DNA of 64,000 bases from Candidatus Bathyarchaeia archaeon (GTDB taxonomy: Archaea; Thermoproteota; Bathyarchaeia; Bathyarchaeales; Bathycorpusculaceae). Both the position numbers and the translations under genes were made by a program. The DNA is taken from positions 2,248,519 to 2,312,518 of the forward strand of contig CP166960.1 of assembly GCA_041447175.1 (NCBI GenBank). Reading direction: 5' to 3'. Positions 1-64,000 of the stretch are shown in pieces. Positions within the stretch are counted from its first letter, which is position 1, and the number at the start of each line of letters is the position of its first letter. The notes under the pieces were generated by a model. That model was not told where the DNA came from and ran no database searches. It worked only from the letters and a program-made list of their open reading frames with translations.

Positions 1-552
1 CCCGCCAACGCGGGCAAATAATGCGACAGTGCTGGCGCCGAAACTGAAACCTATAACTTCATTTACAACTGTTGGTGCAGTGACAGCATCTAAGCCGCCG
101 AATAATGTAAAGACACCCATTACCCCTAAAAGGCCGATGCCCATAATGCCAAAACTAAGAACGGTTCCGCCTCTGAAGGCGATGTCTAAAGCTTTTGATA
201 ACCCTTTGGTTCTTGCAGCGTTCGCAGTTCTTGAGTTGGATCGAACTGCAATGTTTAAGCCTATGAAACCGGTTGAGGCTGAACAGACTGCACCAATCAC
301 GTAAGAGATTGCCATCAGGGGTGTCACAAAGAGGGCGATGCATATGGTGAGGACTACTACGATTACGGCTATAACTGTGTATTGTCGTTTTAGGTAAGTG
401 GAGGCGCCTTCTCTGATGTATGCAGAGATTTCTTTCATTTTGTCGGTGCCTTCATCTTGCTTGAGAATTTTCCAAGAAGTAAAAATTACAAATAGTATTG
501 AAAGAAGACCAGCTAGTGTTATAAACAAAGATAGACCAAAGGTGCCTACCAT
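1..552 (-). CDS. hppA: Membrane-bound proton-translocating pyrophosphatase, N-terminal part (cut by window edge)
   Basis: The 184 visible residues read as the start of an H+-translocating inorganic pyrophosphatase, which couples PPi hydrolysis to ion pumping across the membrane. The family hallmarks EGASTYLKRQY (about residues 48-58) and SNSRTANAARTKGLSKALDIAFRGG (about 105-129) are present, with hydrophobic segments before, between and after them. The family is usually around 650-750 residues, so roughly three quarters lies left of the window, including the catalytic loops and the residue that decides K+ dependence. The ATG at 552 is preceded by a GGGGGAA ribosome site, and a TATA-like TTTATATT lies about 50 bases further up. 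The family call is secure; the ion coupled cannot be judged. Confidence 0.93.
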   Translation of the reverse strand, partial: MVGTFGLSLFITLAGLLSILFVIFTSWKILKQDEGTDKMKEISAYIREGASTYLKRQYTVIAVIVVVLTICIALFVTPLMAISYVIGAVCSASTGFIGLNIAVRSNSRTANAARTKGLSKALDIAFRGGTVLSFGIMGIGLLGVMGVFTLFGGLDAVTAPTVVNEVIGFSFGASTVALFARVGG

Positions 553-599
553 TATGTTCCCCCTTGCTTGCAATAGTTCTGCGTAGTGTCCGCTCGTCC

Positions 600-609
600 A
601 ATATAAACT
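600..609 (-). promoter_or_regulatory. Probable TATA box for hppA
   Basis: Read on the minus strand this is AGTTTATATT, about 50 bases before the hppA start codon. That leaves room for a short leader carrying the strong GGGGGAA ribosome site. The element is typical of archaeal promoters; no BRE was assigned. Confidence 0.4.
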
Positions 610-907
610 TATTTAATAAATGTCTACAGCATTCACGAAAAAACAAATAACTTTGAATAAAAACATCTCGGTTATGAAAAACTGTCGCGGATACAGCGTT
701 TATAGACACAGAAACGCAATGTCCTTCGGACAGCAAGACAGAAAAAAAGACACCCGTTCAGCATCTTTGTTAATGAGTACGTCAAAGTTGTTTCTTCGCA
801 TATTTAATCTCCTAAGTAAGTACTGCTTTTTTACGTTTGTTCAGTTCTTATGGCTCTGGAATAGCAGAGAAGTGAACAAAGGAAGAAAAAGCACATAAAA
901 CGGTTTC

Positions 908-979
908 GTACTTAACAAAAAATCAACCGTACGAACAACAACCCGCATAAAGGATACATACGGAAAACGGTATTCCGGA
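908..979 (+). pseudogene. Decayed duplicate of the glutamate synthase 5' coding end
   Basis: Read from 908, this stretch gives VLNKKSTVRTTTRIKDTYG, then KRYSGQ. The true gene 200 bases downstream encodes YLNGKSTVGTNTRLKDTN, then TLSG, at residues 14-35. The match extends over about 50 bases at nucleotide level (acttaa, aaatcaaccgt, gaacaa, acccgc, aaag in the same order and nearly the same spacing). The copy has no start codon, runs into a stop near 1012 and lacks the cysteine motif that follows in the intact gene. It looks like the remnant of a tandem duplication or of an earlier 5' end. Confidence 0.55.
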
Positions 980-1069
980 CAGCGTAGTTTTGGCATAACA
1001 TTATATAGTTGAATGTTTGTACAGAAATCCATTGAAAATAAGCGTTAAAATGTACAAACATACAAAAAA

Positions 1070-2686
1070 GTGATTATGATGAGCGAACGTGTACAAAAAA
1101 ACAGCTCCTACTTAAATGGCAAATCAACCGTCGGAACAAACACCCGCCTCAAAGACACAAACACCCTAAGCGGAATGTGTCCAATATGCATCCGCGACTG
1201 CCCAGTTCTCTGCGAAATCAGCCTCTCCGCGTTTCGAGGACATGAAGCCCTCTACCCAGAACCTATTCAATTCGGTTCAAGCACCGCCGGCGCACTCAAA
1301 AACTTCGGCTTAGACTGGAGCCACTTCAGCATCCAAGCCGGCTTATTCGAAGCTCAAGGCATCAGAGAAAGCAGCGAAGACGCAATATTCCCCAAAGTCA
1401 ACGTGGAAACTCAAGTTGGCGGCATGCCGCTTAAGCTTCCAGTCTTGACAGGCGCTTTCGGTTCGACCGAAGTTGCTCGAGTCAACTGGGAAGGCTTAGC
1501 GACAGGCGCAGCTTTGGCAGGCGTATCCATAACTATCGGCGAAAACGTCGTAGGCATGGACACTGAATCAAAGCTTGCAAGCGGCAAGGTGATGGCCTCC
1601 CCAGAACTAAAACGTAGAGTGGACCTGTTCCGCAAGTTCTGGGATGGAAAATATGGCGATGTCATCGTCCAGACAAACGTGGAAGACCAAGAATTAGGCA
1701 TAGACGTTTATGCGTTGTCTCAGCTTGAAGTCAACATAATCGAGCGCAAATGGGGGCAGGGAGCAAAAGCTATAGGTGGCGAAGTACGCATCAAAGACCT
1801 ACAGAAGGCCATCCTGCTCAAGAAACGCGGCTACATCGTCATTCCTGACCCTGAAGACCTTACAGTCCAAGAAGCCTTCAGAAACGGGGTATTCAACACC
1901 TTCGAACGACACAGCAGAGTAGGCATACCTAAAGAGAAAAACTTTATCGAAGACATCGAATGGCTACGCAAACTAGGCGCCAAAAAAGTGTTTTTGAAAA
2001 CCGGCGCATATCGCCCCTCTGCAGTGGCTTACACGATGAAGTTTGCTTCAGAAGCTAAAATTGACGCATTAAGCTTCGACGGTGCAGGCGGAGGCACAGG
2101 CATGAGTCCAGTTCCCATGATGGACGAGATGAGCATACCTACCGTTTATCTACAAGCCATAGTTCTCAAATGCGCGCAGATACTTAAAAAGAAAGGGAAA
2201 CATGTTCCCGACTTAGTTATGGCTGGAGGATTCATCGAAGAAACCAGCATCTTCAAGACAATAGCCCTAAGCAACTTTGGAGAGGGATCATTAGTGAAAG
2301 CTGTTCTGATGGGACGTTCGCCGATTACGGCTGCGATGAAATCCAGCTACTTTAAGCAGCTTGCAGCTGAAGGCAGACTACCTAAACAGTTCGCAGACCG
2401 CTTTGGCACCACACCAGACAAGTTCTTCATCACCACACCTGAACTAAAAGCAAAGTACGGGGCACGGTTTGGCGAAATCCCCTTGGAAGCCATAGGCGTC
2501 TACACATACTTAACGGACCGCGTGGGGGTTGGTTTGAAGCAGTTGATGGCGGGTAACCGCAAGTGGAAACTAAACTTGCTTGGCAGAGGCGACTTGATGA
2601 GCCTTTCCGAGTTAGCGACCAAGGTCACGGGTATCCCGTTGGCAAGTGAAGTTGAGAAGGATGCTGTCGAGGCAATCCTCGAATAA
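1070..2686 (+). CDS. FMN-binding glutamate synthase-family protein (archaeal GltB domain 2 type)
   Basis: A 538-residue protein of the archaeal stand-alone synthase domain of glutamate synthase: an FMN TIM barrel that would make glutamate from 2-oxoglutarate and ammonia or glutamine nitrogen. An N-terminal C-x2-C-x3-C-x3-C motif (Cys37, 40, 44, 48) is suited to an iron-sulfur cluster. The barrel follows, with the family-typical FDGAGGGTGMSPVP segment in the C-terminal half. Amidotransferase and GXGXG domains are absent and not encoded next door, so partner subunits would be elsewhere. Start choice is uncertain among ATGs at 1070, 1076 and 1079; no clear ribosome site is visible. The exact electron donor and in vivo reaction are not shown by the sequence. 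Confidence 0.85.
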   Translation: MIMMSERVQKNSSYLNGKSTVGTNTRLKDTNTLSGMCPICIRDCPVLCEISLSAFRGHEALYPEPIQFGSSTAGALKNFGLDWSHFSIQAGLFEAQGIRESSEDAIFPKVNVETQVGGMPLKLPVLTGAFGSTEVARVNWEGLATGAALAGVSITIGENVVGMDTESKLASGKVMASPELKRRVDLFRKFWDGKYGDVIVQTNVEDQELGIDVYALSQLEVNIIERKWGQGAKAIGGEVRIKDLQKAILLKKRGYIVIPDPEDLTVQEAFRNGVFNTFERHSRVGIPKEKNFIEDIEWLRKLGAKKVFLKTGAYRPSAVAYTMKFASEAKIDALSFDGAGGGTGMSPVPMMDEMSIPTVYLQAIVLKCAQILKKKGKHVPDLVMAGGFIEETSIFKTIALSNFGEGSLVKAVLMGRSPITAAMKSSYFKQLAAEGRLPKQFADRFGTTPDKFFITTPELKAKYGARFGEIPLEAIGVYTYLTDRVGVGLKQLMAGNRKWKLNLLGRGDLMSLSELATKVTGIPLASEVEKDAVEAILE

Positions 2687-2692
2687 GCACTA

Positions 2693-2714
2693 TCCACCTT
2701 CTTCTTTTTTCCAG
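2693..2714 (+). terminator. Pyrimidine-rich terminator between convergent genes
   Basis: A C/T-rich run with six consecutive T's directly follows the glutamate synthase stop codon and precedes the end of the oppositely oriented treT-like gene. Archaeal termination commonly uses such T-rich tracts without a hairpin. Confidence 0.35.
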
Positions 2715-2721
2715 CGTACTG

Positions 2722-3969
2722 TTAAGCGGCTTGTTTTAGTTTTTCAAGGTCTTTGAAAAGTGTTAAGTGGTCCTTTAAGTGCCCCACAACCAAAAAGTTC
2801 TTACGCACATGTTCCTTGCCGTTGGCACCCATCTGCTTGGCTTCAGCAGGATGCTTAAGAAGGTAGAGCGTTTTCTCCGCTGCCTGGTCCACCGTGTCAA
2901 CCAAATAACCCGTTTTGCAGTCTAAAATTTGAAGCGGAATCCCACCAACTTTCCGACCAACAACGGGCACCTTTTTCCACAACGCTTCCGCCACAGTCAA
3001 CCCAAAGCCTTCCCGTGTGGAAAGCTGCAGAGCAACCTGGGAGGCTCGTTGGAAAGCGTTTACTTCCAAATCGTTAACTCCTTTCAGGTCGGTGAGCAAG
3101 TGAACGTCGGGGTCTTCGCCGATGTGCCGAGCCGTCTTTTCCAGATACAGCCAGCCTTCAGGGTCGTCAGTTGCCATTCCTGCAATTAGGAGAAGCTGAA
3201 CCTGCGGCATTTCCTTTTTCACCATGCGGTACACATCAACCGCCCCCAACGGGTCTTTCCATGGGTCAAAGCGGGCAACCTGAGTGATAATTGGCCTGTC
3301 AGGATGTACACCAAACTTCTCCAAAATACCTCTTACGGTGTCGTCAGAGAGGTCTTTGTTTTTTTCATTTAGAGGATTAATTGAAGGGGGGCTGACCTGA
3401 ATTTCGGGAACGTTAAGGCTAGGCATAACGTATTCTTTAGCCGTGAAAATCGCGCCCTCATAACGCCTGATGTACTGTTCCAGAAACGCCCAGACAGATA
3501 AATTAGGGGTGGAAAGGTCAATGTGGCAGCGCCAAATCCATTCACTATTTTGCTTTTTCTGAAAATTGATCAAAGCAGCGGGCTGATTATCATGAACCAC
3601 AACAAAGTCAGTGTCCAGAACAATAGACTCAGCGTTTGCCTTGTTGTAGTCAAGGTAAATTCTTTCTTCCTCTTCAGTTAAAGGCACATTCATGCCTTGC
3701 AGGGCGTTGTGGATTTTTTTGGTCACGTTAAAAAAGTCAAAAGCACCCTGAAGCACTTCCCAACGAACATCTAACCCGATGTCCTTCATAAGGGGAACCA
3801 TGCTGTTTAGAATCTCTGCCACTCCGCCCCCGAAAGCTGTGGAGTTCACGTGAGTTACGGATTTCTGCTTCAAGGATTCAGCCAAGGCTTTTACCGAATT
3901 GATTTCTTCTTTGCCAACGATTTTGGTGTAATCATCCAGTTTTATGGGTTTTACAAGTTCTACACGCAT
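2722..3969 (-). CDS. treT: TreT-type trehalose synthase (GT4 glycosyltransferase)
   Basis: A 415-residue retaining GT4 glycosyltransferase resembling trehalose glycosyltransferring synthase, which joins NDP-glucose and glucose into trehalose, reversibly. Diagnostic features are the N-terminal VTHVNSTAFGGGVAEIL segment shared by TreT and trehalose phosphorylase relatives, a DNQPAALI segment after the mid-N-terminal domain, and the GT4 signature EGFGLTVAEALWK with its E-x7-E near residues 333-341. It is transcribed away from treZ through a 142-base divergent spacer, so the two may share control. Donor specificity (UDP-, ADP- or GDP-glucose, or glucose-1-phosphate) cannot be read from the sequence. 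Confidence 0.85.
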   Translation of the reverse strand: MRVELVKPIKLDDYTKIVGKEEINSVKALAESLKQKSVTHVNSTAFGGGVAEILNSMVPLMKDIGLDVRWEVLQGAFDFFNVTKKIHNALQGMNVPLTEEEERIYLDYNKANAESIVLDTDFVVVHDNQPAALINFQKKQNSEWIWRCHIDLSTPNLSVWAFLEQYIRRYEGAIFTAKEYVMPSLNVPEIQVSPPSINPLNEKNKDLSDDTVRGILEKFGVHPDRPIITQVARFDPWKDPLGAVDVYRMVKKEMPQVQLLLIAGMATDDPEGWLYLEKTARHIGEDPDVHLLTDLKGVNDLEVNAFQRASQVALQLSTREGFGLTVAEALWKKVPVVGRKVGGIPLQILDCKTGYLVDTVDQAAEKTLYLLKHPAEAKQMGANGKEHVRKNFLVVGHLKDHLTLFKDLEKLKQAA

Positions 3970-4111
3970 AGTCTTGTGCCTTCAAACATCCAAAGAAGCC
4001 GACAAAGCTAATATTAAACAATCGACACTAATAAGTTTGTCACAGTTTTGCACGCTGACAACAGCACACCCTAACAGATATTTTAACGGTTACGTCAAAT
4101 GAGGAACGCAG

Positions 4112-5935
4112 ATGAAAATTGGAGCTAACTGCCAAAAAGAAAACTGCGAATTCACTGTCTGGGCACCCTACCACAACAAAGTCAGCTTAGTTGTAAATCA
4201 AGAGCAGCCAATACCAATGAACAAAGACCTAAAGGGCTACTGGAAGCTAACCCTCAAAGGCATCAGATCTAACACACAGTACCGCTACAAGATAGACCAA
4301 AAAGGCATGAAGCCTGACCCTGCCTCACATTTTCAGCCACAAGGCGTTTTTGGCGCCTCCGCTGTTGTTGACCACCACGCCTTCAATTGGAACGACAAAA
4401 CTTGGAGTGCCCCAAACCTTGCCGACATGGTTCTTTATGAGCTGCATGTGGGAACCTTCACCAAAGAAGGCACCCTAAGCGCAATCGTACCGCGCATAAA
4501 GCAGCTTTCCGAGTTAGGCGTGAACGCGTTGGAGCTTATGCCCGTGACGCAGTTTTCAGGGGAACGCAACTGGGGCTATGACAGCGTCTTCCCCTTCGCC
4601 GTGCAAAACACCTATGGCGGTCCCTTGGAGCTCAAAAGGCTCGTTCAAGCCTGCCACGCAAGCGGGGTTGCAGTGGTTTTGGATGTTATTTATAATCATG
4701 TTGGTCCTGAAGGTAGCTGTCTGGCGGATTTTGGCCCCTACTTTCTTGAAAGCCGCATAACGCCGTGGGGGTCAAGCATAAATTTTGACGGAAAAGACTG
4801 CAGGGAGGTTCGTAACTACTTTTTGGAGAACGCCCTTTTCTGGTTTGAAAACTACCATGTCGACGCTTTGCGGTTGGATGCTGTTCACGCCATCATGGAT
4901 GTCAGCCCCAAGCACATTCTAAAGGAAATGTCAGAAACAGTCGATGCCTACTTGAAACAGCGACATAAAAAAGGGTACCTTATTGCGGAAACAAACCAAA
5001 ACGACCAAATACTCATCCAGCCCCGAAGCGCGGGGGGTTTTGGGTTAGATGCACAGTGGCTAGACGATTTCCATCACGCCCTGCACGCATTGGTCACAGG
5101 GGAAAAAGCAGGGTACTATGTGGATTTTGGCCACGTAAGCGACCTAGCGAAAGCCTTGCATAAAGGGCTTGCTTATTCGGGGCAGTTTAGCCCGTTCTTT
5201 GAAACCAAACAAAGCACCTCATCAAAGCAGGTTTTGCCTGAACGATTGGTGGTTTTCTCGCAAAACCATGACCAGATAGGAAACCGCGCCCGTGGGGAGC
5301 GCCTAGTCGGCTTGGCGGGGTGGGAGGCAGCAAAACTGGCTGCGGCACTGGTGATTTTGTCGCCTTACGTTCCGCTGCTGTTTATGGGGGAAGAGTACGG
5401 TGAGCAGGCACCGTTTTTGTATTTCACGAGTTTTTCTGACCAAACCTTGGCGGATAAGGTGCGAAAGGGCAGACGAAAAGAACACCAAGAAGAGGCGTCT
5501 TTTTCAGAAATCCCTGACCCGCAGAGCATCGACACGTTTATGCGTTCCAAGATTAATTGGGAACAACGCAGCAGAGGAGCAAGCCAAAAAATGCTGGAAT
5601 ACTACCAGAGGTTACTGCAGGTGCGAAAGCATCTTCACGGCAAAAGTTCAGAGCAAAATTTTCGTATGGAAGTGGCGGAAGGCGAAACAGAAGGAGTCCT
5701 GCTTATGTCGCGAGAGGGTGCTTGGGGGTTGGTTGCCAACTTCAATAGCCACGAAGTGAAGACGGCGTTGGGGTCTGCACAGAGGGGCTTTGTGAAGGTT
5801 TTGGATTCGGCGAATACTGCTTGGGTGGGGCAGGGTGCAGTGCAGCCCAAAAAACCAGTTTCCCGACAGGTTTTGGTGGCGCCTTTAAGTGTAGCAGTTT
5901 ATGCTAACGCGGACTTGGTGAAGGTCTTTGAGTGA
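4112..5935 (+). CDS. treZ: Malto-oligosyltrehalose trehalohydrolase-like GH13 enzyme
   Basis: A 607-residue GH13 protein with an N-terminal beta-sandwich (FTVWAPYHNKVSLVV) followed by the (beta/alpha)8 barrel. The TreZ signature LYELHVGTFTKEGT lies near residue 110. Catalytic residues are visible: the nucleophile Asp near 256 (ALRLDAVHA), the acid/base Glu near 292 (IAETN) and the transition-state Asp near 388 (QNHDQIGN). TreZ releases trehalose from maltooligosyl-trehalose made by TreY. No TreY is encoded in this window, so the substrate must come from a distant treY or the enzyme may act on other alpha-glucans. An ATG with GAGGAA upstream gives a clear start. The stop overlaps the next gene. 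Confidence 0.87.
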   Translation: MKIGANCQKENCEFTVWAPYHNKVSLVVNQEQPIPMNKDLKGYWKLTLKGIRSNTQYRYKIDQKGMKPDPASHFQPQGVFGASAVVDHHAFNWNDKTWSAPNLADMVLYELHVGTFTKEGTLSAIVPRIKQLSELGVNALELMPVTQFSGERNWGYDSVFPFAVQNTYGGPLELKRLVQACHASGVAVVLDVIYNHVGPEGSCLADFGPYFLESRITPWGSSINFDGKDCREVRNYFLENALFWFENYHVDALRLDAVHAIMDVSPKHILKEMSETVDAYLKQRHKKGYLIAETNQNDQILIQPRSAGGFGLDAQWLDDFHHALHALVTGEKAGYYVDFGHVSDLAKALHKGLAYSGQFSPFFETKQSTSSKQVLPERLVVFSQNHDQIGNRARGERLVGLAGWEAAKLAAALVILSPYVPLLFMGEEYGEQAPFLYFTSFSDQTLADKVRKGRRKEHQEEASFSEIPDPQSIDTFMRSKINWEQRSRGASQKMLEYYQRLLQVRKHLHGKSSEQNFRMEVAEGETEGVLLMSREGAWGLVANFNSHEVKTALGSAQRGFVKVLDSANTAWVGQGAVQPKKPVSRQVLVAPLSVAVYANADLVKVFE

Positions 5936-8366
5936 AAAATACATCTGCATTCATGGACATTTTTATCAGCCGCCACGTGAAAATCCTTGGCTGGAAGAGG
6001 TGGAAGCCCAAGAAGCCGCACACCCTTACCACGACTGGAACATGCGCATAGCCGCGGAGTGTTATGCACCTAACTCAGTTTCCCGCATCATGGATCCCCA
6101 AGGACGCATAATCGGGCTGGTAAACAACTACTCGCAAATCAGCTTCAACTTTGGTCCCACGCTACTGTACTGGATAGAGAAACATGACCCTGAATTGTAC
6201 AAGTCGATTCTGGAAGCCGACAAAGAAAGCATGAAAAACTTTTCTGGACACGGCTCAGCCATCGCGCAGGTCTACAACCACATGATTATGCCCCTCTCCA
6301 ACCGAAGAGACAAAGAAACCCAAGTGAAGTGGGGCATACAAGACTTTCAGGCACGGTTTAGGCGGTTTCCTGAGGGCATGTGGCTACCTGAAGCCGCAGT
6401 GGACAACGAGACGCTTGAGGTTTTAGCGGAAAACGGCATAAAATTCACCATTCTTGGTCCACTTCAAGCCAAAAACGTAAGGAAAATCGGCGAAGAAAAA
6501 TGGACCAACGTGTCGGAGGGAAGAATAGACACAAAAAAGGCGTATTTATGCAGGTTAGCTTCGGGTAAAACCATAAACGTATTCTTCTATGACCGCACGG
6601 CATCAAACGAGGCAGCTTTTGGTTCCGCGCTTTCCAACGGCGAGTTTTTTGGGAACATGCTTTTGTCCCGGTTCAAGAGGGGAAACACAACAGGCTTAGA
6701 GAGTTTAGCCTCCGATGGAGAACTCTATGGGCACCACCACGCCCACGGCGACATGAGCTTAGCCTACTGCCTCTACTACATTTCTGCAAACAAACTGGCT
6801 CAAATCACGAATTTTTCGGAGTTTTTGGAAAAGTTCCCTCCAGAACACGAGGTTGAAATTATCGAGAACACGTCCTGGAGCTGCAGCCATGGGGTTGAGC
6901 GGTGGCGAAACGACTGCGGAGACAGCACAGGAACACACCCCACTTGGCATCAGGCATGGCGTAAACCGCTTCGTGAAGCTATGGATTGGCTTAGGGATTT
7001 GCTTGCACCCAGTTTTGAGGCAGAAGCAGGAAAATACCTCAAAGACCCCTGGGAGGCTCGGAACGAGTACATCCAAGTGATTTTGGATCGGTCACGGGAG
7101 AACGTTGACAAATTCCTCGCCGACCAAGCCAGCAGGGAACTCAGCGAGGAGGAGAAGCGGCGGGTTATGAAGCTGCTTGAGATGCAAAGACAAACCTTGC
7201 TTATGTACACCAGTTGCGGCTGGTTTTTTGAGGAAATTTCAGGCATAGAAACCACGCAGGTCATGATGTATGCGGCAAGAGCGATGCAGCTTGCCAAAGA
7301 AACGTTTGGAACAGAGCTTGAACCCGAATACGTTAACAGGCTAAAACAGGCGCCGAGCAACCGTCCTGAATATGGGGATGGCGCAAAAATTTACGAGTTA
7401 TTTGTGAAGCCTGCCATGACGGATTTAACGAAGATAAGCGCATTAAACATCATCTCGAACCTTCTTTTAGGAAACTCTCAGTCGTCCAACTCGTCCATGG
7501 CGGCTTCCAGCCGCAGCTTTGAGGTCACTTTAGAGGAATTGGAGAAGCGAGAAAGCGGAAAGTTCCGTTTGGCGCTGGGTCGCCTACGGGTTTTTTCACG
7601 GATAACGTTAGATGAAGACGTTTTCGGTTGTGCCGCTGTTTGGTTAGGTGACCATAATGTTTCCTGCGGGTCATACTGCCGCATGCCGCCTGAAGCCTAC
7701 AGCGCCATGAAAGTGGAAATTCGGGACAGCTTTGAGAAAGGGCAAATAAATGAAGCCATCCAGCTTATGCCCAAACATTTTGGCTCAAACACCTACAGCC
7801 TCAAAAACATGTTCAAAGACGACCAGAAACGCATCTTGGGCTTTGTAATTGAAGACGGCATCAAAAAGGCAGCGGGACTCTACGACATTGTATACCATGA
7901 CAATTCGGCGTTGATGCGCTTCATGAAAGACATCAGGTTCCCCATTCCCCACGCCTTCAAAGCCGCCGCCAACGTCATCGTGAACAATGGAATCACCCAG
8001 GTGCTTTCGGAGAAAGAGTTTGATGTGGAGGCGCTTCAACGGTTAATTGACGACGCAAAACACATGGATGTAGACATCGATTTGGAGCTTTTTGCACTTA
8101 AAGCCAACGAGAGAATCGCAACAGAATTCACAGAGCTTGCGCAGGCACCCGAACAGATTGAGCTTGTTTTGAGGATTAGTCAAACGGTGAAGGCAGTTAA
8201 AGCGTTGCCTATTCATTTGAATTTGTGGTTTTCACAAAACATCGCTTTCAAGATTGCGCATGGCCATTACAGAGAACAAAAAGAAAAGAAAGACGACCCA
8301 AACGCTCAGGCGTGGGTTGCAGCGTTTAGGCAGCTTTGTGATTTGATTGGAATACGGTTGGAGTAA
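5928..8366 (+). CDS. GH57-family alpha-glucan glycosidase with DUF3536-type C-terminal region
   Basis: An 812-residue GH57 protein. The N-terminal catalytic region opens with CIHGHFYQPPRENPW, carries the nucleophile motif GMWLPEAAVDNET (Glu near 155) and the general-acid motif DGELYGHHHAHGD (Asp near 263). The long helical C-terminal half resembles the DUF3536 region of bacterial and archaeal amylase/mannosidase-annotated GH57 proteins. The start is TTG at 5928, inside the last codons of treZ (8-base overlap), which implies coupled translation. Placement between treZ and malQ points to glycogen or maltodextrin processing. The exact linkage cleaved or transferred is unknown for this subfamily. 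Confidence 0.82.
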   Translation: MSEKYICIHGHFYQPPRENPWLEEVEAQEAAHPYHDWNMRIAAECYAPNSVSRIMDPQGRIIGLVNNYSQISFNFGPTLLYWIEKHDPELYKSILEADKESMKNFSGHGSAIAQVYNHMIMPLSNRRDKETQVKWGIQDFQARFRRFPEGMWLPEAAVDNETLEVLAENGIKFTILGPLQAKNVRKIGEEKWTNVSEGRIDTKKAYLCRLASGKTINVFFYDRTASNEAAFGSALSNGEFFGNMLLSRFKRGNTTGLESLASDGELYGHHHAHGDMSLAYCLYYISANKLAQITNFSEFLEKFPPEHEVEIIENTSWSCSHGVERWRNDCGDSTGTHPTWHQAWRKPLREAMDWLRDLLAPSFEAEAGKYLKDPWEARNEYIQVILDRSRENVDKFLADQASRELSEEEKRRVMKLLEMQRQTLLMYTSCGWFFEEISGIETTQVMMYAARAMQLAKETFGTELEPEYVNRLKQAPSNRPEYGDGAKIYELFVKPAMTDLTKISALNIISNLLLGNSQSSNSSMAASSRSFEVTLEELEKRESGKFRLALGRLRVFSRITLDEDVFGCAAVWLGDHNVSCGSYCRMPPEAYSAMKVEIRDSFEKGQINEAIQLMPKHFGSNTYSLKNMFKDDQKRILGFVIEDGIKKAAGLYDIVYHDNSALMRFMKDIRFPIPHAFKAAANVIVNNGITQVLSEKEFDVEALQRLIDDAKHMDVDIDLELFALKANERIATEFTELAQAPEQIELVLRISQTVKAVKALPIHLNLWFSQNIAFKIAHGHYREQKEKKDDPNAQAWVAAFRQLCDLIGIRLE

Positions 8367-8367
8367 C

Positions 8368-8589
8368 GTGAAAAGCCCGTTCGCCGCGCAACGCGTGCAG
8401 TTTAGCAGCAAGTTTGGCTTTGACCAACTCCAAGAGGTGCTGCCGTACCTGACTAAGCAGGGAACCTGCATCAGCAGACAAAGAAACCGAAAAGAAGCTA
8501 AGCAGAGTGGGACAGAATTGGCTATGGATGCGACAAAATTGTGGGCGCAGCGTCCAGTAGCACTACAAATTTATGGTGACGCGACATGA
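8368..8589 (+). CDS. Unrecognised 73-residue protein between GH57 and malQ
   Basis: A small frame starting at GTG 8368 behind a GGAG ribosome site (8360-8363), two bases after the GH57 stop codon. Its TGA stop overlaps the malQ start in an ATGA arrangement. That tight packing on both sides is the main argument that it is translated. The product is basic and polar (KSPFAAQRVQFSSKFGFDQ at the start) with no membrane segment and no domain I recognise. It could be a small accessory factor, or a decayed piece that keeps the operon translationally coupled. Confidence 0.4.
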   Translation: MKSPFAAQRVQFSSKFGFDQLQEVLPYLTKQGTCISRQRNRKEAKQSGTELAMDATKLWAQRPVALQIYGDAT

Positions 8590-10100
8590 CAACAACGGCG
8601 AAGCGGGCAAGCGGCGTTTTTCTGCATGTTACTTCGTTGCCTTCCGCTTTTGGCATCGGCGACCTTGGCCCTGAAAGCTACAAGTTCGCAGACCGGTTGG
8701 TTTCGCTTAAACAGCAGTTTTGGAGTGTGCTGCCGCTTAATCCCACCAGCCCCACCGAAGGCAACTCCCCCTACAAAACCGACTCAGCCTTCGCCGCAAA
8801 CCCCCTGCTCATCAGCCCCGAAAAGCTATCCGAAGAAGGCTTAATCACCAAACCCCAAATGGAAAACGCACGCCTCAAGGCAACAAACAAAGTAGATTTT
8901 GTGGCTGCAGAAAAAACAAAAACGGCGCTCCTTAACCACGCTTTCCAAGCTTTTTGCAAATCGAAAAATAAGGCGCTGACAGGGGCGGCGGATTTTGAAC
9001 AGTTCCAACTGGAGATGTCGGGTTGGCTAAATGACTATGCCCTCTACAAAGCGCTCGCCAGCAAAAGCGGCGAACCATGGTATCTGTGGCCTGGACCGTT
9101 GCGCAACCGTGAACCCCAAGCACTAGTCAGGCATGCCGAAAGCCTCAAGGAGCAGGTAGAGCAGGAGAAGTTTGTTCAGTACACTTTTTTTAGCCAGTGG
9201 CAGGCGCTAAAAGAGTACTGTAACAAGCGGGGGGTGAAGATTTTTGGGGATTTGGCGTTTTATGTGAGTTTGGAGAGTGCAGATGTTTGGGCGCACCCTG
9301 ACCTGTTTAAGCTCAACAAGCAGCTCATGCCCCAGTTTATCGCGGGGGTTCCGCCTGACTACTTTAGCAAAACAGGGCAGTTGTGGGGCACGCCCATATA
9401 CAAATGGCGACGGCTTGCTGAGACACAGTTTGAGTGGTGGATTAGCCGGTTAGAGCATAACCTGAAGTTTTGTGATGTGCTGCGGTTTGACCATTTCCGC
9501 GGGTTTGTGGCTTACTGGCAGGTTCCCGCCCACGCTAAAACCGCCAAGACAGGCCGCTGGATAAGGGCACCCACAAAAACCTTCTTTAACAAAGTCAAAG
9601 AGCACTTTCCAACGTTGCCATTTATCGCCGAAGATTTAGGCTACATAACCAAACCCGTCCACAAAGTCATAAGCTGGCTGGGGCTTCCAGGCATGAGGGT
9701 GCTGCTTTTTGCTTTCGGCGGCTCCGCAGCTAATCCGCATCGCCCTGAAAATCACGTTTCAAACGCGGTGGTTTACACTGGAACGCATGACACAAACACG
9801 GTGAGGGGCTGGTTTACTCAGGAAGCAGACGCCAAAGCAAAGCGGAAAGTCTTTGCTGAGGTGGGACGGGAGGTTTCAGAGACGCAGGTTAGCTTTGAAT
9901 TTGTCAAAATGGCGCTATCATCTAAGGCGCGGCTAAGCATTGTGCCACTCCAAGACGTCTTAGGGTTGGGGTCAGAGGCACGCATGAATTTTCCAGCGCG
10001 GCAAAGCGGCAACTGGCTGTGGAGAGTCACCGCAGAGCAACTGGCAAGCGAGAAGCTAAACGAGTTTGGGCAAGCAGCAAAGCAAGCAAACCGCGGCTGA
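8586..10100 (+). CDS. malQ: 4-alpha-glucanotransferase (GH77, amylomaltase)
   Basis: A 504-residue GH77 enzyme that transfers alpha-1,4-glucan segments between maltodextrins, a cytosolic step in glycogen and maltose turnover. The N-terminus has the family block SGVFLHVTSLPSAFGIGDLGP, then PLNPTSPTEGNSPY (substrate binding). The catalytic triad is visible: nucleophile Asp near 302 (RFDHFRGF), acid/base Glu near 349 (IAEDLG) and Asp near 401 (GTHDTNT). Length is normal for a bacterial-type MalQ. It is the last gene of the rightward glucan operon; the next gene runs the other way with only a few bases between the stops. Confidence 0.93.
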   Translation: MTTTAKRASGVFLHVTSLPSAFGIGDLGPESYKFADRLVSLKQQFWSVLPLNPTSPTEGNSPYKTDSAFAANPLLISPEKLSEEGLITKPQMENARLKATNKVDFVAAEKTKTALLNHAFQAFCKSKNKALTGAADFEQFQLEMSGWLNDYALYKALASKSGEPWYLWPGPLRNREPQALVRHAESLKEQVEQEKFVQYTFFSQWQALKEYCNKRGVKIFGDLAFYVSLESADVWAHPDLFKLNKQLMPQFIAGVPPDYFSKTGQLWGTPIYKWRRLAETQFEWWISRLEHNLKFCDVLRFDHFRGFVAYWQVPAHAKTAKTGRWIRAPTKTFFNKVKEHFPTLPFIAEDLGYITKPVHKVISWLGLPGMRVLLFAFGGSAANPHRPENHVSNAVVYTGTHDTNTVRGWFTQEADAKAKRKVFAEVGREVSETQVSFEFVKMALSSKARLSIVPLQDVLGLGSEARMNFPARQSGNWLWRVTAEQLASEKLNEFGQAAKQANRG

Positions 10101-10105
10101 CCCTG

Positions 10106-10861
10106 TCAAAGGGGTATTACAAGAGGTCGCCCGACGTATTTTTCCACGTTCACGGGGAGCCCATAGACGGCTTCGATGTTTTTGGGGGTGATGACGCTGT
10201 GGTCGCCCGCGGCGAAGATTTTGCCGTCTTTAAGCAGCAGAAACTTGTCTGAGTACCGCAGTGCAAGGTTGAGGTCATGCATTGTGAGAATAGCGGTTAA
10301 GTCGGTTCGTCTAACCACATCCACAAGTGTTGCCATGATGCGGTGCTGATTACAAAGGTCCAAGCTGCTTGTGGGTTCATCAAGAAGCAAAACTTTGGGT
10401 TCCTGCACTAATGCACGTGCTAACTGGACTTTTTGCAGTTCCCCGCCGCTCACTTCATCAATGTACTTAAGCGAGAGCGCATCTAAGCCAAGACAGTTCA
10501 CTGCGTCTTTGGTGATTTCTATGTCTTTGCTTGAAACATCCCACGTGATGTGGGGTTTTCGTCCCAGCAGAACCGAATCAAAAACCGTGATTTTTGAAAC
10601 GTCCGCCCGCTGAGGGACATACCCCACCCGCTTGGCGACTTCAACACGTTTCATTTTGTGGATTTCTTCGCCGTCCACCATAACGGTGCCTCGTCGAGCC
10701 TTCAGCAGCCCATTGAGGCATTTGAGCAGGGTGGATTTGCCCACGCCGTTGGGTCCCAGTATGGTGAGGATTTCGTGTGCATCCACCTCCATGTGGATAT
10801 CTTTGAGCACGGAGGGGCCGCTTTTGTAGGAAAATTCTATGTCTCTTACGTTCAACTTCAT
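10106..10861 (-). CDS. FecCD-partner ABC transporter ATPase (iron-complex, heme or cobalamin type)
   Basis: A 251-residue nucleotide-binding subunit of a type II ABC importer (BtuD/FecE group). Walker A is LGPNGVGKST, the ABC signature is SGGELQKVQLARAL, Walker B is VLLLDEPTSSLD, and the switch histidine follows in TMHDLN. It overlaps the permease gene by four bases and ends a five-gene leftward operon. The family carries Fe(III)-siderophores, heme, cobalamin or related metal chelates; nothing in the ATPase fixes the substrate. Confidence 0.9.
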   Translation of the reverse strand: MKLNVRDIEFSYKSGPSVLKDIHMEVDAHEILTILGPNGVGKSTLLKCLNGLLKARRGTVMVDGEEIHKMKRVEVAKRVGYVPQRADVSKITVFDSVLLGRKPHITWDVSSKDIEITKDAVNCLGLDALSLKYIDEVSGGELQKVQLARALVQEPKVLLLDEPTSSLDLCNQHRIMATLVDVVRRTDLTAILTMHDLNLALRYSDKFLLLKDGKIFAAGDHSVITPKNIEAVYGLPVNVEKYVGRPLVIPL

Positions 10862-11925
10862 TTTCTATACCCCCGAATGAGTATGTACATGAATAAGGGT
10901 CCACCCATGAAGGCTGTGATTACGCCCACAGGCAAAACCAGAGGGGAAATTATGGTTCTGGCTAACGTGTCAGAAACAACTAAAATTAAACCGCCGACTA
11001 ACGCGGAGGCGGGCAGCACAAAGCGGTTATCAGAGCCTATTACGCGTCTAACCATGTGGGGCGCCAGTAAACCCACGAATCCGATGATGCCCATCAAAGA
11101 AACTATCAGAGCAGCAACGACGGAGGCAAGCACCATGCCCACGGTGATGTGTCGGTTGACGTTAACGCCCAGACTGTTGGCGGTGTCTACGCCGGCGTCG
11201 ATGGCGTTGTAGTTCCAGCGGTTGTACAGGAAGTAAATGAGCACAGGGGTAGACGCGGCTACAACTAAGGTTAAGCTGTCCCAGGTTATGCGGCTTAAAT
11301 CTCCAAACGTCCAGTAAATAATGGAGGCTATTTGTACGTCGCTGGCAAAATATTGCACCGCCGTTAGTCCCGCGGCGAAAATGGAGCCCAAAACCACCCC
11401 TGACAACACGATGGATTCAGGTGAAACCTTGGTTAACCGTGTCAACCCTAAAATGACGGCGGTGGAAATTAGGCAGAAGCAGAAGGCACACAATGTTACA
11501 GTGTATTGATTGCTTACGATAACGGCATCTTTGGAGTTGCTATAAAACGCTCCCGCGCCCAGAACAACTATGGCGAAGGCGGCTCCAAACGCCGAGGCTT
11601 GGCTAAGCCCAAGCGTGTAGGGTTCACAGAGCGGGTTTTTAAGCAGACACTGCATGACAGCACCGGCAAGGGCAAGCATAGCTCCCGCAATTACTGCTAC
11701 TAACACGCGAGGTAAACGGATGCTCCATGCGATTCCGCTTTGGCTGGCGATTTGCTCCAAAACCTCAGACAGAGACAGATTCGCCGAACCTATGCTTAAC
11801 GCTATGAGGGAAACTACGATTAAGACGATGGCGCAGACAGTTATGAAGAGGATTTTTCGCCCAACGTATTTTGAGTATCCTGAAGAACCAGGTTTCGTTG
11901 AGCCGTCAGCCTGTTTTTGGGTCAT
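10858..11925 (-). CDS. FecCD-family ABC importer permease
   Basis: A 355-residue permease of the FecCD/BtuC family with about nine to ten hydrophobic segments. Family blocks are visible: RLPRVLVAVIAGAMLALAGA, QCLLKNPLCEPYTLGLSQ and, near the end, GFVGLLAPHMVRRVIG (ATPase coupling region). Its ATG overlaps the TAA stop of the upstream methyltransferase gene (TAATG). It would form the transmembrane pathway with the ATPase downstream and the binding protein two genes upstream. The N-terminal 25 residues before the first membrane segment are polar and slightly longer than usual. Confidence 0.92.
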   Translation of the reverse strand: MTQKQADGSTKPGSSGYSKYVGRKILFITVCAIVLIVVSLIALSIGSANLSLSEVLEQIASQSGIAWSIRLPRVLVAVIAGAMLALAGAVMQCLLKNPLCEPYTLGLSQASAFGAAFAIVVLGAGAFYSNSKDAVIVSNQYTVTLCAFCFCLISTAVILGLTRLTKVSPESIVLSGVVLGSIFAAGLTAVQYFASDVQIASIIYWTFGDLSRITWDSLTLVVAASTPVLIYFLYNRWNYNAIDAGVDTANSLGVNVNRHITVGMVLASVVAALIVSLMGIIGFVGLLAPHMVRRVIGSDNRFVLPASALVGGLILVVSDTLARTIISPLVLPVGVITAFMGGPLFMYILIRGYRK

Positions 11926-12974
11926 TATATGCTGCTTCCGTTAGGTGTAGGTTTACGTGCAAAGATTATCTCAGAAAAAGCATCCACCGAAACTATTTCC
12001 TGCACTTCGAGTCCCGCTTGCTTGAGCTTGTCAAGGTATGCTTCCCGTTCGACTATTGGACCAGCCGAGTGCGCCTTGCTACCCAGTTGTTTACCTTCAA
12101 ACGCCAAAAGGTTCCAGTCCAAAGTTTTAAGGGCACCTTCGCGGTCCGAGTCTTTAAAGCGGCGAAGCACAACATCCCCGCCTGGCTTTACTGCGTTGAC
12201 AATTTTTGGGATAAGGGTGGGGTCGCTGCAGCTTTGGTTAAACGACGAGAAGACAACATCGTAATCTTGACCTATGCTGTCGTGATAGAAGTCCCCAGGC
12301 AAAATGTGGACGTTTTGGACGTTGTATTCTTCAACGTATTTGCGGGTGACAGATACGACGCGGGGCAGGTCAAAAATGAAGGCTTCCAACTGGGGGTTGA
12401 GCGCTGTGAAGGCAATGGCGTAAAGACCGTGCCCGCCGCCAAGGTCTAAAAGGCGCCGCCAGGTTTGCCAGTTGACATGCGGTTTTACGGCGTTTATGGT
12501 GTCGGAAACTGAGCCTGCCTGCGCCCACTCCGCGATGCTAAACAGCCAGTTCTCACCAAAGAGTTCTGTTCTTTCCTGCATAATGGGCCCGTTTTTGAGT
12601 AGGATTGGCAGCTGGGTCCAGCGGTCGGCGCTTCTTTTCATGTTGTGAAGAGTATGGGTCAAGTAATGTTCGGAGGAGGGCGTAAGGTAGGTTTGAGCCA
12701 GTGGCGTGTTACCGTAGGCATCGCCAGATTTTGCCAGCACGCCCATCTCGACCAGTGCATCACAAAACATGACGGCCATGGCTTCATTGTAGTTGAGGGC
12801 GTGGGCTAATTCGTGTGCTGTTTTTGGAGTGACTGTATGTTCAAAGAGGTTTGAGTCCCAAGCGGTGGTGAGCAGATAAAACCGCTCTAAGCCCTGCAGC
12901 GCATTCTCCATTAAGGCTGCAAAGGCTTTTGAGCGGATAGATGGAGGGGTTAGTAGCGTTTTGGGGTCTTTCAT
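11925..12974 (-). CDS. O-methyltransferase-like SAM-dependent methyltransferase in a transporter operon
   Basis: A 349-residue protein with the plant and bacterial small-molecule O-methyltransferase architecture. An N-terminal winged-helix dimerisation region (about 20-90) is followed by a Rossmann SAM domain with motif I DLGGGHGLYAIAF near residues 172-184 and a FDLPRVV strand typical of hydroxyneurosporene/acetylserotonin-type enzymes. It sits between the binding protein and the permease, overlapping the permease start, so it is probably co-translated with the importer. A role in modifying the imported ligand, or in making a chelator or cofactor, is inference; the substrate is unknown. Confidence 0.82.
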   Translation of the reverse strand: MKDPKTLLTPPSIRSKAFAALMENALQGLERFYLLTTAWDSNLFEHTVTPKTAHELAHALNYNEAMAVMFCDALVEMGVLAKSGDAYGNTPLAQTYLTPSSEHYLTHTLHNMKRSADRWTQLPILLKNGPIMQERTELFGENWLFSIAEWAQAGSVSDTINAVKPHVNWQTWRRLLDLGGGHGLYAIAFTALNPQLEAFIFDLPRVVSVTRKYVEEYNVQNVHILPGDFYHDSIGQDYDVVFSSFNQSCSDPTLIPKIVNAVKPGGDVVLRRFKDSDREGALKTLDWNLLAFEGKQLGSKAHSAGPIVEREAYLDKLKQAGLEVQEIVSVDAFSEIIFARKPTPNGSSI

Positions 12975-12997
12975 GGCTGTTGTTTCTCCGCTTGTCT

Positions 12998-14134
12998 TTA
13001 TTTGAGAGCTACTGGCCCGAACTCGCCGGTGAGTTGAACCATCTGGTCATATAGGGGTGCACCGCAAAGGAAGGTGTAGATTTCGTCGGCTTTCTGCGGG
13101 GGGTTTATGTCTGCAAACTGGTCAGGGTAAAGAACCGTACCTACATAGTAAGCGTCCGATAATGCTACGTCAAAGTTGAGGGCGTACCAGTTGTAGCCCA
13201 TCAAGCCGTAGACACAGTTGTTTTTTATGGCATCTAGCTGCTCGTACACGTCAGCGTGGTCGTTTACGTCTTGTTGACACAGGCTTAACCCGTTATGGTC
13301 AACAAAGAGTACGTCGGGGTTTAACCCTGGAAGCGCTTCCATGTCTATGTTTACAACTTGGGTGCTGTTTTGAGCCATATCAGGGGTTATGACGTTTTTT
13401 GAGCTGGTCATGGTGAATGGCGAGTAGAAGGCGCTTGTTGAAGTGAAGCCGTGAAGTCCACGTGAGGAGAGTCCGCCAATGTACACGGTTGGTTTTTGTG
13501 AGTCGGGTATGTTAGAGGTCCGAGTTTGGAGGTCGCTCATCAATCCGCTGACGTAGTTTATGACTGCCGTGGCTCGGTCTTCCTTATGCAACACTTGCCC
13601 CATAAGGGTAAGGCTATCGTAAAAGGTTTGAACACTGTCGGGGGTATCGAGACCACCATAGACGATACCGACGACGGGTATTCCAAGTTGGCTCTGCAAG
13701 GAGTCAAGGTTTGAAGTGGCAGTGTCAGTGATGAAGACCACATCGGGGTTTTGGGCTGCGATTAGTTCTGGGTCGCCGCCAAACTGCGGACCAATAACTG
13801 GCAAATTCAAGTACTCAGGGTGCGCCATAGCGTAGGGGCGTCCATCAAGGGGGTTTTCTATTTGTTCAACTCCACAAACTAAGTCACTTGTATATAGGTA
13901 GGTGATTAGCCGTAGGGCGCCGTAATTTAATCCAACAATACGGGACACATCGTTAGGTACGGTTACAGTTCTTCCTGCCATGTCCGTCACCTGATGGGTC
14001 GGTTGCGGAGTCTCTGAGGGTGAAGGGAACGTTGAAGGAGCAGGAGATGCGGGTTGGTAGTAGGTTAGGGCGACACCCGCGGAAGCCACGATGATAACTA
14101 TGCATACGATGGCGTAGATTGCGGCTTTATTCAT
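12998..14134 (-). CDS. Membrane-anchored FecB/BtuF-type substrate-binding protein
   Basis: A 378-residue extracytoplasmic binding protein. An N-terminal hydrophobic segment (about residues 3-21) is followed by a Pro/Ser/Thr-rich linker (about 25-42) and a periplasmic-binding fold starting at VTDMAGRTVTVP, the standard opening of Fe-chelate and cobalamin binding proteins. I chose ATG 14134, which has a GGTGA site and lies inside the end of the upstream ATPase gene; the longer frame would add 15 polar residues before the anchor. The protein would capture ligand outside the membrane and deliver it to the FecCD permease. No ligand-specific motif is recognisable. Confidence 0.88.
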   Translation of the reverse strand: MNKAAIYAIVCIVIIVASAGVALTYYQPASPAPSTFPSPSETPQPTHQVTDMAGRTVTVPNDVSRIVGLNYGALRLITYLYTSDLVCGVEQIENPLDGRPYAMAHPEYLNLPVIGPQFGGDPELIAAQNPDVVFITDTATSNLDSLQSQLGIPVVGIVYGGLDTPDSVQTFYDSLTLMGQVLHKEDRATAVINYVSGLMSDLQTRTSNIPDSQKPTVYIGGLSSRGLHGFTSTSAFYSPFTMTSSKNVITPDMAQNSTQVVNIDMEALPGLNPDVLFVDHNGLSLCQQDVNDHADVYEQLDAIKNNCVYGLMGYNWYALNFDVALSDAYYVGTVLYPDQFADINPPQKADEIYTFLCGAPLYDQMVQLTGEFGPVALK

Positions 14135-14921
14135 TTGCGTCACCTGCTTTTTGAGTTGCTTGGGATTGCTCAAGCACAAAACTTGTAACTGCCTCGATGC
14201 TTGGAAGAGTTAAGTCAAGCGCCGTGCCCGTTAATCCGTTTTCCAGTATGGATTGGTTGTAGGGTAAAATTCCAATTACCCGTTCTTTTCCGACACTATT
14301 TACTAGTTTGTCGGCGAGGGCATCGGGTACTTTGTTGAGGATAAAGTAAACGGATTTAGCGGCTTCTTTTGCCATGTCAGTAATTTTTTGGGACAGCTTT
14401 ATCGACTCGTAAGAGGGGTCCAGTACAGCTAAAACCAAGTCGACACTACCGGCAACGCCTCGGCCTAGGTGTTCCACGCCCGCTTCGGTGTCGATGATGG
14501 CTACGTCTTTGGGTCCAAGTTGGAGGTGGCTGAGGAATTCGCGGGATAAACCGCCCATGGGGCAGGCGCAGCCTTCTCCGAAATGTTTGACTTTTCCTAT
14601 CTGAAGCAGGTATAGACCTTTGCCGTTTTGGGAAACGTAGTCTGGGGGTATGTCGTCGATGCGCCAAGTCTCAGTGAAGAGAGGCTCTTTTTCGCCCTCG
14701 GAACGTTTTGCCCACATTCGCTGGAAAACGGCTTTTTTGCCGCCGATTTGCTCCATGAGTTCGAGGGGGTCTTTTAAGCCAAGTTGGGCGCTTAGGCCAT
14801 AGTTTGATTCATCGGTGTCTACGACTATAACGCGGTATCCTTTGGTTTGGAGGTTTTTTGATAGGAGAGAGGCGAGAGTGCTTTTGCCGCTGCCGCCTTT
14901 TCCACATATGAGGAGTTTCAT
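14127..14921 (-). CDS. CooC-like MinD/NifH-family ATPase
   Basis: A 264-residue deviant Walker-A ATPase of the CooC group. The P-loop is CGKGGSGKST at residues 6-15; the switch region has VVDTDESNYGL, typical of CooC; and a C-x-C motif (Cys118 and Cys120, in GEGCACPMG) corresponds to the pair that binds Ni(II) between monomers in characterised CooC. CooC loads nickel into carbon monoxide dehydrogenase. As first gene of an importer operon this protein could act on the metal or metallo-cofactor being imported, which is inference. The start at ATG 14921 has GGTGG upstream. A longer frame adds five residues without a better ribosome site. Confidence 0.85.
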   Translation of the reverse strand: MKLLICGKGGSGKSTLASLLSKNLQTKGYRVIVVDTDESNYGLSAQLGLKDPLELMEQIGGKKAVFQRMWAKRSEGEKEPLFTETWRIDDIPPDYVSQNGKGLYLLQIGKVKHFGEGCACPMGGLSREFLSHLQLGPKDVAIIDTEAGVEHLGRGVAGSVDLVLAVLDPSYESIKLSQKITDMAKEAAKSVYFILNKVPDALADKLVNSVGKERVIGILPYNQSILENGLTGTALDLTLPSIEAVTSFVLEQSQATQKAGDANE

Positions 14922-14936
14922 GCCTGACCACCGCAA

Positions 14937-15000
14937 GTGTTACTTTTTTACAGAAAAGTAGCACTATTTAAAGTATTACTTTATAAAAAAACAGTAACAC
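14937..15000 (-). promoter_or_regulatory. Tandem dyad operator and promoter of the CooC/FecCD operon
   Basis: Two inverted repeats of identical geometry lie side by side: GTGTTACT-N12-AGTAGCAC (14937-14964) and GTATTACT-N12-AGTAACAC (14973-15000), separated by eight bases. On the minus strand the right dyad covers a TATA-like TTTTTTATAAAG and the left one reaches the start region of the leftward operon (ATG at 14921). A dimeric repressor bound here would block promoter access. The matching spacers make chance unlikely. Confidence 0.65.
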
Positions 15001-15031
15001 CATCAAAACCAGCAAAAATAGCAAAGAATAA

Positions 15032-15144
15032 TGGCGCCGGGGAAGGGATTCGAACCCCTGCGAGCACGAAGCCCACTAGCTGGCTTGCCCTTTGTGCAGT
15101 TTTGGATCTCGAGGCTAGCGCGATAACCACTCCGCCACCCCGGC
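15032..15144 (-). tRNA. tRNA-Ser(CGA) with a probable intron
   Basis: Read on the minus strand, acceptor arms GCCGGGG and CCCCGGC pair, followed by a G discriminator and encoded CCA. The T arm is AGGGG-TTCGAAT-CCCTT. The anticodon stem CTAGC pairs with a GCTAG that lies only after about 26 extra bases, so an intron interrupts the loop just 3' of the anticodon CGA. The variable arm is long, as in class II tRNA. G discriminator, long variable arm and CGA anticodon agree on serine. Its 5' end faces the GH16 gene. Confidence 0.9.
15082..15107 (-). other. Predicted tRNA-Ser intron
   Basis: Placing the splice sites at the canonical position 37/38 removes 26 bases and restores a seven-base anticodon loop (CTCGAGA) closed by a CTAGC/GCTAG stem. 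I did not model the bulge-helix-bulge, so the ends may shift by a few bases. Confidence 0.6.
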
Positions 15145-15413
15145 ATAGCTGACAATTAGATGCGGCTTTGGGCTAAAAACGTTTCACTCCACCACAACCA
15201 TTCACACACAACCCAAGCAAAGAAAGGCGCAAAAACAACTGCAAACACAAAGCCACCCCAGCAGCTGAATGAACAACATTACCACACGCAACTCAACCAA
15301 CGCCACTCAGACAGAAATTTACCATACCCGAATCCCCTTCAAAAAAACCAAACCAAACCTGACGACATACCTTAAGTAGAGTCTATTAAGATAACAAAAC
15401 GGATGGATGCATC

Positions 15414-16193
15414 TTGCAGAAAAAAATTCTAACCGCAATATTGACTTTCATGCTACTGGCAACAACAATAGGCATGGTCATCCCCCAAGCAGCTGCCTAC
15501 AACCTTCGCAGACCAATCCGGCCTACCCCCACAACTGCCTACCCGTCAACCGTATCTTTCTCAGGATACACCTGGTACATCGAAAACACACAACAACCCT
15601 GCAATCCGGGACCAAACTACTGGTCAAACAACCCCGAAAACGTGTGGGTCGACGAAAACGGCTGGCTACACCTCAAAATCACCCAGCGAAACGGAAAATG
15701 GTACTGTGCGGAACTGACAACAATTCAAACATTAGGCTACGGCACCTACGCCTTTTACCTTGCAAGCAGAACCGACAATCTGGACAAAAACGTAGTTTTA
15801 GGCTTATTTGCCTACAAAGACGACACCCACGAAGTCGACATTGAATTCTCCAAATGGGGCATAACAAACTACCAAAACGGCTGGTTCACTGTACAGCCGC
15901 CACCCTATATAGATGGCAAAAACCAGAAAGCCTTCAACTTTGAACTAAGCGGGGACTACACCACACACTACTTCACTTGGAGCCAAAGGTCAATATATTT
16001 TGAAAGCTTCCATGGACACTACCCAGTAGGCACCCAACCACAAGGAAACGTTATAGAGTCATTCACCAGCTACCAACGCGTAAGTGCCCAAGGAGTCAAA
16101 GCCCACATTAACCTCTGGCTATACAAGGGACTCGCCCCCTCTGATGGCTTGCCCACTGAAGTAGTCATAAAAAGCTTTACCTACACACCCTAA
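15414..16193 (+). CDS. Secreted GH16-like glycoside hydrolase
   Basis: A 259-residue secreted protein: positively charged start, hydrophobic stretch to about residue 20 and an Ala-rich cleavage region (PQAAAYN). The rest is a concanavalin-like glucanase domain with the GH16 catalytic signature EVDIEF near residue 143, which carries both catalytic glutamates. GH16 enzymes cut beta-1,3/1,4-glucans, galactans and related polysaccharides; the substrate here is unknown. The start is TTG 15414 behind GGATGG; the ATGs just upstream are in other frames. The 270 bases before it, back to the tRNA, are A/C-rich with no gene. The next two genes, on the other strand, suggest a polysaccharide context. Confidence 0.82.
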   Translation: MQKKILTAILTFMLLATTIGMVIPQAAAYNLRRPIRPTPTTAYPSTVSFSGYTWYIENTQQPCNPGPNYWSNNPENVWVDENGWLHLKITQRNGKWYCAELTTIQTLGYGTYAFYLASRTDNLDKNVVLGLFAYKDDTHEVDIEFSKWGITNYQNGWFTVQPPPYIDGKNQKAFNFELSGDYTTHYFTWSQRSIYFESFHGHYPVGTQPQGNVIESFTSYQRVSAQGVKAHINLWLYKGLAPSDGLPTEVVIKSFTYTP

Positions 16194-16219
16194 CCAACCA
16201 CACCTTTTTTATCAAAAGG

Positions 16220-17677
16220 CTATGTGCGGACTTTGATGGCGTCCAAACCGCCTGACCGCTGAAGCTTCTGCCACTTCTTCTCCTTACCAATAAGTGCTTT
16301 AACCACTGAAATAATCGTCACAATGTCAATGAATTGCTTGTAGATGAACACAAAAAACGGCGAGTAAACCGCCAACCCACTCCCTTCATTATCGATGGAC
16401 AGGGCAAGCAGCGAAACAAACAACTGGATCAGCAGAAACATAACCACCATGCGGGCAAACAGCAAAAAACCGCCCGTTAAGGCAAGCACTAGACCTGAAC
16501 TGAGCGCGATGAAGCTGGCGAGCGGATTGAAAAGCGAAAACAGCATAATCGGAAACACAAAGCTGTGCAACGCGCCATAACGGGGGTTCCCAAAAATGTC
16601 CTTATGCTTAAGCAAAGTCTGGAAGGTTCCTGTGCCCCAGCGGATTCTTTGCCGGTAAAGAGCTTTCCAAGAGGAGGGCACTTCAGTGTATGCGTGAGCT
16701 GCGGAGCTTGAGCTTACGGCGCCCCGGGTTTTTAGCAGCTTGATGGTTATGTCAAAATCTTCCGTTAACGTGTCTGTGTCATAGCCACCCACGGCGGCAA
16801 CACGTTCCTTTTTGAATGCTCCAAAGGCTCCAGGAATCACCATAACGGCTCCGAAAAGAGCAAAGGCGCGCCTTATGGTGTTTATTGCCATTATGTACTC
16901 TAGTTCCTGAATTTTTGTCAAGAGCGAATTGCTGTTAAGCACCTTGATGTTGCCCGCGACGGCTACGTTGTTGGGGTTGCTTGCCATGGCTTTGACAATC
17001 ATGTTTACAGCGTCTCTAGTGACCATGCTGTCAGAGTCAATGGTGATGACAATTTCCCCTTTGGCAAAAAGAAGCCCATAGTTAAGGGCGGATGCTTTGC
17101 CTCCGTTGGGTTTTGTAATGACTCTAACGCCTTGTTTTTCGTAGCCTGAAGCCACAAACTTTGTTAGGTCAGTTGAGCCATCGTCGATTACGATGATTTC
17201 TTTGTTTTCGTATTTGAGGTTTACCAAGCTGTTTAAGGTGCGGGATATCACGGTCTGCTCGTTATAAGCTGGAACAAGAAGGGTCACCAGCGGTTTGGTG
17301 TTACTTTCAGCAAGGTTGTCTTCCATCCCTTTGAATTTGGCTGCAGGAATTATCGGGTAGGAAGTTATGAAAAACGCAATGCTAAAACCCACCGTGAGGG
17401 TTATCCTGAAAACCGCTTCAAACGATGACCCCAAATAGCCCAAAAGAAAAAGCAGAGTGGATATGCATGCGGGAATCACTGCTACAAGCATTAAGGGGGC
17501 AAACCGGCTGCCGGAGGTGCTTTCGAAGCGTTTTTTTCGGGAAAGCAAAATTACGTATATGTCGGCTGCTAAGGCGCAGGAAACAGCGATGTACATGTCT
17601 ATTGTGCCAATTAGCAAAGAAACTATGGTTAAGGTGACAACCACCAAGGCACCATAGACAAAAGTAGACTTTGACAT
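16220..17677 (-). CDS. Membrane processive GT2 glycosyltransferase (cellulose/hyaluronan synthase-like)
   Basis: A 485-residue membrane glycosyltransferase. Two pairs of hydrophobic segments (about 7-45 and 60-115) precede a GT2 domain with VPAYNEQTVI, DDGS, DSDS (the DxD metal site), LTEDFD (catalytic TED) and RQRIRWG (the Q/RxxRW motif of processive synthases). Three or four further membrane segments follow. This arrangement extrudes beta-linked polysaccharide in cellulose, chitin, hyaluronan and PNAG synthases. It is convergent with the secreted GH16 gene and downstream of a zinc-ribbon membrane protein on the same strand, 89 bases apart. The polymer cannot be named. Confidence 0.87.
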   Translation of the reverse strand: MSKSTFVYGALVVVTLTIVSLLIGTIDMYIAVSCALAADIYVILLSRKKRFESTSGSRFAPLMLVAVIPACISTLLFLLGYLGSSFEAVFRITLTVGFSIAFFITSYPIIPAAKFKGMEDNLAESNTKPLVTLLVPAYNEQTVISRTLNSLVNLKYENKEIIVIDDGSTDLTKFVASGYEKQGVRVITKPNGGKASALNYGLLFAKGEIVITIDSDSMVTRDAVNMIVKAMASNPNNVAVAGNIKVLNSNSLLTKIQELEYIMAINTIRRAFALFGAVMVIPGAFGAFKKERVAAVGGYDTDTLTEDFDITIKLLKTRGAVSSSSAAHAYTEVPSSWKALYRQRIRWGTGTFQTLLKHKDIFGNPRYGALHSFVFPIMLFSLFNPLASFIALSSGLVLALTGGFLLFARMVVMFLLIQLFVSLLALSIDNEGSGLAVYSPFFVFIYKQFIDIVTIISVVKALIGKEKKWQKLQRSGGLDAIKVRT

Positions 17678-17766
17678 TTAATCAACCAACAATGCAACAG
17701 AACATCTGAAACGAGCTACGGAAAAGACAAGCAGAAAAGGGAAAAGAGGGAAGGAAAGCGTTTTCA

Positions 17767-19290
17767 TTATTTGTCCTCTTTGTCCGCGTTGGCTTTTGGG
17801 ATTTTCGAGTTCGCCAAGGCTTCTTCGATGTTTCTGCCTTCGCTAACTTTCATGTGGTATGCAGCGGCGTAATTGCGAGCATCAGGGGTTAAGCCGGGTA
17901 TGACAAACATCAAAAAGTCGCAGTCGATGTCGCTGATTTTGCCGTAGATACGTGTTAGCTCTGGCACTTCAACAGGTTTGCTGGAGATTAAGACTTCAAC
18001 TACTGTGTTGCCGTTGTCGTTTCTTGGCGAAACCCCATTTGAAGGTTCCACCCAGCCAACTCTGCCTAATATCAGGATGTCAAACAGATGCTGAGTCCCT
18101 GAACGTCCACTGACAAACGCGGGGGCAACAATCGAGTATCCAAGCGTTCGAAAGAACTTGATGCATGTTTCCAAAGGCTTAATCTGCTGGAGCTCTTGTA
18201 GCGGAAATTCAGAGTTCGCAGTGTATTTGTAGAGGAAAACTTCAGGTTCCTCATCCACTGCCGCCGTAGATCCACAACTACCGCACTTCGCGTTCAGTAA
18301 GGGTTCACTGTTTAGGGTGTTGCATCCAAGGCAAAGGTATGCAGGTGGCAAAGAGCGGTAATCGGAGCCAATTAGGTGAAGTTTAACCTTGCACTTAGGG
18401 CAGACTAAATCGCCGTTTTCGGTTTCAAAAGCACTTTGCCGCTCCACTGCTCCACACGCGAAATGCTCCAGAAGATTTTCCCGTTTTAACCTCAAAGAAT
18501 GGCACTCAGGGCAAGTTTTTCTTATCCGGATATTGGAGGAGCCACATGCCTTACAGGACAAGATTTTGTCGGTGAGTTCAGCGTTTAGATAGCCTCGACG
18601 GACAAGCGAGTCCAGAGCTTGTCTTGCCCGTTTGGTATCCCAATCCAACTGTGGAATGCCCTCGTATATGTAGCCTTCAGGTTTGTTTACGTTGACCAAA
18701 GGAACAATTTGCGTGACTTTTCCGTAAAGGAAAAGCTCCATTATCGTTTGTTCGTCACGCCGCAGACCTTGTTCATCATGTTCAGAGACATTGGAGGTTT
18801 TGTTCACGGTAAGGGTTGCTGCTTGGAAAGTTGTGCCTGCTTTCGAATTGAATTTGGTCTGACTTTCATTTGTGTTGGCAGGTTTAGATTTTTCAGTTGC
18901 CAAGTTAGATGTAGGGGTTTGTGAACTGCTATTAGTTCGGGTTGCAAATATTTTAGCTGCCAACCCAAAGCCTGAGGCGTAACCTAATTCAAACAGTCCG
19001 ATTAGGCTAACGGTTGCCACTACCAGGGCGTTGTATTTTATTGCAGGATAGGATTGGGATTCAAGGAAAGATATGTAATCGTCTAAAAGATATACGGAAG
19101 AGAAACTACTCCGCAAAGGTCCAACCAAAAGAAAAACTATGCCAGCAACTGCAGCAAAAATTATAATGGGAAGGTATTCTCTGCCGCGTAGTTTTGGAGA
19201 AACAAAGTTGAATTGAACTCCAAGAACCATACCTGTGGAAAGAGCAATCAACGGCGCAGCCGCAGAAACTATTGTTGAAATTTTAATCAC
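17767..19290 (-). CDS. Membrane protein with TackOD1-like zinc domain and C-terminal nuclease-fold-like region
   Basis: A 507-residue protein. Residues 1-115 hold three or so hydrophobic segments; about 120-170 is a Ser/Thr/Asn-rich linker; a predicted winged-helix stretch follows (LFLYGKVTQIVPLVNVN to RRGYLNAELTDK). Next are CxxC ribbons and a segment starting LLEHFACGAVE, with DLVCPKCKVKLHLIGSDYR and a further CxxC pair, matching the Thaumarchaeal output domain TackOD1 pattern as I know it. The last 150 residues include FDILILGR and VVEVLISS, loosely like a restriction-endonuclease fold. The start is GTG 19290, directly after the stop of a small frame. It could sense or regulate polysaccharide synthesis by the GT2 next door; function is not established. 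Confidence 0.6.
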   Translation of the reverse strand: MIKISTIVSAAAPLIALSTGMVLGVQFNFVSPKLRGREYLPIIIFAAVAGIVFLLVGPLRSSFSSVYLLDDYISFLESQSYPAIKYNALVVATVSLIGLFELGYASGFGLAAKIFATRTNSSSQTPTSNLATEKSKPANTNESQTKFNSKAGTTFQAATLTVNKTSNVSEHDEQGLRRDEQTIMELFLYGKVTQIVPLVNVNKPEGYIYEGIPQLDWDTKRARQALDSLVRRGYLNAELTDKILSCKACGSSNIRIRKTCPECHSLRLKRENLLEHFACGAVERQSAFETENGDLVCPKCKVKLHLIGSDYRSLPPAYLCLGCNTLNSEPLLNAKCGSCGSTAAVDEEPEVFLYKYTANSEFPLQELQQIKPLETCIKFFRTLGYSIVAPAFVSGRSGTQHLFDILILGRVGWVEPSNGVSPRNDNGNTVVEVLISSKPVEVPELTRIYGKISDIDCDFLMFVIPGLTPDARNYAAAYHMKVSEGRNIEEALANSKIPKANADKEDK

Positions 19291-19473
19291 CTATTTCTTG
19301 TTTAAGCAGATTTTTCTTGAAGTTAAAAGCAAGCCACCGCGAACAGAAGAACACTGAGGGTTTACCCTGTTCGAGGGATACATGTGGTGGGCGGCTTTGT
19401 TTTGACCCAAAATCTGAAGCCATGCTGCTTCAATGTTCGAATTGAGTTTGTCGAAGGTGTCAACTGAAGCCAT
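19291..19473 (-). CDS. Unrecognised 60-residue peptide upstream of the TackOD1-like gene
   Basis: ATG 19473 is preceded by a strong GGGAGG ribosome site, and the TAG stop is immediately followed by the GTG start of the next gene. That arrangement favours real, coupled translation. The product has no recognisable domain and ends in a basic tail (SRKICLNKK). The 12-base word AGCATGGCTTCA occurs twice, at the start and again about 40 bases into the frame, giving a second possible start in another reading frame that also runs to the same junction. It may be a leader peptide or a degenerate gene. Confidence 0.4.
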   Translation of the reverse strand: MASVDTFDKLNSNIEAAWLQILGQNKAAHHMYPSNRVNPQCSSVRGGLLLTSRKICLNKK

Positions 19474-19648
19474 GCTTTAAACCTCCCTTACTGGACATAC
19501 TGTTTTAGAGATATGCATTGTTGAGAAACCCACTTCACTAAATTTCCAAATTCAATCTAAAAACAACAAACCCGTAGCCCAAACAGCCAATGGGCTGTGT
19601 TAAGGGCAGTTTTCAACAAAAAAGAAAGAGAATGCTTACTTTTTGCGT

Positions 19649-20629
19649 TTAAACGACTAGGTCAGCCAAGTCAACGCTTTGGTTGTAAATTTGCTTCATG
19701 AAAGATGCGGTCGCCAGTGTCTGGGGCATAAAATCTAACGGCTGGTCCTTTGCCACTTGTTCAATGGCAACGGTTAACGTTTGGATTTTCTCGCGTGCCC
19801 GTCGCACACTCTCCGCTAAAACGATGTCTTTGTTCATGAAGGATTTCAAAGCTTGCTCATGAGTTTCGTAGCAGACTGTTTGTAAATCTGAAAGCAAAAT
19901 TCGTAACTCGTCAGAGGGCTTAACCCCGTTGAGCTCCAAAGTTTTTGCGGCAATCTGTACACATGCATCACCCATAGCTTCAACAAGACTAGCAGCTAAA
20001 CGATAATCCAAGCATTCGATTGTGGTTAACCCCAACTTCTCTCCCAACTGCGGATTTTGAATAATCGTACGCAAAATGCGAACCAAAAGGAAATAGAGGC
20101 GGTTACTTTCGTCGTCGCGGACTGTTACACTTTTGGCAAGCTGTAGGTCGCCATCAATAAAGGAGTTAGTGGCGTCTCGATGCATCCCCGCAACAATCGA
20201 GTAGTTACGGCGAAGAATTTTTTCAGGAGGAAAACCTGAAGGTTCAAGCAAACACTGCAGGACAATCTGCGAATAGTTTTCTTCCACAATCTCTAAGCCA
20301 ATCACTGAACCAACAGTTGCTTTAACCACTTTTCGGGTTTCCAAATCTATTCGTTCTTTGGCTTCAATTCGAATAATATCGGAGCCCAAAAGGTAATGTC
20401 CAATGATTTCGCGTCCCAGATACGGACCTACATTTAAAGAGGAAATTCTTGGTGGCGGTTCATCGTTATATTTTGGATCAATGAAGAGTTTTCCATCAAT
20501 TGTTTCACTTAAGGCCAGCATAACCCCTTTTTTAAGTCCGTGTTGTTCAGACCACTTTCGTGGCAGGCAGACAAAGAATGTGCCTGTGGGGGTTCGTTGA
20601 ACTTTACGTAAATCAGCCAATAAGTACAC
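19649..20629 (-). CDS. PhoU-domain regulator with N-terminal AbrB-type DNA-binding domain
   Basis: A 326-residue protein with an AbrB/SpoVT-like swapped-hairpin N-terminus (VQRTPTGTFFVCLPRKWSEQHGLKKGVML, residues 10-38) followed by two helical PhoU-like repeats from about 115 to the end. This fusion is common in archaea, annotated as phosphate uptake regulator. No Pst transporter gene is nearby in this window; the neighbour is the PolD small-subunit gene on the other strand. A perfect palindrome GTTATATTATAAC lies 65 bases upstream. A role in phosphate control is the usual inference, but with no phosphate genes nearby the true target is open. Confidence 0.8.
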   Translation of the reverse strand: MYLLADLRKVQRTPTGTFFVCLPRKWSEQHGLKKGVMLALSETIDGKLFIDPKYNDEPPPRISSLNVGPYLGREIIGHYLLGSDIIRIEAKERIDLETRKVVKATVGSVIGLEIVEENYSQIVLQCLLEPSGFPPEKILRRNYSIVAGMHRDATNSFIDGDLQLAKSVTVRDDESNRLYFLLVRILRTIIQNPQLGEKLGLTTIECLDYRLAASLVEAMGDACVQIAAKTLELNGVKPSDELRILLSDLQTVCYETHEQALKSFMNKDIVLAESVRRAREKIQTLTVAIEQVAKDQPLDFMPQTLATASFMKQIYNQSVDLADLVV

Positions 20630-20951
20630 TTCCAGCCCATACTTAATTGGGTTTGACTTAGCAAAGAGAAAGTCTTCAATATAAACTTAGACAGTTATAT
20701 TATAACAAACCTTCCAAAATATAATTAGAAAACGCGAAAAAGAACAGAGATTCATTAAAAGGAAAACAACAGTTAGCGGTTTTATTCTTTCAATTACACC
20801 AAAAAGAGGTTACACTAAACATCCTTCACAGTAAATAGACTAATAGAGGAGAAGAAACACAAACCATAACAGTCCAGTAGTCCAGTAGATGAACACACCA
20901 GTGCAGCCTGTCAAGTAGCTGTTTCTGAAAGGGAATGAGGAAACGTTATTC
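20630..20951. other. Divergent spacer between phoU-like and polD1 genes
   Basis: 322 AT-rich bases without a gene. It contains a TATA-like AGTTTATATTG (about 20677-20686, minus strand) for the phoU-like gene, the palindrome at 20694-20706, and a short direct repeat (AGTCCAGT twice, about 20869-20885) before polD1. No initiator-type repeats were recognised here. Confidence 0.45.
20694..20706. promoter_or_regulatory. Perfect 13-base palindrome upstream of phoU-like gene
   Basis: GTTATA-T-TATAAC is a perfect dyad next to the putative TATA element of the phoU-like gene. It may be an operator, but AT-rich sequence of this kind can also arise by chance. Confidence 0.3.
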
Positions 20952-22532
20952 ATGATAGAAAAGGAAAGGCTTCAAAAAGCGGTAGAAATCACAATCGCAG
21001 CAGGGTACCAAATTGACCGTGAAGCCTTTGATTACTTAGCAACAATTTGCACTGGTGATGACCCAGCTCAAGTGATGACAAAAGCATTACATAAGATTGA
21101 GTGCTGCGAAGAAAAACCCATGTTCATCTGCCGAAGCTTTCTGGAATCAGTTCTTCAAGAACCGCAGCCAAAACCCGAAGAAGAAAAGCAAGCCATCAAC
21201 CAACCAGTTGAACCAGAACATCAAGAACCACTGGAAATGGAGGAGGCTAAGCAGTATCCTGCGGTTAGCAGCCCTTTTCGGGCTTACGCAAAGGATGTAG
21301 AGTCCCAGGTTAAGGTTTTGGAGGACCCAACACCAGACATTAGCTCCAATGGAACCATGGAGGAATTTCTGGACTACTTTAAAGACCGATTCAAACGAAT
21401 TGAAAAACTTCTTAGGCAACGCATGGACCTTAAAGCTGCCACGCCGATTTTGGAAGCAAAAAAGTCGCAGGCTAAAACCAAACTGAAAATTATTGGTATG
21501 GTTACTGAGAAGCGGGAAGCAAAACAGCAGCTATTGATTACCTTGGAGGATTTGGATTCCAGCGCTACCATTCTTGTGCCCACCAAAGCGTCGGAGGAAG
21601 TTCAAAGAAAAGCCCAATTACTTCTACAAGACCAAATCATATGTGCCGCTGTAGTGAAAACTAGGGGGCACTTGTTTTTGTGTGAGGATATTATTTTTCC
21701 AGAGGTTGGACAAAAACCTACTCGTAGAGCCTCAGAACCTGTTTATGCGGTTTTAACTTCAGATATTCATGTAGGAAGCAACAAGTTCAACAAGGAATCA
21801 TTTAAACGCTTTATACATTGGATAAATGGGAAATACGGAAACGACGCCATGCGTGAAATCGCCAGCCACGTTAAGTACTGCTTGGTTGCAGGTGACTTGG
21901 TTGACGGCGTTGGTGTGTATCCTGGTCAAGCCAAGGAGCTAACCGTTAGAGACGCCCATAACCAGTATCGGTATGCTGCTAAGCTGCTCTCGCGAATACC
22001 AGAACACATCGAAATTGTTGTTTCACCTGGAAACCATGATGCCCCACGCAAAGCCCTTCCTCAACCAGCAATAACAGAAGATTACTTACCTACTCTTCAG
22101 GGTTCCCGAAGAATTTACTCGCTGGGCAATCCCTGTACCGTGAGCATCCATGGCGTTGAAGTTTTGATGTATCATGGTCGAAGCTTAGATGACATCATCG
22201 GTTCAGTTCCAGGAACTGACCATGAACATCCAGAGAAAGCCATGAAACTATTCATACAAGGACGGCATTTAGCACCCATCTATGGTGCCAAGACAACGCT
22301 ATCCCCTGAAAAACGTGACTTCCTTGTTATTGACCGAGTCCCAGATATTTTTCATGCAGGACACATCCACGTTATGGGCGTATGCAATCATAGAGGCGTC
22401 TTAGTGGTGAATTCGGGTGGATGGCAAGACCAAACCGAGTACATGGCAAAGTTAGGCTTGGTTCCAACACCGGGAAAAGTGCCCGTTGTGAACTTGCAAA
22501 CGATGGAAGTCAAGGTGCTATCTTTCCTTTAA
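20952..22532 (+). CDS. polD1: DNA polymerase II (PolD) small subunit DP1, 3'-5' exonuclease
   Basis: A 526-residue DP1 subunit. The N-terminal 130 residues are a helical DP2-binding region with a variable linker; an OB-fold region follows (about 165-255), then the calcineurin-like Mre11-type exonuclease with SDIHVGS, GDLVDG, SPGNHD and HAGHIH metal motifs in order. With DP2 it forms the replicative, proofreading PolD. The DP2 gene lies 7.7 kb downstream on the same strand rather than adjacent as in Thermococcales. It is convergent with orc1, with 14 bases between the stops. All metal ligands appear intact, so proofreading should be active. Confidence 0.96.
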   Translation: MIEKERLQKAVEITIAAGYQIDREAFDYLATICTGDDPAQVMTKALHKIECCEEKPMFICRSFLESVLQEPQPKPEEEKQAINQPVEPEHQEPLEMEEAKQYPAVSSPFRAYAKDVESQVKVLEDPTPDISSNGTMEEFLDYFKDRFKRIEKLLRQRMDLKAATPILEAKKSQAKTKLKIIGMVTEKREAKQQLLITLEDLDSSATILVPTKASEEVQRKAQLLLQDQIICAAVVKTRGHLFLCEDIIFPEVGQKPTRRASEPVYAVLTSDIHVGSNKFNKESFKRFIHWINGKYGNDAMREIASHVKYCLVAGDLVDGVGVYPGQAKELTVRDAHNQYRYAAKLLSRIPEHIEIVVSPGNHDAPRKALPQPAITEDYLPTLQGSRRIYSLGNPCTVSIHGVEVLMYHGRSLDDIIGSVPGTDHEHPEKAMKLFIQGRHLAPIYGAKTTLSPEKRDFLVIDRVPDIFHAGHIHVMGVCNHRGVLVVNSGGWQDQTEYMAKLGLVPTPGKVPVVNLQTMEVKVLSFL

Positions 22533-22546
22533 AAAGAACTACAAAG

Positions 22547-23797
22547 CTAGTTTTTGGAATGATTATTTTTGGTTGATAGCTTGGTTTGGTAGTTGAGCAG
22601 GCGGCTTAGTCGGCTGTCGGTTCCAAAGACGTCTTGAATGATAGAACGGGAAATTTCAAGGCGGATTTTTTTAGTGCGTCCATAACGACCCATACTCACA
22701 ACCTTGGAGTTTAGCAAACCTATAGCGTCAAGTTCGTTGATAAGGGTGCCGAGTCGGCGCTGGGTCAGGAGGCTTACGCCTAATTCACCGCAGAGTTCAT
22801 TATACACGTCATAGATTTCTCCCGTAGTAGCGCTGCAGCCGCTGGTTTTCCCAAGATGATAAACGCTAAGAATAACCAGTTTAGAGTGGAGTGTTGAGTT
22901 TTTAAGTGCTTCGATGACTTTGTTGTGTTCGATGTTTTTTTCAGCTTCTCTCACATGCTCTTCAGTTACTTTAATTGAGCCTTGGCGTTCAGCCACTTCG
23001 CCTGCAACACGCAACAGGTCCAAGGCTCTTCGGGCATCACCATGTTCAGCTGCCGCTAAAGCAGAACATATGCTGAGTGCAGGTTCAGAGAGAGCGCCTT
23101 CAAAAAATCCGAGTTTTGACCGTTCAAGAAGGATGTTTCGTAGTTCGCTGGCGTCATAGGGTCGGAAAACCATTTCTTCTTCGCTAAGAGAACTAAACAC
23201 GCGTGGGTCCAGAAATTCTTTGAGTCGCAGGTCGTTTGATATTCCAATAAGGGCAAGTTTGCTTCTGTTAAGAGCCTCGTTAATTCGGGTTAATTCATAA
23301 AGGATGCTATCGCCGCGGTTTTTGATAAGGGCGTCAATTTCGTCCAGAATAATGAGAAATATTGTGCGTTTAGCATCTAAACCATTTCGGAATCGGTCAA
23401 ACACTTCTCCCACAGATAACCCCGTGAATGGAATAGATAGGCCTAAACTTTGGCTTAAGCCTGCAAAGATTCGATATTCTGAGCCAGTCATTCGGCAGTT
23501 TACGTAGCAAAACCTGACGGGTGCACCATACTCTTTGGCTTTTGACTCTAAATGGCTTAGGACGAATTTGGTGACTGCAGTTTTTCCAGTTCCAGTTTTT
23601 CCGTAAATGAAGATGTTTGAGCATCGTGAACCTTTCAGCACGGGTGCTACGGCTTGACCTAGTACGCGTATTTGTTGTTCACGGTGTGGAAGACGGTCTG
23701 GTAAATAGTCATGTCTTAGGACTTCACGGTCTTTGAAGAGCTTTGCTTCGTTAACGAATTTTTCGAAGACATCATCTAATATGTTTGGGTTGCCCAT
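22547..23797 (-). CDS. orc1: Orc1/Cdc6 replication initiator
   Basis: A 416-residue archaeal Orc1/Cdc6: AAA+ ATPase with Walker A YGKTGTGKTA near residues 65-74, Walker B LIILDEID, sensor-1 region GISNDLRLKEFLDPRV, then a C-terminal winged helix from about 300. In archaea this protein binds ORB repeats at the origin and loads MCM. It is transcribed away from an 810-base AT-rich spacer holding ORB-like elements, the usual origin arrangement. The neighbouring convergent gene encodes PolD DP1. No other Orc1 gene is in this window; whether a second initiator exists elsewhere is unknown. Confidence 0.96.
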   Translation of the reverse strand: MGNPNILDDVFEKFVNEAKLFKDREVLRHDYLPDRLPHREQQIRVLGQAVAPVLKGSRCSNIFIYGKTGTGKTAVTKFVLSHLESKAKEYGAPVRFCYVNCRMTGSEYRIFAGLSQSLGLSIPFTGLSVGEVFDRFRNGLDAKRTIFLIILDEIDALIKNRGDSILYELTRINEALNRSKLALIGISNDLRLKEFLDPRVFSSLSEEEMVFRPYDASELRNILLERSKLGFFEGALSEPALSICSALAAAEHGDARRALDLLRVAGEVAERQGSIKVTEEHVREAEKNIEHNKVIEALKNSTLHSKLVILSVYHLGKTSGCSATTGEIYDVYNELCGELGVSLLTQRRLGTLINELDAIGLLNSKVVSMGRYGRTKKIRLEISRSIIQDVFGTDSRLSRLLNYQTKLSTKNNHSKN

Positions 23798-23940
23798 GCT
23801 TGATCCTCATTTGCTTCAGAGGTTACACCGTTATTTCGGGTGGAACAGATAAAGGCTACAGTTTAAAAAAATAGTTGGGAAGCTAAACATTCCTAAAACT
23901 TGATGATAATTCTTTGAGATTACAGGTAGGAAAGACAGGC

Positions 23941-23964
23941 ACACCCCAAAATTTCTACTGGAGA
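23941..23964 (-). promoter_or_regulatory. ORB-like Orc1 binding site A
   Basis: On the minus strand this reads TCTCCAGTAGAAA, then TTTTGGGGTGT, close to the archaeal ORB consensus TTCCAGTGGAAAC-AA-GGGG. It shares TCCAGTAGAA with site C. Confidence 0.6.
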
Positions 23965-24128
23965 CTTTAATACTCTTGTGAGAGTATGTAAGATATAGTA
24001 GTAGAATAATAATACTCTGTGTGGTATTATTCAAGGAAGTATATTAATAATTATTGTTAAAGATTTTAGATTAGTAAACTATAAAATTTTTTTATACACC
24101 CAACAATCGGCTATTTACTAAGAGTTGT
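23965..24128. other. Candidate duplex-unwinding element
   Basis: Strongly AT-rich interval, including runs such as AATAATAATACT and TATTAATAATTATTG, lying between two oppositely oriented ORB-like sites. Position and composition fit an origin unwinding element. Confidence 0.5.
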
Positions 24129-24150
24129 TGGAGCGGAAATGAAGGGGTGT
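24129..24150 (+). promoter_or_regulatory. ORB-like Orc1 binding site B
   Basis: TGGAGCGGAAATGAAGGGGT matches the ORB core GTGGAAACGAAGGGG at nearly every position and points away from the AT-rich element. Confidence 0.65.
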
Positions 24151-24385
24151 CTCTCTGAACCCAAAAAGTAACATATTTTTGCTCTTTTTTCTGGCTGTAT
24201 TTTCCCCTCGAAGCCTTGTTCAAAAAATCAGTTTCATTTTTTTCTTCTAACTTTCCTCTGTGGTCTTCACAACCTCTTTACACTTCACAAATCTGTGAAT
24301 ACACTGTGAAAACCCAAATATAACTACTCGTATTTCTCCTCCTTACCGCTAAAACGGATTGATTTATGGCTTTTTACAGTAAACC

Positions 24386-24412
24386 ACACCCCCCTTGACT
24401 TCTACTGGAAAA
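24386..24412 (-). promoter_or_regulatory. ORB-like Orc1 binding site C
   Basis: On the minus strand it reads TTTTCCAGTAGAAGTCAAGG followed by GGGGTGT, with an extended G-run like classical ORB elements. It lies 240 bases beyond site B in the opposite orientation. Confidence 0.6.
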
Positions 24413-24607
24413 TGCGAACTAACCCTTTCCTGTAATTTTTTAGAAGATTGGAATTCTTGTGAACCTTGTTATCCCAAAATATCTGTAAATTCACGTTATT
24501 TTCGTTATTAGACGTGTTTTTTGGCTTTTTACATTTTTTGTTTTCACCGTAACAGCTATTAGGTGTGAAACGTAGAGTTGTGAACGCCGTTAAGGTGTAC
24601 TCTACAG

Positions 24608-25039
24608 ATGCCAGCTCGTAAAATGCGGGTAGAGCTATTCGACAGCGAAGGCAACCGATACACAGTTGCCTTTGAAGGCCAAATAACTAGAGATAAGGCT
24701 TTACGGCTTTTGGATCTGGTAGAGTTGCTTGGAGGCATGCCGGGAGAAACTCCAACTTCCAGTGGAGCTACAGCTCAAGCGGCTGGTAGCCTGTCACGGT
24801 TTGAGAAAGTTCGTGCCGTGGTTCAGAAGAGTTTTCCGCTTGTATGGTTTTCCTCAAAAGATATTCAATCGGTCTTTGAGCAGGAGCTAAAAGAACCCAT
24901 TAGTTTAAGCACTGTTTCCACTTACCTTTCACGCATGGCAACCAAGGGCTTTTTAGTTAGAACGGGAAGCGCCAGCAATTTGAAGTATAAAGTATCAACA
25001 GCTACTCCTCATGCTGTCATAAAACAGAAATTGAAGTAA
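24608..25039 (+). CDS. Small winged-helix protein next to the origin
   Basis: A 143-residue protein I cannot name. Residues 1-45 look like a small beta/alpha domain (KMRVELFDSEGNRYTVAFEG). A Gly/Ser/Thr/Ala linker follows, then a winged-helix from about 62, with a likely recognition helix in LSTVSTYLSRMATKGFLVRTG. It reads away from the origin with no close operon partner; the next gene is convergent. DNA binding is likely by fold. Position between the Orc1 site cluster and the repeat region makes a replication-linked regulatory role conceivable, which is inference from location only. Confidence 0.65.
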   Translation: MPARKMRVELFDSEGNRYTVAFEGQITRDKALRLLDLVELLGGMPGETPTSSGATAQAAGSLSRFEKVRAVVQKSFPLVWFSSKDIQSVFEQELKEPISLSTVSTYLSRMATKGFLVRTGSASNLKYKVSTATPHAVIKQKLK

Positions 25040-25073
25040 CCAACCATTGGTTGCTCTTGTAACCAATTTGTTT

Positions 25074-25874
25074 CTATGTGGCTGACGGCTCTGGTTTTTG
25101 CAGCATTGTTTCCATTTCTTTTTTAACGCTGTACTTAAATGGTAATTTGCCTGTTTCTCTTTCTAAGTATCCTTCTTCGTAGAGCTTCTTCATGAGCCTT
25201 GAGGTGTGTTCCCTGCTCAATTGCACTTTCTCTTTGATTTCTGGAGCCGTCTTTGGTCCTTGAGCAGACAAAAACTCCAGCACTTGAACTTCCGTTTCTG
25301 TCAAGGAAGCCATGGCTTTATCCCGCTTTATGGGAACCACAGGCATCACAGGAATTTCAGTTTCAGATTTCACTTCAGGAACCGCTGACAGTTTTTCAAG
25401 TTGCTCTTCAATGACCACAAGTTTATTTTTTAACTCTTCTTGTAGCGACTCAAGGTCTGTGAGTTTATTTTGGATTTTAGTTGTGTCAACATTGGCTACT
25501 TTCTCCAAAGTTTTCACATTCACATCTGAGACTGCACCCAGAGTGCTGCTTATGCTGTCAATTTGAGTATTTAACTGATTGACCTGAATTTCAAGAGGAA
25601 TTACCATATTTTCGATGTATTCTGCTTTTCTTAGTCCTGCTTCAGCTGTAGATGCATTAATCTCTACTTTGTAGGCTACGTTCTGTATTTTCTCTGCCTC
25701 CCGTTTGAGTTCCCGGTTAAAACTTAGCACCACATCCTCCACGGTGTCTTTGGCTTTTTCATATTCTTGCTTTGCTTTCTGCAGTCGCCTGTAGTATTCA
25801 ATGGCGGCATAACTTGTAGTAGCGAGTAAAACTGTTAAGAGAACTCCTACCAAAGCAACTGTTATATCTACCAA
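25074..25874 (-). CDS. Membrane-anchored coiled-coil protein with C-terminal winged helix
   Basis: A 266-residue protein of unknown function. One N-terminal membrane segment (about 3-25), then a long charged helical region to about 165 with heptad-like patterns (AKQEYEKAKDTVEDVV, DLESLQEELKNKLVVIEEQL), a short Pro/Val linker, and a MarR-like winged helix (about 190-255: LTETEVQVLEFLSAQGPKT and REHTSRLMKKLYEEGYLERE). It could tether DNA to the membrane through a coiled-coil stalk. The repeat array CGTGATTT x4 begins 12 bases in front of its start codon, so it is probably autoregulated or part of the same locus. Similar anchored wHTH proteins exist in archaea without assigned roles. Confidence 0.65.
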   Translation of the reverse strand: MVDITVALVGVLLTVLLATTSYAAIEYYRRLQKAKQEYEKAKDTVEDVVLSFNRELKREAEKIQNVAYKVEINASTAEAGLRKAEYIENMVIPLEIQVNQLNTQIDSISSTLGAVSDVNVKTLEKVANVDTTKIQNKLTDLESLQEELKNKLVVIEEQLEKLSAVPEVKSETEIPVMPVVPIKRDKAMASLTETEVQVLEFLSAQGPKTAPEIKEKVQLSREHTSRLMKKLYEEGYLERETGKLPFKYSVKKEMETMLQKPEPSAT

Positions 25875-25885
25875 AGTTTTCCCTC

Positions 25886-25929
25886 TGTGATTTGCTCGTG
25901 ATTTAGGCGTGATTTACACGTGACTTGTG
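25886..25929 (+). repeat. Left array: four 11-bp iterons (core YGTGAYTT)
   Basis: GTGAYTT cores start at 25887, 25898, 25909 and 25920, exactly 11 bases apart: three GTGATTT and one GTGACTT, the last three preceded by C and the first by T. The three spacer bases vary. The array ends 12 bases upstream of the membrane-anchored wHTH gene (start 25874, minus strand), overlapping its promoter region. Confidence 0.85.
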
Positions 25930-26000
25930 CTGTTGCATCACACATCACAGTTCTCCATGGAAAATTTAAGGTTTATGGTTTGTTTCCTTGATGTAATCTA

Positions 26001-26050
26001 TGATGTCACATATCACATTAACGCGTGATGTCTATTATCACAAACAACGT
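26001..26050 (+). repeat. 25-bp direct repeat, two copies
   Basis: Each copy begins TGATGTC and contains ATCACA eleven bases after its start (TGATGT-N5-ATCACA); the second copy starts exactly 25 bases after the first. The remaining positions match partly (ACGCG and ACAACG ends). It uses the same TGAT/ATCA words as the iteron arrays. Confidence 0.6.
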
Positions 26051-26204
26051 GTCCCTCTGATGTGTATAAAAATGCTGAAATTTGGCTTATTTTCTGTTTT
26101 GACCTGTAGTTTATACTTGTTTTGTTTGGTGTCTTTTTTACTGTGAGATGTTTGTTGTCACGTGTGATTTAGAGAGAATTGGGGCTGTTTTTGAGCTCTT
26201 TTTT

Positions 26205-26221
26205 GTGATTTGTGACGTCAC
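26205..26221 (+). repeat. 17-bp GTGA motif with perfect GTGACGTCAC palindrome, left copy
   Basis: GTGATTT followed directly by GTGACGTCAC. An almost identical copy lies at 27102-27118. It overlaps the stop codon of the 159-residue gene. Confidence 0.65.
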
Positions 26222-26697
26222 ATATTGCCTTCTGAGGGTGTGGAAAGGCGTTTTAGGCTTGATTCTATTTCCTCTCTGATGATTTCAATGACCTTTAGAT
26301 GCTCCTGTAACCCATCCATATCATTCGGGAGGTTCTCATGTGCCTCCATATACTCCTTCAATTTATTTGCTATTTCGAGATATGGGTCAAGAGTTGTGGT
26401 CTCAAATACTCCTAAATAGCCTAACAGCAACACTGTGTATATTGACTTTATGACGTTTTCTTTAGACTGATTTAATGTCCTATTAAAGGAACCGCGGCTT
26501 AATTTAGCCTTTGTTAGCCGTAATTTGGCTTTTTCGTCGTACTTTAACGGTTTGCCCGCCATACTTTCGGCTAAAATGTCAATAAGGAGCGTTTCGAGTT
26601 GTGTTCGTGTTAATTGGCTGTTTTTGGAGAGTATTTTGACAACGGGGTCGTTTAATGCCCCGTTTAGCCACAATTGTACGTTGTCTTTAAGCTTCAA
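26218..26697 (-). CDS. Unrecognised 159-residue helical protein between two inverted iteron arrays
   Basis: A predominantly helical, charged protein I do not recognise. It looks conserved in style rather than spurious: ordered segments LTRTQLETLLIDILAESMAGK, KAKLRLTKAKLSRGSFNRTL and NVIKSIYTVLLLGYLGVFE, with the Arg/Lys-rich middle suited to nucleic-acid contact, then a C-terminal helix (YLEIANKLKEYMEAHENL and later EIIREEIESSLKRL). The start is TTG 26697 behind GGAGAA. It is flanked by facing 11-bp repeat arrays and two palindromes, and reads toward the membrane-anchored wHTH gene. A centromere- or iteron-binding role is a hypothesis based on placement and size. Confidence 0.6.
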   Translation of the reverse strand: MKLKDNVQLWLNGALNDPVVKILSKNSQLTRTQLETLLIDILAESMAGKPLKYDEKAKLRLTKAKLSRGSFNRTLNQSKENVIKSIYTVLLLGYLGVFETTTLDPYLEIANKLKEYMEAHENLPNDMDGLQEHLKVIEIIREEIESSLKRLSTPSEGNM

Positions 26698-27101
26698 TCT
26701 TATGTTCTCCGCGTTATGCTGAATGGATACAGTTTTGTATACTTACGCACATTTTAAAAGGTGTCTGCACTATTTTACACCCAAATCAACTGTCTAACTT
26801 CTATAAACTTCCTTTATTTTAAATAAAATGACAAATTTGGGATAAAAATCTAATAATAGGTATAATTTGAGGTTTATATTTAAATAAAGGCGTTTTTCAG
26901 GCGTATTTTTTTCTGTTATTTGGTTAAGTCTAGTCTAAAATGAACTTTTTCTTTAAACATAAACTCTTTCAATTACTTCAAATAGGCGCTTTTACATCAA
27001 TTATTCTTGCCTAAAGAACGACCAAAAGGGCATGCATACGTTTAATCTATCATGCTTATCCTCCTTAAAGCAAGTTAAAAATATCAATTTTTACGCGTGT
27101 T

Positions 27102-27118
27102 GTGACTCGTGACGTCAC
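27102..27118 (+). repeat. 17-bp GTGA motif with perfect GTGACGTCAC palindrome, right copy
   Basis: GTGACTC followed by GTGACGTCAC, 15 of 17 bases identical to the left copy at 26205-26221 and in the same orientation. It directly abuts the right iteron array. Confidence 0.65.
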
Positions 27119-27173
27119 CAATCACATCAAATCACGCCCGAATCACGGCAAAGTCACGGACAAATCACGAGTG
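27119..27173 (-). repeat. Right array: four to five 11-bp iterons in inverted orientation
   Basis: TCAC cores begin at 27132, 27143, 27154 and 27165, exactly 11 bases apart, within AATCACG or AGTCACG units; a fifth AATCACA lies ten bases before the first. On the minus strand the unit reads CGTGATT, the same as the left array, so the two arrays face each other across about 1.2 kb. Confidence 0.85.
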
Positions 27174-27203
27174 ATTGTCACAGAATCTGATGATATCACG
27201 AAC

Positions 27204-27225
27204 CTGTGATGCATCTGTGATGTTG
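27204..27225 (+). repeat. Two CTGTGATG units 11 bp apart
   Basis: CTGTGATG occurs at 27204 and 27215, again 11 bases apart, in the orientation of the left array. It lies just outside the right array and before the nitrilase-family gene end. Confidence 0.55.
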
Positions 27226-27292
27226 CTTACCAAGGCATTTGCGCCGCTAAATACAACGGAAGCTTCAAAAGGTTGATTTTAAAAATGGGTGT

Positions 27293-28126
27293 TTAGAGGT
27301 TTTCAGAGCTCTTTTTCATTGAATCGAAAAGCTCTGGACGCAAATCCCTCAAAGTTGGAATGAACGTTTCGGCAGGTCTAAGGTCATCGTAGTTGAGCTC
27401 GCAGACGACAAAGTCATCTTCGTCAAACTTTGCCTTCGCAATAACGTCGCCTGTTGGTCCAACAAGTCTGCTTCCGCCCCAGAATTGTAAGCCATCTTCC
27501 ACACCCACCAGATTTACGTAAGCCAAAAACGCCGTGTTCTCCAGCGCCCTAGCCGCGGTCAGAATCTCAAAGTAGGTTCTGCGCACTGCCGGCGAAGCGG
27601 AAATGCAAACAATCAGCTGCGCCCCTTGCAGCCGTGTTAGTCGGGCAACTTCAGGGAAAAAGATGTCATAACAGATAAACAGCCCAATTTTTCCAATCGC
27701 CGTGTCAAACACTGCCGATTGATACCCAGGTCTGAAATACCTTTTCTCCTCAAAAACACTATGAGTTGGCAAGTACATCTTTCGGTATTTACCGATGAAC
27801 CCCTCTGGACCCACAAAAACCGACGTGTTAAATATTGTCGCTCTGGTTTTCTCGCTAAGCTCAGGCATGCCAAAAATTATGTGCATTTGCGTTTTCTTAG
27901 CAAGCTGCTCAATCCGCTGGGTGGACGGTCCAGGGATGGTTTCCGCTAACTCGTAAAGTTGGTCTCTAATCACGTAACCTGTTAAGGAGAGCTCGGGAAA
28001 AATCACCAAATCTGCACCTTGTGCTTTGGCTTTTTGGGTGAGGGCTTCAATTTTGGCAAGATTATCTGTTTTGTTTTCCCGTTTACTGCTCATCTGCGCT
28101 AAAGCAAGTTTAATTTGGTCTTTCAT
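27293..28126 (-). CDS. Nitrilase-superfamily amidohydrolase, probable glutaminase partner of NadE
   Basis: A 277-residue carbon-nitrogen hydrolase. The catalytic Glu (FPELSLTGY, near 43), Lys (YRKMYLPT, near 113) and Cys (ICYDIFFPE, near 148) are all present. The start has GGTGAC upstream, ten bases after the nadE stop. In fused glutamine-dependent NAD synthetases an N-terminal nitrilase domain supplies ammonia; here the two functions are adjacent separate genes, so this is probably the glutaminase subunit. A different amide substrate remains possible. Its 3' end lies close to the iteron region but the gene itself looks ordinary. Confidence 0.82.
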   Translation of the reverse strand: MKDQIKLALAQMSSKRENKTDNLAKIEALTQKAKAQGADLVIFPELSLTGYVIRDQLYELAETIPGPSTQRIEQLAKKTQMHIIFGMPELSEKTRATIFNTSVFVGPEGFIGKYRKMYLPTHSVFEEKRYFRPGYQSAVFDTAIGKIGLFICYDIFFPEVARLTRLQGAQLIVCISASPAVRRTYFEILTAARALENTAFLAYVNLVGVEDGLQFWGGSRLVGPTGDVIAKAKFDEDDFVVCELNYDDLRPAETFIPTLRDLRPELFDSMKKSSENL

Positions 28127-28136
28127 ATTGTCACCG

Positions 28137-28979
28137 TTAGTATGTGCTGTAGGGAAGCCGAAAATCAGTTCCCACCGTTCGATATTCGAGTTTCGGAGTC
28201 AACGGCAGCCGCCGCTTATGCTCCGCCCTCAACCACCGGCTCTTCACGCCTTCAACTTCGCTCTCTTGAATGCCTAGTTGATTGGCGATTTCGGCTATGG
28301 GCATGAAACGTTCCAGCCCAAAAAGAATCAGGTCAAGCACTTCATAGCGGATTCCAAGTTCCTCTTCTGCCTGCTGATTAACCCACAGGGCCGGCGTAGA
28401 CGGCTTCTGGGTAAGCTCGGTGGAGATGCCTATGTGGGCGGCGAGTTGTCGGACCTGCGTTTTGTATAGGTCCATTATTGGGGAGAAGTCTGCGGCTACG
28501 TCCCCCCACTTGGTAAAGTAGCCCATCATGGTTTCGGATTTGTCGCTGCTTCCACAAATCAGACGGTTGAGTTTGTTAGCGTGATAGTAAAGGAAAATCA
28601 TGCGGGTGCGGGCTTTGATGTTGCCCCTGCAAAGCCTGTCTTGGGGGTCAAAGGCGGGCATGGATTTGTATGTGCCCTCCACCGCGGCTGTGATGTCACA
28701 GACTTGGGTTTGTATCCCAAACTGCGCCGCCACCACCTTGGCGTCTTGAATGTCTTTTTGGTTGAACGTTTCTTTCTCCGGAAGCATAAGCCCCAAAACT
28801 TTCTCGCCTCCAATAGCTAACGCTGAAAGGGCTGCCACGGTGTTGCTGTCGATGCCTCCTGACATGCCTAAAACGATGCCTTTAGCTCCCGAGTTATCCA
28901 CGTAGGTTCGGATAAACCGCGTGATTCTGGTTTGCACATCGTCAAGGTTTAGTTGCAGAACTGAAGGTTTAAGCTTCAA
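28137..28979 (-). CDS. nadE: NAD+ synthetase
   Basis: A 280-residue NadE, which amidates nicotinic acid adenine dinucleotide using ATP. The PP-loop LGMSGGIDSNTVAALS is near residues 38-53, with the downstream GSSDKSETMMGYFTKWGD block and the PSTPALWVNQQAEEELGI region typical of the family. It lacks the N-terminal glutaminase domain of longer enzymes; the gene ten bases downstream encodes that type of domain separately. First gene of a two-gene leftward operon. Confidence 0.93.
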   Translation of the reverse strand: MKLKPSVLQLNLDDVQTRITRFIRTYVDNSGAKGIVLGMSGGIDSNTVAALSALAIGGEKVLGLMLPEKETFNQKDIQDAKVVAAQFGIQTQVCDITAAVEGTYKSMPAFDPQDRLCRGNIKARTRMIFLYYHANKLNRLICGSSDKSETMMGYFTKWGDVAADFSPIMDLYKTQVRQLAAHIGISTELTQKPSTPALWVNQQAEEELGIRYEVLDLILFGLERFMPIAEIANQLGIQESEVEGVKSRWLRAEHKRRLPLTPKLEYRTVGTDFRLPYSTY

Positions 28980-29075
28980 GCTTCTTCACTTGTCCGTTAA
29001 CTTTAAGGATGTAGGCAAGTATTTAAGGGCAAGCGTAGATACTAAAGCACAGCATTCATCAAAGGGGATAGTTAA

Positions 29076-29339
29076 GTGGGCCGAAGAAGGAAAAAAGTTA
29101 TCCACATTCCAAAGAAACGTTTACCCAAATTCTTCTCCTGCCCAAGATGCGGAAAAGAAACGGTCAGAGTAGAAATCATACGTGAAGAAGACCGCGCTAT
29201 CGCAGGCTGCAGTAGCTGTGGGCTTCAAGAAGAGTTCCCAATAAAGCAAGCCCAAGGCGAAGTGGACATCTACTGCATGTTCACTGACAAAATCTACGGC
29301 GCTTCTAGACGGTCAGTACCCCTCAAAGATGCCAACTAG
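29076..29339 (+). CDS. Elf1-like transcription elongation factor (zinc ribbon)
   Basis: An 87-residue protein with a very basic start (MGRRRKKVIHIPKKRLPK) and a CPRC/CSSC zinc ribbon, the pattern of archaeal homologues of eukaryotic Elf1, which associates with elongating RNA polymerase. The start is GTG 29076; a TATA-like GTATTTAAG lies about 55 bases before it. It is followed after 14 bases by the GGGPS gene, probably the same transcript. Confidence 0.85.
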   Translation: MGRRRKKVIHIPKKRLPKFFSCPRCGKETVRVEIIREEDRAIAGCSSCGLQEEFPIKQAQGEVDIYCMFTDKIYGASRRSVPLKDAN

Positions 29340-29353
29340 GATCGGTTATTTGC

Positions 29354-30106
29354 ATGCTTGGACGTGTAGAGAAATACTTAATGGAAAAAATCAAAGCCGA
29401 CGGCTCAATTCACATGACTCTCCTTGACCCAGAAAAGCTTTCTCCTCAACAAGCGGCTCAAATTGCTCAAAGCTCTAAAGAAAGTGGAACCGCAGCCATA
29501 ATGATTGGTGGCTCAACATTTGTCTCCCAAATCCACTTAGACCAAGTTTTAGAATCTATTCACGAAGCAGTGGATTTGCCCACTATTTTGTTTCCTAACA
29601 ACATAACTGGCATCAGTCGACACGCCGACGCCATGTGGTTCATGTCCCTGCTTAACTCGGTGGATCCCTACTTCATTGTGGGCGCGCAAATCCTTGCTTC
29701 GCCTTTGGTTAAGAAGTTTGGGTTGGAACCCATATCCATGGGGTACATCATCGTCGGTGAAGGTGGAACCGCAGGCATAGTCGGCAAAGCCATCCCCATA
29801 CCCTACAACAAACCCGAACTTGCTGCTGCTCACGCACTGGCGGCACAGTATTTTGGCATGCGCTTCATATACCTCGAAGGTGGTTCAGGCGCAAAAAACC
29901 CTGTGCCTCCTGAAATGATTCACGCTGTAAAAAAAGTAACTGACGCCACACTCATTGTTGGCGGCGGCATAAAAACTAAAGAAGCAGCCTTGACGGCGGT
30001 TTCTGCAGGCGCCGACATAATTGTGACGGGTAACCTCGTGGAGTCAGAGGGGTCTGAGCAGAAAGTTGCTGAAATAATTAGCGGAATTAAAGTGGTCAAG
30101 CCGTAA
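29354..30106 (+). CDS. Geranylgeranylglyceryl phosphate synthase
   Basis: A 250-residue TIM-barrel GGGP synthase, which makes the first ether bond of archaeal membrane lipids from sn-glycerol-1-phosphate and geranylgeranyl-PP. Family motifs are in place: HMTLLDPEKL at the start, MIGGST, LFPNN, YLEGGSGAKNPV (active-site Glu and glycerophosphate binding), VGGGIKT and IVTGNLVE. Length is typical for the group II archaeal type. It gives firm evidence that the host is an archaeon. Confidence 0.95.
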   Translation: MLGRVEKYLMEKIKADGSIHMTLLDPEKLSPQQAAQIAQSSKESGTAAIMIGGSTFVSQIHLDQVLESIHEAVDLPTILFPNNITGISRHADAMWFMSLLNSVDPYFIVGAQILASPLVKKFGLEPISMGYIIVGEGGTAGIVGKAIPIPYNKPELAAAHALAAQYFGMRFIYLEGGSGAKNPVPPEMIHAVKKVTDATLIVGGGIKTKEAALTAVSAGADIIVTGNLVESEGSEQKVAEIISGIKVVKP

Positions 30107-30217
30107 CCGCATTTGCTGTTTTCTATGCTTCCTTTTTTTGGCGAGGGTGTTTTCGCATTTTTCGGTGAGAAACCAAAAATAGCCGTGTCGTTAACAGTGA
30201 GTTAAGGGGCATCCTCT

Positions 30218-33200
30218 TTGAGCAGTAGTGCAATGAGTAAAGAGTACCGCAGTTACATAGACTCGATGGCTAGCGAACTGAACCGGATGTACACCTTAAG
30301 TGAGACCGCCCGTCAAAAAGGTTTAGACCCCGCCCTAAAAGTTGAAAGCATAATTGCCCAAGACATTGCTGACCTCGTGGAAGGCTTGGTGGGGCCAAAA
30401 GGGGTGGCAGCAAGCATCCGCGAGCTCAACTCCAAGATGGGACGCGAAGAAATCGCTTTCAAAATTTGCGAACAAATTGTGAGCGGAAAGTTCGGAAAAA
30501 TGGAGCCTGAACCCGCTGCAGAGCAGGCTATCCGAACGGCGCTGGCAATTTTTACGGAAGGCTTAACCGCCGCCCCCATTCAGGGGGTTGCTCAAGTTAA
30601 AATCAAACTGAACAGTGACCGTAGCCGCTATTTGGCAATTTACTTTGCTGGGCCAATCCGGTCTGCGGGAGGCACCGACCAAGCCCTAACGCTTGTGGTA
30701 GGGGACTATGTTCGTCGCCTGTTGGAGTTGGACCGCTACAAACCCACCCCTGAAGAGGTGGCTCGTTTCATCGAGGAACTGCGTACCTATGAACGTTCCG
30801 TGGGGCGATTCCAGTATCACATCCCCGACAGCGAACTCAGAAAAGCCTTCGACTATTTACCCATCGAGGTTACGGGCACCGAATCTGACCCCGTAGAAGT
30901 CTCCTCCTACCGCAATCTGCCCCGAATAGAAACCAACCGCGTCCGAGGCGGCGCCTTGCGAGTTATTAACGACGGCATAGTCGGACGGGCCCTCAAAGTC
31001 TTGGTTATTGTGGAGAAGTTGGGTTTTCAGGGTTGGGATTGGCTGCGGGAATTCAAAAAGAAATCTGAGAAGAAGTCAGCTGGCTTTATGGATGATGTCA
31101 TCGCTGGGCGACCCATCTTTGCTTTTCCGTCCCGCAGAGGAGGCTTCCGACTCCGCTACGGCAGGTCCCGCAACACGGGGCTATCGGCAGTGGGCATTCA
31201 CCCCGCAACCATGCTGGTTGTTGAGAACTTTTTAGCGGCAGGTACCCAGGTGCGTTTAGAGCTTCCAGGAAAAGGCGGCGTTACGGTGCCTGTGGACTCC
31301 CTTGAACCGCCCGTTGTGCAGCTAAAAGACGACTCCGTGGTTCGAGTTACGCTTGACAACTTTAAAGATGTGAAGGGAAAGGTTGCAAAAATCCTGTTTC
31401 TGGGGGATATGCTGATTAGTTTTGGTGACTTCCTCTACTGCAACAAGACCCTTCTGCCCAGCGGCTACGTTGAGGAATGGTGGGTCAAAGACCTCAAAAC
31501 AGCCCTAAAAACCCACTTTAACAACAGCTTAGAGCAAGCAGCCCAAGCCGCCAAAGTTCCCTCAAGTAGGCTTAAGCAGTTGCTAATTGACCCCTTTGAC
31601 CAAACCTTATCCCTCAAAGAAGCTACAGCCCTCTCACAAAACCTGCATTTGCCCTTGCATCCAAAATTCACGTTTTTCTGGTCCAATCTCACCTCAATTG
31701 AAGACATAACCTTGCTCAAGGACTGGCTCTCAAAAGCAGAAGTCTCAGCCGAAGCAGGTATAGCCCGCGAAATTGTGGGCGACTTTGATCCTGAAGTCGT
31801 GCGGATACTGCGGAAGGTTTTTGCGCCTCATCAAATTTTGGAGGGAAAGATACAACTTGAGGGTGATGACGCCTCCTCATTGGCTTTCTCACTTGGCTAT
31901 GAATCTAGGCATGCACTGGGGGCGGTTGCTGCTGAGTCAGTTGTTAAGGCTATTTCCGTGCTTTCGGGCGTGGAAGTGCGCGACAAGGGACCCTCGTTTG
32001 TGGGCGCACGTATGGGGCGTCCTGAAAAGGCTAAGCGCCGCGAGATGAAGCCGTTGGTGCATGTGCTTTTCCCGGTTAGCTTGGCAGGTGGCTCTCACCG
32101 TGACCTTGTGGAGGCTGGACGCAAAGGTCCCGCGTTTGTCCAGGTCGTGAAGCGTAAATGCCCTGAATGCAAAACTTATACACGTCTCGTAAAGTGCCCT
32201 CAATGCGGCTGCGAAACCATCTACGAAAAGAGTTGTCCTCGGTGTGGGCAGGCTTTGAAGGGAAACGCCTGTCCCGCCTGCAAAGCGGAGGCGGTGCCTT
32301 ACCAGCGGCAATCCCTTAACTTCAAGGTGCTGGTGGATGAGGCAACAAAGGCGCTGGGGGTTTCGCCGCCCAAGATTCTACGGGGCGTTAAAGGCTTAAC
32401 CAACGAAGACAAAACCCCTGAAATTATTGAGAAGGGGCTTTTGAGAGCCAAGTATGACCTCTCCGTTTACAAGGATGGCACTATTCGGTTTGACGCCACC
32501 AACGCGCCGCTGACCCACATCAAACCTGGCGAGGTGGGGGTTTCAGTTGAAAAGCTGCGGCAATTAGGCTACACGCATGACATCTATGGTGTGTCGTTAA
32601 CTGACCCTGAACAGGTGCTGGAGCTTAAAGTGCAAGATGTCGTCATCCCGCGAAACGCAGGAACCTACTTTATCCAGATTGCTGGCTTCATCGATGAGCT
32701 CCTCACCAAAGTGTATGGCCTCCCAAGTTACTACAACATCAAAACGCCCGAAGATGTGGTTGGGCAACTGCTTTTTGGACTGGCGCCACACACCTGCGTA
32801 GGCATCCTTGGACGCGTGGTTGGCTTTACGGACTTGAAGCTGATTTATGCGCATCCGCTGTGGCATTCGGCTAAACGCCGCGACTGCGACGGCGACGAAG
32901 ACGCCATCATGCTTGCCATGGATACGCTTCTCAACTTCTCCAACCGCTACCTCCCCTCACAGATTGGCGGCATCATGGACGCCCCAATCCTTGTTATTCC
33001 CTTTGTGAACACCAAAGAGGTTCAGCGACAAGCCCACGACTTCGATGTGGATGCGGTTTACCCCAAGGAATTCTATGACAAGAGCCTGCAGAAGACTGAA
33101 GCCCGCCAAATTAGCCCCATCATGGACGTCATTAGCCACCGGTTGGGCACGGAGGCGCAGTTTGAAGGCTACAACTTCACCATACCCGTCTCTAACATAA

Positions 33201-33634
33201 GCATGGGCAACAACGAAAGCAGCTATAAAAAGTTCAAATCCATGGTGGAGAAACTGCACTTGCAACTGGAGCTGGGCTCAAAAATCGACGCTGTGGATGT
33301 CCGAACCGTAGCGTTGAAGGTTTTAAATAAGCACTTCATGCGCGACATTTCAGGAAACCTGCGCGCCTTTTCCACGCAGGCTTTTCGCTGCAAAGCTTGT
33401 AACAAGAAATACCGTCGTCCCCCCCTGAACGGCAAATGCATGTGTGGCGGAACCTTGACTATGACTGTGTACCGCGGCGGCATTGAGAAATACTTAGACC
33501 CAGCCCAAGAACTGGTGGACAAGTACGATTTGCCAAAATACTACAGCCAAAGGCTCACCCTTATCCGCGAGGAAATTCACGACATGTTTGACAACAAAAA
33601 ACCAATCCAAACCAGCCTTTTCGACTTCGGATAG
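30218..33634 (+). CDS. polC: DNA polymerase II (PolD) large subunit DP2
   Basis: The 1138-residue catalytic subunit of PolD, with a double-psi beta-barrel active site related to RNA polymerases. The catalytic loop RRDCDGDEDAIML is intact near residues 887-899, and no intein interrupts it, unlike several archaeal polC genes. Two Cys-rich zinc modules (CPECKTYTRLVKCPQCGC, with CPRCG and CPACK; and a later CKACNKKY with CMCGG) lie around 645-690 and 1057-1085. It ends in a PIP-like tail (QTSLFDFG) for PCNA binding. The start is TTG 30218 with GGGGCA upstream; an in-frame ATG 15 bases on is possible. Works with DP1 encoded at 20952. Confidence 0.97.
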   Translation: MSSSAMSKEYRSYIDSMASELNRMYTLSETARQKGLDPALKVESIIAQDIADLVEGLVGPKGVAASIRELNSKMGREEIAFKICEQIVSGKFGKMEPEPAAEQAIRTALAIFTEGLTAAPIQGVAQVKIKLNSDRSRYLAIYFAGPIRSAGGTDQALTLVVGDYVRRLLELDRYKPTPEEVARFIEELRTYERSVGRFQYHIPDSELRKAFDYLPIEVTGTESDPVEVSSYRNLPRIETNRVRGGALRVINDGIVGRALKVLVIVEKLGFQGWDWLREFKKKSEKKSAGFMDDVIAGRPIFAFPSRRGGFRLRYGRSRNTGLSAVGIHPATMLVVENFLAAGTQVRLELPGKGGVTVPVDSLEPPVVQLKDDSVVRVTLDNFKDVKGKVAKILFLGDMLISFGDFLYCNKTLLPSGYVEEWWVKDLKTALKTHFNNSLEQAAQAAKVPSSRLKQLLIDPFDQTLSLKEATALSQNLHLPLHPKFTFFWSNLTSIEDITLLKDWLSKAEVSAEAGIAREIVGDFDPEVVRILRKVFAPHQILEGKIQLEGDDASSLAFSLGYESRHALGAVAAESVVKAISVLSGVEVRDKGPSFVGARMGRPEKAKRREMKPLVHVLFPVSLAGGSHRDLVEAGRKGPAFVQVVKRKCPECKTYTRLVKCPQCGCETIYEKSCPRCGQALKGNACPACKAEAVPYQRQSLNFKVLVDEATKALGVSPPKILRGVKGLTNEDKTPEIIEKGLLRAKYDLSVYKDGTIRFDATNAPLTHIKPGEVGVSVEKLRQLGYTHDIYGVSLTDPEQVLELKVQDVVIPRNAGTYFIQIAGFIDELLTKVYGLPSYYNIKTPEDVVGQLLFGLAPHTCVGILGRVVGFTDLKLIYAHPLWHSAKRRDCDGDEDAIMLAMDTLLNFSNRYLPSQIGGIMDAPILVIPFVNTKEVQRQAHDFDVDAVYPKEFYDKSLQKTEARQISPIMDVISHRLGTEAQFEGYNFTIPVSNISMGNNESSYKKFKSMVEKLHLQLELGSKIDAVDVRTVALKVLNKHFMRDISGNLRAFSTQAFRCKACNKKYRRPPLNGKCMCGGTLTMTVYRGGIEKYLDPAQELVDKYDLPKYYSQRLTLIREEIHDMFDNKKPIQTSLFDFG

Positions 33635-33650
33635 CTAAAGCTTTTCAACC

Positions 33651-33676
33651 CAGCCGCCAATTTAGATTGGGTGCTG
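33651..33676 (+). other. Imperfect hairpin after polC
   Basis: CAGC-x2-CCAAT, loop TTAG, ATTGG-x2-GCTG forms a nine-pair stem with one internal mismatch pair. No T-run follows, so it is not a clear terminator; it may be a 3' end structure of the polC transcript. Confidence 0.3.
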
Positions 33677-33728
33677 CAACATCAAAACCCTCTACCACCC
33701 CAACGCCTACCTGAACAGAGTTAAAAAC

Positions 33729-33944
33729 GTGAAAAATGGGCTTCGAGCCCGAAGCAAACTTCTTGTGACGCTTGATACACAACCCGCCAGTGCATCAACC
33801 CTGTCAAAGGTCATCAAGATGTCCTACAACACTGTCATTCATCATCTGCGCCTTTTGGAAGCTGAGGGCACTGTGCAGCGGAAAGGAAAAAGACCCAGTT
33901 TTTGGCTCGTGACGGGGCGAGGGCAGAAGCGTCTTTTGGCTTAG
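33729..33944 (+). CDS. Small ArsR-like winged-helix protein
   Basis: A 71-residue stand-alone winged helix. The fold covers nearly the whole protein, with recognition-helix region ASTLSKVIKMSYNTVIHHLRLLEAEG and a basic wing (VQRKGKRPSF). No ligand or dimerisation extension is present. It is convergent with the MazG-like gene, overlapping its end by a few bases. Target unknown; the fold suggests a local DNA-binding regulator. Confidence 0.7.
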   Translation: MKNGLRARSKLLVTLDTQPASASTLSKVIKMSYNTVIHHLRLLEAEGTVQRKGKRPSFWLVTGRGQKRLLA

Positions 33945-34228
33945 AAAGTGCATTGGCAGGGGGTGTGGTGGCATTTGGGGCACAGGTGCGGGTACTTGTT
34001 GAGTGCTGCCTTCTCCAAATCAATACCCAGCAGGTTGGCAAGTGAGGATAACCATGCGATGACATCAGCGAACTCTTTTTCGGTGGCTTCTTTGTCAGTT
34101 ACCGCCATTGCTTCACCCAGTTCAACCACTTCATCCATTAGCCACTCGTAGGTTCCTTTGACGCCGCGTTCACTGTCCCGATGAAAGTATAGGGTTTTCA
34201 TCATTTCTTGAAATTCTGAGATATGCAT
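33941..34228 (-). CDS. MazG-like nucleotide pyrophosphohydrolase with C-terminal Cys-rich tail
   Basis: A 95-residue MazG-type all-alpha NTP pyrophosphatase, which clears non-canonical or excess NTPs. The metal-binding pattern is visible as EWLMDEVVELGEA with EKEFADVIAW (E-x2-E and E-x3-D). After the helical core comes a short CPKCHHTPCQC tail that could bind zinc, not part of the basic MazG fold. Single gene, convergent with the small wHTH gene. It starts at ATG 34228. Confidence 0.82.
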   Translation of the reverse strand: MHISEFQEMMKTLYFHRDSERGVKGTYEWLMDEVVELGEAMAVTDKEATEKEFADVIAWLSSLANLLGIDLEKAALNKYPHLCPKCHHTPCQCTF

Positions 34229-34551
34229 TTTGTACGCCTCACTTAGTGTTGGGTGTTGTTGACTTTAAATCTGTTGAACCAAACGTTCAGAAACTGTGTT
34301 TGGTTGATGCTTTTGTATACCGCTTCGCTGCTTTTTTCTCCTGTTTTTTGTTAGAATTGGGTTTTACGGCTTATTTTTGGGCTATTTTGTTGATTGCCCT
34401 CCTATTTGGTGTCTTTAGCCATCTCCATGTATCCCCCTTAAGGGGCTTTGATGGTGGTGCAGCTTCCTTAACATAGCAAGATTTGCTTTAGACTTAGGTA
34501 TGCGTAAAGTTAAATAATGAATTGTCGCATTGCATCAGCTGAGGAAACAAA
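34229..34551. other. Spacer between MazG-like and Sec61-beta genes
   Basis: 323 bases. A hydrophobic open frame runs from 34246 but shows no ribosome site or family resemblance, so I leave it out. A TATA-like TTAAATAA at about 34509-34516 and GAGGAAAC before 34552 are the probable promoter and ribosome site of the Sec61-beta gene. Confidence 0.4.
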
Positions 34552-34716
34552 ATGAGTCGAAAACGCAAAGAAAGCCAAGGTCCAATGCCTGCTGCAAGTG
34601 CAGGGTTGCTGAGATTCTTTGAGGAAGAAACCGAAGGCATCAAAATCAGACCTGAACTGCTCATGGTCCTGTCTGTGGGTTTGATTGTGGTTTCTGTTCT
34701 GGCTAACGTCTTCTAA
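34552..34716 (+). CDS. Preprotein translocase subunit Sec61-beta
   Basis: A 54-residue protein: basic polar head (MSRKRKESQGPMPAASAG), the family block LLRFFEEETEGIKIRPE, and a single C-terminal membrane helix (LLMVLSVGLIVVSVLANVF). This is the archaeal Sec61-beta (SecG-position) subunit of the SecYE translocon, tail-anchored with the N-terminus in the cytosol. GAGGAAAC precedes the ATG. The size is normal for the family. Confidence 0.92.
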   Translation: MSRKRKESQGPMPAASAGLLRFFEEETEGIKIRPELLMVLSVGLIVVSVLANVF

Positions 34717-34727
34717 TCTTCAGTTCT

Positions 34728-35030
34728 TTATCCTTTCTCGCGCCTAGACGGTGAGGGTGCGTGAAGCACTTCAATTCTTTGGATTGAGTGTAAGTTAAGC
34801 ATAATTTCGCTGCGTTCTTCTCGGCTTGCCACTTGGGGGATGGGCTGTGCCATCGTGGACCGTAACACAATTGCCTCTGCATCTTCAAGCCAAATCCCCG
34901 CGGGGTCATTGGAGACCGCCAGTAAGGTGCCTTCAAACCCATAAGAGGGGTCAAGGATGACTCTGATTTTTTTGCCCACGTTTCTTTCGAGCATGTGAAG
35001 TATTGACAGGGGCAAGTTTTGCTCTGGCAT
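34728..35030 (-). CDS. Sm-like (LSm) RNA-binding protein
   Basis: A protein with one LSm domain: Sm1 motif VGKKIRVILDPSYGFEGTLLAVSNDPAGIWLED and an Sm2-like end (LNLHSIQRIEVL). Archaeal Lsm proteins form heptameric rings on U-rich RNA. I start it at ATG 35030 (100 residues) because a TATA-like CATATTAT lies about 25 bases upstream on the minus strand, giving a leaderless transcript. The open frame extends 51 codons further upstream with non-conserved sequence. The tail after the domain (HAPSPSRREKG) is basic. Confidence 0.75.
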   Translation of the reverse strand: MPEQNLPLSILHMLERNVGKKIRVILDPSYGFEGTLLAVSNDPAGIWLEDAEAIVLRSTMAQPIPQVASREERSEIMLNLHSIQRIEVLHAPSPSRREKG

Positions 35031-35260
35031 AGCGTTCGCAAACTGGATAATATGCGAGGCTGCAGATAAAACAGTTGCTCCGACAAAACAGGACCTTTTC
35101 ATGTAATTTGCTGCTGTCACACACGTTTTTTTGTCCTTGACTTTGAGTGTTCTGTGTGAATTTTGCTTCCTTACCAACTGCAAGTTGGCTGAAAACTGTT
35201 TTTCGCGGCAACAAAACAGCCAAGCTTCGCTAGGCTTTAATAGGCATCGGCGTTCTCATT

Positions 35261-37081
35261 ATGAATTCACTTGAGGCGACAAAATTGGCGACAGAAGACA
35301 CCCTAAATCAGTCCATAAACAAAGCACAACGGCACTACCGCTCCCTCTTCTCCCTACCCTCATTCAAAACAACTCTGCTTCTACTTGCCGCTCTCTGCCT
35401 AACCGCCGGTGCCACCTCCACAGTATTCTTTCCAACCGCGCAAGGCTTAACCAACGGCCTCCTGCTGGGCACAGCACTTCTGGTAGCCACCCTTGTCGTG
35501 GACATTTTCTTAAGCAACATGGTTCTCAAAGACCCCGTTTTCAACCTCCGTCGAACCCTCTTTGTTTCCCTATTCAGCTGGGCACTCTGGCTGCTTCTGA
35601 TGATAGTCGGGGCAGTGTTCGGGTTTGTCTGGTGGCTAAAACTTTGCTTTTTAGGCTTTGCTGTTCTGTTAACCCTGCGCACAGTGGTGTTTCTTGCGGT
35701 CCTGTCCGCAGGAGCAGGAAAACGCTTACTGGCTATTTTGCTTCAACCCTTTGCCTGCCTCCTAACCTTCATCCTCTACTGGAACTACATCAACGTGAAT
35801 TTGGAAGCTCTTCTCCCCTTCATCGTCGCCATGCCCATCATTGCCTGTGTCAGCGCCTATGTGTTTGTTTTCTTAATTGACCGAATTGGGCAAAAAGAGT
35901 ACGGCGCAGGTTCCATGTCGCTGTTTCAGGCTTTTATGCTCAACTGGGTTGCCTCCCTCAACGCCCCCTTAGAGAGCTACTTGGAGAAGCGAGGCGAAGA
36001 TGTCAACGTTCAAGTTTCCCTACTCAAATTTGACTCCTCAAAACCCAAAGCAGCCATAATTGTCCCCCTTGTCCATCCGGGTCCGTTCAAAAATATAGGC
36101 AGCAGCGTTTTGCCCTCCCTGCTAAAACAGCAATACACCGATGCCTACCAATGTGACACTTGCGTCCCGCTTGGCTTGCTTGGGCATGAGTTAGACGTTG
36201 CCTCCCAAGCCCAAAACCACAAAATCATCACGGGAATCATCCAAAACGCAAACTTTGAAGCCAAAATTGACAAAGCAACCCCCTACGTGACTGTTTCAGA
36301 AAACGGTGTAACCGCTTCCTGCCAGCTTTTTGGCAAAACAGTTTTTCTCAACTTCACTCTTGCCCCCAAAACCACCGAAGACCTGCCCCAAGAACTGGGC
36401 AGCCTTGTCCAGCAAGACGCACAAAAACTGGGCTTGGACGCTCTGATCATTAATGCGCATAACTGCTTAACCGAAACCACCGAAATCGACGCCTCCATTG
36501 AGGCTCTAAGAGAAACCGCCAACAAATGCCTAAACCAAGCAGCCGCCCAAAAAGCCGCCCCTTTCCAAGTTGGCTCCCACACCGTTTACCCCTCGGAATT
36601 CACCCTCAAAGACGGCATGGGCGCAGGAGGCATAACCGCAGTTGTTGTGAAAGTGGGCGAGCAAAAAACCGCCTACGTGGTAATTGACGGCAATAACATG
36701 GTGCCTGGGGTGCGGGAAAAAATTCTCTCCTCTTTGGGTGCGGCTGGGTTTGAGGCAAGTGAAGTTTTCACAACCGACACGCATTCGGTCAGCGCGGTTG
36801 TGGTTGGACGCCGCGGTTACCATCCCGTTGGAGAAGCCATGAACCACCAAATCCTAATCCAGCACATTACCGAAGCCGCCACTGCAGCAGCAGGCAACAT
36901 GGAAAACTGCAAGGCAGGCTACCAACGTATAACTATCCCAAAAGTCCGCGTAATAGGCGGCGACTGCCTAGCGCTCCTGTCTGAGCTTGTGGATAAAGCC
37001 ATGCAAAAAGCCAAACAAATCGTCGTTCCCGTCTTTGGCTTGGAAGGTTTACTTTTGCTTCTGCTGCTCTTCTTGCGGTAG
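35261..37081 (+). CDS. DUF2070-family archaeal membrane protein
   Basis: A 606-residue protein with six to seven hydrophobic segments in the first 230 residues (first near 38-55), a large soluble domain (about 250-575) and a final hydrophobic stretch (VFGLEGLLLLLLLFL). This layout and motifs such as HPGPFKNIGSSVLP, HELDVASQ and TDTHSVSAVVVGRRGYHPVGE match the DUF2070 family, found across archaea without a known function. The HPGP and DTH motifs hint at metal-dependent chemistry in the soluble domain, which is speculation. It is convergent with nob1, with no gap between the stops. Confidence 0.82.
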   Translation: MNSLEATKLATEDTLNQSINKAQRHYRSLFSLPSFKTTLLLLAALCLTAGATSTVFFPTAQGLTNGLLLGTALLVATLVVDIFLSNMVLKDPVFNLRRTLFVSLFSWALWLLLMIVGAVFGFVWWLKLCFLGFAVLLTLRTVVFLAVLSAGAGKRLLAILLQPFACLLTFILYWNYINVNLEALLPFIVAMPIIACVSAYVFVFLIDRIGQKEYGAGSMSLFQAFMLNWVASLNAPLESYLEKRGEDVNVQVSLLKFDSSKPKAAIIVPLVHPGPFKNIGSSVLPSLLKQQYTDAYQCDTCVPLGLLGHELDVASQAQNHKIITGIIQNANFEAKIDKATPYVTVSENGVTASCQLFGKTVFLNFTLAPKTTEDLPQELGSLVQQDAQKLGLDALIINAHNCLTETTEIDASIEALRETANKCLNQAAAQKAAPFQVGSHTVYPSEFTLKDGMGAGGITAVVVKVGEQKTAYVVIDGNNMVPGVREKILSSLGAAGFEASEVFTTDTHSVSAVVVGRRGYHPVGEAMNHQILIQHITEAATAAAGNMENCKAGYQRITIPKVRVIGGDCLALLSELVDKAMQKAKQIVVPVFGLEGLLLLLLLFLR

Positions 37082-37603
37082 CTACCGTTTTGTTGTGCGT
37101 TTGGGCTTGCGTTTCAGTCCTGTTCCGCAGACGGGGCATTCGGAGCTTTGAAAGTTCGCGGGGTAGGTTCGGCGGCAAGCGGGGCAGTACCGTATCCAGT
37201 TAAGCACCCGTTTAATTCCAAATGTTGCCAAAGACACAAACCCCACGCCCAGCTTGGCTGCTACGTTTTGGATGGAGTAGTCGTCAGTGACAATCTGCGG
37301 GCAGTCACCTCGAGCTTTAACCTCCAAAGCCAACGCCAAAACATGCATGTCCGTTTCAGAAAGGAAAAATGAGTCCCCAACCGAGGTGGCGCATGTCTTC
37401 ACTTCATCCAAAAACTGCGGTGAAGGCTCAAAAATCTTTACGCGCCCATTTTCGATGGCGGTGTTGAACCTGAGCATGGTCATGGCGTTCTTTTTGACCT
37501 CACGCTCCACAAGTGGGGGTGCAACCTGCTCTTCGCGCACCGTGAAGGGGTCAAACCCTGCAACAAACGCCGATGTATCCAAAACCATCACGCGTTTGCC
37601 CAA
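37082..37603 (-). CDS. nob1: Nob1 endoribonuclease (rRNA maturation)
   Basis: A 173-residue PIN-domain nuclease with C-terminal zinc ribbon, the archaeal Nob1 layout; Nob1 cleaves the 3' end of pre-16S rRNA. PIN acidic residues are visible at LDTSAFVAG (Asp9), VEREVKKN (Glu), SETDMHVLALA and VTDDYSIQN. The ribbon is CPACRRTY with CPVCG, followed by a basic tail. It lies 11 bases downstream of the NAD kinase gene on the same strand. Confidence 0.92.
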   Translation of the reverse strand: MGKRVMVLDTSAFVAGFDPFTVREEQVAPPLVEREVKKNAMTMLRFNTAIENGRVKIFEPSPQFLDEVKTCATSVGDSFFLSETDMHVLALALEVKARGDCPQIVTDDYSIQNVAAKLGVGFVSLATFGIKRVLNWIRYCPACRRTYPANFQSSECPVCGTGLKRKPKRTTKR

Positions 37604-37614
37604 GGCGTTGGTTT

Positions 37615-38472
37615 CTATTGTTCATCCCTTTCCCTAACACAGCCCTTAAACTGCAGCCTGCTCTCCAGTCGACTGTAAAAATCCGACTTAAACCTGATAA
37701 ACGAAGACACATCCCGTGAACTCGTGACGGTAACAGAAGCTTGCCCCTCAGGCAACAAACGACGGTAAGCGCCATCCACTAAAACCAACATCTCCTTGGG
37801 ACGCACAGGTTCAATTCGGATTTTGGCGTCTGCATGAAAAACCATCGAGCGAAAAGTGGTCAATGAACAAATGGGTGTCAAAACAATGGCGTCCACATCC
37901 GAATCCAAGACAGGTCCGCCCGCCGAAAGTGTGTACCCCGTGGAACCCGTCCGCGTAGAAACAATTACGCCATCAGCTTCTAACTGGGCAATGGGCAAGT
38001 CATCCTTGAAAATCTGTAAATACAAAATCTTGGAGGGCTCCCCACTGGAAACTACCACATCATTAAGCGCGTCAGGCGTCGGTTCTCCGTTGGCAACTGT
38101 GGAGAGTTTGGCACATTTCTCAATTTTGAAATCGCCACCCAAGATTCGGTCTACTGCCGCGCAGGCTTCGCTAGGGTTAACTTCAGTGAGAAAACCTCGG
38201 ACACCCATGTTTACAGCTAAAACGGGTGGCTCAGGCTTGGGCAGCTTGAGGCAAGTTCGCAGAACAGTTCCGTCGCCGCCTATGGTGATTACAAAGTCGG
38301 TTTTCATTTCTTTAAGTGGAACCAGCTTGCCTTCGGCTTTCATTTTTCCCCGTAGCGTCTCCTCCAAGTAGACTTCGACGCCTTTTTGAGAAAGATGCTC
38401 CGAGAGCTCCTTTGCCAGCGTCAACGCTTGCTTTTTATCGTATCGGGCGACTAATCCGACGCTTTTGAACAA
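37615..38472 (-). CDS. nadK: NAD kinase
   Basis: A 285-residue ATP- or polyphosphate-dependent NAD(H) kinase. The GGDGTVLRT motif (catalytic Asp) is near residues 74-82, the NMGVRGFLTEV block at about 103-113, and the conserved RTGSTGYTLSAGGPVLD region near 177-193. It belongs to the short archaeal/bacterial class and makes NADP. It is the first gene in a two-gene transcript with nob1. Confidence 0.94.
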   Translation of the reverse strand: MFKSVGLVARYDKKQALTLAKELSEHLSQKGVEVYLEETLRGKMKAEGKLVPLKEMKTDFVITIGGDGTVLRTCLKLPKPEPPVLAVNMGVRGFLTEVNPSEACAAVDRILGGDFKIEKCAKLSTVANGEPTPDALNDVVVSSGEPSKILYLQIFKDDLPIAQLEADGVIVSTRTGSTGYTLSAGGPVLDSDVDAIVLTPICSLTTFRSMVFHADAKIRIEPVRPKEMLVLVDGAYRRLLPEGQASVTVTSSRDVSSFIRFKSDFYSRLESRLQFKGCVRERDEQ

Positions 38473-38563
38473 GCTTTTCCACCGTGCTGATATTAGCGAT
38501 ACCTTAATCTATATATGGGTGTTGTTCAAATTTGCTGTTAGTTAACAGACATTTGGTGAGACC

Positions 38564-38956
38564 ATGACTAAGCCAATGGACGTTGGAGAATTACGCGTTG
38601 GCGGCTACATGATGATTGACAACGAACCCTGCCGCATAGTGGACATAACCAAGTCCAAACCCGGAAAACACGGCGCCGCCAAAGCAAGAATAGTAGCCAT
38701 AGGCGTATTTGACGATCAAAAACGACAATTCGTAAAACCCGTCGACGCCAACGCAGAAGTTCCCATAATTGATAAACGAACCGGACAAATCTTCGCAGTT
38801 AACCCCACAGGCGTCCAGATTATGGACCTTGAAACTTTCGAGTACATAGATGCTCCGTTTCCCGACGAAGAAGACCTGAAAAGCAAAATCGTCGCGGGCG
38901 TAGAAGTTGAGTACTGGCGGATTCTGGGCAAAGTGAAGATTACCCGAACCAAATAG
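38564..38956 (+). CDS. eif5A: Translation factor IF-5A
   Basis: A 130-residue aIF5A, which helps the ribosome through difficult peptide bonds. The modification loop SKPGKHGAAKARI is intact, with the lysine to be hypusinated (or deoxyhypusinated) at about residue 35. The two-domain SH3-like plus OB layout and length are normal. A TATA-like CTATATATGG lies about 50 bases upstream of the ATG. It starts a rightward run of translation genes but is separated from srp54 by 439 noncoding bases. Confidence 0.95.
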   Translation: MTKPMDVGELRVGGYMMIDNEPCRIVDITKSKPGKHGAAKARIVAIGVFDDQKRQFVKPVDANAEVPIIDKRTGQIFAVNPTGVQIMDLETFEYIDAPFPDEEDLKSKIVAGVEVEYWRILGKVKITRTK

Positions 38957-38965
38957 CCCCATTTC

Positions 38966-38974
38966 ATTTTTTTG
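38966..38974 (+). terminator. T-run after eif5A
   Basis: Seven T's about ten bases after the stop codon, followed by a long noncoding spacer, fit archaeal T-tract termination. Confidence 0.35.
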
Positions 38975-39168
38975 CTTTGATACCTTCCACACTTCCACCT
39001 TAAAGTTAGCTCCATACTTTTCGGTTGAGCCTTCTAACAGGGAAGCATGGCAGAAATGTGAATACGCATTGTTTATGGTGATTTTAGCGGTCACCTCTTT
39101 ATCTTGATGTATAGTTGGTCAAAGCTTTTCCGTCAACCTAATTATCCGCCTAATACAGTACATTAGCT

Positions 39169-39237
39169 GAAGCCAATGATGCATGAAGAGCCGTCGGATA
39201 TCGTGAAGAAAAACTCTAATGGGGAAACTGAGGCTTC
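39169..39237 (+). ncRNA. Candidate box C/D guide sRNA
   Basis: A six-base terminal stem GAAGCC/GGCTTC encloses a C box ATGATGC (39176-39182), a C'-like GTGAAGA (39203-39209) and a D box CTGA (39228-39231). A D'-like CGGA sits at 39195. Order, spacing (69 bases in all) and the closing stem fit archaeal 2'-O-methylation guides. The C box differs from RTGATGA at its last base and the D' box is weak. The rRNA or tRNA target was not identified. Confidence 0.5.
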
Positions 39238-39265
39238 AAACCATCCATCAACAGCCAAAAGGTAG

Positions 39266-39344
39266 AGGGCATAGGGTAGGTAAAAACATAGCCTACCTAC
39301 ATGGCATCTCAACTGGGGGAACCCGCTGAAACTGCATTTGCCCT
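39266..39344 (+). ncRNA. Possible structured RNA upstream of srp54
   Basis: AGGGCA (39266) pairs with TGCCCT (39339) as a closing stem; inside are a GGTAGG/CCTACC hairpin (39275-39297) and a GGG-GGAA-CCC hairpin (39315-39324). This could be a leader structure or an independent RNA. It does not match the SRP RNA pattern I know, despite the GGAA loop and its location. Confidence 0.3.
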
Positions 39345-39395
39345 GCAATAGGCTTTTAAGACCGCTTTAGGCTTTAAGGTTGGAGACACCAGCAA

Positions 39396-40745
39396 ATGGC
39401 TCTAGACCGCTTAGGCTCCTCACTTACGGACGCAATTAAAAAGATTTTCAAGTCCTCCGTGGTAGATGAAGCTGCGGTTAAGGAACTTGTCCGAGACATC
39501 CAACGGGCGCTTTTGCAAGCTGACGTTAACGTGCAGCTAGTTTTGGGCATCTCCAAACGCATTGAAGAACGCGCCCTCAAAGAAAAAATGCCCCCAGGCA
39601 TCAGCCGACGCGAACACGTCATAAAAGTGGTCTACGAAGAACTCACCGCGTTTGTGGGTCAAAAAAACGTGCCCCTCAAAATGGAACCCGGCAAAAAATT
39701 TGTCCTCATGCTGGTGGGCATTCAAGGTTCAGGCAAAACCACCCATGCAGCTAAACTTGCGCGGCTTCTGCAGAAAAAGGGGCTGAAACCCGCTCTGATT
39801 TGCGCCGACACCTTCAGACCAGGCGCGTATGCGCAGCTGCAGCAGTTAGCCGCCCGAATTAACGTTCCCATTTACGGTGACCCCAAAGCAAAAGACCCCG
39901 TTAAAGTGGTTGCTCAGGGGCTCAAACAGTTCCCCGACAAAGACATCGTCATCGTGGACACATCAGGTCGCCACAAGGAAGAAAAAGACCTCATTAAAGA
40001 AATGAAAGACCTTGAGCGCCACATCAAACCCAACGAAGTCATGATGGTTATCGACGGCACAATTGGGCAGCAGGCTTTGGTTCAAGCTCAGACGTTTCAT
40101 GAAGCTACCCCCATCGGCTCTATTCTTGTAACTAAACTGGACGGTTCCGCACGCGGTGGAGGTGCGCTTTCCGCAGTAGCAGCAACAGGAGCACCCATAA
40201 AATTCATCGGAACCGGCGAGAAAGTCGAAGACATTGAACAGTTTGTTCCCTCCCGCTTTGTTGGACGCCTTTTGGGTATGGGTGATTTGGAGACGCTGCT
40301 GGAGCGGGTCAAAGAAGCTGAAATTAAAGTTCCCCAAAAGAAAACCAAACAGATGCTTAGCGGCAAATTCACCTTAACGGACATGTATGAACAGTTCGAA
40401 GCCGTAAAAAGCATGGGGCCCTTCAAAAAGGTGCTTCAGATGCTGCCTGGTATGTCCAGTAAGGTGCCCGACGACATGCTTAACTTGGCGGAAGGGCGGC
40501 TTGAGAAATGGCGGGTTATTATCCAGTCGATGACTCCTGAGGAAAAGGAGAACCCAAAAATAATCAACTACAGCCGCGCCCGACGTGTAGCCCACGGTTC
40601 GGGAACCAGCGAAAAAGAGGTCAAAGAGCTGCTTAAGCAGTATGTTATGATGCGGCGAATGCTAAAGATGATGAAACGCAAAAAAGGGCGGCTTCCCTTC
40701 ATGCAGGGCATGGGTGGGCAAGGGTTCCCAACGGACTTCAAGTAG
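39396..40745 (+). CDS. srp54: Signal recognition particle protein SRP54
   Basis: A 449-residue SRP GTPase that binds signal peptides and SRP RNA and docks to FtsY. N domain to about 85, then the G domain with GIQGSGKTTHAAKLA (P-loop), DTSGRHKEE, TKLDGSARGG and the closing LGMGDLETLLERV. The methionine-rich M domain follows, ending MMRRMLKMMKRKKGR and MQGMGGQGF. All motifs are intact and length is normal. It is followed after eight bases by pus10. Confidence 0.96.
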   Translation: MALDRLGSSLTDAIKKIFKSSVVDEAAVKELVRDIQRALLQADVNVQLVLGISKRIEERALKEKMPPGISRREHVIKVVYEELTAFVGQKNVPLKMEPGKKFVLMLVGIQGSGKTTHAAKLARLLQKKGLKPALICADTFRPGAYAQLQQLAARINVPIYGDPKAKDPVKVVAQGLKQFPDKDIVIVDTSGRHKEEKDLIKEMKDLERHIKPNEVMMVIDGTIGQQALVQAQTFHEATPIGSILVTKLDGSARGGGALSAVAATGAPIKFIGTGEKVEDIEQFVPSRFVGRLLGMGDLETLLERVKEAEIKVPQKKTKQMLSGKFTLTDMYEQFEAVKSMGPFKKVLQMLPGMSSKVPDDMLNLAEGRLEKWRVIIQSMTPEEKENPKIINYSRARRVAHGSGTSEKEVKELLKQYVMMRRMLKMMKRKKGRLPFMQGMGGQGFPTDFK

Positions 40746-40753
40746 GCTTGGTT

Positions 40754-42088
40754 ATGAATGTTTTAGAGAAAGCTCTGCAGATGCTTGAGAAGCACCCTTT
40801 ATGTGACCACTGCTTGGGCAGGCAGTTTGCACTTTTGGGCTATGGTTTAGAGAATCGCCGACGAGGAGCCGCCTTGAAGCTGAGTCTAACATTGCAGGCT
40901 GCTGAGCAAGCTTTGGAAAAAAACCCTCAAGGCATAAAAAACCTTCACGTCTTGGCTTCCAACGGTTTCTCACAGGCAGCCCAAGACATGCTAACTCACC
41001 TCAAAAAAAGTCAGCCTAAAACGGATGCTTCACCCTGTTTTCTGTGTGAAGACACCTTCCAGACCGTTGACTCCCTCATCTCAAAGGTTTTGGAGAAAAC
41101 CCACGAGTATGAGTACACAACGTTTCTGATGGGCGTGGAGTTACCAACTGCGGTGATGGAACGCGAAGACGAATTTAAAGCAGTCTTTAACGTGACCCAT
41201 GGGGAAAGCATAAAACATGAATTTGGACGCGTGCTGGGCAAACAGGTGGAAGCTGAAACCGGCAAAACCCCCGAATACGGCGCCCCTGACATCATGATTA
41301 TCGCCAACCCTTTCACCCAAAGCATTAAGCTGCAGGTCAACCCCCTCTTTGTAGCAGGCAGATACCGCAAACTGGTCCGCGACATTCCCCAATCCCGATG
41401 GTTCTGTTCCAACTGCCGCGGCAGAGGCTGCAGTGAATGCGGCGGAACAGGATTGATGTATCCTGAGTCGGTTGAAGCGCTGGTTTCCGAGCCGTTTTTG
41501 GAGGCGGCGCAGGGCGAGAAAACAGCTTTTCATGCGTCAGGACGCGAGGACATCGACGCCCGCATGTTAGGCACGGGGCGCCCCTTTGTGGTGGAAGTTT
41601 CTAAACCCAAAAAACGCTGCTTGGACCTAAAAGGCATTCAAGAAGTCATTAACACGGCAGCAAAGGATAAGGTGGAGGTTTCCCGTTTACGCTTCACCGA
41701 CCGCGACAAAGTCCGCAAACTAAAGAAAGCTGAGAACGCCCAAAAAGAGTACCGCGCCCTTATCGTGTTTGAGAATGAGGTTTCTGACGCCGACATGTTG
41801 TTGGTGGAGGAAAAACTTAACGGGGTCACGGTTAAGCAGCAGACGCCTTTGAGGGTTATGCATCGACGTGCGGATTTGACGCGGGAAAGGTACATATATA
41901 AGCTTAAAGTTAAGAAGTTGTCACCCAAAGAGGCTTTAATGGAAGTAAGATGCCAAGGAGGCCTCTACGTCAAAGAATTGGTGTCAGGCGATGAAGGGCG
42001 AACCTTACCCAGCGTTGCGGCTTTACTCAAAAACCCAGCGAAGATTATCAAGCTTGACGTTTTGAAAGTTATCATGGAAGACCAATAG
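40754..42088 (+). CDS. pus10: tRNA pseudouridine synthase Pus10
   Basis: A 444-residue Pus10, which makes pseudouridine 54 and 55 in archaeal tRNAs. An N-terminal zinc/THUMP-containing region has CDHCLGRQ, CFLCED and CSNCRGRGCSECGGTG Cys motifs. The C-terminal catalytic domain carries the active Asp in HASGREDIDARMLG and the YVKELVSGDEGRT motif. I use ATG 40754 with AGG at -8; a TTG at 40748 is an alternative. It is followed immediately by L21e, a frequent archaeal neighbour. Confidence 0.94.
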   Translation: MNVLEKALQMLEKHPLCDHCLGRQFALLGYGLENRRRGAALKLSLTLQAAEQALEKNPQGIKNLHVLASNGFSQAAQDMLTHLKKSQPKTDASPCFLCEDTFQTVDSLISKVLEKTHEYEYTTFLMGVELPTAVMEREDEFKAVFNVTHGESIKHEFGRVLGKQVEAETGKTPEYGAPDIMIIANPFTQSIKLQVNPLFVAGRYRKLVRDIPQSRWFCSNCRGRGCSECGGTGLMYPESVEALVSEPFLEAAQGEKTAFHASGREDIDARMLGTGRPFVVEVSKPKKRCLDLKGIQEVINTAAKDKVEVSRLRFTDRDKVRKLKKAENAQKEYRALIVFENEVSDADMLLVEEKLNGVTVKQQTPLRVMHRRADLTRERYIYKLKVKKLSPKEALMEVRCQGGLYVKELVSGDEGRTLPSVAALLKNPAKIIKLDVLKVIMEDQ

Positions 42089-42099
42089 GTGAAAATTGA

Positions 42100-42396
42100 A
42101 TGAAACCCTCAAAAGGATATTGCGCCGCAAGCCGCGGTGTCATGACCAAGTCGTTCCGAGACAAAGGCAAGCCAAAACTGACAAAGTTCCTACATGAATA
42201 CACAATGGGAGACAGCGTCATAATCAAAATTGACTCTAGCCAGCAGAAGGCACTGCCCCACAGACGCTTCCACGGCAAAATTGGCAAAGTCGTCGACAAA
42301 CGTGGACGAGGCTACATCGTGAAGGTTGCTCAAGGCAACGCCACCCGCGAACTCATCGTCCGAACAGAACATCTAGAACCCTACAAAGGCACGTAA
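42100..42396 (+). CDS. rpl21e: 50S ribosomal protein L21e
   Basis: A 98-residue basic protein with the L21e SH3-like core: GVMTKSFRDKGKPKLTKFL, GDSVIIKID, HRRFHGKIGKV and GYIVKVAQG. L21e is restricted to archaea and eukaryotes. It starts 11 bases after pus10 and precedes rpoF by 12 bases, an operon conserved in many archaea. Confidence 0.95.
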   Translation: MKPSKGYCAASRGVMTKSFRDKGKPKLTKFLHEYTMGDSVIIKIDSSQQKALPHRRFHGKIGKVVDKRGRGYIVKVAQGNATRELIVRTEHLEPYKGT

Positions 42397-42408
42397 GAAG
42401 GTTAACGT

Positions 42409-42747
42409 ATGAGTAAAAGAGAAACAAGCGAAAGTAGGCTCACTTTGCCCCAAGTTAAACAGGTACTGGAATCTCTGGGCGAAGAAAACTTGGATCAGTT
42501 CCAACGCCGTACGTTAGATTACGTTTCAAAATTCGCCAAAGTTGACCCTGCTGACGCTGAAGTTCTCTTAGAAAAACTAGTTAAAGACTTCGAGCTTGAC
42601 GAGGCTGACGCGGTCCAGATAATTAACTGCATGCCCGAAAGCGTAGATGAGCTGCGCATATTTTTGGCTGGCGGACGCAAAATTATTGAAACCCAAAAAC
42701 TTTCCGCTATCGTGAACCTCTTGAACGAAACCAGACTCCTAAAATAG
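42409..42747 (+). CDS. rpoF: DNA-directed RNA polymerase subunit F (Rpb4)
   Basis: A 112-residue RpoF/Rpb4, which pairs with RpoE/Rpb7 to form the polymerase stalk. A helical protein with the family HRDC-like C-terminal region (EADAVQIINCMPESVDELRIFL). Its place between L21e and DUF655 is the standard archaeal order, which supports the call for this weakly conserved family. Confidence 0.92.
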   Translation: MSKRETSESRLTLPQVKQVLESLGEENLDQFQRRTLDYVSKFAKVDPADAEVLLEKLVKDFELDEADAVQIINCMPESVDELRIFLAGGRKIIETQKLSAIVNLLNETRLLK

Positions 42748-42794
42748 GGCAAATCATACAAGTCTTTTTAAGCAGTAAGAGGGAATAGTGTAAA

Positions 42795-43370
42795 GTGACT
42801 ACTATGGAGAAGCAATACGAGGAGTATGCTTACGTACTGGACTTCCTACAACACGGCAAGCCTGGCTTTCGCCCCACTGGTCGCGCCGGTTACCGAGCAG
42901 GTGCGCTGATTCAATGCGTCGGCGAAGAATTCTTCACCCTGCTAGAAGCCCTAGTGAAAGAAGGCTTAACCCTGCGGCCTTCTGACCGCGTTTACGTGGG
43001 CAAAGACAGCCGCGACGAAGTCACCTACATAATTGGGCGCATCGGCTATGAAGAACTCACAGCCTCCGCAAAGTCCGAGCTAAACTCTACTGTAGGCAAA
43101 ATTGTCCAAAACCGCGAAGAATGGTTCGTCAAATTCTTCAACACCGCCCGTGCTATAACTCCTCGTATGCATGCCTTAGAGTTGATTCCGGGCATCGGCA
43201 AAAAATACATGTGGCAAGTTATCAACGAACGTGAACGCAAGCCCTTCCAAAACTACGATGACATAACCAAACGCACCGAACTGCCCAACCCCGTCAAACT
43301 GATCACCAAACGAGTGATGGAGGAGCTTGAAGGCGAAAGCAAATACCGCCTTTTCACCCGCTTCCACTAG
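42795..43370 (+). CDS. DUF655 helix-hairpin-helix nucleic-acid-binding protein
   Basis: A 191-residue protein of the archaeal DUF655 family: an OB/S1-like N-terminal half (YAYVLDFLQHGKPG, RPSDRVYVGKD) and a C-terminal helix-hairpin-helix (LELIPGIGKKYMWQVINERERKPF). It is nearly always found next to rpoF and ksgA and is thought to bind RNA or DNA, but its function is unproven. The start is GTG 42795. Confidence 0.9.
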   Translation: MTTMEKQYEEYAYVLDFLQHGKPGFRPTGRAGYRAGALIQCVGEEFFTLLEALVKEGLTLRPSDRVYVGKDSRDEVTYIIGRIGYEELTASAKSELNSTVGKIVQNREEWFVKFFNTARAITPRMHALELIPGIGKKYMWQVINERERKPFQNYDDITKRTELPNPVKLITKRVMEELEGESKYRLFTRFH

Positions 43371-43387
43371 GTTGACTAACCCAAAAA

Positions 43388-44206
43388 ATGAACCTTGAAA
43401 AAATGAAGGTTTTGCTGCAGGAACTTGACGTAGTTCCCAACAAGGTTCTTGGGCAGAACTTTCTGGTTGACGCTTCGGTTTATCCAAAACTAATCACACA
43501 CGCCAAACTAAATGCGGAAGACACTGTGCTGGATGCGGGGGCTGGGTTTGGGTTTTTGACGGTGTTTCTTGCCAAAAACTGCAAACATGTTATAGCTGTA
43601 GAGAAAGACCCGCAAGTAGCCAAAGGACTGCGCGCGCAGCTCAAGGATGTATCCAATGTCACCTTAATCAACGGCGACGTCCTGAAAACTCCGTTGCCTC
43701 TATTCAACAAAACAGTGTCTGCTCCGCCCTATTACTTAAGCTCGCATCTAGTCGCTTGGCTTATCGACCGCGGCTTTGAATGTGCAGTGCTTATTGTGCA
43801 AAAAGAATTCGCAGAACGCCTCGTGGCGCCAGTTGGCAGCGAAAACTATGGTTGGCTATCCGTAGTTGCCCAGCAAACTGTGACCGCTGAAGTTCTAGAT
43901 GAAGTTCCGCGTTGGATGTTTTTTCCCCCGCCCGAAGTAGACTCCGTAATTCTTAAGTTAACGCCTTGGGAAACGCCACCGTTCTTGGTGAAGGATGTGG
44001 CGTTGTTTAGGCGGCTGACCAAGTGGCTGTTTACGCAGCGCAACAAGAAAGTGGATAATGCTTTGGTGCCTTTCATCAGGGCAGAGTTCAAGGTGGATAA
44101 AACCGAAGCAGCAAAAATGGCATCAACATTTCCGCTTCACAACCGACGCGCCCGAGAACTAACACCCAGCGATTTCGGAGCCTTAGCCGATGCCCTCAGC
44201 CAATAA
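43388..44206 (+). CDS. ksgA: 16S rRNA adenine dimethyltransferase (KsgA/Dim1) with altered motif IV
   Basis: A 272-residue KsgA/Dim1, which dimethylates two adjacent adenines near the 16S rRNA 3' end. PNKVLGQNFLVD opens the SAM domain and motif I is LDAGAGFGFLTVFL. Motif IV, usually NLPY, reads SAPPYYLSS near residues 118-126, so the catalytic Asn position appears to be Ala, or the Ser before it fills the role. The C-terminal helical domain is normal, including LFTQRNKKVDNAL. It overlaps the next methyltransferase gene by 17 bases. Confidence 0.88.
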   Translation: MNLEKMKVLLQELDVVPNKVLGQNFLVDASVYPKLITHAKLNAEDTVLDAGAGFGFLTVFLAKNCKHVIAVEKDPQVAKGLRAQLKDVSNVTLINGDVLKTPLPLFNKTVSAPPYYLSSHLVAWLIDRGFECAVLIVQKEFAERLVAPVGSENYGWLSVVAQQTVTAEVLDEVPRWMFFPPPEVDSVILKLTPWETPPFLVKDVALFRRLTKWLFTQRNKKVDNALVPFIRAEFKVDKTEAAKMASTFPLHNRRARELTPSDFGALADALSQ

Positions 44207-44807
44207 GAAAGCCTTCTTCGAAGACCTAGTTTTTGAGGTTTCCGGCGACGTTTATGAGCCCGCAGAAGACTCTTTTTTGTTTGCTGAAAACCTCCAACTC
44301 AAGCCCAACGCGAGAGTTCTGGATGTGGGCACAGGCAGCGGCATCCTTGGCATACTTGCCGCAGCAAAAGGTGCCCGCGACGTGGTAGCCATCGACATAA
44401 ACCCACACGCCATTAACTGTGCAAAACAGAACGCCCACAAAAACGGCGTCAGCAACAAGATGCGTTTTGTGCAAGGTGACCTGTTTACCCCCTTAACAGA
44501 AACCGCACCCTTTGACCTAATCCTCTTCAACGCGCCCTACTTACCCTCAGAGGAAGGCGAAGACGCAACTTGGCTTGGACGAGCTTGGGCTGGAGGAGCA
44601 ACGGGGCGGGAAGTTATAGACCGCTTTATTGCCCAAGCTCCCCATCATTTGCGGCGTAGTGGCGTACTTTTTTTGATGCAGTCCAACTTGGCAACCATTC
44701 AAGAAACCATCGAAAAGTTTGCGGCTCAAAAGATGCATGCTGCTTCAGTGGCCCATTTGGACTTACCTTTCTTTGAAACCCTGCATTTGCTTAAAGCCAT
44801 TTTCTAA
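44190..44807 (+). CDS. HemK2/Mtq2-type protein methyltransferase
   Basis: A 205-residue class I methyltransferase of the Mtq2/HemK2 group, which in archaea and eukaryotes methylates the glutamine of the GGQ motif in release factor aRF1/eRF1. Motif I is VLDVGTGSGILGILAA; the catalytic (N/D)PPY motif reads NAPYLPSEEGE near residues 112-122, keeping the Asn. It overlaps ksgA and is followed after 88 bases by a Trm112-like gene, the known activator of Mtq2. Confidence 0.85.
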   Translation: MPSANKKAFFEDLVFEVSGDVYEPAEDSFLFAENLQLKPNARVLDVGTGSGILGILAAAKGARDVVAIDINPHAINCAKQNAHKNGVSNKMRFVQGDLFTPLTETAPFDLILFNAPYLPSEEGEDATWLGRAWAGGATGREVIDRFIAQAPHHLRRSGVLFLMQSNLATIQETIEKFAAQKMHAASVAHLDLPFFETLHLLKAIF

Positions 44808-44835
44808 GAAGGTTGCTTCTAAAAACTGTGAAATC

Positions 44836-44843
44836 TTTTTTTT
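44836..44843 (+). terminator. T-run between mtq2-like and trm112-like genes
   Basis: Eight consecutive T's 29 bases after the methyltransferase stop, just upstream of a TATA-like TTTTAATAATC (44855-44865) that probably starts the Trm112-like transcript. Confidence 0.35.
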
Positions 44844-44895
44844 CTGTTGACAAGTTTTAATAATCTAATGTGTGATACTCAGCTTAGTGACTGGT

Positions 44896-45168
44896 ATGAA
44901 GCGCAAACTTATGGAAATTCTTGCTTGCCCAATCGACAAGCATCACCCACTGGAACTTTACGTTTTCGAAGAAAAAGACGAAATCGTTGAAGGCTTAATT
45001 GTCTGCCCCCAATGCCTACGCTGGTATCCTATCCGCGACGAAATCCCCGAAATGTTGCCTGACGAGCTGAGAAGAGAAACCGAGGACCTGCCCTTTCTGA
45101 AAAAATACAAAGACAAAGCACCCAAAAACGTGGTGACCGAAGGAAAACCCTTCAGTCTCAAAGCCTAA
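44896..45168 (+). CDS. Trm112-like methyltransferase activator
   Basis: A 90-residue zinc-ribbon protein of the Trm112 family: MKRKLMEILACPIDKHHPLEL at the start, then GLIVCPQCLRWYPIRDEIPEMLPDELR, with the typical IRDEIPEML ending of the ribbon. Trm112 proteins bind and activate methyltransferases including Mtq2 and Trm11. I start at ATG 44896, since the TATA-like element at 44855 places transcription start near 44885; a GTG eight codons earlier is in frame. In many Trm112 sequences only part of the zinc site is kept, and here only two Cys pairs (C10; C42 and C45) are partial as well. Confidence 0.88.
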   Translation: MKRKLMEILACPIDKHHPLELYVFEEKDEIVEGLIVCPQCLRWYPIRDEIPEMLPDELRRETEDLPFLKKYKDKAPKNVVTEGKPFSLKA

Positions 45169-45177
45169 CACAGGCAG

Positions 45178-46122
45178 CTAAATTTTTATTGCCTTGTTTT
45201 TGGCTGAAGACTGCAACGCCGCCATCGCAATCCGCAGCGCCTTAACGCCATCCGTGCCTGTGACCAACGGCTTTTTCTTTTCCAAGATGCACTCTGCAAA
45301 GTGCTGCAGTTCCCTTTTTAGGGGTTCTTGGAATGGAATTCTGGGCTGCAAGTTTTCTTTGGCGTTTTCAACCCACAGCTCCTGTGTGATATAATCCAAC
45401 CGCATTATCGCATCTGTTCCCGTTACGTTCAGCGTCCTAGTCTTGTAGGGTGTTAGCCAGTTGGATTCTATAAATGCGCTTTGCCCCCCTTCAAAGGTGA
45501 GCATTATCTGGGCGTAATCCTCAAACTGCCTATGACGCATGTTCCCGGTTTTCGCGTAAACACTAATGGGGTCCTGATTGGATACGAACCGCATAATGTC
45601 TATGTCATGAATTGCTGTATCTTTGACTACGCCCACATCGCCGATTCGTTCAGGCCACTGGGAAACCCGCTTTGCCGATGCTGAAACCAAATCCCCAATC
45701 CGTTTGCTCTCCACTGCTTCCCGAATCTGCTGCAGCCCCGGAATAAACCGCATCAAAAACCCAACCGTTAAATGTAGCCCGTTTTCCTGTGCAGTTTGTA
45801 GCAGCTTCTCGGCTTGATTTGTATCGGTCGCCATGGGTTTCTCCACCAGCACATGTTTTCCTGCGTGCAGGCATTTTTGTGCTTCCTTTGCAAGCATGGT
45901 GGACCATGTGCATACGTTTACGGCTTGGATTTCTGGGTTCTTAAGCATTTGAGCGCTGTCAGTGTAAGCTTGCACCCCGAATTGGTCTGCTATGGCTTTG
46001 GCTCTTGCAGCATCAACATCACAAACCGCAACTAGATTGGTGGCTGCAAGCTCTTTGTAAACACGTGCGTGATTTCTGCCCCAAAATCCCGTTCCTATTA
46101 CTGCGACGCCGAGTTTGTTCAT
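45178..46122 (-). CDS. Gfo/Idh/MocA-family NAD-dependent sugar oxidoreductase
   Basis: A 314-residue oxidoreductase with an N-terminal Rossmann domain (VIGTGFWGRNHARVY, NAD binding), the EKP motif (HVLVEKPMATD, catalytic Lys) near residues 91-101 and a C-terminal alpha/beta domain with the DTAIHDIDIMRF His motif. This group includes UDP-GlcNAc(A) 3-dehydrogenases and inositol dehydrogenases. As last gene of a nucleotide-sugar operon, acting on a UDP-sugar is likely. Its start overlaps the stop of the upstream dehydrogenase-like gene by four bases. Confidence 0.85.
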   Translation of the reverse strand: MNKLGVAVIGTGFWGRNHARVYKELAATNLVAVCDVDAARAKAIADQFGVQAYTDSAQMLKNPEIQAVNVCTWSTMLAKEAQKCLHAGKHVLVEKPMATDTNQAEKLLQTAQENGLHLTVGFLMRFIPGLQQIREAVESKRIGDLVSASAKRVSQWPERIGDVGVVKDTAIHDIDIMRFVSNQDPISVYAKTGNMRHRQFEDYAQIMLTFEGGQSAFIESNWLTPYKTRTLNVTGTDAIMRLDYITQELWVENAKENLQPRIPFQEPLKRELQHFAECILEKKKPLVTGTDGVKALRIAMAALQSSAKNKAIKI

Positions 46123-47465
46123 TTTTTTTGCTCTCCTCTGCCTAACCCTCGATATGTGAAACCTGTATTCATTACTTTAGTGGGCTCTATAACTCCCACT
46201 AAATCCACAAACGCTGATGGTTCTTTCATTAAGGCATGAAGCTTCTTAAGGCTTAATCTCTTAAACTGTTCTATTTCGGAAAGAATAACCAAGCAGTTTG
46301 CGCCCTCAACCGTTTCATTCAATGTTCTTTTTAGTGTACCCTCCGCTTTGGGGTCAACCGTGCCTTGTGGGTTGTATCGGCTGATTTTTGCTCCTTTAGC
46401 AACCAGCAACTCAGCAAATGCTTCTGCGGCAGTTCCTGTTTCCGCTGCCCCCAGCAAGGCGATATTTGCTCGACGCATTGTCTTTCCTCCAACACGAAGC
46501 GCATCCTGCGTCAAGTTAAAGGCATGTTTTACCATGTCCTCATTTAGTTGCCTTGCCATTTTAGGCAACCGAAGCTGCATGTTCACGTTATCCGCGTTCT
46601 CAAGAAGCACATAAACTTCTTCCCGGTTTGCCTCTTCAGCAATGCTTGCTCTACAACTGTTTGGGCACGAAAAAGAGTCAAAGAGCTCTGCGGTCTCCAC
46701 GAAATCTAAGTCCGTCTTTTCACAAAACACCGCTAACTCATTGTTCAACGCCATGTTAATGTCCCGTTTAGCCGCTGCAAACAAAACCGCAGCTTCCGCC
46801 TTTTTAATGTTAAAAGTTTTTTCAACACCCTTTTCCGTGATAGTTTCAAAAATTAAAGCCGCAGAATTCAAGCTGTACTTGTCGTTTGCAGCTACTACGG
46901 CTTGTTGGACGCTACTTCTCTTTTCACAGTTCCAAAAGTAACTGAAAGTGGGGTTATATGCAACGCCAAGGTCCCCTGATTTGAACCCTGACGTATCTTC
47001 CAAACTTTCTTTAACCACGCCTTCAACGAATCCAACACCGCCAACGCCCCCATAGACAACTAAACTTCCCCTCTGGAGGTTTTTTCCCACTTTCTTGCAT
47101 ATGCCAACAACACTCGCGTTGTCGACCCTTTTTTTAGAATCAACTTTGGCATCAACCGTTATGATGGTCACGTCGCTTTCCGAAACAGCCGCATCAAAAT
47201 CGCCCGTAACGTTTAACACCCCTTTTTTGAGTAGACTCTTCAGCTTAACTTCCGCTTGGCGGTCACCAAAAGGCAAACTGCCCGTGGACAGGCGTTTTAC
47301 TGCACTTTGGTCAACATCTGTGCAGGACACTTTGAACCCTGCTTCCGCAAACGCCAAAGCATAAAAAACTCCTTTTTGTCCACAACCCACAACATTAAGT
47401 CTGATTTTTCCACGTTTTTCGGGAGTATCCACTTCTTCTTCTTTTAAATGCAGCACTGAAGGCAA
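46119..47465 (-). CDS. Divergent UDP-sugar dehydrogenase-like protein lacking the usual active-site motif
   Basis: A 448-residue protein with the UDP-glucose/GDP-mannose dehydrogenase domain order: N-terminal NAD domain (VVGCGQKGVFYALAFAEAGF), central helical domain (about 225-300) and a C-terminal UDP-binding domain (NIALLGAAETGTAAEAFAELL). The catalytic segment, normally G-x-C-I/L-P-x-D or GFGGSCFPKD, is not recognisable; the region holds SFSCPNSCRASIAEE instead. N-terminal residues 1-19 (EEEVDTPEKRG) are extra. It may have altered chemistry or be non-catalytic. It is co-transcribed with sugar-nucleotide genes on both sides. Confidence 0.75.
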   Translation of the reverse strand: MPSVLHLKEEEVDTPEKRGKIRLNVVGCGQKGVFYALAFAEAGFKVSCTDVDQSAVKRLSTGSLPFGDRQAEVKLKSLLKKGVLNVTGDFDAAVSESDVTIITVDAKVDSKKRVDNASVVGICKKVGKNLQRGSLVVYGGVGGVGFVEGVVKESLEDTSGFKSGDLGVAYNPTFSYFWNCEKRSSVQQAVVAANDKYSLNSAALIFETITEKGVEKTFNIKKAEAAVLFAAAKRDINMALNNELAVFCEKTDLDFVETAELFDSFSCPNSCRASIAEEANREEVYVLLENADNVNMQLRLPKMARQLNEDMVKHAFNLTQDALRVGGKTMRRANIALLGAAETGTAAEAFAELLVAKGAKISRYNPQGTVDPKAEGTLKRTLNETVEGANCLVILSEIEQFKRLSLKKLHALMKEPSAFVDLVGVIEPTKVMNTGFTYRGLGRGEQKK

Positions 47466-47499
47466 CCTGTTCGCCTTTCTTAGACTACACTATACTGTC

Positions 47500-48864
47500 T
47501 TAAATGGTTTCAAGTATCTTCCTGAGTTTCTGAGTGTATTCCTGAACCAATTGCACTGCGCGTTGCTGGGTTTTTGCCTCCGCATACATACGGTAAGCAG
47601 GTTCAGTTCCGCTGGGACGCACTAAGATAGCGCTTTTGTCGTTAAACCAGATTTTAACGCCGTCCAAGGTGTTGATGTTCATGCCCTGCACCTGCGTCAG
47701 CAACTGCTCATGAACTTTCTGTTTTTTATTTTCGGGGCATTCGATTTTGCCTTTTTCTATAAAGTACTGTGGCTGCTCCTCCACAAGAGTTGAGAGTTTT
47801 TGACCTGTTTTCGCCATTATGTCCAGCAAGAGCGCGGTCGTCATGGCGCCGTCACGCACGGATTGATGCGGACCATAAAATACTCCGCCGTTTTCTTCGC
47901 CGCCTAATTTTGAGTTGATTTCTTTCATTTTCTGCGAAACAGTGACGCTTCCAACTTTGGTCCAAACTAGTTCACCTTTGTATTGGTCGGCGATGTCTTT
48001 GATGAGCGTTGACGAACTTACTGGGGTGACTATCTGTGCGTTGGGGTTCTCCAAAAGGAACTGTTTTTCAACCACCGCAAAGGATTTGTCGCCCATGTGG
48101 ATTTGCCCTTTGTCATCCACAAAAATTGACCTGTCCGCGTCCCCATCAAAGGCAACTCCCAAATCTGCGCCTAAAGCTTTCACCATGTCTGAAAGGTCTG
48201 TGAGGTTCTCTGGTCTGGGTTCAGGCATTCTTCCTGGGAAAGTGCCGTCGATGTTTGCGTTGAGGCTGGTTATTTTGCATCCTAATTCCCGCATGAGAAC
48301 TGGTGCAGTCAAGCTGCCGACGCTGTTTGCGCCGTCAACGATCACGTGGAAATGTTTCTCAGCGATTTTAGCGACGTCCACATGTTTCTTTATGGCTTCA
48401 ACATACTCGCTGTTTATATCCGCCAAGTCATGAACGGTGCCCAGATTTTTCCAGTCGGCAAACTGGTTCTTTTCTTCAAAGTAGCTACGTTCAATTTCAG
48501 CTTCTTGTTCATGGCTGATTTCTATACCGTCGCTCCAGATGACTTTGATGCCGTTATATTGAGGGGGATTATGTGAAGCGGTGATTAAGACTCCGCCGTC
48601 CATTTTGTGATTTTTAACTGCAAACTGAAGTGCAGGTGTTGGAGCCATACCCGCGAAGTACACATTGCAGCCGGTTGCCGTTAAACCAGAAATAACTGCC
48701 TTGGCAAACATTGGTCCACTTGTTCTTGCGTCAAACCCTAAAAGTAAATTCTTTTTGCCAAAAAATGTGCCAATTGCGCAGCCGACTTTCACTGCAATCT
48801 CTGGTGTTAATTCCGTGTTTACTACTCCTCGAATTCCGTTTGTTCCAAAAAGTTTTTGGCTCAT
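47500..48864 (-). CDS. glmM: Phosphohexomutase, probable phosphoglucosamine mutase
   Basis: A 454-residue alpha-D-phosphohexomutase: FGTNGIRGVVN at the start, the phosphoserine loop ITASHNPPQYNG near residue 93, the metal loop FDGDADRS near 240 and the C-terminal phosphate loop VRPSGTEPAYRMYAE. Archaeal members include phosphoglucosamine, phosphomannose and phosphoglucose mutases. The adjacent sugar-1-phosphate nucleotidyltransferase with left-handed beta-helix points to GlcN-1-P, but mannose is possible. Confidence 0.85.
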   Translation of the reverse strand: MSQKLFGTNGIRGVVNTELTPEIAVKVGCAIGTFFGKKNLLLGFDARTSGPMFAKAVISGLTATGCNVYFAGMAPTPALQFAVKNHKMDGGVLITASHNPPQYNGIKVIWSDGIEISHEQEAEIERSYFEEKNQFADWKNLGTVHDLADINSEYVEAIKKHVDVAKIAEKHFHVIVDGANSVGSLTAPVLMRELGCKITSLNANIDGTFPGRMPEPRPENLTDLSDMVKALGADLGVAFDGDADRSIFVDDKGQIHMGDKSFAVVEKQFLLENPNAQIVTPVSSSTLIKDIADQYKGELVWTKVGSVTVSQKMKEINSKLGGEENGGVFYGPHQSVRDGAMTTALLLDIMAKTGQKLSTLVEEQPQYFIEKGKIECPENKKQKVHEQLLTQVQGMNINTLDGVKIWFNDKSAILVRPSGTEPAYRMYAEAKTQQRAVQLVQEYTQKLRKILETI

Positions 48865-48958
48865 AACCTTTATCTCCGCTTTGATTATCAGACCTGTGTT
48901 TCTAATATGTTTTCAGATTTGTTTGTCTATTGTTTTTATTTGTTGTTTCTGATTGGGA

Positions 48959-50017
48959 TTAAGCTAATTCTTTGGCTGGGCACACATTAACTTTTTCAGA
49001 CATGACTACGCCATCTTTGACTTTTGCGTGGTCTCCAATTATGGTACCTTCGACGATGTTGACTTTGTTGCCTACCCGTGCTGCTTCCCCAATAAGAGCC
49101 CCCGTTATAACCGCATCATCACCTATCACGGCATCTTCGAAAATCACAGAGTCACGTATCTGCACATTTCTGCCCACAGTTACGTTATTGCCTAAAATAG
49201 CGCAGGGACCAATCACAGAATTTTCGCCTACTGAGACACCTTTGCCCAAAGCCACTGGTTCCCTACAAACATATTTTGCTTTCGCCTTCCCACGTTGTTT
49301 GTCTGCGCATGTCTCAAGCATCATCTTGTTTGTCTGCAAATATTCTTCAGGTTTACCTATGTCAATCCACAGGCCCTCAACTTTGTGCCCAAAAAGCGCT
49401 TTCTCTTCTGCCAATTTGGGAAAAACTTCCCGCTCCATAGAAACCGCTCTGCCAGATGGAATATACTCAAAGATTTTTGGGCTTAAAACGTAAACCCCCG
49501 CGTTGATAAGCTTGGAGGGTTCTGCTCCTTTGGGTGGCTTTTCCACGAAACGTTCAATCCTATCTCCATCGGCAAGTTTTGCTGCGCCGTATCTGCTTGG
49601 GTCTTGTACCTCATGAAGCGCGATGGTTGCTACTGCTTTGCCTTCTGTGTGGCTTTGAACCATTTCTCGGTAGTTTATTTCCGTTATCAAGTCACCGTTT
49701 AAAACCAGAAAAGGGTCCTCATGTCCAATGAGTTTCTCGGCTTTTTTTATGGGCCCTGCGGTGCCCAGCGGCATCTTTGGGGGGTCATGAGAGTATTTGA
49801 CTTTTAAGCCGCATTTGGAGAGGTGTTGTTGTTTTATGTGAAATTCCGTTAATCTGTTAACTGCCAGTATGGCTTCGTCAACGCCGTTTTCGGCAAGTTT
49901 TTCAAAAGTCCACTGCAGAAGTGGCTTGTTAACTATAGGAAAAAGGGCTTTTGGTCTTGTACATGTCAGGGGTCTAAGTCTAGTGCCAAACCCGCCAATT
50001 AGAATCAATGCTTTCAC
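48959..50017 (-). CDS. Sugar-1-phosphate nucleotidyltransferase with beta-helix domain
   Basis: A 352-residue protein: N-terminal nucleotidyltransferase with the signature LIGGFGTRLRPLTCTRPKALFP (residues 5-26), LNGDLIT, VEKP and the sugar-binding NAGVYV. From about 245 comes a left-handed beta-helix of hexapeptide repeats (VGENSVIGPCAILGNNVTVG). It would make UDP-GlcNAc, GDP-mannose or dTDP-glucose, in step with the mutase encoded next. It is the promoter-proximal gene of the four-gene operon. The C-terminal acyltransferase activity is uncertain because the helix is short. Confidence 0.87.
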   Translation of the reverse strand: MKALILIGGFGTRLRPLTCTRPKALFPIVNKPLLQWTFEKLAENGVDEAILAVNRLTEFHIKQQHLSKCGLKVKYSHDPPKMPLGTAGPIKKAEKLIGHEDPFLVLNGDLITEINYREMVQSHTEGKAVATIALHEVQDPSRYGAAKLADGDRIERFVEKPPKGAEPSKLINAGVYVLSPKIFEYIPSGRAVSMEREVFPKLAEEKALFGHKVEGLWIDIGKPEEYLQTNKMMLETCADKQRGKAKAKYVCREPVALGKGVSVGENSVIGPCAILGNNVTVGRNVQIRDSVIFEDAVIGDDAVITGALIGEAARVGNKVNIVEGTIIGDHAKVKDGVVMSEKVNVCPAKELA

Positions 50018-50086
50018 TCAAATCACTCCTAAAGAGTACCCTAACTCATCGCGGATTTGGATATAAACGATGCGAACAAAACCTCC

Positions 50087-51673
50087 TTATTCCCACTCTA
50101 TTGTAGCTGGCGGCTTATGCGTTATATCGTACACTACATGAGTAACCTGAGGAATCTCGTTAGTTATCCTTGTTGAAATCTTTTCCAAAACCGCGTAAGG
50201 AATCCGCGCAAAATTTGCAGTCATGGCTTCGCGGCTCTCCATTGCCCTCACTGCAACTACGTATCCGTAAGCTCGAGAATCTCCTTTAACCCCCGTCGCC
50301 AAAGTGTCGGTCAAAACCGCAAAATACTGCCACAGGTTCTCCGCAGCGCAGCTTTTCTCGATTTCCTGACGCACAATAGCATCCGCCTTTTTGGTTATTT
50401 CGACTTTCTCCTCCGTCAATTCGCCGATGATTCTAACAGCTAATCCAGGTCCAGGAAATGGTTGCCTGTTCACGAGTTCTCTAGGCAGGTTAAGCATGAC
50501 TGCGACCTTGCGTACTTCATCCTTATACAAGTCCCGCAGAGGCTCCACAATCTTTTTGAAATCAATCTTAGAAGGCAAGCCTGCGACGTTATGGTGGGAC
50601 TTAATAACATCCGAATTTTTCCTAAAACCCGATTCGATTCGGTCTGGGTAAATGGTTCCCTGCAGCAAATATTGGGCACCTGACTCTTTAGCAATATCCT
50701 CAAATACTCGGATGAATTCTTCGCCGATGACTTTACGTTTCTTTTCTGGCTCAGAAACGCCCTCAAGTTTTTTCATGAACCGCTGCTGAGCTTTCACCAT
50801 CACGAAGTTTATGTTAAAATTGTCAAAGGTTTCTTTGATGGCTTCTGGTTCACCTTCCCGCATGAAACCATGATCCACAAAAACCGCAGTTAACTTCTCT
50901 CCTAATGCTTCTGCAGCCAAAGCTGTGGCGACGCTGCTGTCGATTCCGCCGCTTAACCCAATTATGGCTTTAGACTCGCCAACATCAGCCTTTATTTCCT
51001 CAACCATTTTCTGGATTACGTCTTCTACTTTCCAGTTTGCTTCGCAGATACAAACTTTGAAGATGAAGTTACGCAGCATTAGCGCGCCTTTTTTTGTGTG
51101 GATAACCTCGGGGTGCCATTGCAAGCCGTAGATTTTTTTCTGCTGGTTGCCGTACGCGGCTACAGGGCAGCTTTCAGTGTGCGCCAAAATTTCAAAGTCT
51201 GGTGGCAAAGAGAGAACTGTGTCGCCGTGACTCATCCAAACCGTTTCTTTCGAGTTTAAACCATCTAAAACGCCTGTGGTTTTGTCGATGTCCACTTCGG
51301 CTATGCCGTATTCTCGGCAAGAGGCCCGAGAAACCTTGCCCTGCACTATCTGAGCAATCAGCTGATGCCCGTAGCATAGACCTAAAACTGGCAGGTTCAG
51401 TTCCAAAATTTGGGGGTCAATTTGAGGGGCGTTTTCTTCGTAGACGCTTGAGGGTCCACCTGAAAGAATTAGCCCTTTAATGTTGATTTTCTCGTTTAAT
51501 GCTTGGATTTCTGTGGGGGTTATGTTGTGGGGAACGATTTCTGAATAGACGCCATTTTCTCTTATTCTTCTACCTATAAGGTGGCAGTATTGTCCACCAA
51601 AGTCCAAAACCAGAATGGTGTCATAGTGCGTTTGCATTTTTTCTGAACCAGCTATTAATGGGGCTTGCTCCAT
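50087..51673 (-). CDS. guaA: GMP synthase, glutamine-hydrolysing (fused)
   Basis: A 528-residue bifunctional GuaA: class I glutamine amidotransferase (LCYGHQLIAQ with the nucleophile Cys, QWHPEV with the His), ATP pyrophosphatase domain (IGLSGGIDSSVATALAAEA) and the C-terminal dimerisation region ending THKPPATIEWE. It converts XMP to GMP. Many archaea carry the two halves as separate genes, so the fused bacterial-type form is notable. The ATG at 51673 sits about 30 bases after a TATA-like CTATAAAA, consistent with a nearly leaderless transcript; ATG 51637 is an alternative. Confidence 0.95.
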   Translation of the reverse strand: MEQAPLIAGSEKMQTHYDTILVLDFGGQYCHLIGRRIRENGVYSEIVPHNITPTEIQALNEKINIKGLILSGGPSSVYEENAPQIDPQILELNLPVLGLCYGHQLIAQIVQGKVSRASCREYGIAEVDIDKTTGVLDGLNSKETVWMSHGDTVLSLPPDFEILAHTESCPVAAYGNQQKKIYGLQWHPEVIHTKKGALMLRNFIFKVCICEANWKVEDVIQKMVEEIKADVGESKAIIGLSGGIDSSVATALAAEALGEKLTAVFVDHGFMREGEPEAIKETFDNFNINFVMVKAQQRFMKKLEGVSEPEKKRKVIGEEFIRVFEDIAKESGAQYLLQGTIYPDRIESGFRKNSDVIKSHHNVAGLPSKIDFKKIVEPLRDLYKDEVRKVAVMLNLPRELVNRQPFPGPGLAVRIIGELTEEKVEITKKADAIVRQEIEKSCAAENLWQYFAVLTDTLATGVKGDSRAYGYVVAVRAMESREAMTANFARIPYAVLEKISTRITNEIPQVTHVVYDITHKPPATIEWE

Positions 51674-51845
51674 AATTTAAGATTGCCCTGCCCCTTCTTT
51701 TTTTATAGCGAAACCATTATGTCCTTGGCTCTCTTGTTTTCTTTTCAAGAGAAGCTAAACTTTTATAAATATAACTGTTTTTTTATTAAAAGAACGTTAA
51801 AAAATCATATCGTCCATTGGAAAAACGTGCAAGGAGTAACATGCC

Positions 51846-52289
51846 ATGGAGTTAAATGAAATTGACACAAAAATCTTGAAGGCTCTTCTGGAAGACGCAA
51901 GATTTTCAAGCCGACAAATAGCCAAAAATGTGGGTGTATCCGTCGGTACTGTTCTTTCAAGAATTAAAAAGATGGAAGATGAAGCATTAATCAAAGGCTA
52001 CTCCGTCATTTTGGACCATGAAAGACTCGGTTATCAGCTAACGGTCGTCACCGAAATTACTGTCGCAAAAGGCAGATTGGTTGAAACCGAAGCAGAAATC
52101 GCTAAAATTCCTAATGTTTGCAGCGTCTACGACGTAACAGGACTAACCGACGCAGTGATTGTGGCAAAATTCAAAAGTCGTGAAGATTTAGGTGAATTCA
52201 CAAAGCACTTGCTTACGTTACCCTATGTGGAGCGAACCAACACCCATGTCGTTTTAACTACGGTGAAAGAAAACTTCCGCCTCATCTGA
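51846..52289 (+). CDS. Lrp/AsnC-family transcriptional regulator
   Basis: A 147-residue Lrp-type regulator: N-terminal helix-turn-helix (NEIDTKILKALLEDARFSSRQIAKNVGVSVGTV) and C-terminal RAM domain (SVYDVTGLTDAVIVAKFKSREDL) for amino-acid binding and oligomer formation. AAGGAG lies about nine bases before the ATG, and a TTTTATAAATA element at 51761 could be its TATA box. It is divergent from guaA and convergent with the serine acetyltransferase gene; targets unknown. Confidence 0.92.
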   Translation: MELNEIDTKILKALLEDARFSSRQIAKNVGVSVGTVLSRIKKMEDEALIKGYSVILDHERLGYQLTVVTEITVAKGRLVETEAEIAKIPNVCSVYDVTGLTDAVIVAKFKSREDLGEFTKHLLTLPYVERTNTHVVLTTVKENFRLI

Positions 52290-52297
52290 AGAGGCTC

Positions 52298-53353
52298 TCA
52301 AGGTTTACTTTCTTCTGTTTTTCCCCTTTTAATTTTCTGCTCGGGCGGCGCTATAGTTATCGTGGAGCCTGAAGGTACAGGTGACGTTATCCAGACATTC
52401 CCCCCAATAACAACATTGTCGCCTATAATGGCGTCTGGCCCCAGCAGCGTAGCACCAGAGTAAATAACTACATTGTTTCCTATGGTTGGGTGCCTTTTTC
52501 TGCCTTTGATTATCTGTCCCTTTTCATCTTTGGGAAAACTTAACGCGCCTAACGTGACCCCCTGATACATCTTGACATGGTCGCCAATTACCGTTGTTTC
52601 CCCGATGACGACGCCTGTGCCATGGTCAATGAAGAAGTTTCTGCCGATGCGCGCCCCTGGATGAATGTCTATGCCCGTCAGTGAATGCACATGTTCACTC
52701 ATAATTCGAGGAATCAAAGGTACCCCCCGCGCATAGAGTTCATGGGCTATCCGGTAGGTGCTTATAGCTAAGACGCAGGGGTAGCTTATGATAACTTCCT
52801 CGTTGCTCACCGCTGCGGGGTCTCCAACGTAAGCCGCTTCAATGTCTCCACTTAAAAGCTGTCGTATTTCGGGAATTTTCTCCAAAAGCTCCTTGGCAAT
52901 GATTTGTGCTTGTGCGTGGCAGACATCTTGAGGGCATTCTTTGACTTTTCTACAAATATGCTTTAGGCTTTTCTCTATCTCAACTGTTAGTCGAGTATAG
53001 AGGGAGGTTAACATGTTGCCGACTACGTATTTGACGTTGGATTTGGTTATTTCGGTTTTACCTAAATATCCTGGGAAGAAAACTGTAAGCAGGTCTTCGA
53101 GGATTTCGATGACGACTCTTTTTGAAGGCAGGTCTTTTCCTTCAAGGTGGTCCATGCCTCCAAAAACGTCATAATTCTTAATCAGGTCATCAACCAGTGC
53201 AGGTAACCCCTCATTTACCCAGTTGTCTTCAGCTTTAACGTTGCAGGCCATAAGTTTTTGAAGCATCTTTTCAGGGTCAATTGTGTAGGTTTCTTGCTTG
53301 TCGGTTGGGTTGGCAGGTTTTTTTGGGTTGGTTTGGTTGGGGTTTGAAGACAT
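52298..53353 (-). CDS. cysE: Serine O-acetyltransferase (CysE-like)
   Basis: A 351-residue protein with the long N-terminal helical domain of EpsC/SAT-type serine acetyltransferases and a left-handed beta-helix ending: IDIHPGARIGRNFFIDHGTGVVIGET, with the catalytic-type His residues, then GVTLGAL and HPTIGNNVVIYSGATLLG. It makes O-acetylserine for cysteine synthesis. I start it at ATG 53353 because GGAAGGT lies seven bases upstream; a longer frame adds 35 poorly structured residues. The Asn/Pro/Thr-rich stretch right after the start is low-complexity. Confidence 0.87.
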   Translation of the reverse strand: MSSNPNQTNPKKPANPTDKQETYTIDPEKMLQKLMACNVKAEDNWVNEGLPALVDDLIKNYDVFGGMDHLEGKDLPSKRVVIEILEDLLTVFFPGYLGKTEITKSNVKYVVGNMLTSLYTRLTVEIEKSLKHICRKVKECPQDVCHAQAQIIAKELLEKIPEIRQLLSGDIEAAYVGDPAAVSNEEVIISYPCVLAISTYRIAHELYARGVPLIPRIMSEHVHSLTGIDIHPGARIGRNFFIDHGTGVVIGETTVIGDHVKMYQGVTLGALSFPKDEKGQIIKGRKRHPTIGNNVVIYSGATLLGPDAIIGDNVVIGGNVWITSPVPSGSTITIAPPEQKIKRGKTEESKP

Positions 53354-53566
53354 TAGGTTTACCTTCCTGTGTATTTGGAAAAGCAGAGATATAAGAGAAG
53401 CGTCAGCTTGAACCTTAACGAGCGCTTTCGAAGCAGACCTGCCCCTTTGTGCGGTCATAATATGCAGCTTTTTTGTTTATGCACGGCAAATGGTGCCACC
53501 TAGAGCCTTTGTTGGACGTAAAGTCTTTTAATACCTAGTTTGTTTCTATATTTGCCACCTAAATGT

Positions 53567-53654
53567 GCGGGGGTCGCCCAGCATGGCCAAAGGCGTAGGC
53601 CTGAGGCGCCTATCCTGCAGAGGTTCGTGGGTTCAAATCCCACCTCCCGCACCA
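53567..53654 (+). tRNA. tRNA-Leu(GAG)
   Basis: Acceptor GCGGGGG pairs with CTCCCGC followed by an A discriminator and encoded CCA. Anticodon stem TAGGC/GCCTA encloses loop CTGAGGC with anticodon GAG. The variable arm is long (class II), and the T arm is GTGGG-TTCAAAT-CCCAC. No intron. A TATA-like TTTTAATAC lies about 40 bases upstream. Confidence 0.95.
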
Positions 53655-53667
53655 ATCCAAATTGTCT

Positions 53668-53690
53668 CACTTTTGTTTTTCTCTATTTTT
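53668..53690 (+). terminator. T-rich tract after tRNA-Leu
   Basis: Several T4-T5 runs directly after the tRNA, overlapping the end of the convergent methyltransferase gene, fit archaeal termination. Confidence 0.35.
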
Positions 53691-54525
53691 CCCACCAAAT
53701 TACTGCTTCGCGTGCTGGTTTTTTGTCAACGAATCTGACTGTTCCGTCGCTTGCTTTTTTGAGGTTTTCGGTGAGGAATTTTTTGAGTTTCTTTTCTTCT
53801 TCTTTGGTTAATTCCTCGTTGTTTCCTCTTCTTGCAAAGCGTTTCTGGAACGATGTGAAAGCGTCTTCTATGCTGTTGTGTGACATGTTTTTTGCTTTGT
53901 AGTCGAACATGTCAATGTTTGCGCGGATACCCATTTGGTAGAGCAGATTGTAGATTACTATGTACATTCGGGTTTCGCCGTATGGTCTGCCTATTGCGTT
54001 GTACATGGCTATGTCAAATGTTCTTTCTCTTGCTCCCCAGATTATGTATGCTCGCCGTTTTGCTGCTTCATCCATGTTCTTGAGGAATTTTTCGAGGTTG
54101 CGTTCCCACCCCATTGACCTAGAAGCAACAACAATGTCGTGTTGCTCTATGTCTTTGCCAATGACAACGGTTTCAAAAGCCTTATTTGTGGTGGTTATGT
54201 TGTGGACTTTTTCTTTTTTGGCGTTCTGTGCTAAAAACTTGAGCATTTCGCTGGAAATGTCTAATCCTGTGACTTGTTTGCATTTTTTTGCCAAAGGCAC
54301 TGCCAGTAACCCCGCGCCGCAACCGACATCTAAAACCGTCCAGCTGGGTTTAATTTTGATTCTCTGTAGGACTTTTTTTCCATAGTCATCTTTGTGCTGA
54401 ATTTGGTTCCAACGCGGGGCAATGCCATTCCAGCTTTCCTCTTTGTCTGCTTCCCCCGCGAAGAAAAGGATACCCTCACGCCAAATGGTGCTCCAGTCGA
54501 TTTTGTTAAAGTCGTTAAAGTCCAT
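53683..54525 (-). CDS. Class I SAM-dependent methyltransferase divergent from an ABC importer
   Basis: A 280-residue methyltransferase: motif I VLDVGCGAGLLAVPLAKKC near residues 63-81, then a VTGLDISSEML acid loop. An N-terminal block WNGIAPRWNQIQHKDDYG resembles methyltransferases near archaeal ABC and corrinoid genes. The C-terminal part is helical and charged. ATG 54525 has GAAAGGAG just upstream; a frame seven residues longer exists. It shares a 155-base divergent spacer with the binding-protein gene. Substrate unknown. Confidence 0.8.
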   Translation of the reverse strand: MDFNDFNKIDWSTIWREGILFFAGEADKEESWNGIAPRWNQIQHKDDYGKKVLQRIKIKPSWTVLDVGCGAGLLAVPLAKKCKQVTGLDISSEMLKFLAQNAKKEKVHNITTTNKAFETVVIGKDIEQHDIVVASRSMGWERNLEKFLKNMDEAAKRRAYIIWGARERTFDIAMYNAIGRPYGETRMYIVIYNLLYQMGIRANIDMFDYKAKNMSHNSIEDAFTSFQKRFARRGNNEELTKEEEKKLKKFLTENLKKASDGTVRFVDKKPAREAVIWWEK

Positions 54526-54647
54526 AAACTCCTTTCTCCCCTGCACGCTTGATTCTGATTAAAAATCTGTTTTCATTACCTGCTAACCAGTTGGGTAATA
54601 TGCTTTTCACGTTACAAGTTTGGGCAACGTATTTAAACAGGCTGCGA

Positions 54648-54665
54648 TATGTTTGTTGAAACATA
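54648..54665. promoter_or_regulatory. 18-base dyad in the divergent importer/methyltransferase spacer
   Basis: TATGTTT-GTTG-AAACATA is a perfect seven-base-arm inverted repeat located 15 bases before the binding-protein start, downstream of a TATA-like TATTTAAAC (54630-54638). Its place near the transcription start fits a repressor site. Confidence 0.45.
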
Positions 54666-54680
54666 ACGATGTGTTAATTA

Positions 54681-56417
54681 ATGTCAAATAAAAGTGTTTA
54701 TCTACTAATCGGCATAATTGTGGTCATTGCCGTCGGGGCATTTGCCTACCTTCAGTATTCCTCACCAGAAAACACAGCTGCTTCGGCTTCGCCCTCTCCG
54801 ACGGTTTCTCCTACGCCAACGTTTACCCCAACTATGACGCCTTCTGCAACTTCTCCTTCTACTCCCTCAACAGTGCCAAGCCCAACCACAACTTCGCCAT
54901 CGCCTACACAGTCAAGTTCCCCCTCATCTGCGCCTCCAAGTCCTTCCTCTTCTGAAACGGTTTCTGTAACAATCACCTCCACGTCAGCGAGTCCTGACAG
55001 CGTTAGAGTGGACGGAACAGTTGTTTCTTTACCAGCCGTTTTCCAGTGGCAGGTAGGTGCTACTCACTCTCTCCAAGCCATCTCTCCTGTCGCTGGAGCG
55101 GCTGGAAACCAATATATGTGGACAGGTTGGAGTGACAACGGGGCTCAAACACACACCTACACAGTTCCCAGCTCAGACACAACAGTAACAGCCAACTACA
55201 AAACACAATATCAAGTAACCTTCACTCAGTCAGGATTGGACAGTTCAGCTGACGAAACCGTGGTCACTACAAACATGGGAAGCGCCAGCTACGCTGACAT
55301 GCCTTTCAAAGTTTGGGCTGATTCTGGGGCTCAAATAACCTACACTTTCGAAGCAAACGAATCAACAACTTGTCCCCGCGGATTCTTCATGCTTGCAGAC
55401 TCCGCAAACTCACACACAATCACTGTGAACGAGCCAACAACGGTATCCGCAACGTACACGCGAGCAATCATCGACGCCAACGGCAAAGTCATACAAGTCC
55501 CTGACCCTTCTAAAATCAACCGAATTGCTGATTCTTGGCCAGCACACAACACAATCGTTGTGATGGTGGGTGCAAAAGAAAAACTCGTAGCCACCGCAAC
55601 AACAAACACCGTAAACCCAATGTTCCAAAAAATTCTGCCCGCAATAGAAACAATGCTAACTCCCTTCAACTCGGACGGGACAGTGAACATTGAAGCCCTC
55701 ATGGCAGAAGACCCCGACATCGTTTTCGTTTCTGCAAGTGGCGAAGCTGCAGCTGCTGCAATGGAAAACAGTGGATTGCTAGTTGTTCGGTTGCAGTTCT
55801 TTGACTTTGCCGACATGGTCAGCACAGTACACCTAACTGGTTGGATACTTGGGGAAGATGCCTTAGCTAAAGCAGTAACATACATTGATTACTTCAACGG
55901 TGTTCAAGATGAAATCACTTCAGTAACCTCACAGATACCAACTCAAGACCGACCTAAAGTTTTACACATCACTGGCACAGGGACATCACCCCTAAGCATT
56001 GACGCTGGCGAAGGACTCATAAACACATGGATTAACCTCTGCGGCGGAGATAATGCAGCAGCAGAAGTTCCTGGCAACATGCAAACCGTCTCCTTCGAAC
56101 AAATCCTCTCCTGGAACCCTGAAATAATCCTGATCGGTTCAGCCAACGCGAATACAATGAAAACTCAGCTTCTTAACGATCCCCTGTGGAACGAAATCAC
56201 TGCTGTCAAGAACGGCGACGTAATTGCTAACCCGATGGGTGTATTCGACTGGGCGCGATACAGTGTTGAAGAAGCCTTGAACATCCAATGGGTATCGCAG
56301 ACGTTCCATCCTGACCTGTTCTCCGACATCGACATCAGAGCGGAAACTCAATGGTTCTATCACAACTTCTACGAATACGACCTTTCAGAAGCCGAAATCG
56401 ATGCCATACTGCGATAG
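54681..56417 (+). CDS. Large membrane-anchored FecB-type binding protein with PT-rich stalk and extra beta domain
   Basis: A 578-residue surface protein: N-terminal membrane anchor (residues 5-24), a Pro/Ser/Thr stalk (about 35-92) and two beta-rich segments (about 93-260) with WTGWSDNGAQTHTYTV and VTANYKTQYQVTFTQ, resembling repeats of archaeal and bacterial surface proteins. The periplasmic-binding domain starts at about 265 (ANGKVIQVPDPSKINRI). The ligand-binding part keeps the family ends (EDPDIVFVS, SWNPEIILIG, DPLWNEITAVKNGDV). Such insertion of a beta domain before the binding fold is unusual. It works with the permease and ATPase that follow. Confidence 0.85.
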   Translation: MSNKSVYLLIGIIVVIAVGAFAYLQYSSPENTAASASPSPTVSPTPTFTPTMTPSATSPSTPSTVPSPTTTSPSPTQSSSPSSAPPSPSSSETVSVTITSTSASPDSVRVDGTVVSLPAVFQWQVGATHSLQAISPVAGAAGNQYMWTGWSDNGAQTHTYTVPSSDTTVTANYKTQYQVTFTQSGLDSSADETVVTTNMGSASYADMPFKVWADSGAQITYTFEANESTTCPRGFFMLADSANSHTITVNEPTTVSATYTRAIIDANGKVIQVPDPSKINRIADSWPAHNTIVVMVGAKEKLVATATTNTVNPMFQKILPAIETMLTPFNSDGTVNIEALMAEDPDIVFVSASGEAAAAAMENSGLLVVRLQFFDFADMVSTVHLTGWILGEDALAKAVTYIDYFNGVQDEITSVTSQIPTQDRPKVLHITGTGTSPLSIDAGEGLINTWINLCGGDNAAAEVPGNMQTVSFEQILSWNPEIILIGSANANTMKTQLLNDPLWNEITAVKNGDVIANPMGVFDWARYSVEEALNIQWVSQTFHPDLFSDIDIRAETQWFYHNFYEYDLSEAEIDAILR

Positions 56418-56451
56418 ACCCACTGAATCAAAGATATGACAGGTGTTAGGG

Positions 56452-57489
56452 ATGCAAAAAACGGCTAAAAGCAGCAGCAGATGGAATAACTCGAAAATAA
56501 CCGTTTTGCTTCTGCTTTTAGCCCCCTTAACCATTTTTTTGTTTTCATTATGCGTTGGCAGATATTCTATTCCTGTAGATACAGTAATTAAAATCTTGGC
56601 TTCACCCGTTGTTCCAATGGAGCACACTTGGCCCTCCATCATGGGAACCGTCATCTTCAATGTGCGGCTCCCTCGCCTGATAATGGTGTCCTTAGTCGGT
56701 GCCAGCCTAGCTATTTCTGGCGCCTCCTTCCAAGGCATCTTGAAAAATCCTCTCGTTTCCTCTGACATACTTGGAGTAGCCTACGGTGCAGGTTTTGGTG
56801 CTGCCTTAGCCATCCTGTTTTTCCCTGACCCTGCGACCATTCAGCTTTTCGCTTTGGGTTTCGGTATGCTTGCAGTAGGTTTAGCGTATGGGATAAATAG
56901 TTTTTACAAACGATCCTCCACTCTTATCCTTGTTTTATCTGGAATTATTGTTGGTGCCTTTTTCTCCTCCTTGATTTCTTTAGCCAAATACACCGCTGAC
57001 CCTGAAACCAAACTGCCCGAAATTGTGTTTTGGCTTTTAGGGAGCTTTGCTTCAGTTACCATTAGTGATGTGATTCAATATGCGTTCCCCATGGTGTTAG
57101 GCATAGTCGTCTTGCTGTTGTTGAGGTGGAGAATTAACGTTCTTTCGCTTGATGATATGCAGGCAAAATCATTAGGTCTGAACATTAAGAGATACCAAGG
57201 CATAATTGTTTTCTTTGCCACCCTAATCACAGCTGCCGCTGTATGTGTCAGCGGAATCATCAGTTGGGTCGGGCTTATCGTACCTCATATCGCCCGCATG
57301 ATAGTTGGACCAAACAATAGCAAAGTTTTGCCCGCATCAATCGTGATAGGCATGTCTTATCTTCTGATAATCGATGATGTTGCTCGATGCGTTGTATCCA
57401 ATGAAGTGCCCATCGGGGTCTTGACTGGGCTAATTGGCGCGCCTTTCTTTGGTTACTTATTACTAAGACAAAGGGTTGGATGGTCTTGA
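56452..57489 (+). CDS. FecCD-family ABC importer permease (second system)
   Basis: A 345-residue permease with about nine to ten membrane segments and the FecCD blocks VRLPRLIMVSLVGASLAISGA, GILKNPLVSSDILGVAYGAGFG and GIISWVGLIVPHIARMIVG. ATG 56452 has AGGTG upstream. The ATPase gene begins inside its last codons. It differs enough from the first system's permease (10858-11925) to be an independent transporter, not a recent duplicate. Confidence 0.93.
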   Translation: MQKTAKSSSRWNNSKITVLLLLLAPLTIFLFSLCVGRYSIPVDTVIKILASPVVPMEHTWPSIMGTVIFNVRLPRLIMVSLVGASLAISGASFQGILKNPLVSSDILGVAYGAGFGAALAILFFPDPATIQLFALGFGMLAVGLAYGINSFYKRSSTLILVLSGIIVGAFFSSLISLAKYTADPETKLPEIVFWLLGSFASVTISDVIQYAFPMVLGIVVLLLLRWRINVLSLDDMQAKSLGLNIKRYQGIIVFFATLITAAAVCVSGIISWVGLIVPHIARMIVGPNNSKVLPASIVIGMSYLLIIDDVARCVVSNEVPIGVLTGLIGAPFFGYLLLRQRVGWS

Positions 57490-58316
57490 GACTCGACGTA
57501 GAAAAAGTATCTTTTTCGTACAAGCAAGGAACTCCAGTTTTTAGAGACATCTCTTTCTCTATCACGAAGGGGGATGTCTTCTGCATTTTAGGTCAAAACG
57601 GCGCGGGAAAATCAACTCTGTTAAGTTGCATAGGTAACCTGTTTAGTTTAGATGAAGGCACCATACGATTGGACGGGGAAGATATCTCAAAAATGTCCCG
57701 CATGGAGTTAGCTCGAAAAATAGGCTATATCCCCCAATTCCATAATCCCGTTTTTCCCTATTCTGTTTTCGATTTTGTGTTAATGGGGCGAACTCCGCAT
57801 TTGGGCGCTTTTTCTGCCCCGAAAAAACGGGACATAAACATAGCTAAAAAAGCAATAGAGGCTGCTGGCATTTCTTACCTGATTGACAAACCTTACAGCG
57901 AAATCAGCGGAGGTGAGCGCCAGCTTGTGATGTTCGCTAAGGTTTTAACTCAGGAGCCCGAGATAATTCTTCTTGACGAGCCCACATCTCATTTGGATTT
58001 TGGAAATCAATTCAAGATTCTTAACTTAATCGACGCTTTGTCAAAAAGCGGGTTTTCCGTCATAATGACGTCTCACTTTCCAGACCATGCTTTTCTTGTT
58101 TCTACTAAAGTTGGCATAATGAAGGGGCATTCATTCATAGACTTGGGAGCCGCTAACGATGTGGTGACTGAAGAAAATATGCGGGAAGCTTACGGGTTGG
58201 ATGTTAAGATTGCTTTTATTGATAAAGCTGAGCGGAAAGTTTGTGTGCCTCTTAAGATGCCTCAATCAAGCGCGATTTTTGGTTTTTCTGCCCTTAAAGG
58301 CGACCATGAACAATAG
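57480..58316 (+). CDS. ABC importer ATPase (second FecCD system)
   Basis: A 278-residue ATPase: Walker A LGQNGAGKST, signature SGGERQLVMFAKAL-like (ISGGERQLVMFAKVL), Walker B IILLDEPTSHLDFG and the switch MTSHFPDH. It overlaps the permease stop (ATG at 57480). A 30-residue C-terminal extension after EAYGLDVKIAF is slightly longer than usual. Substrate class is iron chelate, heme, cobalamin or oxyanion-type; the molybdate-type transporter gene next door makes a molybdate or tungstate link possible but unproven. Confidence 0.92.
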   Translation: MVLRLDVEKVSFSYKQGTPVFRDISFSITKGDVFCILGQNGAGKSTLLSCIGNLFSLDEGTIRLDGEDISKMSRMELARKIGYIPQFHNPVFPYSVFDFVLMGRTPHLGAFSAPKKRDINIAKKAIEAAGISYLIDKPYSEISGGERQLVMFAKVLTQEPEIILLDEPTSHLDFGNQFKILNLIDALSKSGFSVIMTSHFPDHAFLVSTKVGIMKGHSFIDLGAANDVVTEENMREAYGLDVKIAFIDKAERKVCVPLKMPQSSAIFGFSALKGDHEQ

Positions 58317-58335
58317 TTAATGGTAAACCGTCTTC

Positions 58336-58357
58336 TCTGTTTTTTTGCATTTTTTCT
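58336..58357 (+). terminator. T-runs after the second importer operon
   Basis: Seven T's and six T's separated by GCA, about 20 bases after the ATPase stop codon, fit archaeal termination and separate this operon from the molybdate-type transporter. Confidence 0.4.
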
Positions 58358-58465
58358 GTTAGTCCCTATTCGCAGTCGAGGCTTGTTTTTGCAAGATTAC
58401 CTGCCTTTGTTATGATTGGGCACTATTGTGGTGCTTATTTGTTTTGTTTGAAATGTTTTCGTTGT

Positions 58466-58505
58466 TACAATTGTATAACGTCGCTGGTTTATATACGCGT
58501 ATATA
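58466..58505 (+). promoter_or_regulatory. Two palindromes and promoter of the MOT1-like gene
   Basis: TACAATTGTA (58466-58475) and TATATACGCGTATATA (58490-58505) are perfect palindromes with centres 27 bases apart. The second overlaps the likely TATA box (TTTATATA, about 58488-58495), so a bound regulator would block transcription. A metal- or molybdate-responsive repressor is a fair guess, given the gene downstream. Confidence 0.5.
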
Positions 58506-58513
58506 TTAAGCAA

Positions 58514-58603
58514 TGCAGTCAAAAACCGCACCCTCTGCTAAAAAACTGGGGCAAACTTCGGCAGAGCAGCCCTTCAGTCTAACCTCAACTAAAAGCAAGT
58601 GAA
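58514..58603 (+). CDS. Possible 29-residue leader peptide before the MOT1-like gene
   Basis: An ATG lies about 25 bases after the TATA-like element, where a leaderless transcript would begin, and opens a frame (MQSKTAPSAKKLGQTSAEQ...) that stops six bases before the transporter start. The RNA can also fold a CTCTGC/GCAGAG hairpin (58533-58538 with 58561-58566). It could be a regulatory upstream frame; no conservation evidence is available. Confidence 0.25.
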
Positions 58604-58609
58604 GAGCAA

Positions 58610-59734
58610 ATGGTAAAAATCGGCGCTTACGAATTCAGCCTACGAGAGTTTGCAGGTGCACTAGGTGATTTTGGTCCCCTTAACCCGTTTATCCTCGGCT
58701 ACATCGCCGTTTTGGGTTTGGACCCTGCAGGAATCTTTCTCGCAATGGGCATCACCAACATCATCATCGGCTTAGTCTACAAACTGCCCTTGCCTGTGGA
58801 GCCCCAAAAAGCCATCGGAGCCGCCGCCCTAACCCAACATTGGCTTCCCGGACAGATCTATATAAGTGGGCTGGCATCGGGGCTTATCTGGCTGCTTTTG
58901 AGTTTCTCAGGGCTGGTTAAAAAATTCGCTAAGGTAACTCCCACCGTAGTCATACGCGGCATCCAAGTCGGCTTAATGTTCATCCTGCTTTGGGAGGCAA
59001 TCCAGCTTGTTCAGTCAAATCTCCTTTTAGCGCTTGCCTCCGTAGGCATAATCCTTGTTTTGATGAAGAATCGTTACTTGCCCGCCGCAATTGCACTTTT
59101 TGTCATAGGTTTAGTGATTGTTTTTGTGTCTAATCCGAACCTAAGTTTAGGGGTGAATTTTGCAGTTCCCGCTCTTTGGCTGCCTTCAATCGAAAGCCTA
59201 ACTGTAGGTGTCCTAACGGTAATTCTTGCCCAGCTAGTGCTCACCTATTCAAACGCCATCCTTGCCACCACCTTGGCAGTGAAAGAACGTTTCCCAAAAA
59301 CCAACCTAGAAGAAGCAAACCTTTCCGCAAACATGGGCTTCATGAACACCTTTCTCTCCTTCATACGAGGCGTACCAATGTGCCACGGCGCAGGGGGCTT
59401 TGCATCGCAATACTTTTTTGGAGCCCGAACAGGCGGCGCCATGATCATGGAGGGGGCAATTGAGGTGGTTTTGGCTTTCTTTTTTGCGGCATCAATCGCC
59501 AACATATTTGCCGTTTTCCCCGTCGCTATAATCGGAGGCATGTTGCTGTTTGCCAGTTTTGAGTTGGGTCGGGCGGCTTTTAAGCTGCGGGGAACTGATT
59601 TGGCTTTGGTGCTGTTGATGGGGGTTGTTTCTTTTGTTTCGAATCTGGCTGTGGGTTTTGTTGTTGGGTTGGTTCTGTTTTACGTTTTAAAATGGGTGAA
59701 GCGTTATCGTAAACGCCCGGGGGCTGTGAATTAG
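58610..59734 (+). CDS. MOT1-like molybdate/sulfate transporter
   Basis: A 374-residue membrane protein with about ten to eleven hydrophobic segments. It has the two MOT1 signatures: FAGALGDFGPLNPFILGYIAVLGLDPAG near the start with PLPVEPQKAIGAAA, and RGVPMCHGAGGFASQYFFGARTGGA near residues 254-278. MOT1 proteins, distantly related to SulP, import molybdate in plants and algae and occur widely in prokaryotes. Molybdate or tungstate would serve aldehyde oxidoreductases or formylmethanofuran dehydrogenases, which this window does not show. Confidence 0.87.
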   Translation: MVKIGAYEFSLREFAGALGDFGPLNPFILGYIAVLGLDPAGIFLAMGITNIIIGLVYKLPLPVEPQKAIGAAALTQHWLPGQIYISGLASGLIWLLLSFSGLVKKFAKVTPTVVIRGIQVGLMFILLWEAIQLVQSNLLLALASVGIILVLMKNRYLPAAIALFVIGLVIVFVSNPNLSLGVNFAVPALWLPSIESLTVGVLTVILAQLVLTYSNAILATTLAVKERFPKTNLEEANLSANMGFMNTFLSFIRGVPMCHGAGGFASQYFFGARTGGAMIMEGAIEVVLAFFFAASIANIFAVFPVAIIGGMLLFASFELGRAAFKLRGTDLALVLLMGVVSFVSNLAVGFVVGLVLFYVLKWVKRYRKRPGAVN

Positions 59735-59840
59735 TAAGTGAAGAACTGCTATCTTTTATCATTTTTTTCTTGGGTTTGTTTTTTGTTTCTTGTTGGGCGA
59801 AATGTTTATAGCGAAGTTTTTTAGTATAAGCTACTGAATA

Positions 59841-59872
59841 TAGGTGAACCTAACTTTAGTATGGTGAACTAA
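59841..59872 (+). promoter_or_regulatory. DtxR-like operator of the feo operon
   Basis: TAGGTGAACCTA (59841-59852) is an inverted repeat, and TTAGT-N7-ACTAA (59856-59872) follows directly. On the minus strand the first reads TTAGGTTCACCTA, close to the DtxR/IdeR box TTAGGTTAGCCTA. Position just before feoA suits iron-dependent repression. A TATA-like AGTATAAG lies at about 59823-59830. Confidence 0.5.
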
Positions 59873-59874
59873 CT

Positions 59875-60108
59875 TTGCGTCTAAGTGAACTAAAACCCGG
59901 ACAAGAAGCAACAGTAATCAAAATCCAAGAAACAGGCGCAGTACGACGCCGAATCATGGACATGGGCCTCATCCGAGGCTCCAAAGTCAAAGTCGTCTGC
60001 CGCGCACCCCTAGGTGACCCCTTGGAACTCGAAATCCGCGACTACAAACTGACTCTGCGACGAAAAGAAGCCGAAAACATCCTTGTCTCCACAGACGGAG
60101 GACTCTAA
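59875..60108 (+). CDS. feoA: FeoA-like SH3 protein, first copy
   Basis: A 77-residue FeoA: LSELKPGQEATVIKIQETGAVRRRIMDMGLIRGSKVKV, then DPLELEIRDYKLTLRRKEAENI, the standard SH3-like fold and motifs. FeoA assists FeoB in Fe(II) uptake. The start is TTG 59875 after GGTGA. Basic composition (RRR, RRK) is typical. It directly precedes a second FeoA gene. Confidence 0.92.
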   Translation: MRLSELKPGQEATVIKIQETGAVRRRIMDMGLIRGSKVKVVCRAPLGDPLELEIRDYKLTLRRKEAENILVSTDGGL

Positions 60109-60109
60109 A

Positions 60110-60337
60110 ATGTCACTGTGCAGTTTACCCGTCGGCACCGAAGCCAAAATCACAAAAATCTACGGCGAAACAAGCGTCATCAAACGCCTAAACGAACTCG
60201 GCTTCACCACAGGAACCACAATCAAAATCATCCGCGGCGAAGACCTCAAAGGCCCCGTGCTTGTGGAAGTCCGCGACTCACGCATAATGCTTGGAAACGA
60301 CGTAGCCACCAAAATAACCGTTGACGAGGTCAAATAA
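60110..60337 (+). CDS. FeoA-like SH3 protein, second copy
   Basis: A 75-residue FeoA paralogue (SLPVGTEAKITKIYGETSVIKRLNELGFTTGTTIKII...RDSRIMLGNDVATKITV). It differs strongly from the first copy, so the pair is an old duplication. I use ATG 60110, one base after the preceding stop; an upstream in-frame start would overlap feoA. The two proteins may work as a heteromer on FeoB. Confidence 0.9.
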   Translation: MSLCSLPVGTEAKITKIYGETSVIKRLNELGFTTGTTIKIIRGEDLKGPVLVEVRDSRIMLGNDVATKITVDEVK

Positions 60338-60338
60338 C

Positions 60339-61043
60339 ATGCCCTACACCGTTGCACTCATCGGCAACCCCAACGTCGGCAAAAGCGTCATATTCAACAG
60401 CCTTGTGCCCGGCGCCCGCCAACACGTCGGCAACTGGCCCGGCAAAACCGTTGAGAAAAAAGAAGGCGGCTTCATTCACAAAAATGTCCAAATGAAGCTC
60501 GTCGACCTGCCCGGAACCTACAGCCTCACCGCCGCAGCCGAAGACGAACTGGTCTCACGCAAATTCATAGTCGACGAAAAACCCGACCTAGTAATCGATG
60601 TTGTGGACGCTTCTAACTTGGAGCGGAACCTTTACCTGACTTTTCTTCTGCTGGAGCTGGAGGCAAACGTGCTTTTAGTTTTGAACATGGTGGACATAGC
60701 GGAGGGCAAAGGCTACAAAATCAACACCAACCGACTCTCCGACCAGCTGGGTATCCCCGTGGTTCCCACCGTCGCCACCAAAGGCAAAGGACTTGCTGAA
60801 CTAAACGATGCCCTCCTTAAAGCGGTCAAGAAAACCCCGCCGGTCACCCCAAAGGTGACTTACGGCGAGAAAATCGAAACCGTCATTGGCGATGTTGTCT
60901 TGTTGCTCAAAAAAGACCCCACGTTACAGCAAAAGTATCCGTTGCGGTGGTTAGCAATCAAACTTCTCGAAAAAGACCAACAAGCCCTAGACATAATCAA
61001 GCACAGTCAAAACTCACATGAACTGCTGGAGGTTGTTGCATGA
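60339..61043 (+). CDS. feoB: FeoB GTPase domain as a separate protein
   Basis: A 234-residue protein equal to the cytosolic part of FeoB. G1 is GNPNVGKSV, the switch I/II region has VGNWPGKTVEKKEG and DLPGTYSL, G4 is LNMVDIAE and the helical GDI-like domain follows to the end. It stops after the helical region where FeoB normally continues into the membrane part. The stop overlaps the start of the next gene by four bases (ATGA), so both halves should be made in equal amounts. Confidence 0.92.
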   Translation: MPYTVALIGNPNVGKSVIFNSLVPGARQHVGNWPGKTVEKKEGGFIHKNVQMKLVDLPGTYSLTAAAEDELVSRKFIVDEKPDLVIDVVDASNLERNLYLTFLLLELEANVLLVLNMVDIAEGKGYKINTNRLSDQLGIPVVPTVATKGKGLAELNDALLKAVKKTPPVTPKVTYGEKIETVIGDVVLLLKKDPTLQQKYPLRWLAIKLLEKDQQALDIIKHSQNSHELLEVVA

Positions 61044-62329
61044 AAGCCAAAGAATGCCTTGGCGACGACCCTGAACTTGTCTTAGCCGACGCCCGATACG
61101 ACGGTATCAGCAAAATCCTAAGCGACTCCCTTATCAAAGGGGAACGCAAATGGAGCATCTCCGACCTTCTTGACAAGGTTTTCCTCAACAAATACATAGG
61201 CATCCCCGCCTTCTTCGCGTTGTTGTGGGCAGTGTTTCAGTTCACGTTCGAAGCTTCCGCGCCCTTCATGAGCTTAATCGAGATGTTTTTTGCTTATCTC
61301 TCCAGCTTAGCGGCGCAGATACCCAACCCCGTTGTTGCTTCACTTCTGGCTGACGGCATTTTCAGCGGGTTAGGTTTCATTCTGACCTTCACAGCGCCAA
61401 TATTCTTCCTGTTCTTCGCTCTCTCCCTTTTAGAAGACAGCGGATATTTGGCGCGCGTAGCCTTCGTGTTTGACAAGTTAATGTTCAAACTCGGGCTACA
61501 CGGCAGATCCTTCATACCAATGCTGCTGGGGTTCGGATGTAACCTGCCCGCAATCATGGCGGCACGTAGCGTTGAAGGCAAAAAAGACCGCCTCATAACA
61601 ATACTGACCGTGCCCTTCATGTCCTGCGCTGCACGGTTGCCCGTGTATGTGCTGATTGCAGGCGCCTTCTTTGCCGCAAACGCCGCCACAGCTGTTTGGT
61701 CAATGTACATCATCGGCATATTCGTGGCGATCCTGTTTGCTCTGCTGCTACGCAAAACCATCCTAAAAGGTGACCCTGCACCATTCATCATCGAGTTGCC
61801 AACCTACAAGATGCCCACGCTGGGCGGCTCAGTGCTGCACATGTGGGAAAGAGGCGTCTCGTTCCTAAAGAAAGCAGGCACGTATCTGCTGTTGGGTGCA
61901 ATCATCATTTGGGCGCTTTCCGTGTTGCCTTGGGGTGTGGAGCCTGGCGGCGGCGAGTCCCTGATAGGGTTGATAGGTCAAGGGTTGCAGCCAATCTTTG
62001 CTCCGTTAGGTTTCAGCTGGCAGATTGTCTCCTCACTGGTCTTTGCTTTCCTAGCCAAAGAGTTAGTGGTGGAATCTTTGGGCGTAATCTACGGTGTAGG
62101 CGGCGAAGCCAGCATACAAGCTGCTTTGGTTGCTTCGATAACTCCTGTTAGCGCTTTTGCGTTGATGGTGTTTACCCTGCTGTACGTTCCCTGCTTAGCC
62201 ACGGTTGGCGTCATAAAGAAGGAAACTGGCTCATGGAAGTGGACCCTGTTTGCAGTTATATCTGAAATGGTCATCGCATACCTCGCAGCACTGGTAATTG
62301 TTGGAGTTGGAGGGCTATTCTTAGGTTAG
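61040..62329 (+). CDS. FeoB membrane permease domain as a separate protein
   Basis: A 429-residue protein that continues where the GTPase half stops: VLADARYDGISKIL, the conserved pre-membrane ARY segment, followed by DKVFLNKYIGIPAFF and about nine to ten membrane segments. FeoB Gate motifs with Cys are present: LLGFGCNLPAIMAARS (Gate 1) and YVPCLATVGVIKKETGSWKW (Gate 2). Together the two genes cover full-length FeoB. The join is seamless, so this is either a real split gene or a frameshift. Confidence 0.92.
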   Translation: MKAKECLGDDPELVLADARYDGISKILSDSLIKGERKWSISDLLDKVFLNKYIGIPAFFALLWAVFQFTFEASAPFMSLIEMFFAYLSSLAAQIPNPVVASLLADGIFSGLGFILTFTAPIFFLFFALSLLEDSGYLARVAFVFDKLMFKLGLHGRSFIPMLLGFGCNLPAIMAARSVEGKKDRLITILTVPFMSCAARLPVYVLIAGAFFAANAATAVWSMYIIGIFVAILFALLLRKTILKGDPAPFIIELPTYKMPTLGGSVLHMWERGVSFLKKAGTYLLLGAIIIWALSVLPWGVEPGGGESLIGLIGQGLQPIFAPLGFSWQIVSSLVFAFLAKELVVESLGVIYGVGGEASIQAALVASITPVSAFALMVFTLLYVPCLATVGVIKKETGSWKWTLFAVISEMVIAYLAALVIVGVGGLFLG

Positions 62330-62339
62330 GTGATGCAAA

Positions 62340-62831
62340 ATGGAAATGAACACAAAACTCGGAAAAGAACTATCCATCTACTCGCTTGGCATAGGCTTAG
62401 TTTACATCGTCTTAGGGTTGCTTGAACTCCTCCGCGGACTCAGCGAAGCCTTCGGTCTTGAATGGGCCCTCATGCAAATCAGCACTGTCCTTGTCTACCC
62501 TGACATATTCAGCGGCATCACGCTTTCCATAATTGGTTTTGTTTTCCTGTTCGGAGTCATGCCGCAATGGAAAGCCAGCAAAGACGCTACTTCATACCTC
62601 GTAGTGGGAACCCTCCTGTCGGCGGTGTTCTTCGGGGTGTACTTGGCGATTATGGGAGCCCATGCCCTTGGGTCGGGCGTTTACCTAATTGCCCCCGAAG
62701 CGTACGCCGACATCTTTGCTGACTGGGCTGAATGGAGTTGGCTGGGCGATATGCGAGCAGGAATTTGGCTATTTGCCTTTGTGCTTCCCGGGCTTTACTT
62801 AACGTTGAAGCTTTGGAGGGTGAAAAAGTAG
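62340..62831 (+). CDS. Four-helix membrane protein in the feo operon (unrecognised)
   Basis: A 163-residue protein with four hydrophobic segments (about 12-30, 55-75, 85-105 and 140-158) and no motif I recognise. It begins 11 bases after the FeoB permease stop and ends one base before the next gene, so it belongs to the iron operon. Loop residues (DMRAG, EAYADIFADWAEW) are acidic and aromatic. A Fe(II)-uptake accessory role is inference from position. Confidence 0.6.
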   Translation: MEMNTKLGKELSIYSLGIGLVYIVLGLLELLRGLSEAFGLEWALMQISTVLVYPDIFSGITLSIIGFVFLFGVMPQWKASKDATSYLVVGTLLSAVFFGVYLAIMGAHALGSGVYLIAPEAYADIFADWAEWSWLGDMRAGIWLFAFVLPGLYLTLKLWRVKK

Positions 62832-62832
62832 C

Positions 62833-63129
62833 ATGTTGCAAGATGTACTGCGGTTAATCAGCGAATCTGGTATGGTTAGCATGTCTGAGCTTGCTGAGAA
62901 AACAGACACTACTGAAGCAATGGTTGAACAAATGATCTCTCTGCTGGTCTCCAAAGGATACTTGGCTCTCATAAACATGGACCACAACTGCAGCGAATCT
63001 CACTGTAGTGGCTGCCACATCCACTGTAAAGCTGGCTCTAAAAACGCCGAGAAAACGTACTTCATAACTGAGAAAGGACGCAAATACCTTGGACTGCCTG
63101 ATGCTGAACCAAACGTACACCAACCTTGA
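62833..63129 (+). CDS. FeoC-like winged-helix protein with Cys cluster
   Basis: A 98-residue winged-helix protein of FeoC type: LQDVLRLISESGMVSMSELAEKTDTTEAMVEQMISLLVSKGYL, then a wing with C-x4-C-x2-C-x3-C (CSESHCSGCHIHC, residues 53-65), suited to an iron-sulfur cluster, and a C-terminal strand FITEKGRKYLGL. FeoC proteins sit at the end of feo operons and control FeoB or act as regulators. Confidence 0.85.
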   Translation: MLQDVLRLISESGMVSMSELAEKTDTTEAMVEQMISLLVSKGYLALINMDHNCSESHCSGCHIHCKAGSKNAEKTYFITEKGRKYLGLPDAEPNVHQP

Positions 63130-63250
63130 CTGGCTCGTCAAGGGTACCGTGTCGCCTTTTCCCTTTTTCTTAACTGAAGAGGACGCTACAACAAGCTTCT
63201 CTCTTTTGTGCTGAAATAACAAGTTAACTGTTTATTGAGGTGATTTTGTT

Positions 63251-63994
63251 ATGGATTTGATTTGGGTTGGGTTTCTTGCTAGTTTGCTGGCTGGACTGGC
63301 AACTGGTGCAGGAGCATTGCCCGTGTTATTCACCAAAGGGGTCTCGGACAAACTACTGGATGTTCTGCTTGGCTTCTCAGCAGGGGTTATGCTTGCGGCT
63401 ACCTGCTTTAGCCTCATAGTGCCCTCCTTAGACTTGGGTGGTCCACTGATTGTAGTCATCGGCATAATTCTTGGAGCTCTGACACTTCACTTGGTGGACC
63501 GTTTCGTGCCCCATTTTCATCCCATCGCGGGACCCGAAGGTCCATCCTCCCACCTGTCCAAAGTCTGGCTATTCGCGCTTGCAATGACCATCCACAACTT
63601 TCCCGAGGGCCTGGCAGTGGGCGTGAGTTTTGGCAGCGGTGATGCGGCTGCCGGGCTCGTGGTGGCTATGGCGATTGGGCTGCAGAATATGCCTGAAGGG
63701 CTCGCTGTTGCTTTGCCTTTAGTTCGGGAAGGTTACAGCCGCCGCAAATCCCTATGGTACGGAACCTTGACTGGTCTTGTTGAGCCTTTGGGAGGGTTGC
63801 TTGGGCTTGCACTGATTTCGGTTTTCCTGCCGATTCTGCCTTGGGGGCTCGCTTTTGCGGCTGGTGCGATGCTGTTTGTGGTGAGTGATGAGATGATTCC
63901 TGAAAGCCACCGAAAAGGCTTCGAAAGAGAAGCCACGTTTGGGTTAATCGCAGGGTTTGTTCTTATGATGTTTTTGGACTGCGCCCTGTCTTAA
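63251..63994 (+). CDS. ZIP-family divalent metal transporter
   Basis: A 247-residue ZIP transporter with eight hydrophobic segments. The metal-site motifs are intact: TIHNFPEGLAVGVSFG in helix 4 and GLQNMPEGLAVALP in helix 5, with a short His-rich loop before them (HFHPIAG). ZIP proteins import Zn(II), Fe(II) or related ions. GAGGTGA precedes the ATG. It follows the feo operon after a 120-base spacer with T-runs, so it probably has its own promoter. The gene is complete: its stop is six bases from the window end. Confidence 0.93.
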   Translation: MDLIWVGFLASLLAGLATGAGALPVLFTKGVSDKLLDVLLGFSAGVMLAATCFSLIVPSLDLGGPLIVVIGIILGALTLHLVDRFVPHFHPIAGPEGPSSHLSKVWLFALAMTIHNFPEGLAVGVSFGSGDAAAGLVVAMAIGLQNMPEGLAVALPLVREGYSRRKSLWYGTLTGLVEPLGGLLGLALISVFLPILPWGLAFAAGAMLFVVSDEMIPESHRKGFEREATFGLIAGFVLMMFLDCALS

Positions 63995-64000
63995 CCCCCT

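Follow-up and report, generated by a model that had tools for sequence, protein, structure and literature searches.

Several described proteins resemble parts of the locus analysed here. AspA, of the AspA-ParBA system, is plasmid-borne and acts with ParB and ParA; to our knowledge it has neither a membrane helix nor a long stalk, and we likewise know of no membrane anchor in SegB. RacA of Bacillus joins a helix-turn-helix (HTH) to a coiled coil and ties origin-proximal sites to the cell periphery, reaching the pole via DivIVA and not by a membrane helix of its own. One-component regulators of the ToxR/CadC kind carry a DNA-binding winged helix-turn-helix (wHTH) on a single membrane helix, with the wHTH N-terminal and a sensor domain outside, and WhiP of Sulfolobus is an origin-side wHTH protein. 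AspA dimers spread along DNA outward from a nucleation site (PMC5120986), the palindromic targets of SegB lie upstream of its cassette and may double as operators (PMC5120986, PMC11381335), and segB always lies downstream of the ATPase gene segA (PMC5120986). The same 2016 review lists the nature of archaeal centromeres among the outstanding questions (PMC5120986), and a single origin has been mapped in Nitrosopumilus (PMC4010727). Searches of open-licence PMC papers, and passages of PMC5120986, PMC4010727, PMC5797428, PMC11381335 and PMC7617429, gave no account of the gene cluster presented below. For the placement and segregation of origins in archaea outside the SegAB-bearing groups, this locus offers a single protein together with a single DNA array and a testable prediction.

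The window, by which we mean the whole 64,000-nt stretch of DNA that was analysed, belongs to a genome of 2.73 Mb that forms a single contig and carries, in this order, genes for a PhoU-like protein, DP1 and cdc6, an 810-nt gap, three genes designated C143, B266 and A159, and then nitrilase, nadE, Elf1, GGGP synthase (GGGPS) and DP2 (nadE, GGGP synthase and DP2 on the window were named by eye). The three open-reading frames were found at exactly the coordinates given in an earlier note on this DNA (Table 1). That note had set all three between oriC and the iteron arrays, which describes C143 and B266 and fails for A159, block 1 sitting between B266 and A159 and block 2 beyond A159. The metabolic genes nitrilase, nadE and GGGPS sit in the same block. 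Between DP1 and A159 none of 20 loci of the order carries a gene for ParA, SegA or another motor (gene names were assigned from homology to the window and by eye); the genome does have ParA-like genes elsewhere, the best match (G000:911301) being 1.36 Mb off.

Table 1. Features of the origin-side cluster in window coordinates.
Feature	Coordinates	Strand	Evidence
cdc6/orc1 initiator gene	22547..23797	-	PF09079 E 1.5e-25, PF22703 1e-24; adjoins the cluster in 20/20 loci of the order
oriC, AT-rich intergenic, ORB-like elements and seven TTCACA half-sites	23798..24607	.	sequence patterns
C143, small origin-proximal protein with a C-terminal winged-helix-like domain	24608..25039	+	ORF; weak PF03965; 100/120 relatives
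B266, N-terminal membrane helix, long coiled-coil-like helix, C-terminal MarR/TrmB wHTH	25074..25874	-	profiles, model, hydropathy
Iteron block 1, overlaps the B266 promoter region; the 346 nt between A159 and B266 carry 14 RTCAC half-sites	25883..26222	.	site counts
A159, all-helical, residues 17-91 weakly like sigma region 4	26218..26697	-	ORF, model; 103/120 relatives
Iteron block 2, with 13 RTCAC half-sites; upstream distance to the A159 start codon about 404-519 nt	27101..27220	.	site counts

We assign oriC to the gap between cdc6 and C143 on the strength of the adjoining cdc6, of ORB-like elements within the gap and of switches in AT skew and, weakly, GC skew near the window. The ORB-like elements, of the type ACCCC-spacer-TTCTACTGGA, occur at roughly 23940-23964 and 24387-24412. 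By a loose pattern, 29 of 30 loci, those of ammonia-oxidising archaea (AOA) among them, have one or more such elements between cdc6 and C143, L107 being the locus without. Across 40 sampled 20-kb stretches the sign of the AT skew switches close to the window and a second time near 0.8 Mb, roughly half a genome off, and the weak cumulative GC skew reaches its maximum at the stretch adjoining the window. The oriC also carries a second half-site, TTCACA, which differs from the RTCAC of the iterons and occurs seven times in the window's 810 nt against a genome mean of 0.42 and a maximum of 4 per 810 nt (1920 windows). These sites bear on the possibility that the system controls initiation, with B266, together with C143 at TTCACA, sequestering the origin at the membrane or handcuffing it as in plasmid iteron control, and with no role in segregation. 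TTCACA is dense in the oriC of Bathyarchaeia, no sampled window of the genome exceeding four, and C143 is divergent from cdc6 across oriC also at loci without relatives of A159 and B266, both of which fit such control; against it, TTCACA is not enriched in AOA origins (0-2 sites) and oriC proper is almost free of RTCAC (0-3 sites), and we regard initiation control as improbable. The genome encodes a second Cdc6, 31% identical, 1.09 Mb away. A second anchored origin at the B266-like gene G000:1175383, 8 kb from that second Cdc6, was considered and dropped because the gene encodes a 309-residue TrmB-type regulator and its stretch holds no RTCAC cluster (peak 4).

The C-terminal domain of B266 matches PF01978 (E 7.6e-9, 35.7 bits, cut-off 25.6) and PF01047 (E 2.7e-8, 34 bits, cut-off 24.6), which places its DNA-binding domain in the MarR/TrmB superfamily. 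The predicted model shows a helix of ~127 residues (2-127), a second helix at 131-160 and then the wHTH; this single-chain model has a pTM of 0.30 and is trusted for domains only. The N-terminus is hydrophobic (mean KD 2.42 across 19 residues) with positive charges after it. Hydropathy, model and profiles agree with the membrane anchor, long stalk and C-terminal wHTH that the earlier note had drawn, and from the same model, at its pTM of 0.30, we infer a coiled coil. Profile matches to tropomyosin-like chains reflect coiled-coil composition. The wHTH model gave 25 matches in the PDB at E <= 0.001; those that carry a name are regulators of MarR or ArsR type, and this MarR-like resemblance is generic; the AspA structures (4rs8, TMt 0.69, E 1.3e-3; 5k5q, TMt 0.64, E 1.9e-3) rank alike with many other wHTH. 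The most conserved part of the protein is the recognition-helix segment REHTxRLMKKLY, which is nearly invariant across the order and recurs in AOA and beyond.

Hereafter A, B and C denote A159, B266 and C143 together with their relatives. By hydropathy a membrane helix is present in 44 of 54 B homologues, comprising 21/21 loci of the order, 18/18 further long-form loci and 5/5 short forms, and all 16 AOA loci have it. It is lacking in 10/10 loci from families f18, f34, f37, f43, f44 and f47 and present in the 44/44 others; since six families keep B without it, anchoring is not the core of the B family. An excess of K/R on the C side of the N-terminal helix was seen in 47/54 homologues, as measured from the ORF starts adopted here. 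The protein would sit in the membrane probably N-out, C-in, its long helical stalk probably dimerising as a coiled coil and offering the MarR-type winged helix to DNA.

The two flanking proteins are less readily placed. A159 has no family in Pfam, PHROGs or NCBIfam; its predicted model is all-helical (pLDDT 81.8) and a Foldseek fold search gave no match at E <= 0.001. Residues 17-91 align with sigma region 4 chains in VIA-align at Z 4.9-5.6, which is in the chance range, Z under 8 being common by chance: 2h27 at Z 5.6 (rmsd 3.2, 63 residues), 2o8x at Z 5.2 (rmsd 3.5, 57 residues) and 1sc5 at Z 4.9 (rmsd 3.7, 60 residues). C143 has no family in PHROGs or NCBIfam and a weak wHTH match to PF03965 (E 0.0025) that falls below the cut-off; its N-terminal half is conserved and its C-terminal half weakly wHTH-like. 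Searched against the PDB by sequence, neither A159 nor C143 gave anything convincing.

Relatives were collected with A159, and most of the 80 loci kept are labelled Candidatus Bathyarchaeota or Bathyarchaeia MAGs. Some of the 80 carry the labels Bathycorpusculum, Nitrososphaerota, Crenarchaeota or uncultured archaeon. Of 120 relatives, 103 have A, 104 have B and 100 have C, where the B count includes a few weak matches (G106 and G025 were kept and fragmentary matches joined by hand) and, of two C matches in G063, only the one on the contig of B was entered. In all 98 genomes that have A and B on one contig, the two are same-strand neighbours separated by a gap of 121-493 nt. B and C are convergent in 93/94, 52 of them within 303 nt and most others ~2.6 kb apart, and in the loci read this ~2.6 kb insert is nurA-herA (nurA, herA and the aminotransferase below were named by eye from translations). 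The exception, and the only genome with C143 far from B on the same contig, is G104, at 1.03 Mb; we rejected this as a case of scatter and read it as rearrangement or misassembly because the breakpoint lies inside nurA. The cluster stands beside cdc6 and DP1 in all 20 fetched loci of the order. At L111 the gene listing missed A159, the ORF filter having preferred an overlapping frame, and the gene is present in the A159 alignment.

The iterons are built of the half-site RTCAC, mostly ATCACA or ATCACG. At 25886-25919 four of them follow one another at exactly 11 nt, and the same layout recurs in inverted orientation at 27132-27165. In 35 A-B gaps (11,377 nt; 6 of 41 gaps were excluded because they did not pass an orientation check, letters SIYT and at most one stop) we counted 419 RTCAC against 22 of the reversed pattern, with 9-17 in every one of the 35. 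Sites on the same strand of these gaps stand predominantly 7 nt (102 pairs) or 11 nt (54 pairs) apart, and head-to-head pairs are often spaced at 6 and 13 nt. In all 2.73 Mb of the genome a triple 11-nt pattern picks out the two blocks alone (4 matches, which overlap, and a reversed control of 0), and in 120 genomes it occurs at 45 places in 29 genomes, 42 of the 45 at most 1 kb from A or B, again with a reversed control of 0. The other 91 genomes lack the strict triple pattern, and their gaps, where read, hold looser arrays. Peak density per 200 nt is 13 and 10 RTCAC in the blocks and at most 4 elsewhere in 800 kb of the same genome. The iterons are thus real, far above chance and clustered almost solely at the B-A locus.

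Block 1 begins 12 nt from the B start codon, with sites at 12-45 nt, and overlaps the B266 promoter region, which the earlier note had identified with the left iteron array; autoregulation is therefore likely, and B266 on this block would repress its own gene. Block 2 has an equivalent ~360-570 nt from A159 in most relatives without an inserted gene, L110 having none. Block 2 had seemed present in nearly all loci of the order, which was rejected for those whose nitrilase and A159 genes are separated by an aminotransferase gene (cl20); there it is missing, degenerate or placed elsewhere, and clusters at such loci were not counted as arrays because most of the cluster, at ~610-750 nt, falls inside the coding gene.

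Plain autoregulation alone would also yield a promoter-overlapping array, and the main rival to a role at the origin is that B266 is a membrane-bound one-component regulator which senses a membrane or envelope signal and controls its own operon only, its origin linkage being inherited gene order. Much of the anatomy would suit such a regulator: the domain is of MarR/TrmB type, the block 1 sites stand at 12-45 nt from the B start, in AOA one half-site overlaps the B start codon, and the array is private to the locus. Other features pull the opposite way. Block 2, at 404-519 nt from A159, is too far for an ordinary operator and hard to read as one, 9-17 sites in 35/35 gaps are many for an operator, and the order with cdc6 and oriC is maintained from Bathyarchaeia to AOA. 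We consider control of its own operon alone possible, and on balance doubtful.

Most telling of all, the array itself follows B. Peaks of at least 6 RTCAC per 200 nt, a threshold chosen after the counts were seen, occur in 38/39 loci with a long membrane-anchored B, 2/5 with a short B, 4/10 with an anchorless B and 0/7 with A and/or C and no B (loci centred on A and/or C; L238 entered by A only, with C143 ~7 kb off). The median peak per 200 nt is 9 at loci of the order (n=21), 8 at other loci with a long membrane-anchored B (n=18), 4 with a short B (n=5), 4.5 with an anchorless B (n=10) and 2 with no B (n=7), and long B differs from no B at Mann-Whitney p 1.3e-5, where the loci are related and the counts not independent. 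C143 away from B (L318, L319, L323-L325) has no RTCAC cluster, nor has C143 beside cdc6 without B (L320-L322), with peaks of 2-3 in both cases. Upstream of B, 33 loci of the phylum sample hold 195 sites compared with 42 of the reversed control. Since the array is present or absent with B, it goes with B and not with A, C or oriC. The conservation of the recognition helix, running in step with that of the half-site, supports B as its ligand, and B is probably the ligand of the arrays.

Profile searches of 300 phylum genomes found A in 120, C in 183 and B in 234, many of the B matches being weak and of MarR type. Three families (f17, f49 and f46) are ammonia oxidisers, with AmoA in 7/7 genomes tested versus 0/9 other genomes. 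In their 16 loci A and B are adjacent in 16/16, C is with them in 15/16 and GGGPS lies on the other side in 16/16; cdc6 is in the same stretch in 12/16, and in the other four the contigs end 0.3-2.5 kb from C143. The order cdc6-oriC-C-B-A-GGGPS-DP2 recurs in AOA. Judged from these gene orders, the arrangement cdc6-oriC-C-B-A-GGGPS would predate the split of Bathyarchaeia and AOA, or have been kept or gained in both; the origin-linked form of the trio is ancient. Elsewhere in the phylum the genes are combined in other ways: f23 and f27 have an A-B pair with a short B and no cdc6 nearby, f18, f34, f43 and f44 carry B together with C and lack A, in f37 and f47 B stands alone, f11, f13 and f15 (Bathyarchaeia) keep cdc6, C and A with no B at the locus, and f22 and f39 keep C143 with cdc6, L320-L322 holding C143 and cdc6 without A or B. 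Loci within each group are related, and these counts are not independent. Of the 120 genomes with an A159 match among the 300, none is from the six anchorless-B families; across families, therefore, A159 is found where B has its membrane helix, and this co-distribution may represent a single event, as the six families may form one clade. The trio of the earlier note thus survives as synteny in Bathyarchaeia and AOA, and the scatter of its modular members partly refutes a strict trio. The link to the origin had there been called positional only; its support now exceeds position, with synteny, the membrane anchor and an array present or absent with B.

The same distribution could be that of an ordinary conserved neighbourhood, with three unrelated housekeeping regulators kept together since replication genes seldom move. 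Nitrilase, nadE and GGGPS sharing the block is consistent with this, as is the finding of A, B and C each without the others; it leaves unexplained, however, both the presence or absence of the array with B and the coincidence of membrane helix and A159 across families, and we think it highly improbable.

Our preferred reading, to which we give slightly less than an even chance, sees in B266 a protein that is tethered to the membrane, binds the array, regulates its own gene and keeps the origin region at the membrane; the earlier interpretation, an origin-linked tether, is partly supported. What the data show is the anatomy of the sequence, the synteny, the array and the association of the array with B; that B binds DNA, how it sits in the membrane, its autoregulation, the anchoring and a part in segregation, if any, are inferred. 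Counting against this reading are the lack of a motor gene in the cluster, the anchorless B of six families, f11, f13 and f15, which manage with no B, and the loss or decay of block 2 at loci with the aminotransferase insertion. B266 would bind RTCAC half-sites at 7- and 11-nt spacing in the arrays beside oriC, and on the whole cluster, the non-promoter block included, it would tie the newly replicated origin region to the membrane in a centromere-like manner. C143 would be a separate origin-side wHTH protein linked to cdc6 and oriC, and A159, which goes with membrane-anchored B, may be an accessory HTH protein. A bolder form of the preferred reading, which we hold only as a doubtful possibility, is an archaeal chromosome centromere without a motor: one protein would combine membrane anchor, coiled-coil spacer and centromere-binding winged helix on an iteron array beside oriC, and origins would be fixed to the membrane and separate as it grows, in a system ancestral to Bathyarchaeia and AOA and kept in most. 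If true, the old replicon idea, in which origins are attached to the membrane, would have its counterpart in archaea, and the prediction is addressable in cultivated ammonia oxidisers such as Nitrosopumilus.

The cluster compares with the described systems as follows. C143 is, like WhiP, a wHTH-like protein beside oriC, and is far smaller. ToxR and CadC differ from B266, in which a long helical stalk carries the wHTH at its C-terminal end, next to nothing would lie outside, and the target would be an array beside oriC; the HTH of RacA is of a different type. AspA, of the Sulfolobus plasmid pNOB8, is a small centromere-binding wHTH, and its structures 4rs8 and 5k5q are among the matches of B266, as are many others; the AspA system has ParA and ParB, for which the B266 cluster holds no gene. 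SegAB of Sulfolobus is chromosomal, like the B266 cluster, which differs in having no segA-type gene. The ParA/SegA ATPase gene that stands beside the DNA-binding gene in SegAB and ParABS is absent from the cluster, and what it has in common with them, as judged by sequence and position, is centromere-like sites near the origin and upstream of the DNA-binding gene. By analogy, and with no adjoining ATPase, the B266 system would work like these centromere-protein systems.

The small winged-helix gene C143 and the membrane-anchored coiled-coil winged-helix gene B266 are separated by an inserted nurA-herA pair (names assigned by eye from translations) in the Bathyarchaeia loci L097, L099, L100, L101 and L105-L107, and a C143-B266 gap of nurA-herA size was found in ~40 relatives. 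The relative genome G104 carries two pieces of a split nurA ~1 Mb from each other (stretches L317 and L318); this split beside the origin is a rearrangement or a misassembly. On the other side of the cluster, L102-L104 and L107-L109 exhibited an aminotransferase gene inserted between the nitrilase gene and A159 (all-helical protein), upstream of the latter, at the position held by iteron block 2 in other relatives.

The tRNA was missed by ARAGORN, though found by Rfam, and perhaps contains an intron. The TackOD1-domain protein combines zinc ribbons with a hydrophobic N-terminus and a possible restriction-like C-terminus. The second Cdc6 of the own genome has neighbours that look like molybdenum-cofactor genes, and the RTCAC array is absent from its stretch.

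Additional features in the window and the own genome
Feature	Location	Strand	Remark
tRNA	window 15035-15144	(-)	Rfam match, 110 nt
TackOD1-domain protein	window 17767-19290	(-)	
Second, divergent Cdc6	L268 15333-16511 = G000:C1 about 1183333-1184511		

A second half-site, TTCACA, which has one base changed relative to that of the B array, could be the site of C143. Whilst TTCACA is not dense in oriC of ammonia-oxidising archaea, the compared cdc6-C143 gaps of Bathyarchaeia (window and L092-L111) are rich in it, with 7 copies in the gap of the window (24255-24600) and 4-9 in most relatives.

Follow-up and report, generated by a model that had tools for sequence, protein, structure and literature searches.

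Short iterons bound by a winged-helix protein are characteristic of type III partition (TubRC). In type II partition, plasmid R1 has 11-bp direct repeats at parC, near the gene of the small protein ParR (PMC9426499). The stbDRs of plasmid R388 comprise two sets of five 9-bp repeats and have an 11-bp period because the repeats are spaced by 2 bp; the stability of R388 needs the DNA-binding StbA and not the Walker ATPase StbB (PMC3098194). Among archaea, the chromosome segregation system SegAB of Sulfolobales has sites clustered near its own genes and also along the chromosome, with the SegB motif TCTAGA-S-TCTAGA and with a ParA-type ATPase, SegA, as the partner (PMC12284271). What archaeal chromosomal centromeres look like has been listed as an open question in a review, which covers SegAB from Crenarchaea and some Euryarchaea (PMC5120986).

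The locus described here lies in the window (the whole stretch of 64,000 nucleotides that was analysed) from the chromosome of a Bathyarchaeia archaeon. The gene order DP2, nadE, CN hydrolase, cluster A, p159, cluster B, cc266, wH143, orc1 and DP1 is conserved in most of 80 Bathyarchaeia loci, with two optional additions in some of them: an aminotransferase gene between the CN hydrolase gene and p159, and an insert of ~2.6 kb between cc266 and wH143. The p159 gene (26218–26697, minus strand, TTG start) encodes a 159-aa all-helical protein of a new family. The product of cc266 (25074–25874, minus strand) has 266 residues, with a predicted N-terminal transmembrane helix, a helical stalk of ~160 residues, a linker and a C-terminal MarR/TrmB-like winged helix. 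The small conserved protein wH143 (24608–25039, plus strand), with weak HTH-type profile matches, is syntenic with orc1.

An earlier note on this DNA had described two arrays of 11-bp units facing each other in opposite orientation on either side of p159, and this layout was confirmed. Array B (25886–25929, plus strand), located directly upstream of the cc266 start codon, is formed by four YGTGAYTT units with an 11-bp period (GTGA cores at 25887, 25898, 25909 and 25920). Array A (27121–27169, minus strand) is formed by inverted units with TCAC at 27132, 27143, 27154 and 27165, likewise 11 bp apart, and by a fifth one at 27122, 10 bp ahead of the next unit. The two palindromic motifs of the note are present as well: TGTGACGTCACA at 26211–26222, which overlaps the p159 stop codon, and GTGACGTCAC at 27109–27118. 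The arrays are one component of a larger cluster of GTGAY half-sites. Its part B (25875–26222) occupies the interval between p159 and cc266 and includes array B and palindromes; its part A (27098–27222) lies between the CN hydrolase gene and p159 and includes array A and GTGACGTCAC (no strand is assigned to the clusters or the palindromes). Numerous half-sites with 5- and 7-bp spacing add to those noted earlier, and the spacings found in the 1.4-kb cluster are 5 bp (the palindrome), 7 bp and 11 bp. The stretch 25875–27292 holds 28 GTGAY/RTCAC half-sites against a mean of 4.9 (maximum 14) in 2000 first-order-Markov shuffles; for pairs at a distance of exactly 11 bp the count is 7, against 0.01 (maximum 1), and neither observed count was reached in any shuffle. 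Across the 2.73-Mb genome the triple-unit pattern is confined to this locus (control pattern 0).

By layout, one of the closest analogues is parC/ParR of R1, where 11-bp direct repeats stand near a small-protein gene as they do here. Short direct-repeat arrays, the form of the centromere in type II partition (ParMRC), are present and may act as one here, but the present locus is chromosomal and lies beside oriC, its two arrays point towards each other and have palindromes interspersed, no linked ParM was found in the window or in most of the 80 related loci, and the likely binder is a membrane-anchored winged-helix protein and not a ribbon-helix-helix one. The analogy with a small ParR-like protein drawn in the earlier note did not stand: p159 was ruled out as a ParR, its AlphaFold model being all-helical (mean pLDDT 85, no strand) and without a PDB fold match, and cc266 is the likelier DNA binder. 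The stbDRs/StbA of R388, with the same 11-bp period, are also among the closest analogues by layout; unlike this locus they are plasmid-borne, and no membrane-anchored stalk has been described for them. The sites of SegAB are clustered near their own genes, as here, whereas the motif of the present locus is YGTGAYRTCACR and its neighbourhood contains no ParA-type gene. TubRC resembles the presumed arrangement in placing a winged-helix protein on short iterons, but there is no tubulin-like TubZ at the locus, and the presumed binder carries a fused membrane anchor instead. AspA from the AspA-ParBA system of Sulfolobus pNOB8 is an archaeal winged-helix centromere binder, and a Foldseek search with the cc266 model returned it (4rs8 with a TM-score of 0.70 by target, 5k5q with 0.61) alongside numerous MarR proteins, which beat AspA by E-value, so that the similarity is generic to MarR/PadR-like winged-helix domains. 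In contrast to AspA, cc266 has an additional transmembrane helix and a long stalk, and no ParB and ParA genes stand alongside in the neighbourhood. The statement that no actin- or tubulin-like partner is encoded here holds for the window and most of the 80 loci, where the neighbours are orc1, DP1, wH143, cc266, p159, the carbon-nitrogen hydrolase gene and nadE; no ATPase or cytoskeletal partner was found in this neighbourhood, which counts against the reading favoured below.

We favour, with a probability of roughly 0.55, the reading that the locus is an origin-proximal, centromere-like anchoring site which would be bound by the membrane-tethered winged-helix protein cc266. The earlier proposal was of a centromere-like or initiator-binding locus of a kind unknown from archaea; its first half is the best-supported class of explanation, and its second half is disfavoured by the position of the origin elements (see below).

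The arrays and the half-sites differ in their conservation. At loci found through p159, array B has 3–4 exact 11-bp units in 7/7 genomes of the genus, and array A keeps an uninterrupted run of three or more units in four of the seven. The triple-unit pattern gave 21 matches in 61 genomes of the order, all 21 of them beside p159 (control 0). The array unit reads Y-GTGA-Y-TT (423 units in 11-bp arrays, 80 loci); GTGAY was fixed by the search itself, while the flanking Y (0.87 bit) and TT (~0.4 bit each) were free, and the spacer columns carry 0.04–0.15 bit. The core is therefore accompanied by drifting spacers, the behaviour that the earlier note had proposed to look for. Outside the genus the strict 11-bp array was rejected as the conserved feature. 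The half-sites persist there, with same-orientation spacing peaks at 7 and 11 bp, inward-facing pairs peaking at 5 bp (the palindrome GTGAYRTCAC) and everted pairs at 7 bp. Relatives with the same genes but without phased repeats, the case that the earlier note held against its own proposal, do exist beyond the genus as far as the strict array is concerned; the half-site cluster, however, is kept with other spacings. Distant members of the phylum possess p159 and cc266 homologues, often near orc1 or wH143, and many of them have half-site peaks at the same place. On this comparative evidence the strict 11-bp arrays are judged to be a genus feature, and the half-site cluster to be much older, extending to distant phylum members.

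The half-site density amounts to 33.8 per kb in the p159-cc266 interval (74 loci), compared with 0.8–3.3 per kb in genes and 1.6 per kb in the orc1 intergenic region. In the 21 genomes searched, YGTGAYRTCACR palindromes lie almost exclusively within 3 kb of p159; the genome studied here has two copies only, at 26211–26222 and at 28689–28700. A loose gapped triple pattern was without locus specificity in several distant genomes.

In 30 loci (L059, L072, L084 and others) the gap between the hydrolase gene and p159 is filled by an inserted aminotransferase gene (Aminotran_1_2, 4e-72 in L059), which contains half-sites in its reading frame at recurring positions. Over the 30 loci the coding sequence holds 228 sites, where 99.4 would be expected from synonymous shuffling (z 15.9); the control values are z 0.6 for the hydrolase gene, 2.5 for nadE and 2.7 for orc1. 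The element RTCAC-N2-GTGAY-N6-GTGAY-N2-GTGAYRTCA is written into the aminotransferase codons ~650 bp before p159. It is complete in 20/30 loci with the insert and in 6/50 others (in some of these within a noncoding stretch); its first three sites are found in 24/30 and 17/50 loci, respectively, and three other occurrences of their layout were counted in 1.57 million strand-bases. The codon identity excess is 0.37 over the element and 0.08 in the rest of the gene. As judged from these values, the aminotransferase coding sequence is dual-use DNA with strong synonymous-site constraint on the overlapping element, and such selection of DNA sites within an enzyme gene is unusual in itself. In distant relatives the coding sequences of p159 and cc266 also have more sites than synonymously expected (z 3.4–10.4), but p159 has no excess in loci without cc266 (z −1.0, against −0.8 to −1.2 in control genes). 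A further coding-embedded site is the YGTGAYRTCACR-type palindrome within the nadE reading frame (28689–28700, copy TGTGATGTCACA, no strand assigned); there are related genomes with palindromes similarly distant from p159.

These sites bear on the possibility that cc266 is a membrane-bound autoregulator, which would control transcription of p159, cc266 and the neighbours through GTGAY and would not anchor the chromosome. Array B immediately precedes the cc266 start codon and is itself preceded by a conserved promoter-like stretch (CTTAAAT), the winged helix is MarR/TrmB-like, and the sites are limited to the surroundings of the operon, all as expected of such a regulator. The number of half-sites (~28 over 1.4 kb), the sites 650 bp upstream in the opposite-strand aminotransferase coding sequence and those under synonymous constraint inside p159 and cc266 nevertheless make this explanation rather unlikely. 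Sites exceeding the synonymous expectation in all three coding sequences are not promoter operators alone; in addition, only a few residues of cc266 lie outside the membrane according to the model, so that it would be without a sensor domain. A spatially arranged nucleoprotein assembly explains the coding-embedded sites.

The make-up of the 266-aa neighbour, with its membrane helix, coiled coil and winged helix, had not been recognised in the earlier note. The C-terminus of cc266 belongs to the MarR/TrmB winged-helix superfamily, with profile matches to TrmB (7.6e-9) and MarR (2.7e-8) both over the curated cut-off, and bears the conserved recognition-helix segment [ST][RK]EH..R..K. The predicted model consists of helices 2–128 and 131–162, a disordered linker and the winged helix. 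A transmembrane helix was detected in 37 of 41 distant homologues; among the four others, the locus of one (L128) still has a strong half-site cluster. Loci with cc266 contain 3.1x the expected number of sites and 23/42 are individually significant, whereas loci with p159 and without cc266 contain 0.93x and 1/18 is significant (related genomes are treated as independent in both counts). The sole significant cc266-less locus (L156) is cut off by a contig edge at the place expected for cc266; conversely, clustering is weak or absent at the cc266-containing loci L122, L125, L166 and L174. GTGAY is assigned to cc266 because the sites co-occur with it and not with p159 alone, and this co-occurrence, uncorrected for phylogeny, makes the winged helix of cc266 the likely binder. 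No relatives of cc266 were found in plasmids.

That p159 rather than cc266 binds the GTGAY sites could be suggested by the position of its gene inside the cluster and by its highly conserved basic segment SRGAFNRTLKQAKENV. We regard this as improbable, because the 18 loci with p159 and without cc266 lack the cluster, bar the one at the contig edge, and because p159 may have another site. The latter is a promoter-region palindrome built on TACA-N4-YGTA and distinct from GTGAY, which is kept upstream of p159 in 76/80 Bathyarchaeia loci. In the window it is GGATACAGTTTTGTATAC (26725–26742, no strand assigned), reading GTATACAAAACTGTATCC on the p159 strand, and distant relatives, including some without cc266, have related versions of it (for example TACAGATCTGTA); this palindrome is possibly the own operator of p159. 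The protein itself is present in 36/39 good genomes of the order and in 104/299 of the phylum. It has no Pfam, NCBIfam or PDB match, divergent members gave sub-threshold matches only in a Pfam scan (HTH_10 among them), and no relatives were found in phages.

The probable oriC lies outside the GTGAY cluster. The orc1/cdc6 gene (22547–23797, minus strand; Cdc6_C 1.5e-25) is syntenic, and the intergenic region between wH143 and orc1 (23798–24607; ~800 bp in most loci) contains ORB-like elements which the earlier note had not reported: TTTTCCAGTAGAAGTCAAGGGGGGTGTG at 24385–24412 and TCTCCAGTAGAAATTTTGGGGTGTG at 23940–23964, both on the minus strand. Such elements, typically TTTCCAGTAGAAG...GGGGTG, were found in the orc1 intergenic region of 61/67 syntenic loci (131 copies), with a density of 2.4 per kb there and 0.07 per kb elsewhere, at a distance of 1.5–1.9 kb from the GTGAY cluster. 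The window has no GTGAY in this region, and the motif is unenriched there across the related loci. Like the known archaeal ORB/Orc1 elements, the GTGAY cluster lies beside orc1, but the elements of known type (a TCCANTNGA-type element followed by a G-string) occupy a different intergenic region here, and the cluster has another motif in another place. Orc1 was accordingly ruled out as the binder of the arrays. In the sampled chromosome stretches, both the GC skew and the purine skew switch sign close to this neighbourhood. Since their polarity is the inverse of the bacterial convention, this supports a replication switch point and not its kind.

The cluster might alternatively be a part of the origin made of replication-control iterons, with cc266 and p159 regulating initiation, for example by sequestering the origin at the membrane. 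The fixed neighbourhood with orc1, DP1 and DP2, the nearby skew switch and an AT-rich stretch (up to 79% A+T, 26801–26900) adjoining array A are in line with this. Given the separate location of the ORB elements in a region without GTGAY, it seems distinctly improbable; moreover, in the aminotransferase clade most of the DNA that separates cluster A from p159 is coding, so that the AT-rich block cannot count as a fixed element for unwinding.

According to the preferred reading of an anchoring site, the C-terminal winged helix of cc266 would bind the ~28 half-sites with cooperativity, whether they stand as palindromes of adjacent inverted copies, as pairs with 7-bp spacing (everted or direct) or as direct arrays with an 11-bp period. 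The protein would act as a dimer, presumably formed via the stalk, with the N-terminal transmembrane helix fixing the ~160-residue stalk in the membrane; fully extended, the stalk could reach ~24 nm (160 residues x 0.15 nm). Encoded inside the site cluster, p159 is probably a member of the complex or a regulator of the module. Such an assembly would hold the newly replicated origin region at the membrane, 1.5–1.9 kb from the ORB elements, and the tethering may help to position, separate or segregate the chromosome, with no filament-forming motor dedicated to this task.

Literature searches returned no description of the p159/cc266 gene pair or of the GTGAY motif, and the locus looks like a previously undescribed archaeal way of holding or sorting chromosomes. 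For Bathyarchaeia and their relatives, Nitrososphaeria apparently among them, it is a concrete centromere candidate that has stayed next to oriC throughout a phylum: its DNA sites are defined, its likely binder carries a membrane anchor of its own, and a partner protein goes with them. A wider claim, to which we would give somewhat short of even odds, is that Bathyarchaeia and related archaea have an undescribed segregation system, in which an origin-linked GTGAY centromere, lying partly inside protein genes, would be tethered to the membrane by a winged-helix protein on a long stalk, together with a new helical partner, and would work without a cytomotive filament.

Many of the relatives are draft assemblies. 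In the draft genomes G035, G038, G043, G044 and G055 a search for wH143, run without a positive control, gave no match; three of the five are >90% complete, and the origin region may assemble poorly. The joint absence of p159, cc266 and the palindromes in G038, G043 and G044 was dropped as evidence, an assembly gap being likely there since wH143 was not found either. The cc266-wH143 insert of one locus (L039, 7473–10008, minus strand) contains two genes of 518 and 338 aa, which by eye we take to be a HerA-like ATPase and a NurA-like nuclease, and inserts of similar size stand at this place in other loci. In the window, genes for an Elf1-like zinc-ribbon protein (29076–29339) and a PcrB-family protein (29354–30106) are located between nadE and DP2, and a gene for a PhoU-domain protein (19649–20629, minus strand) adjoins DP1.
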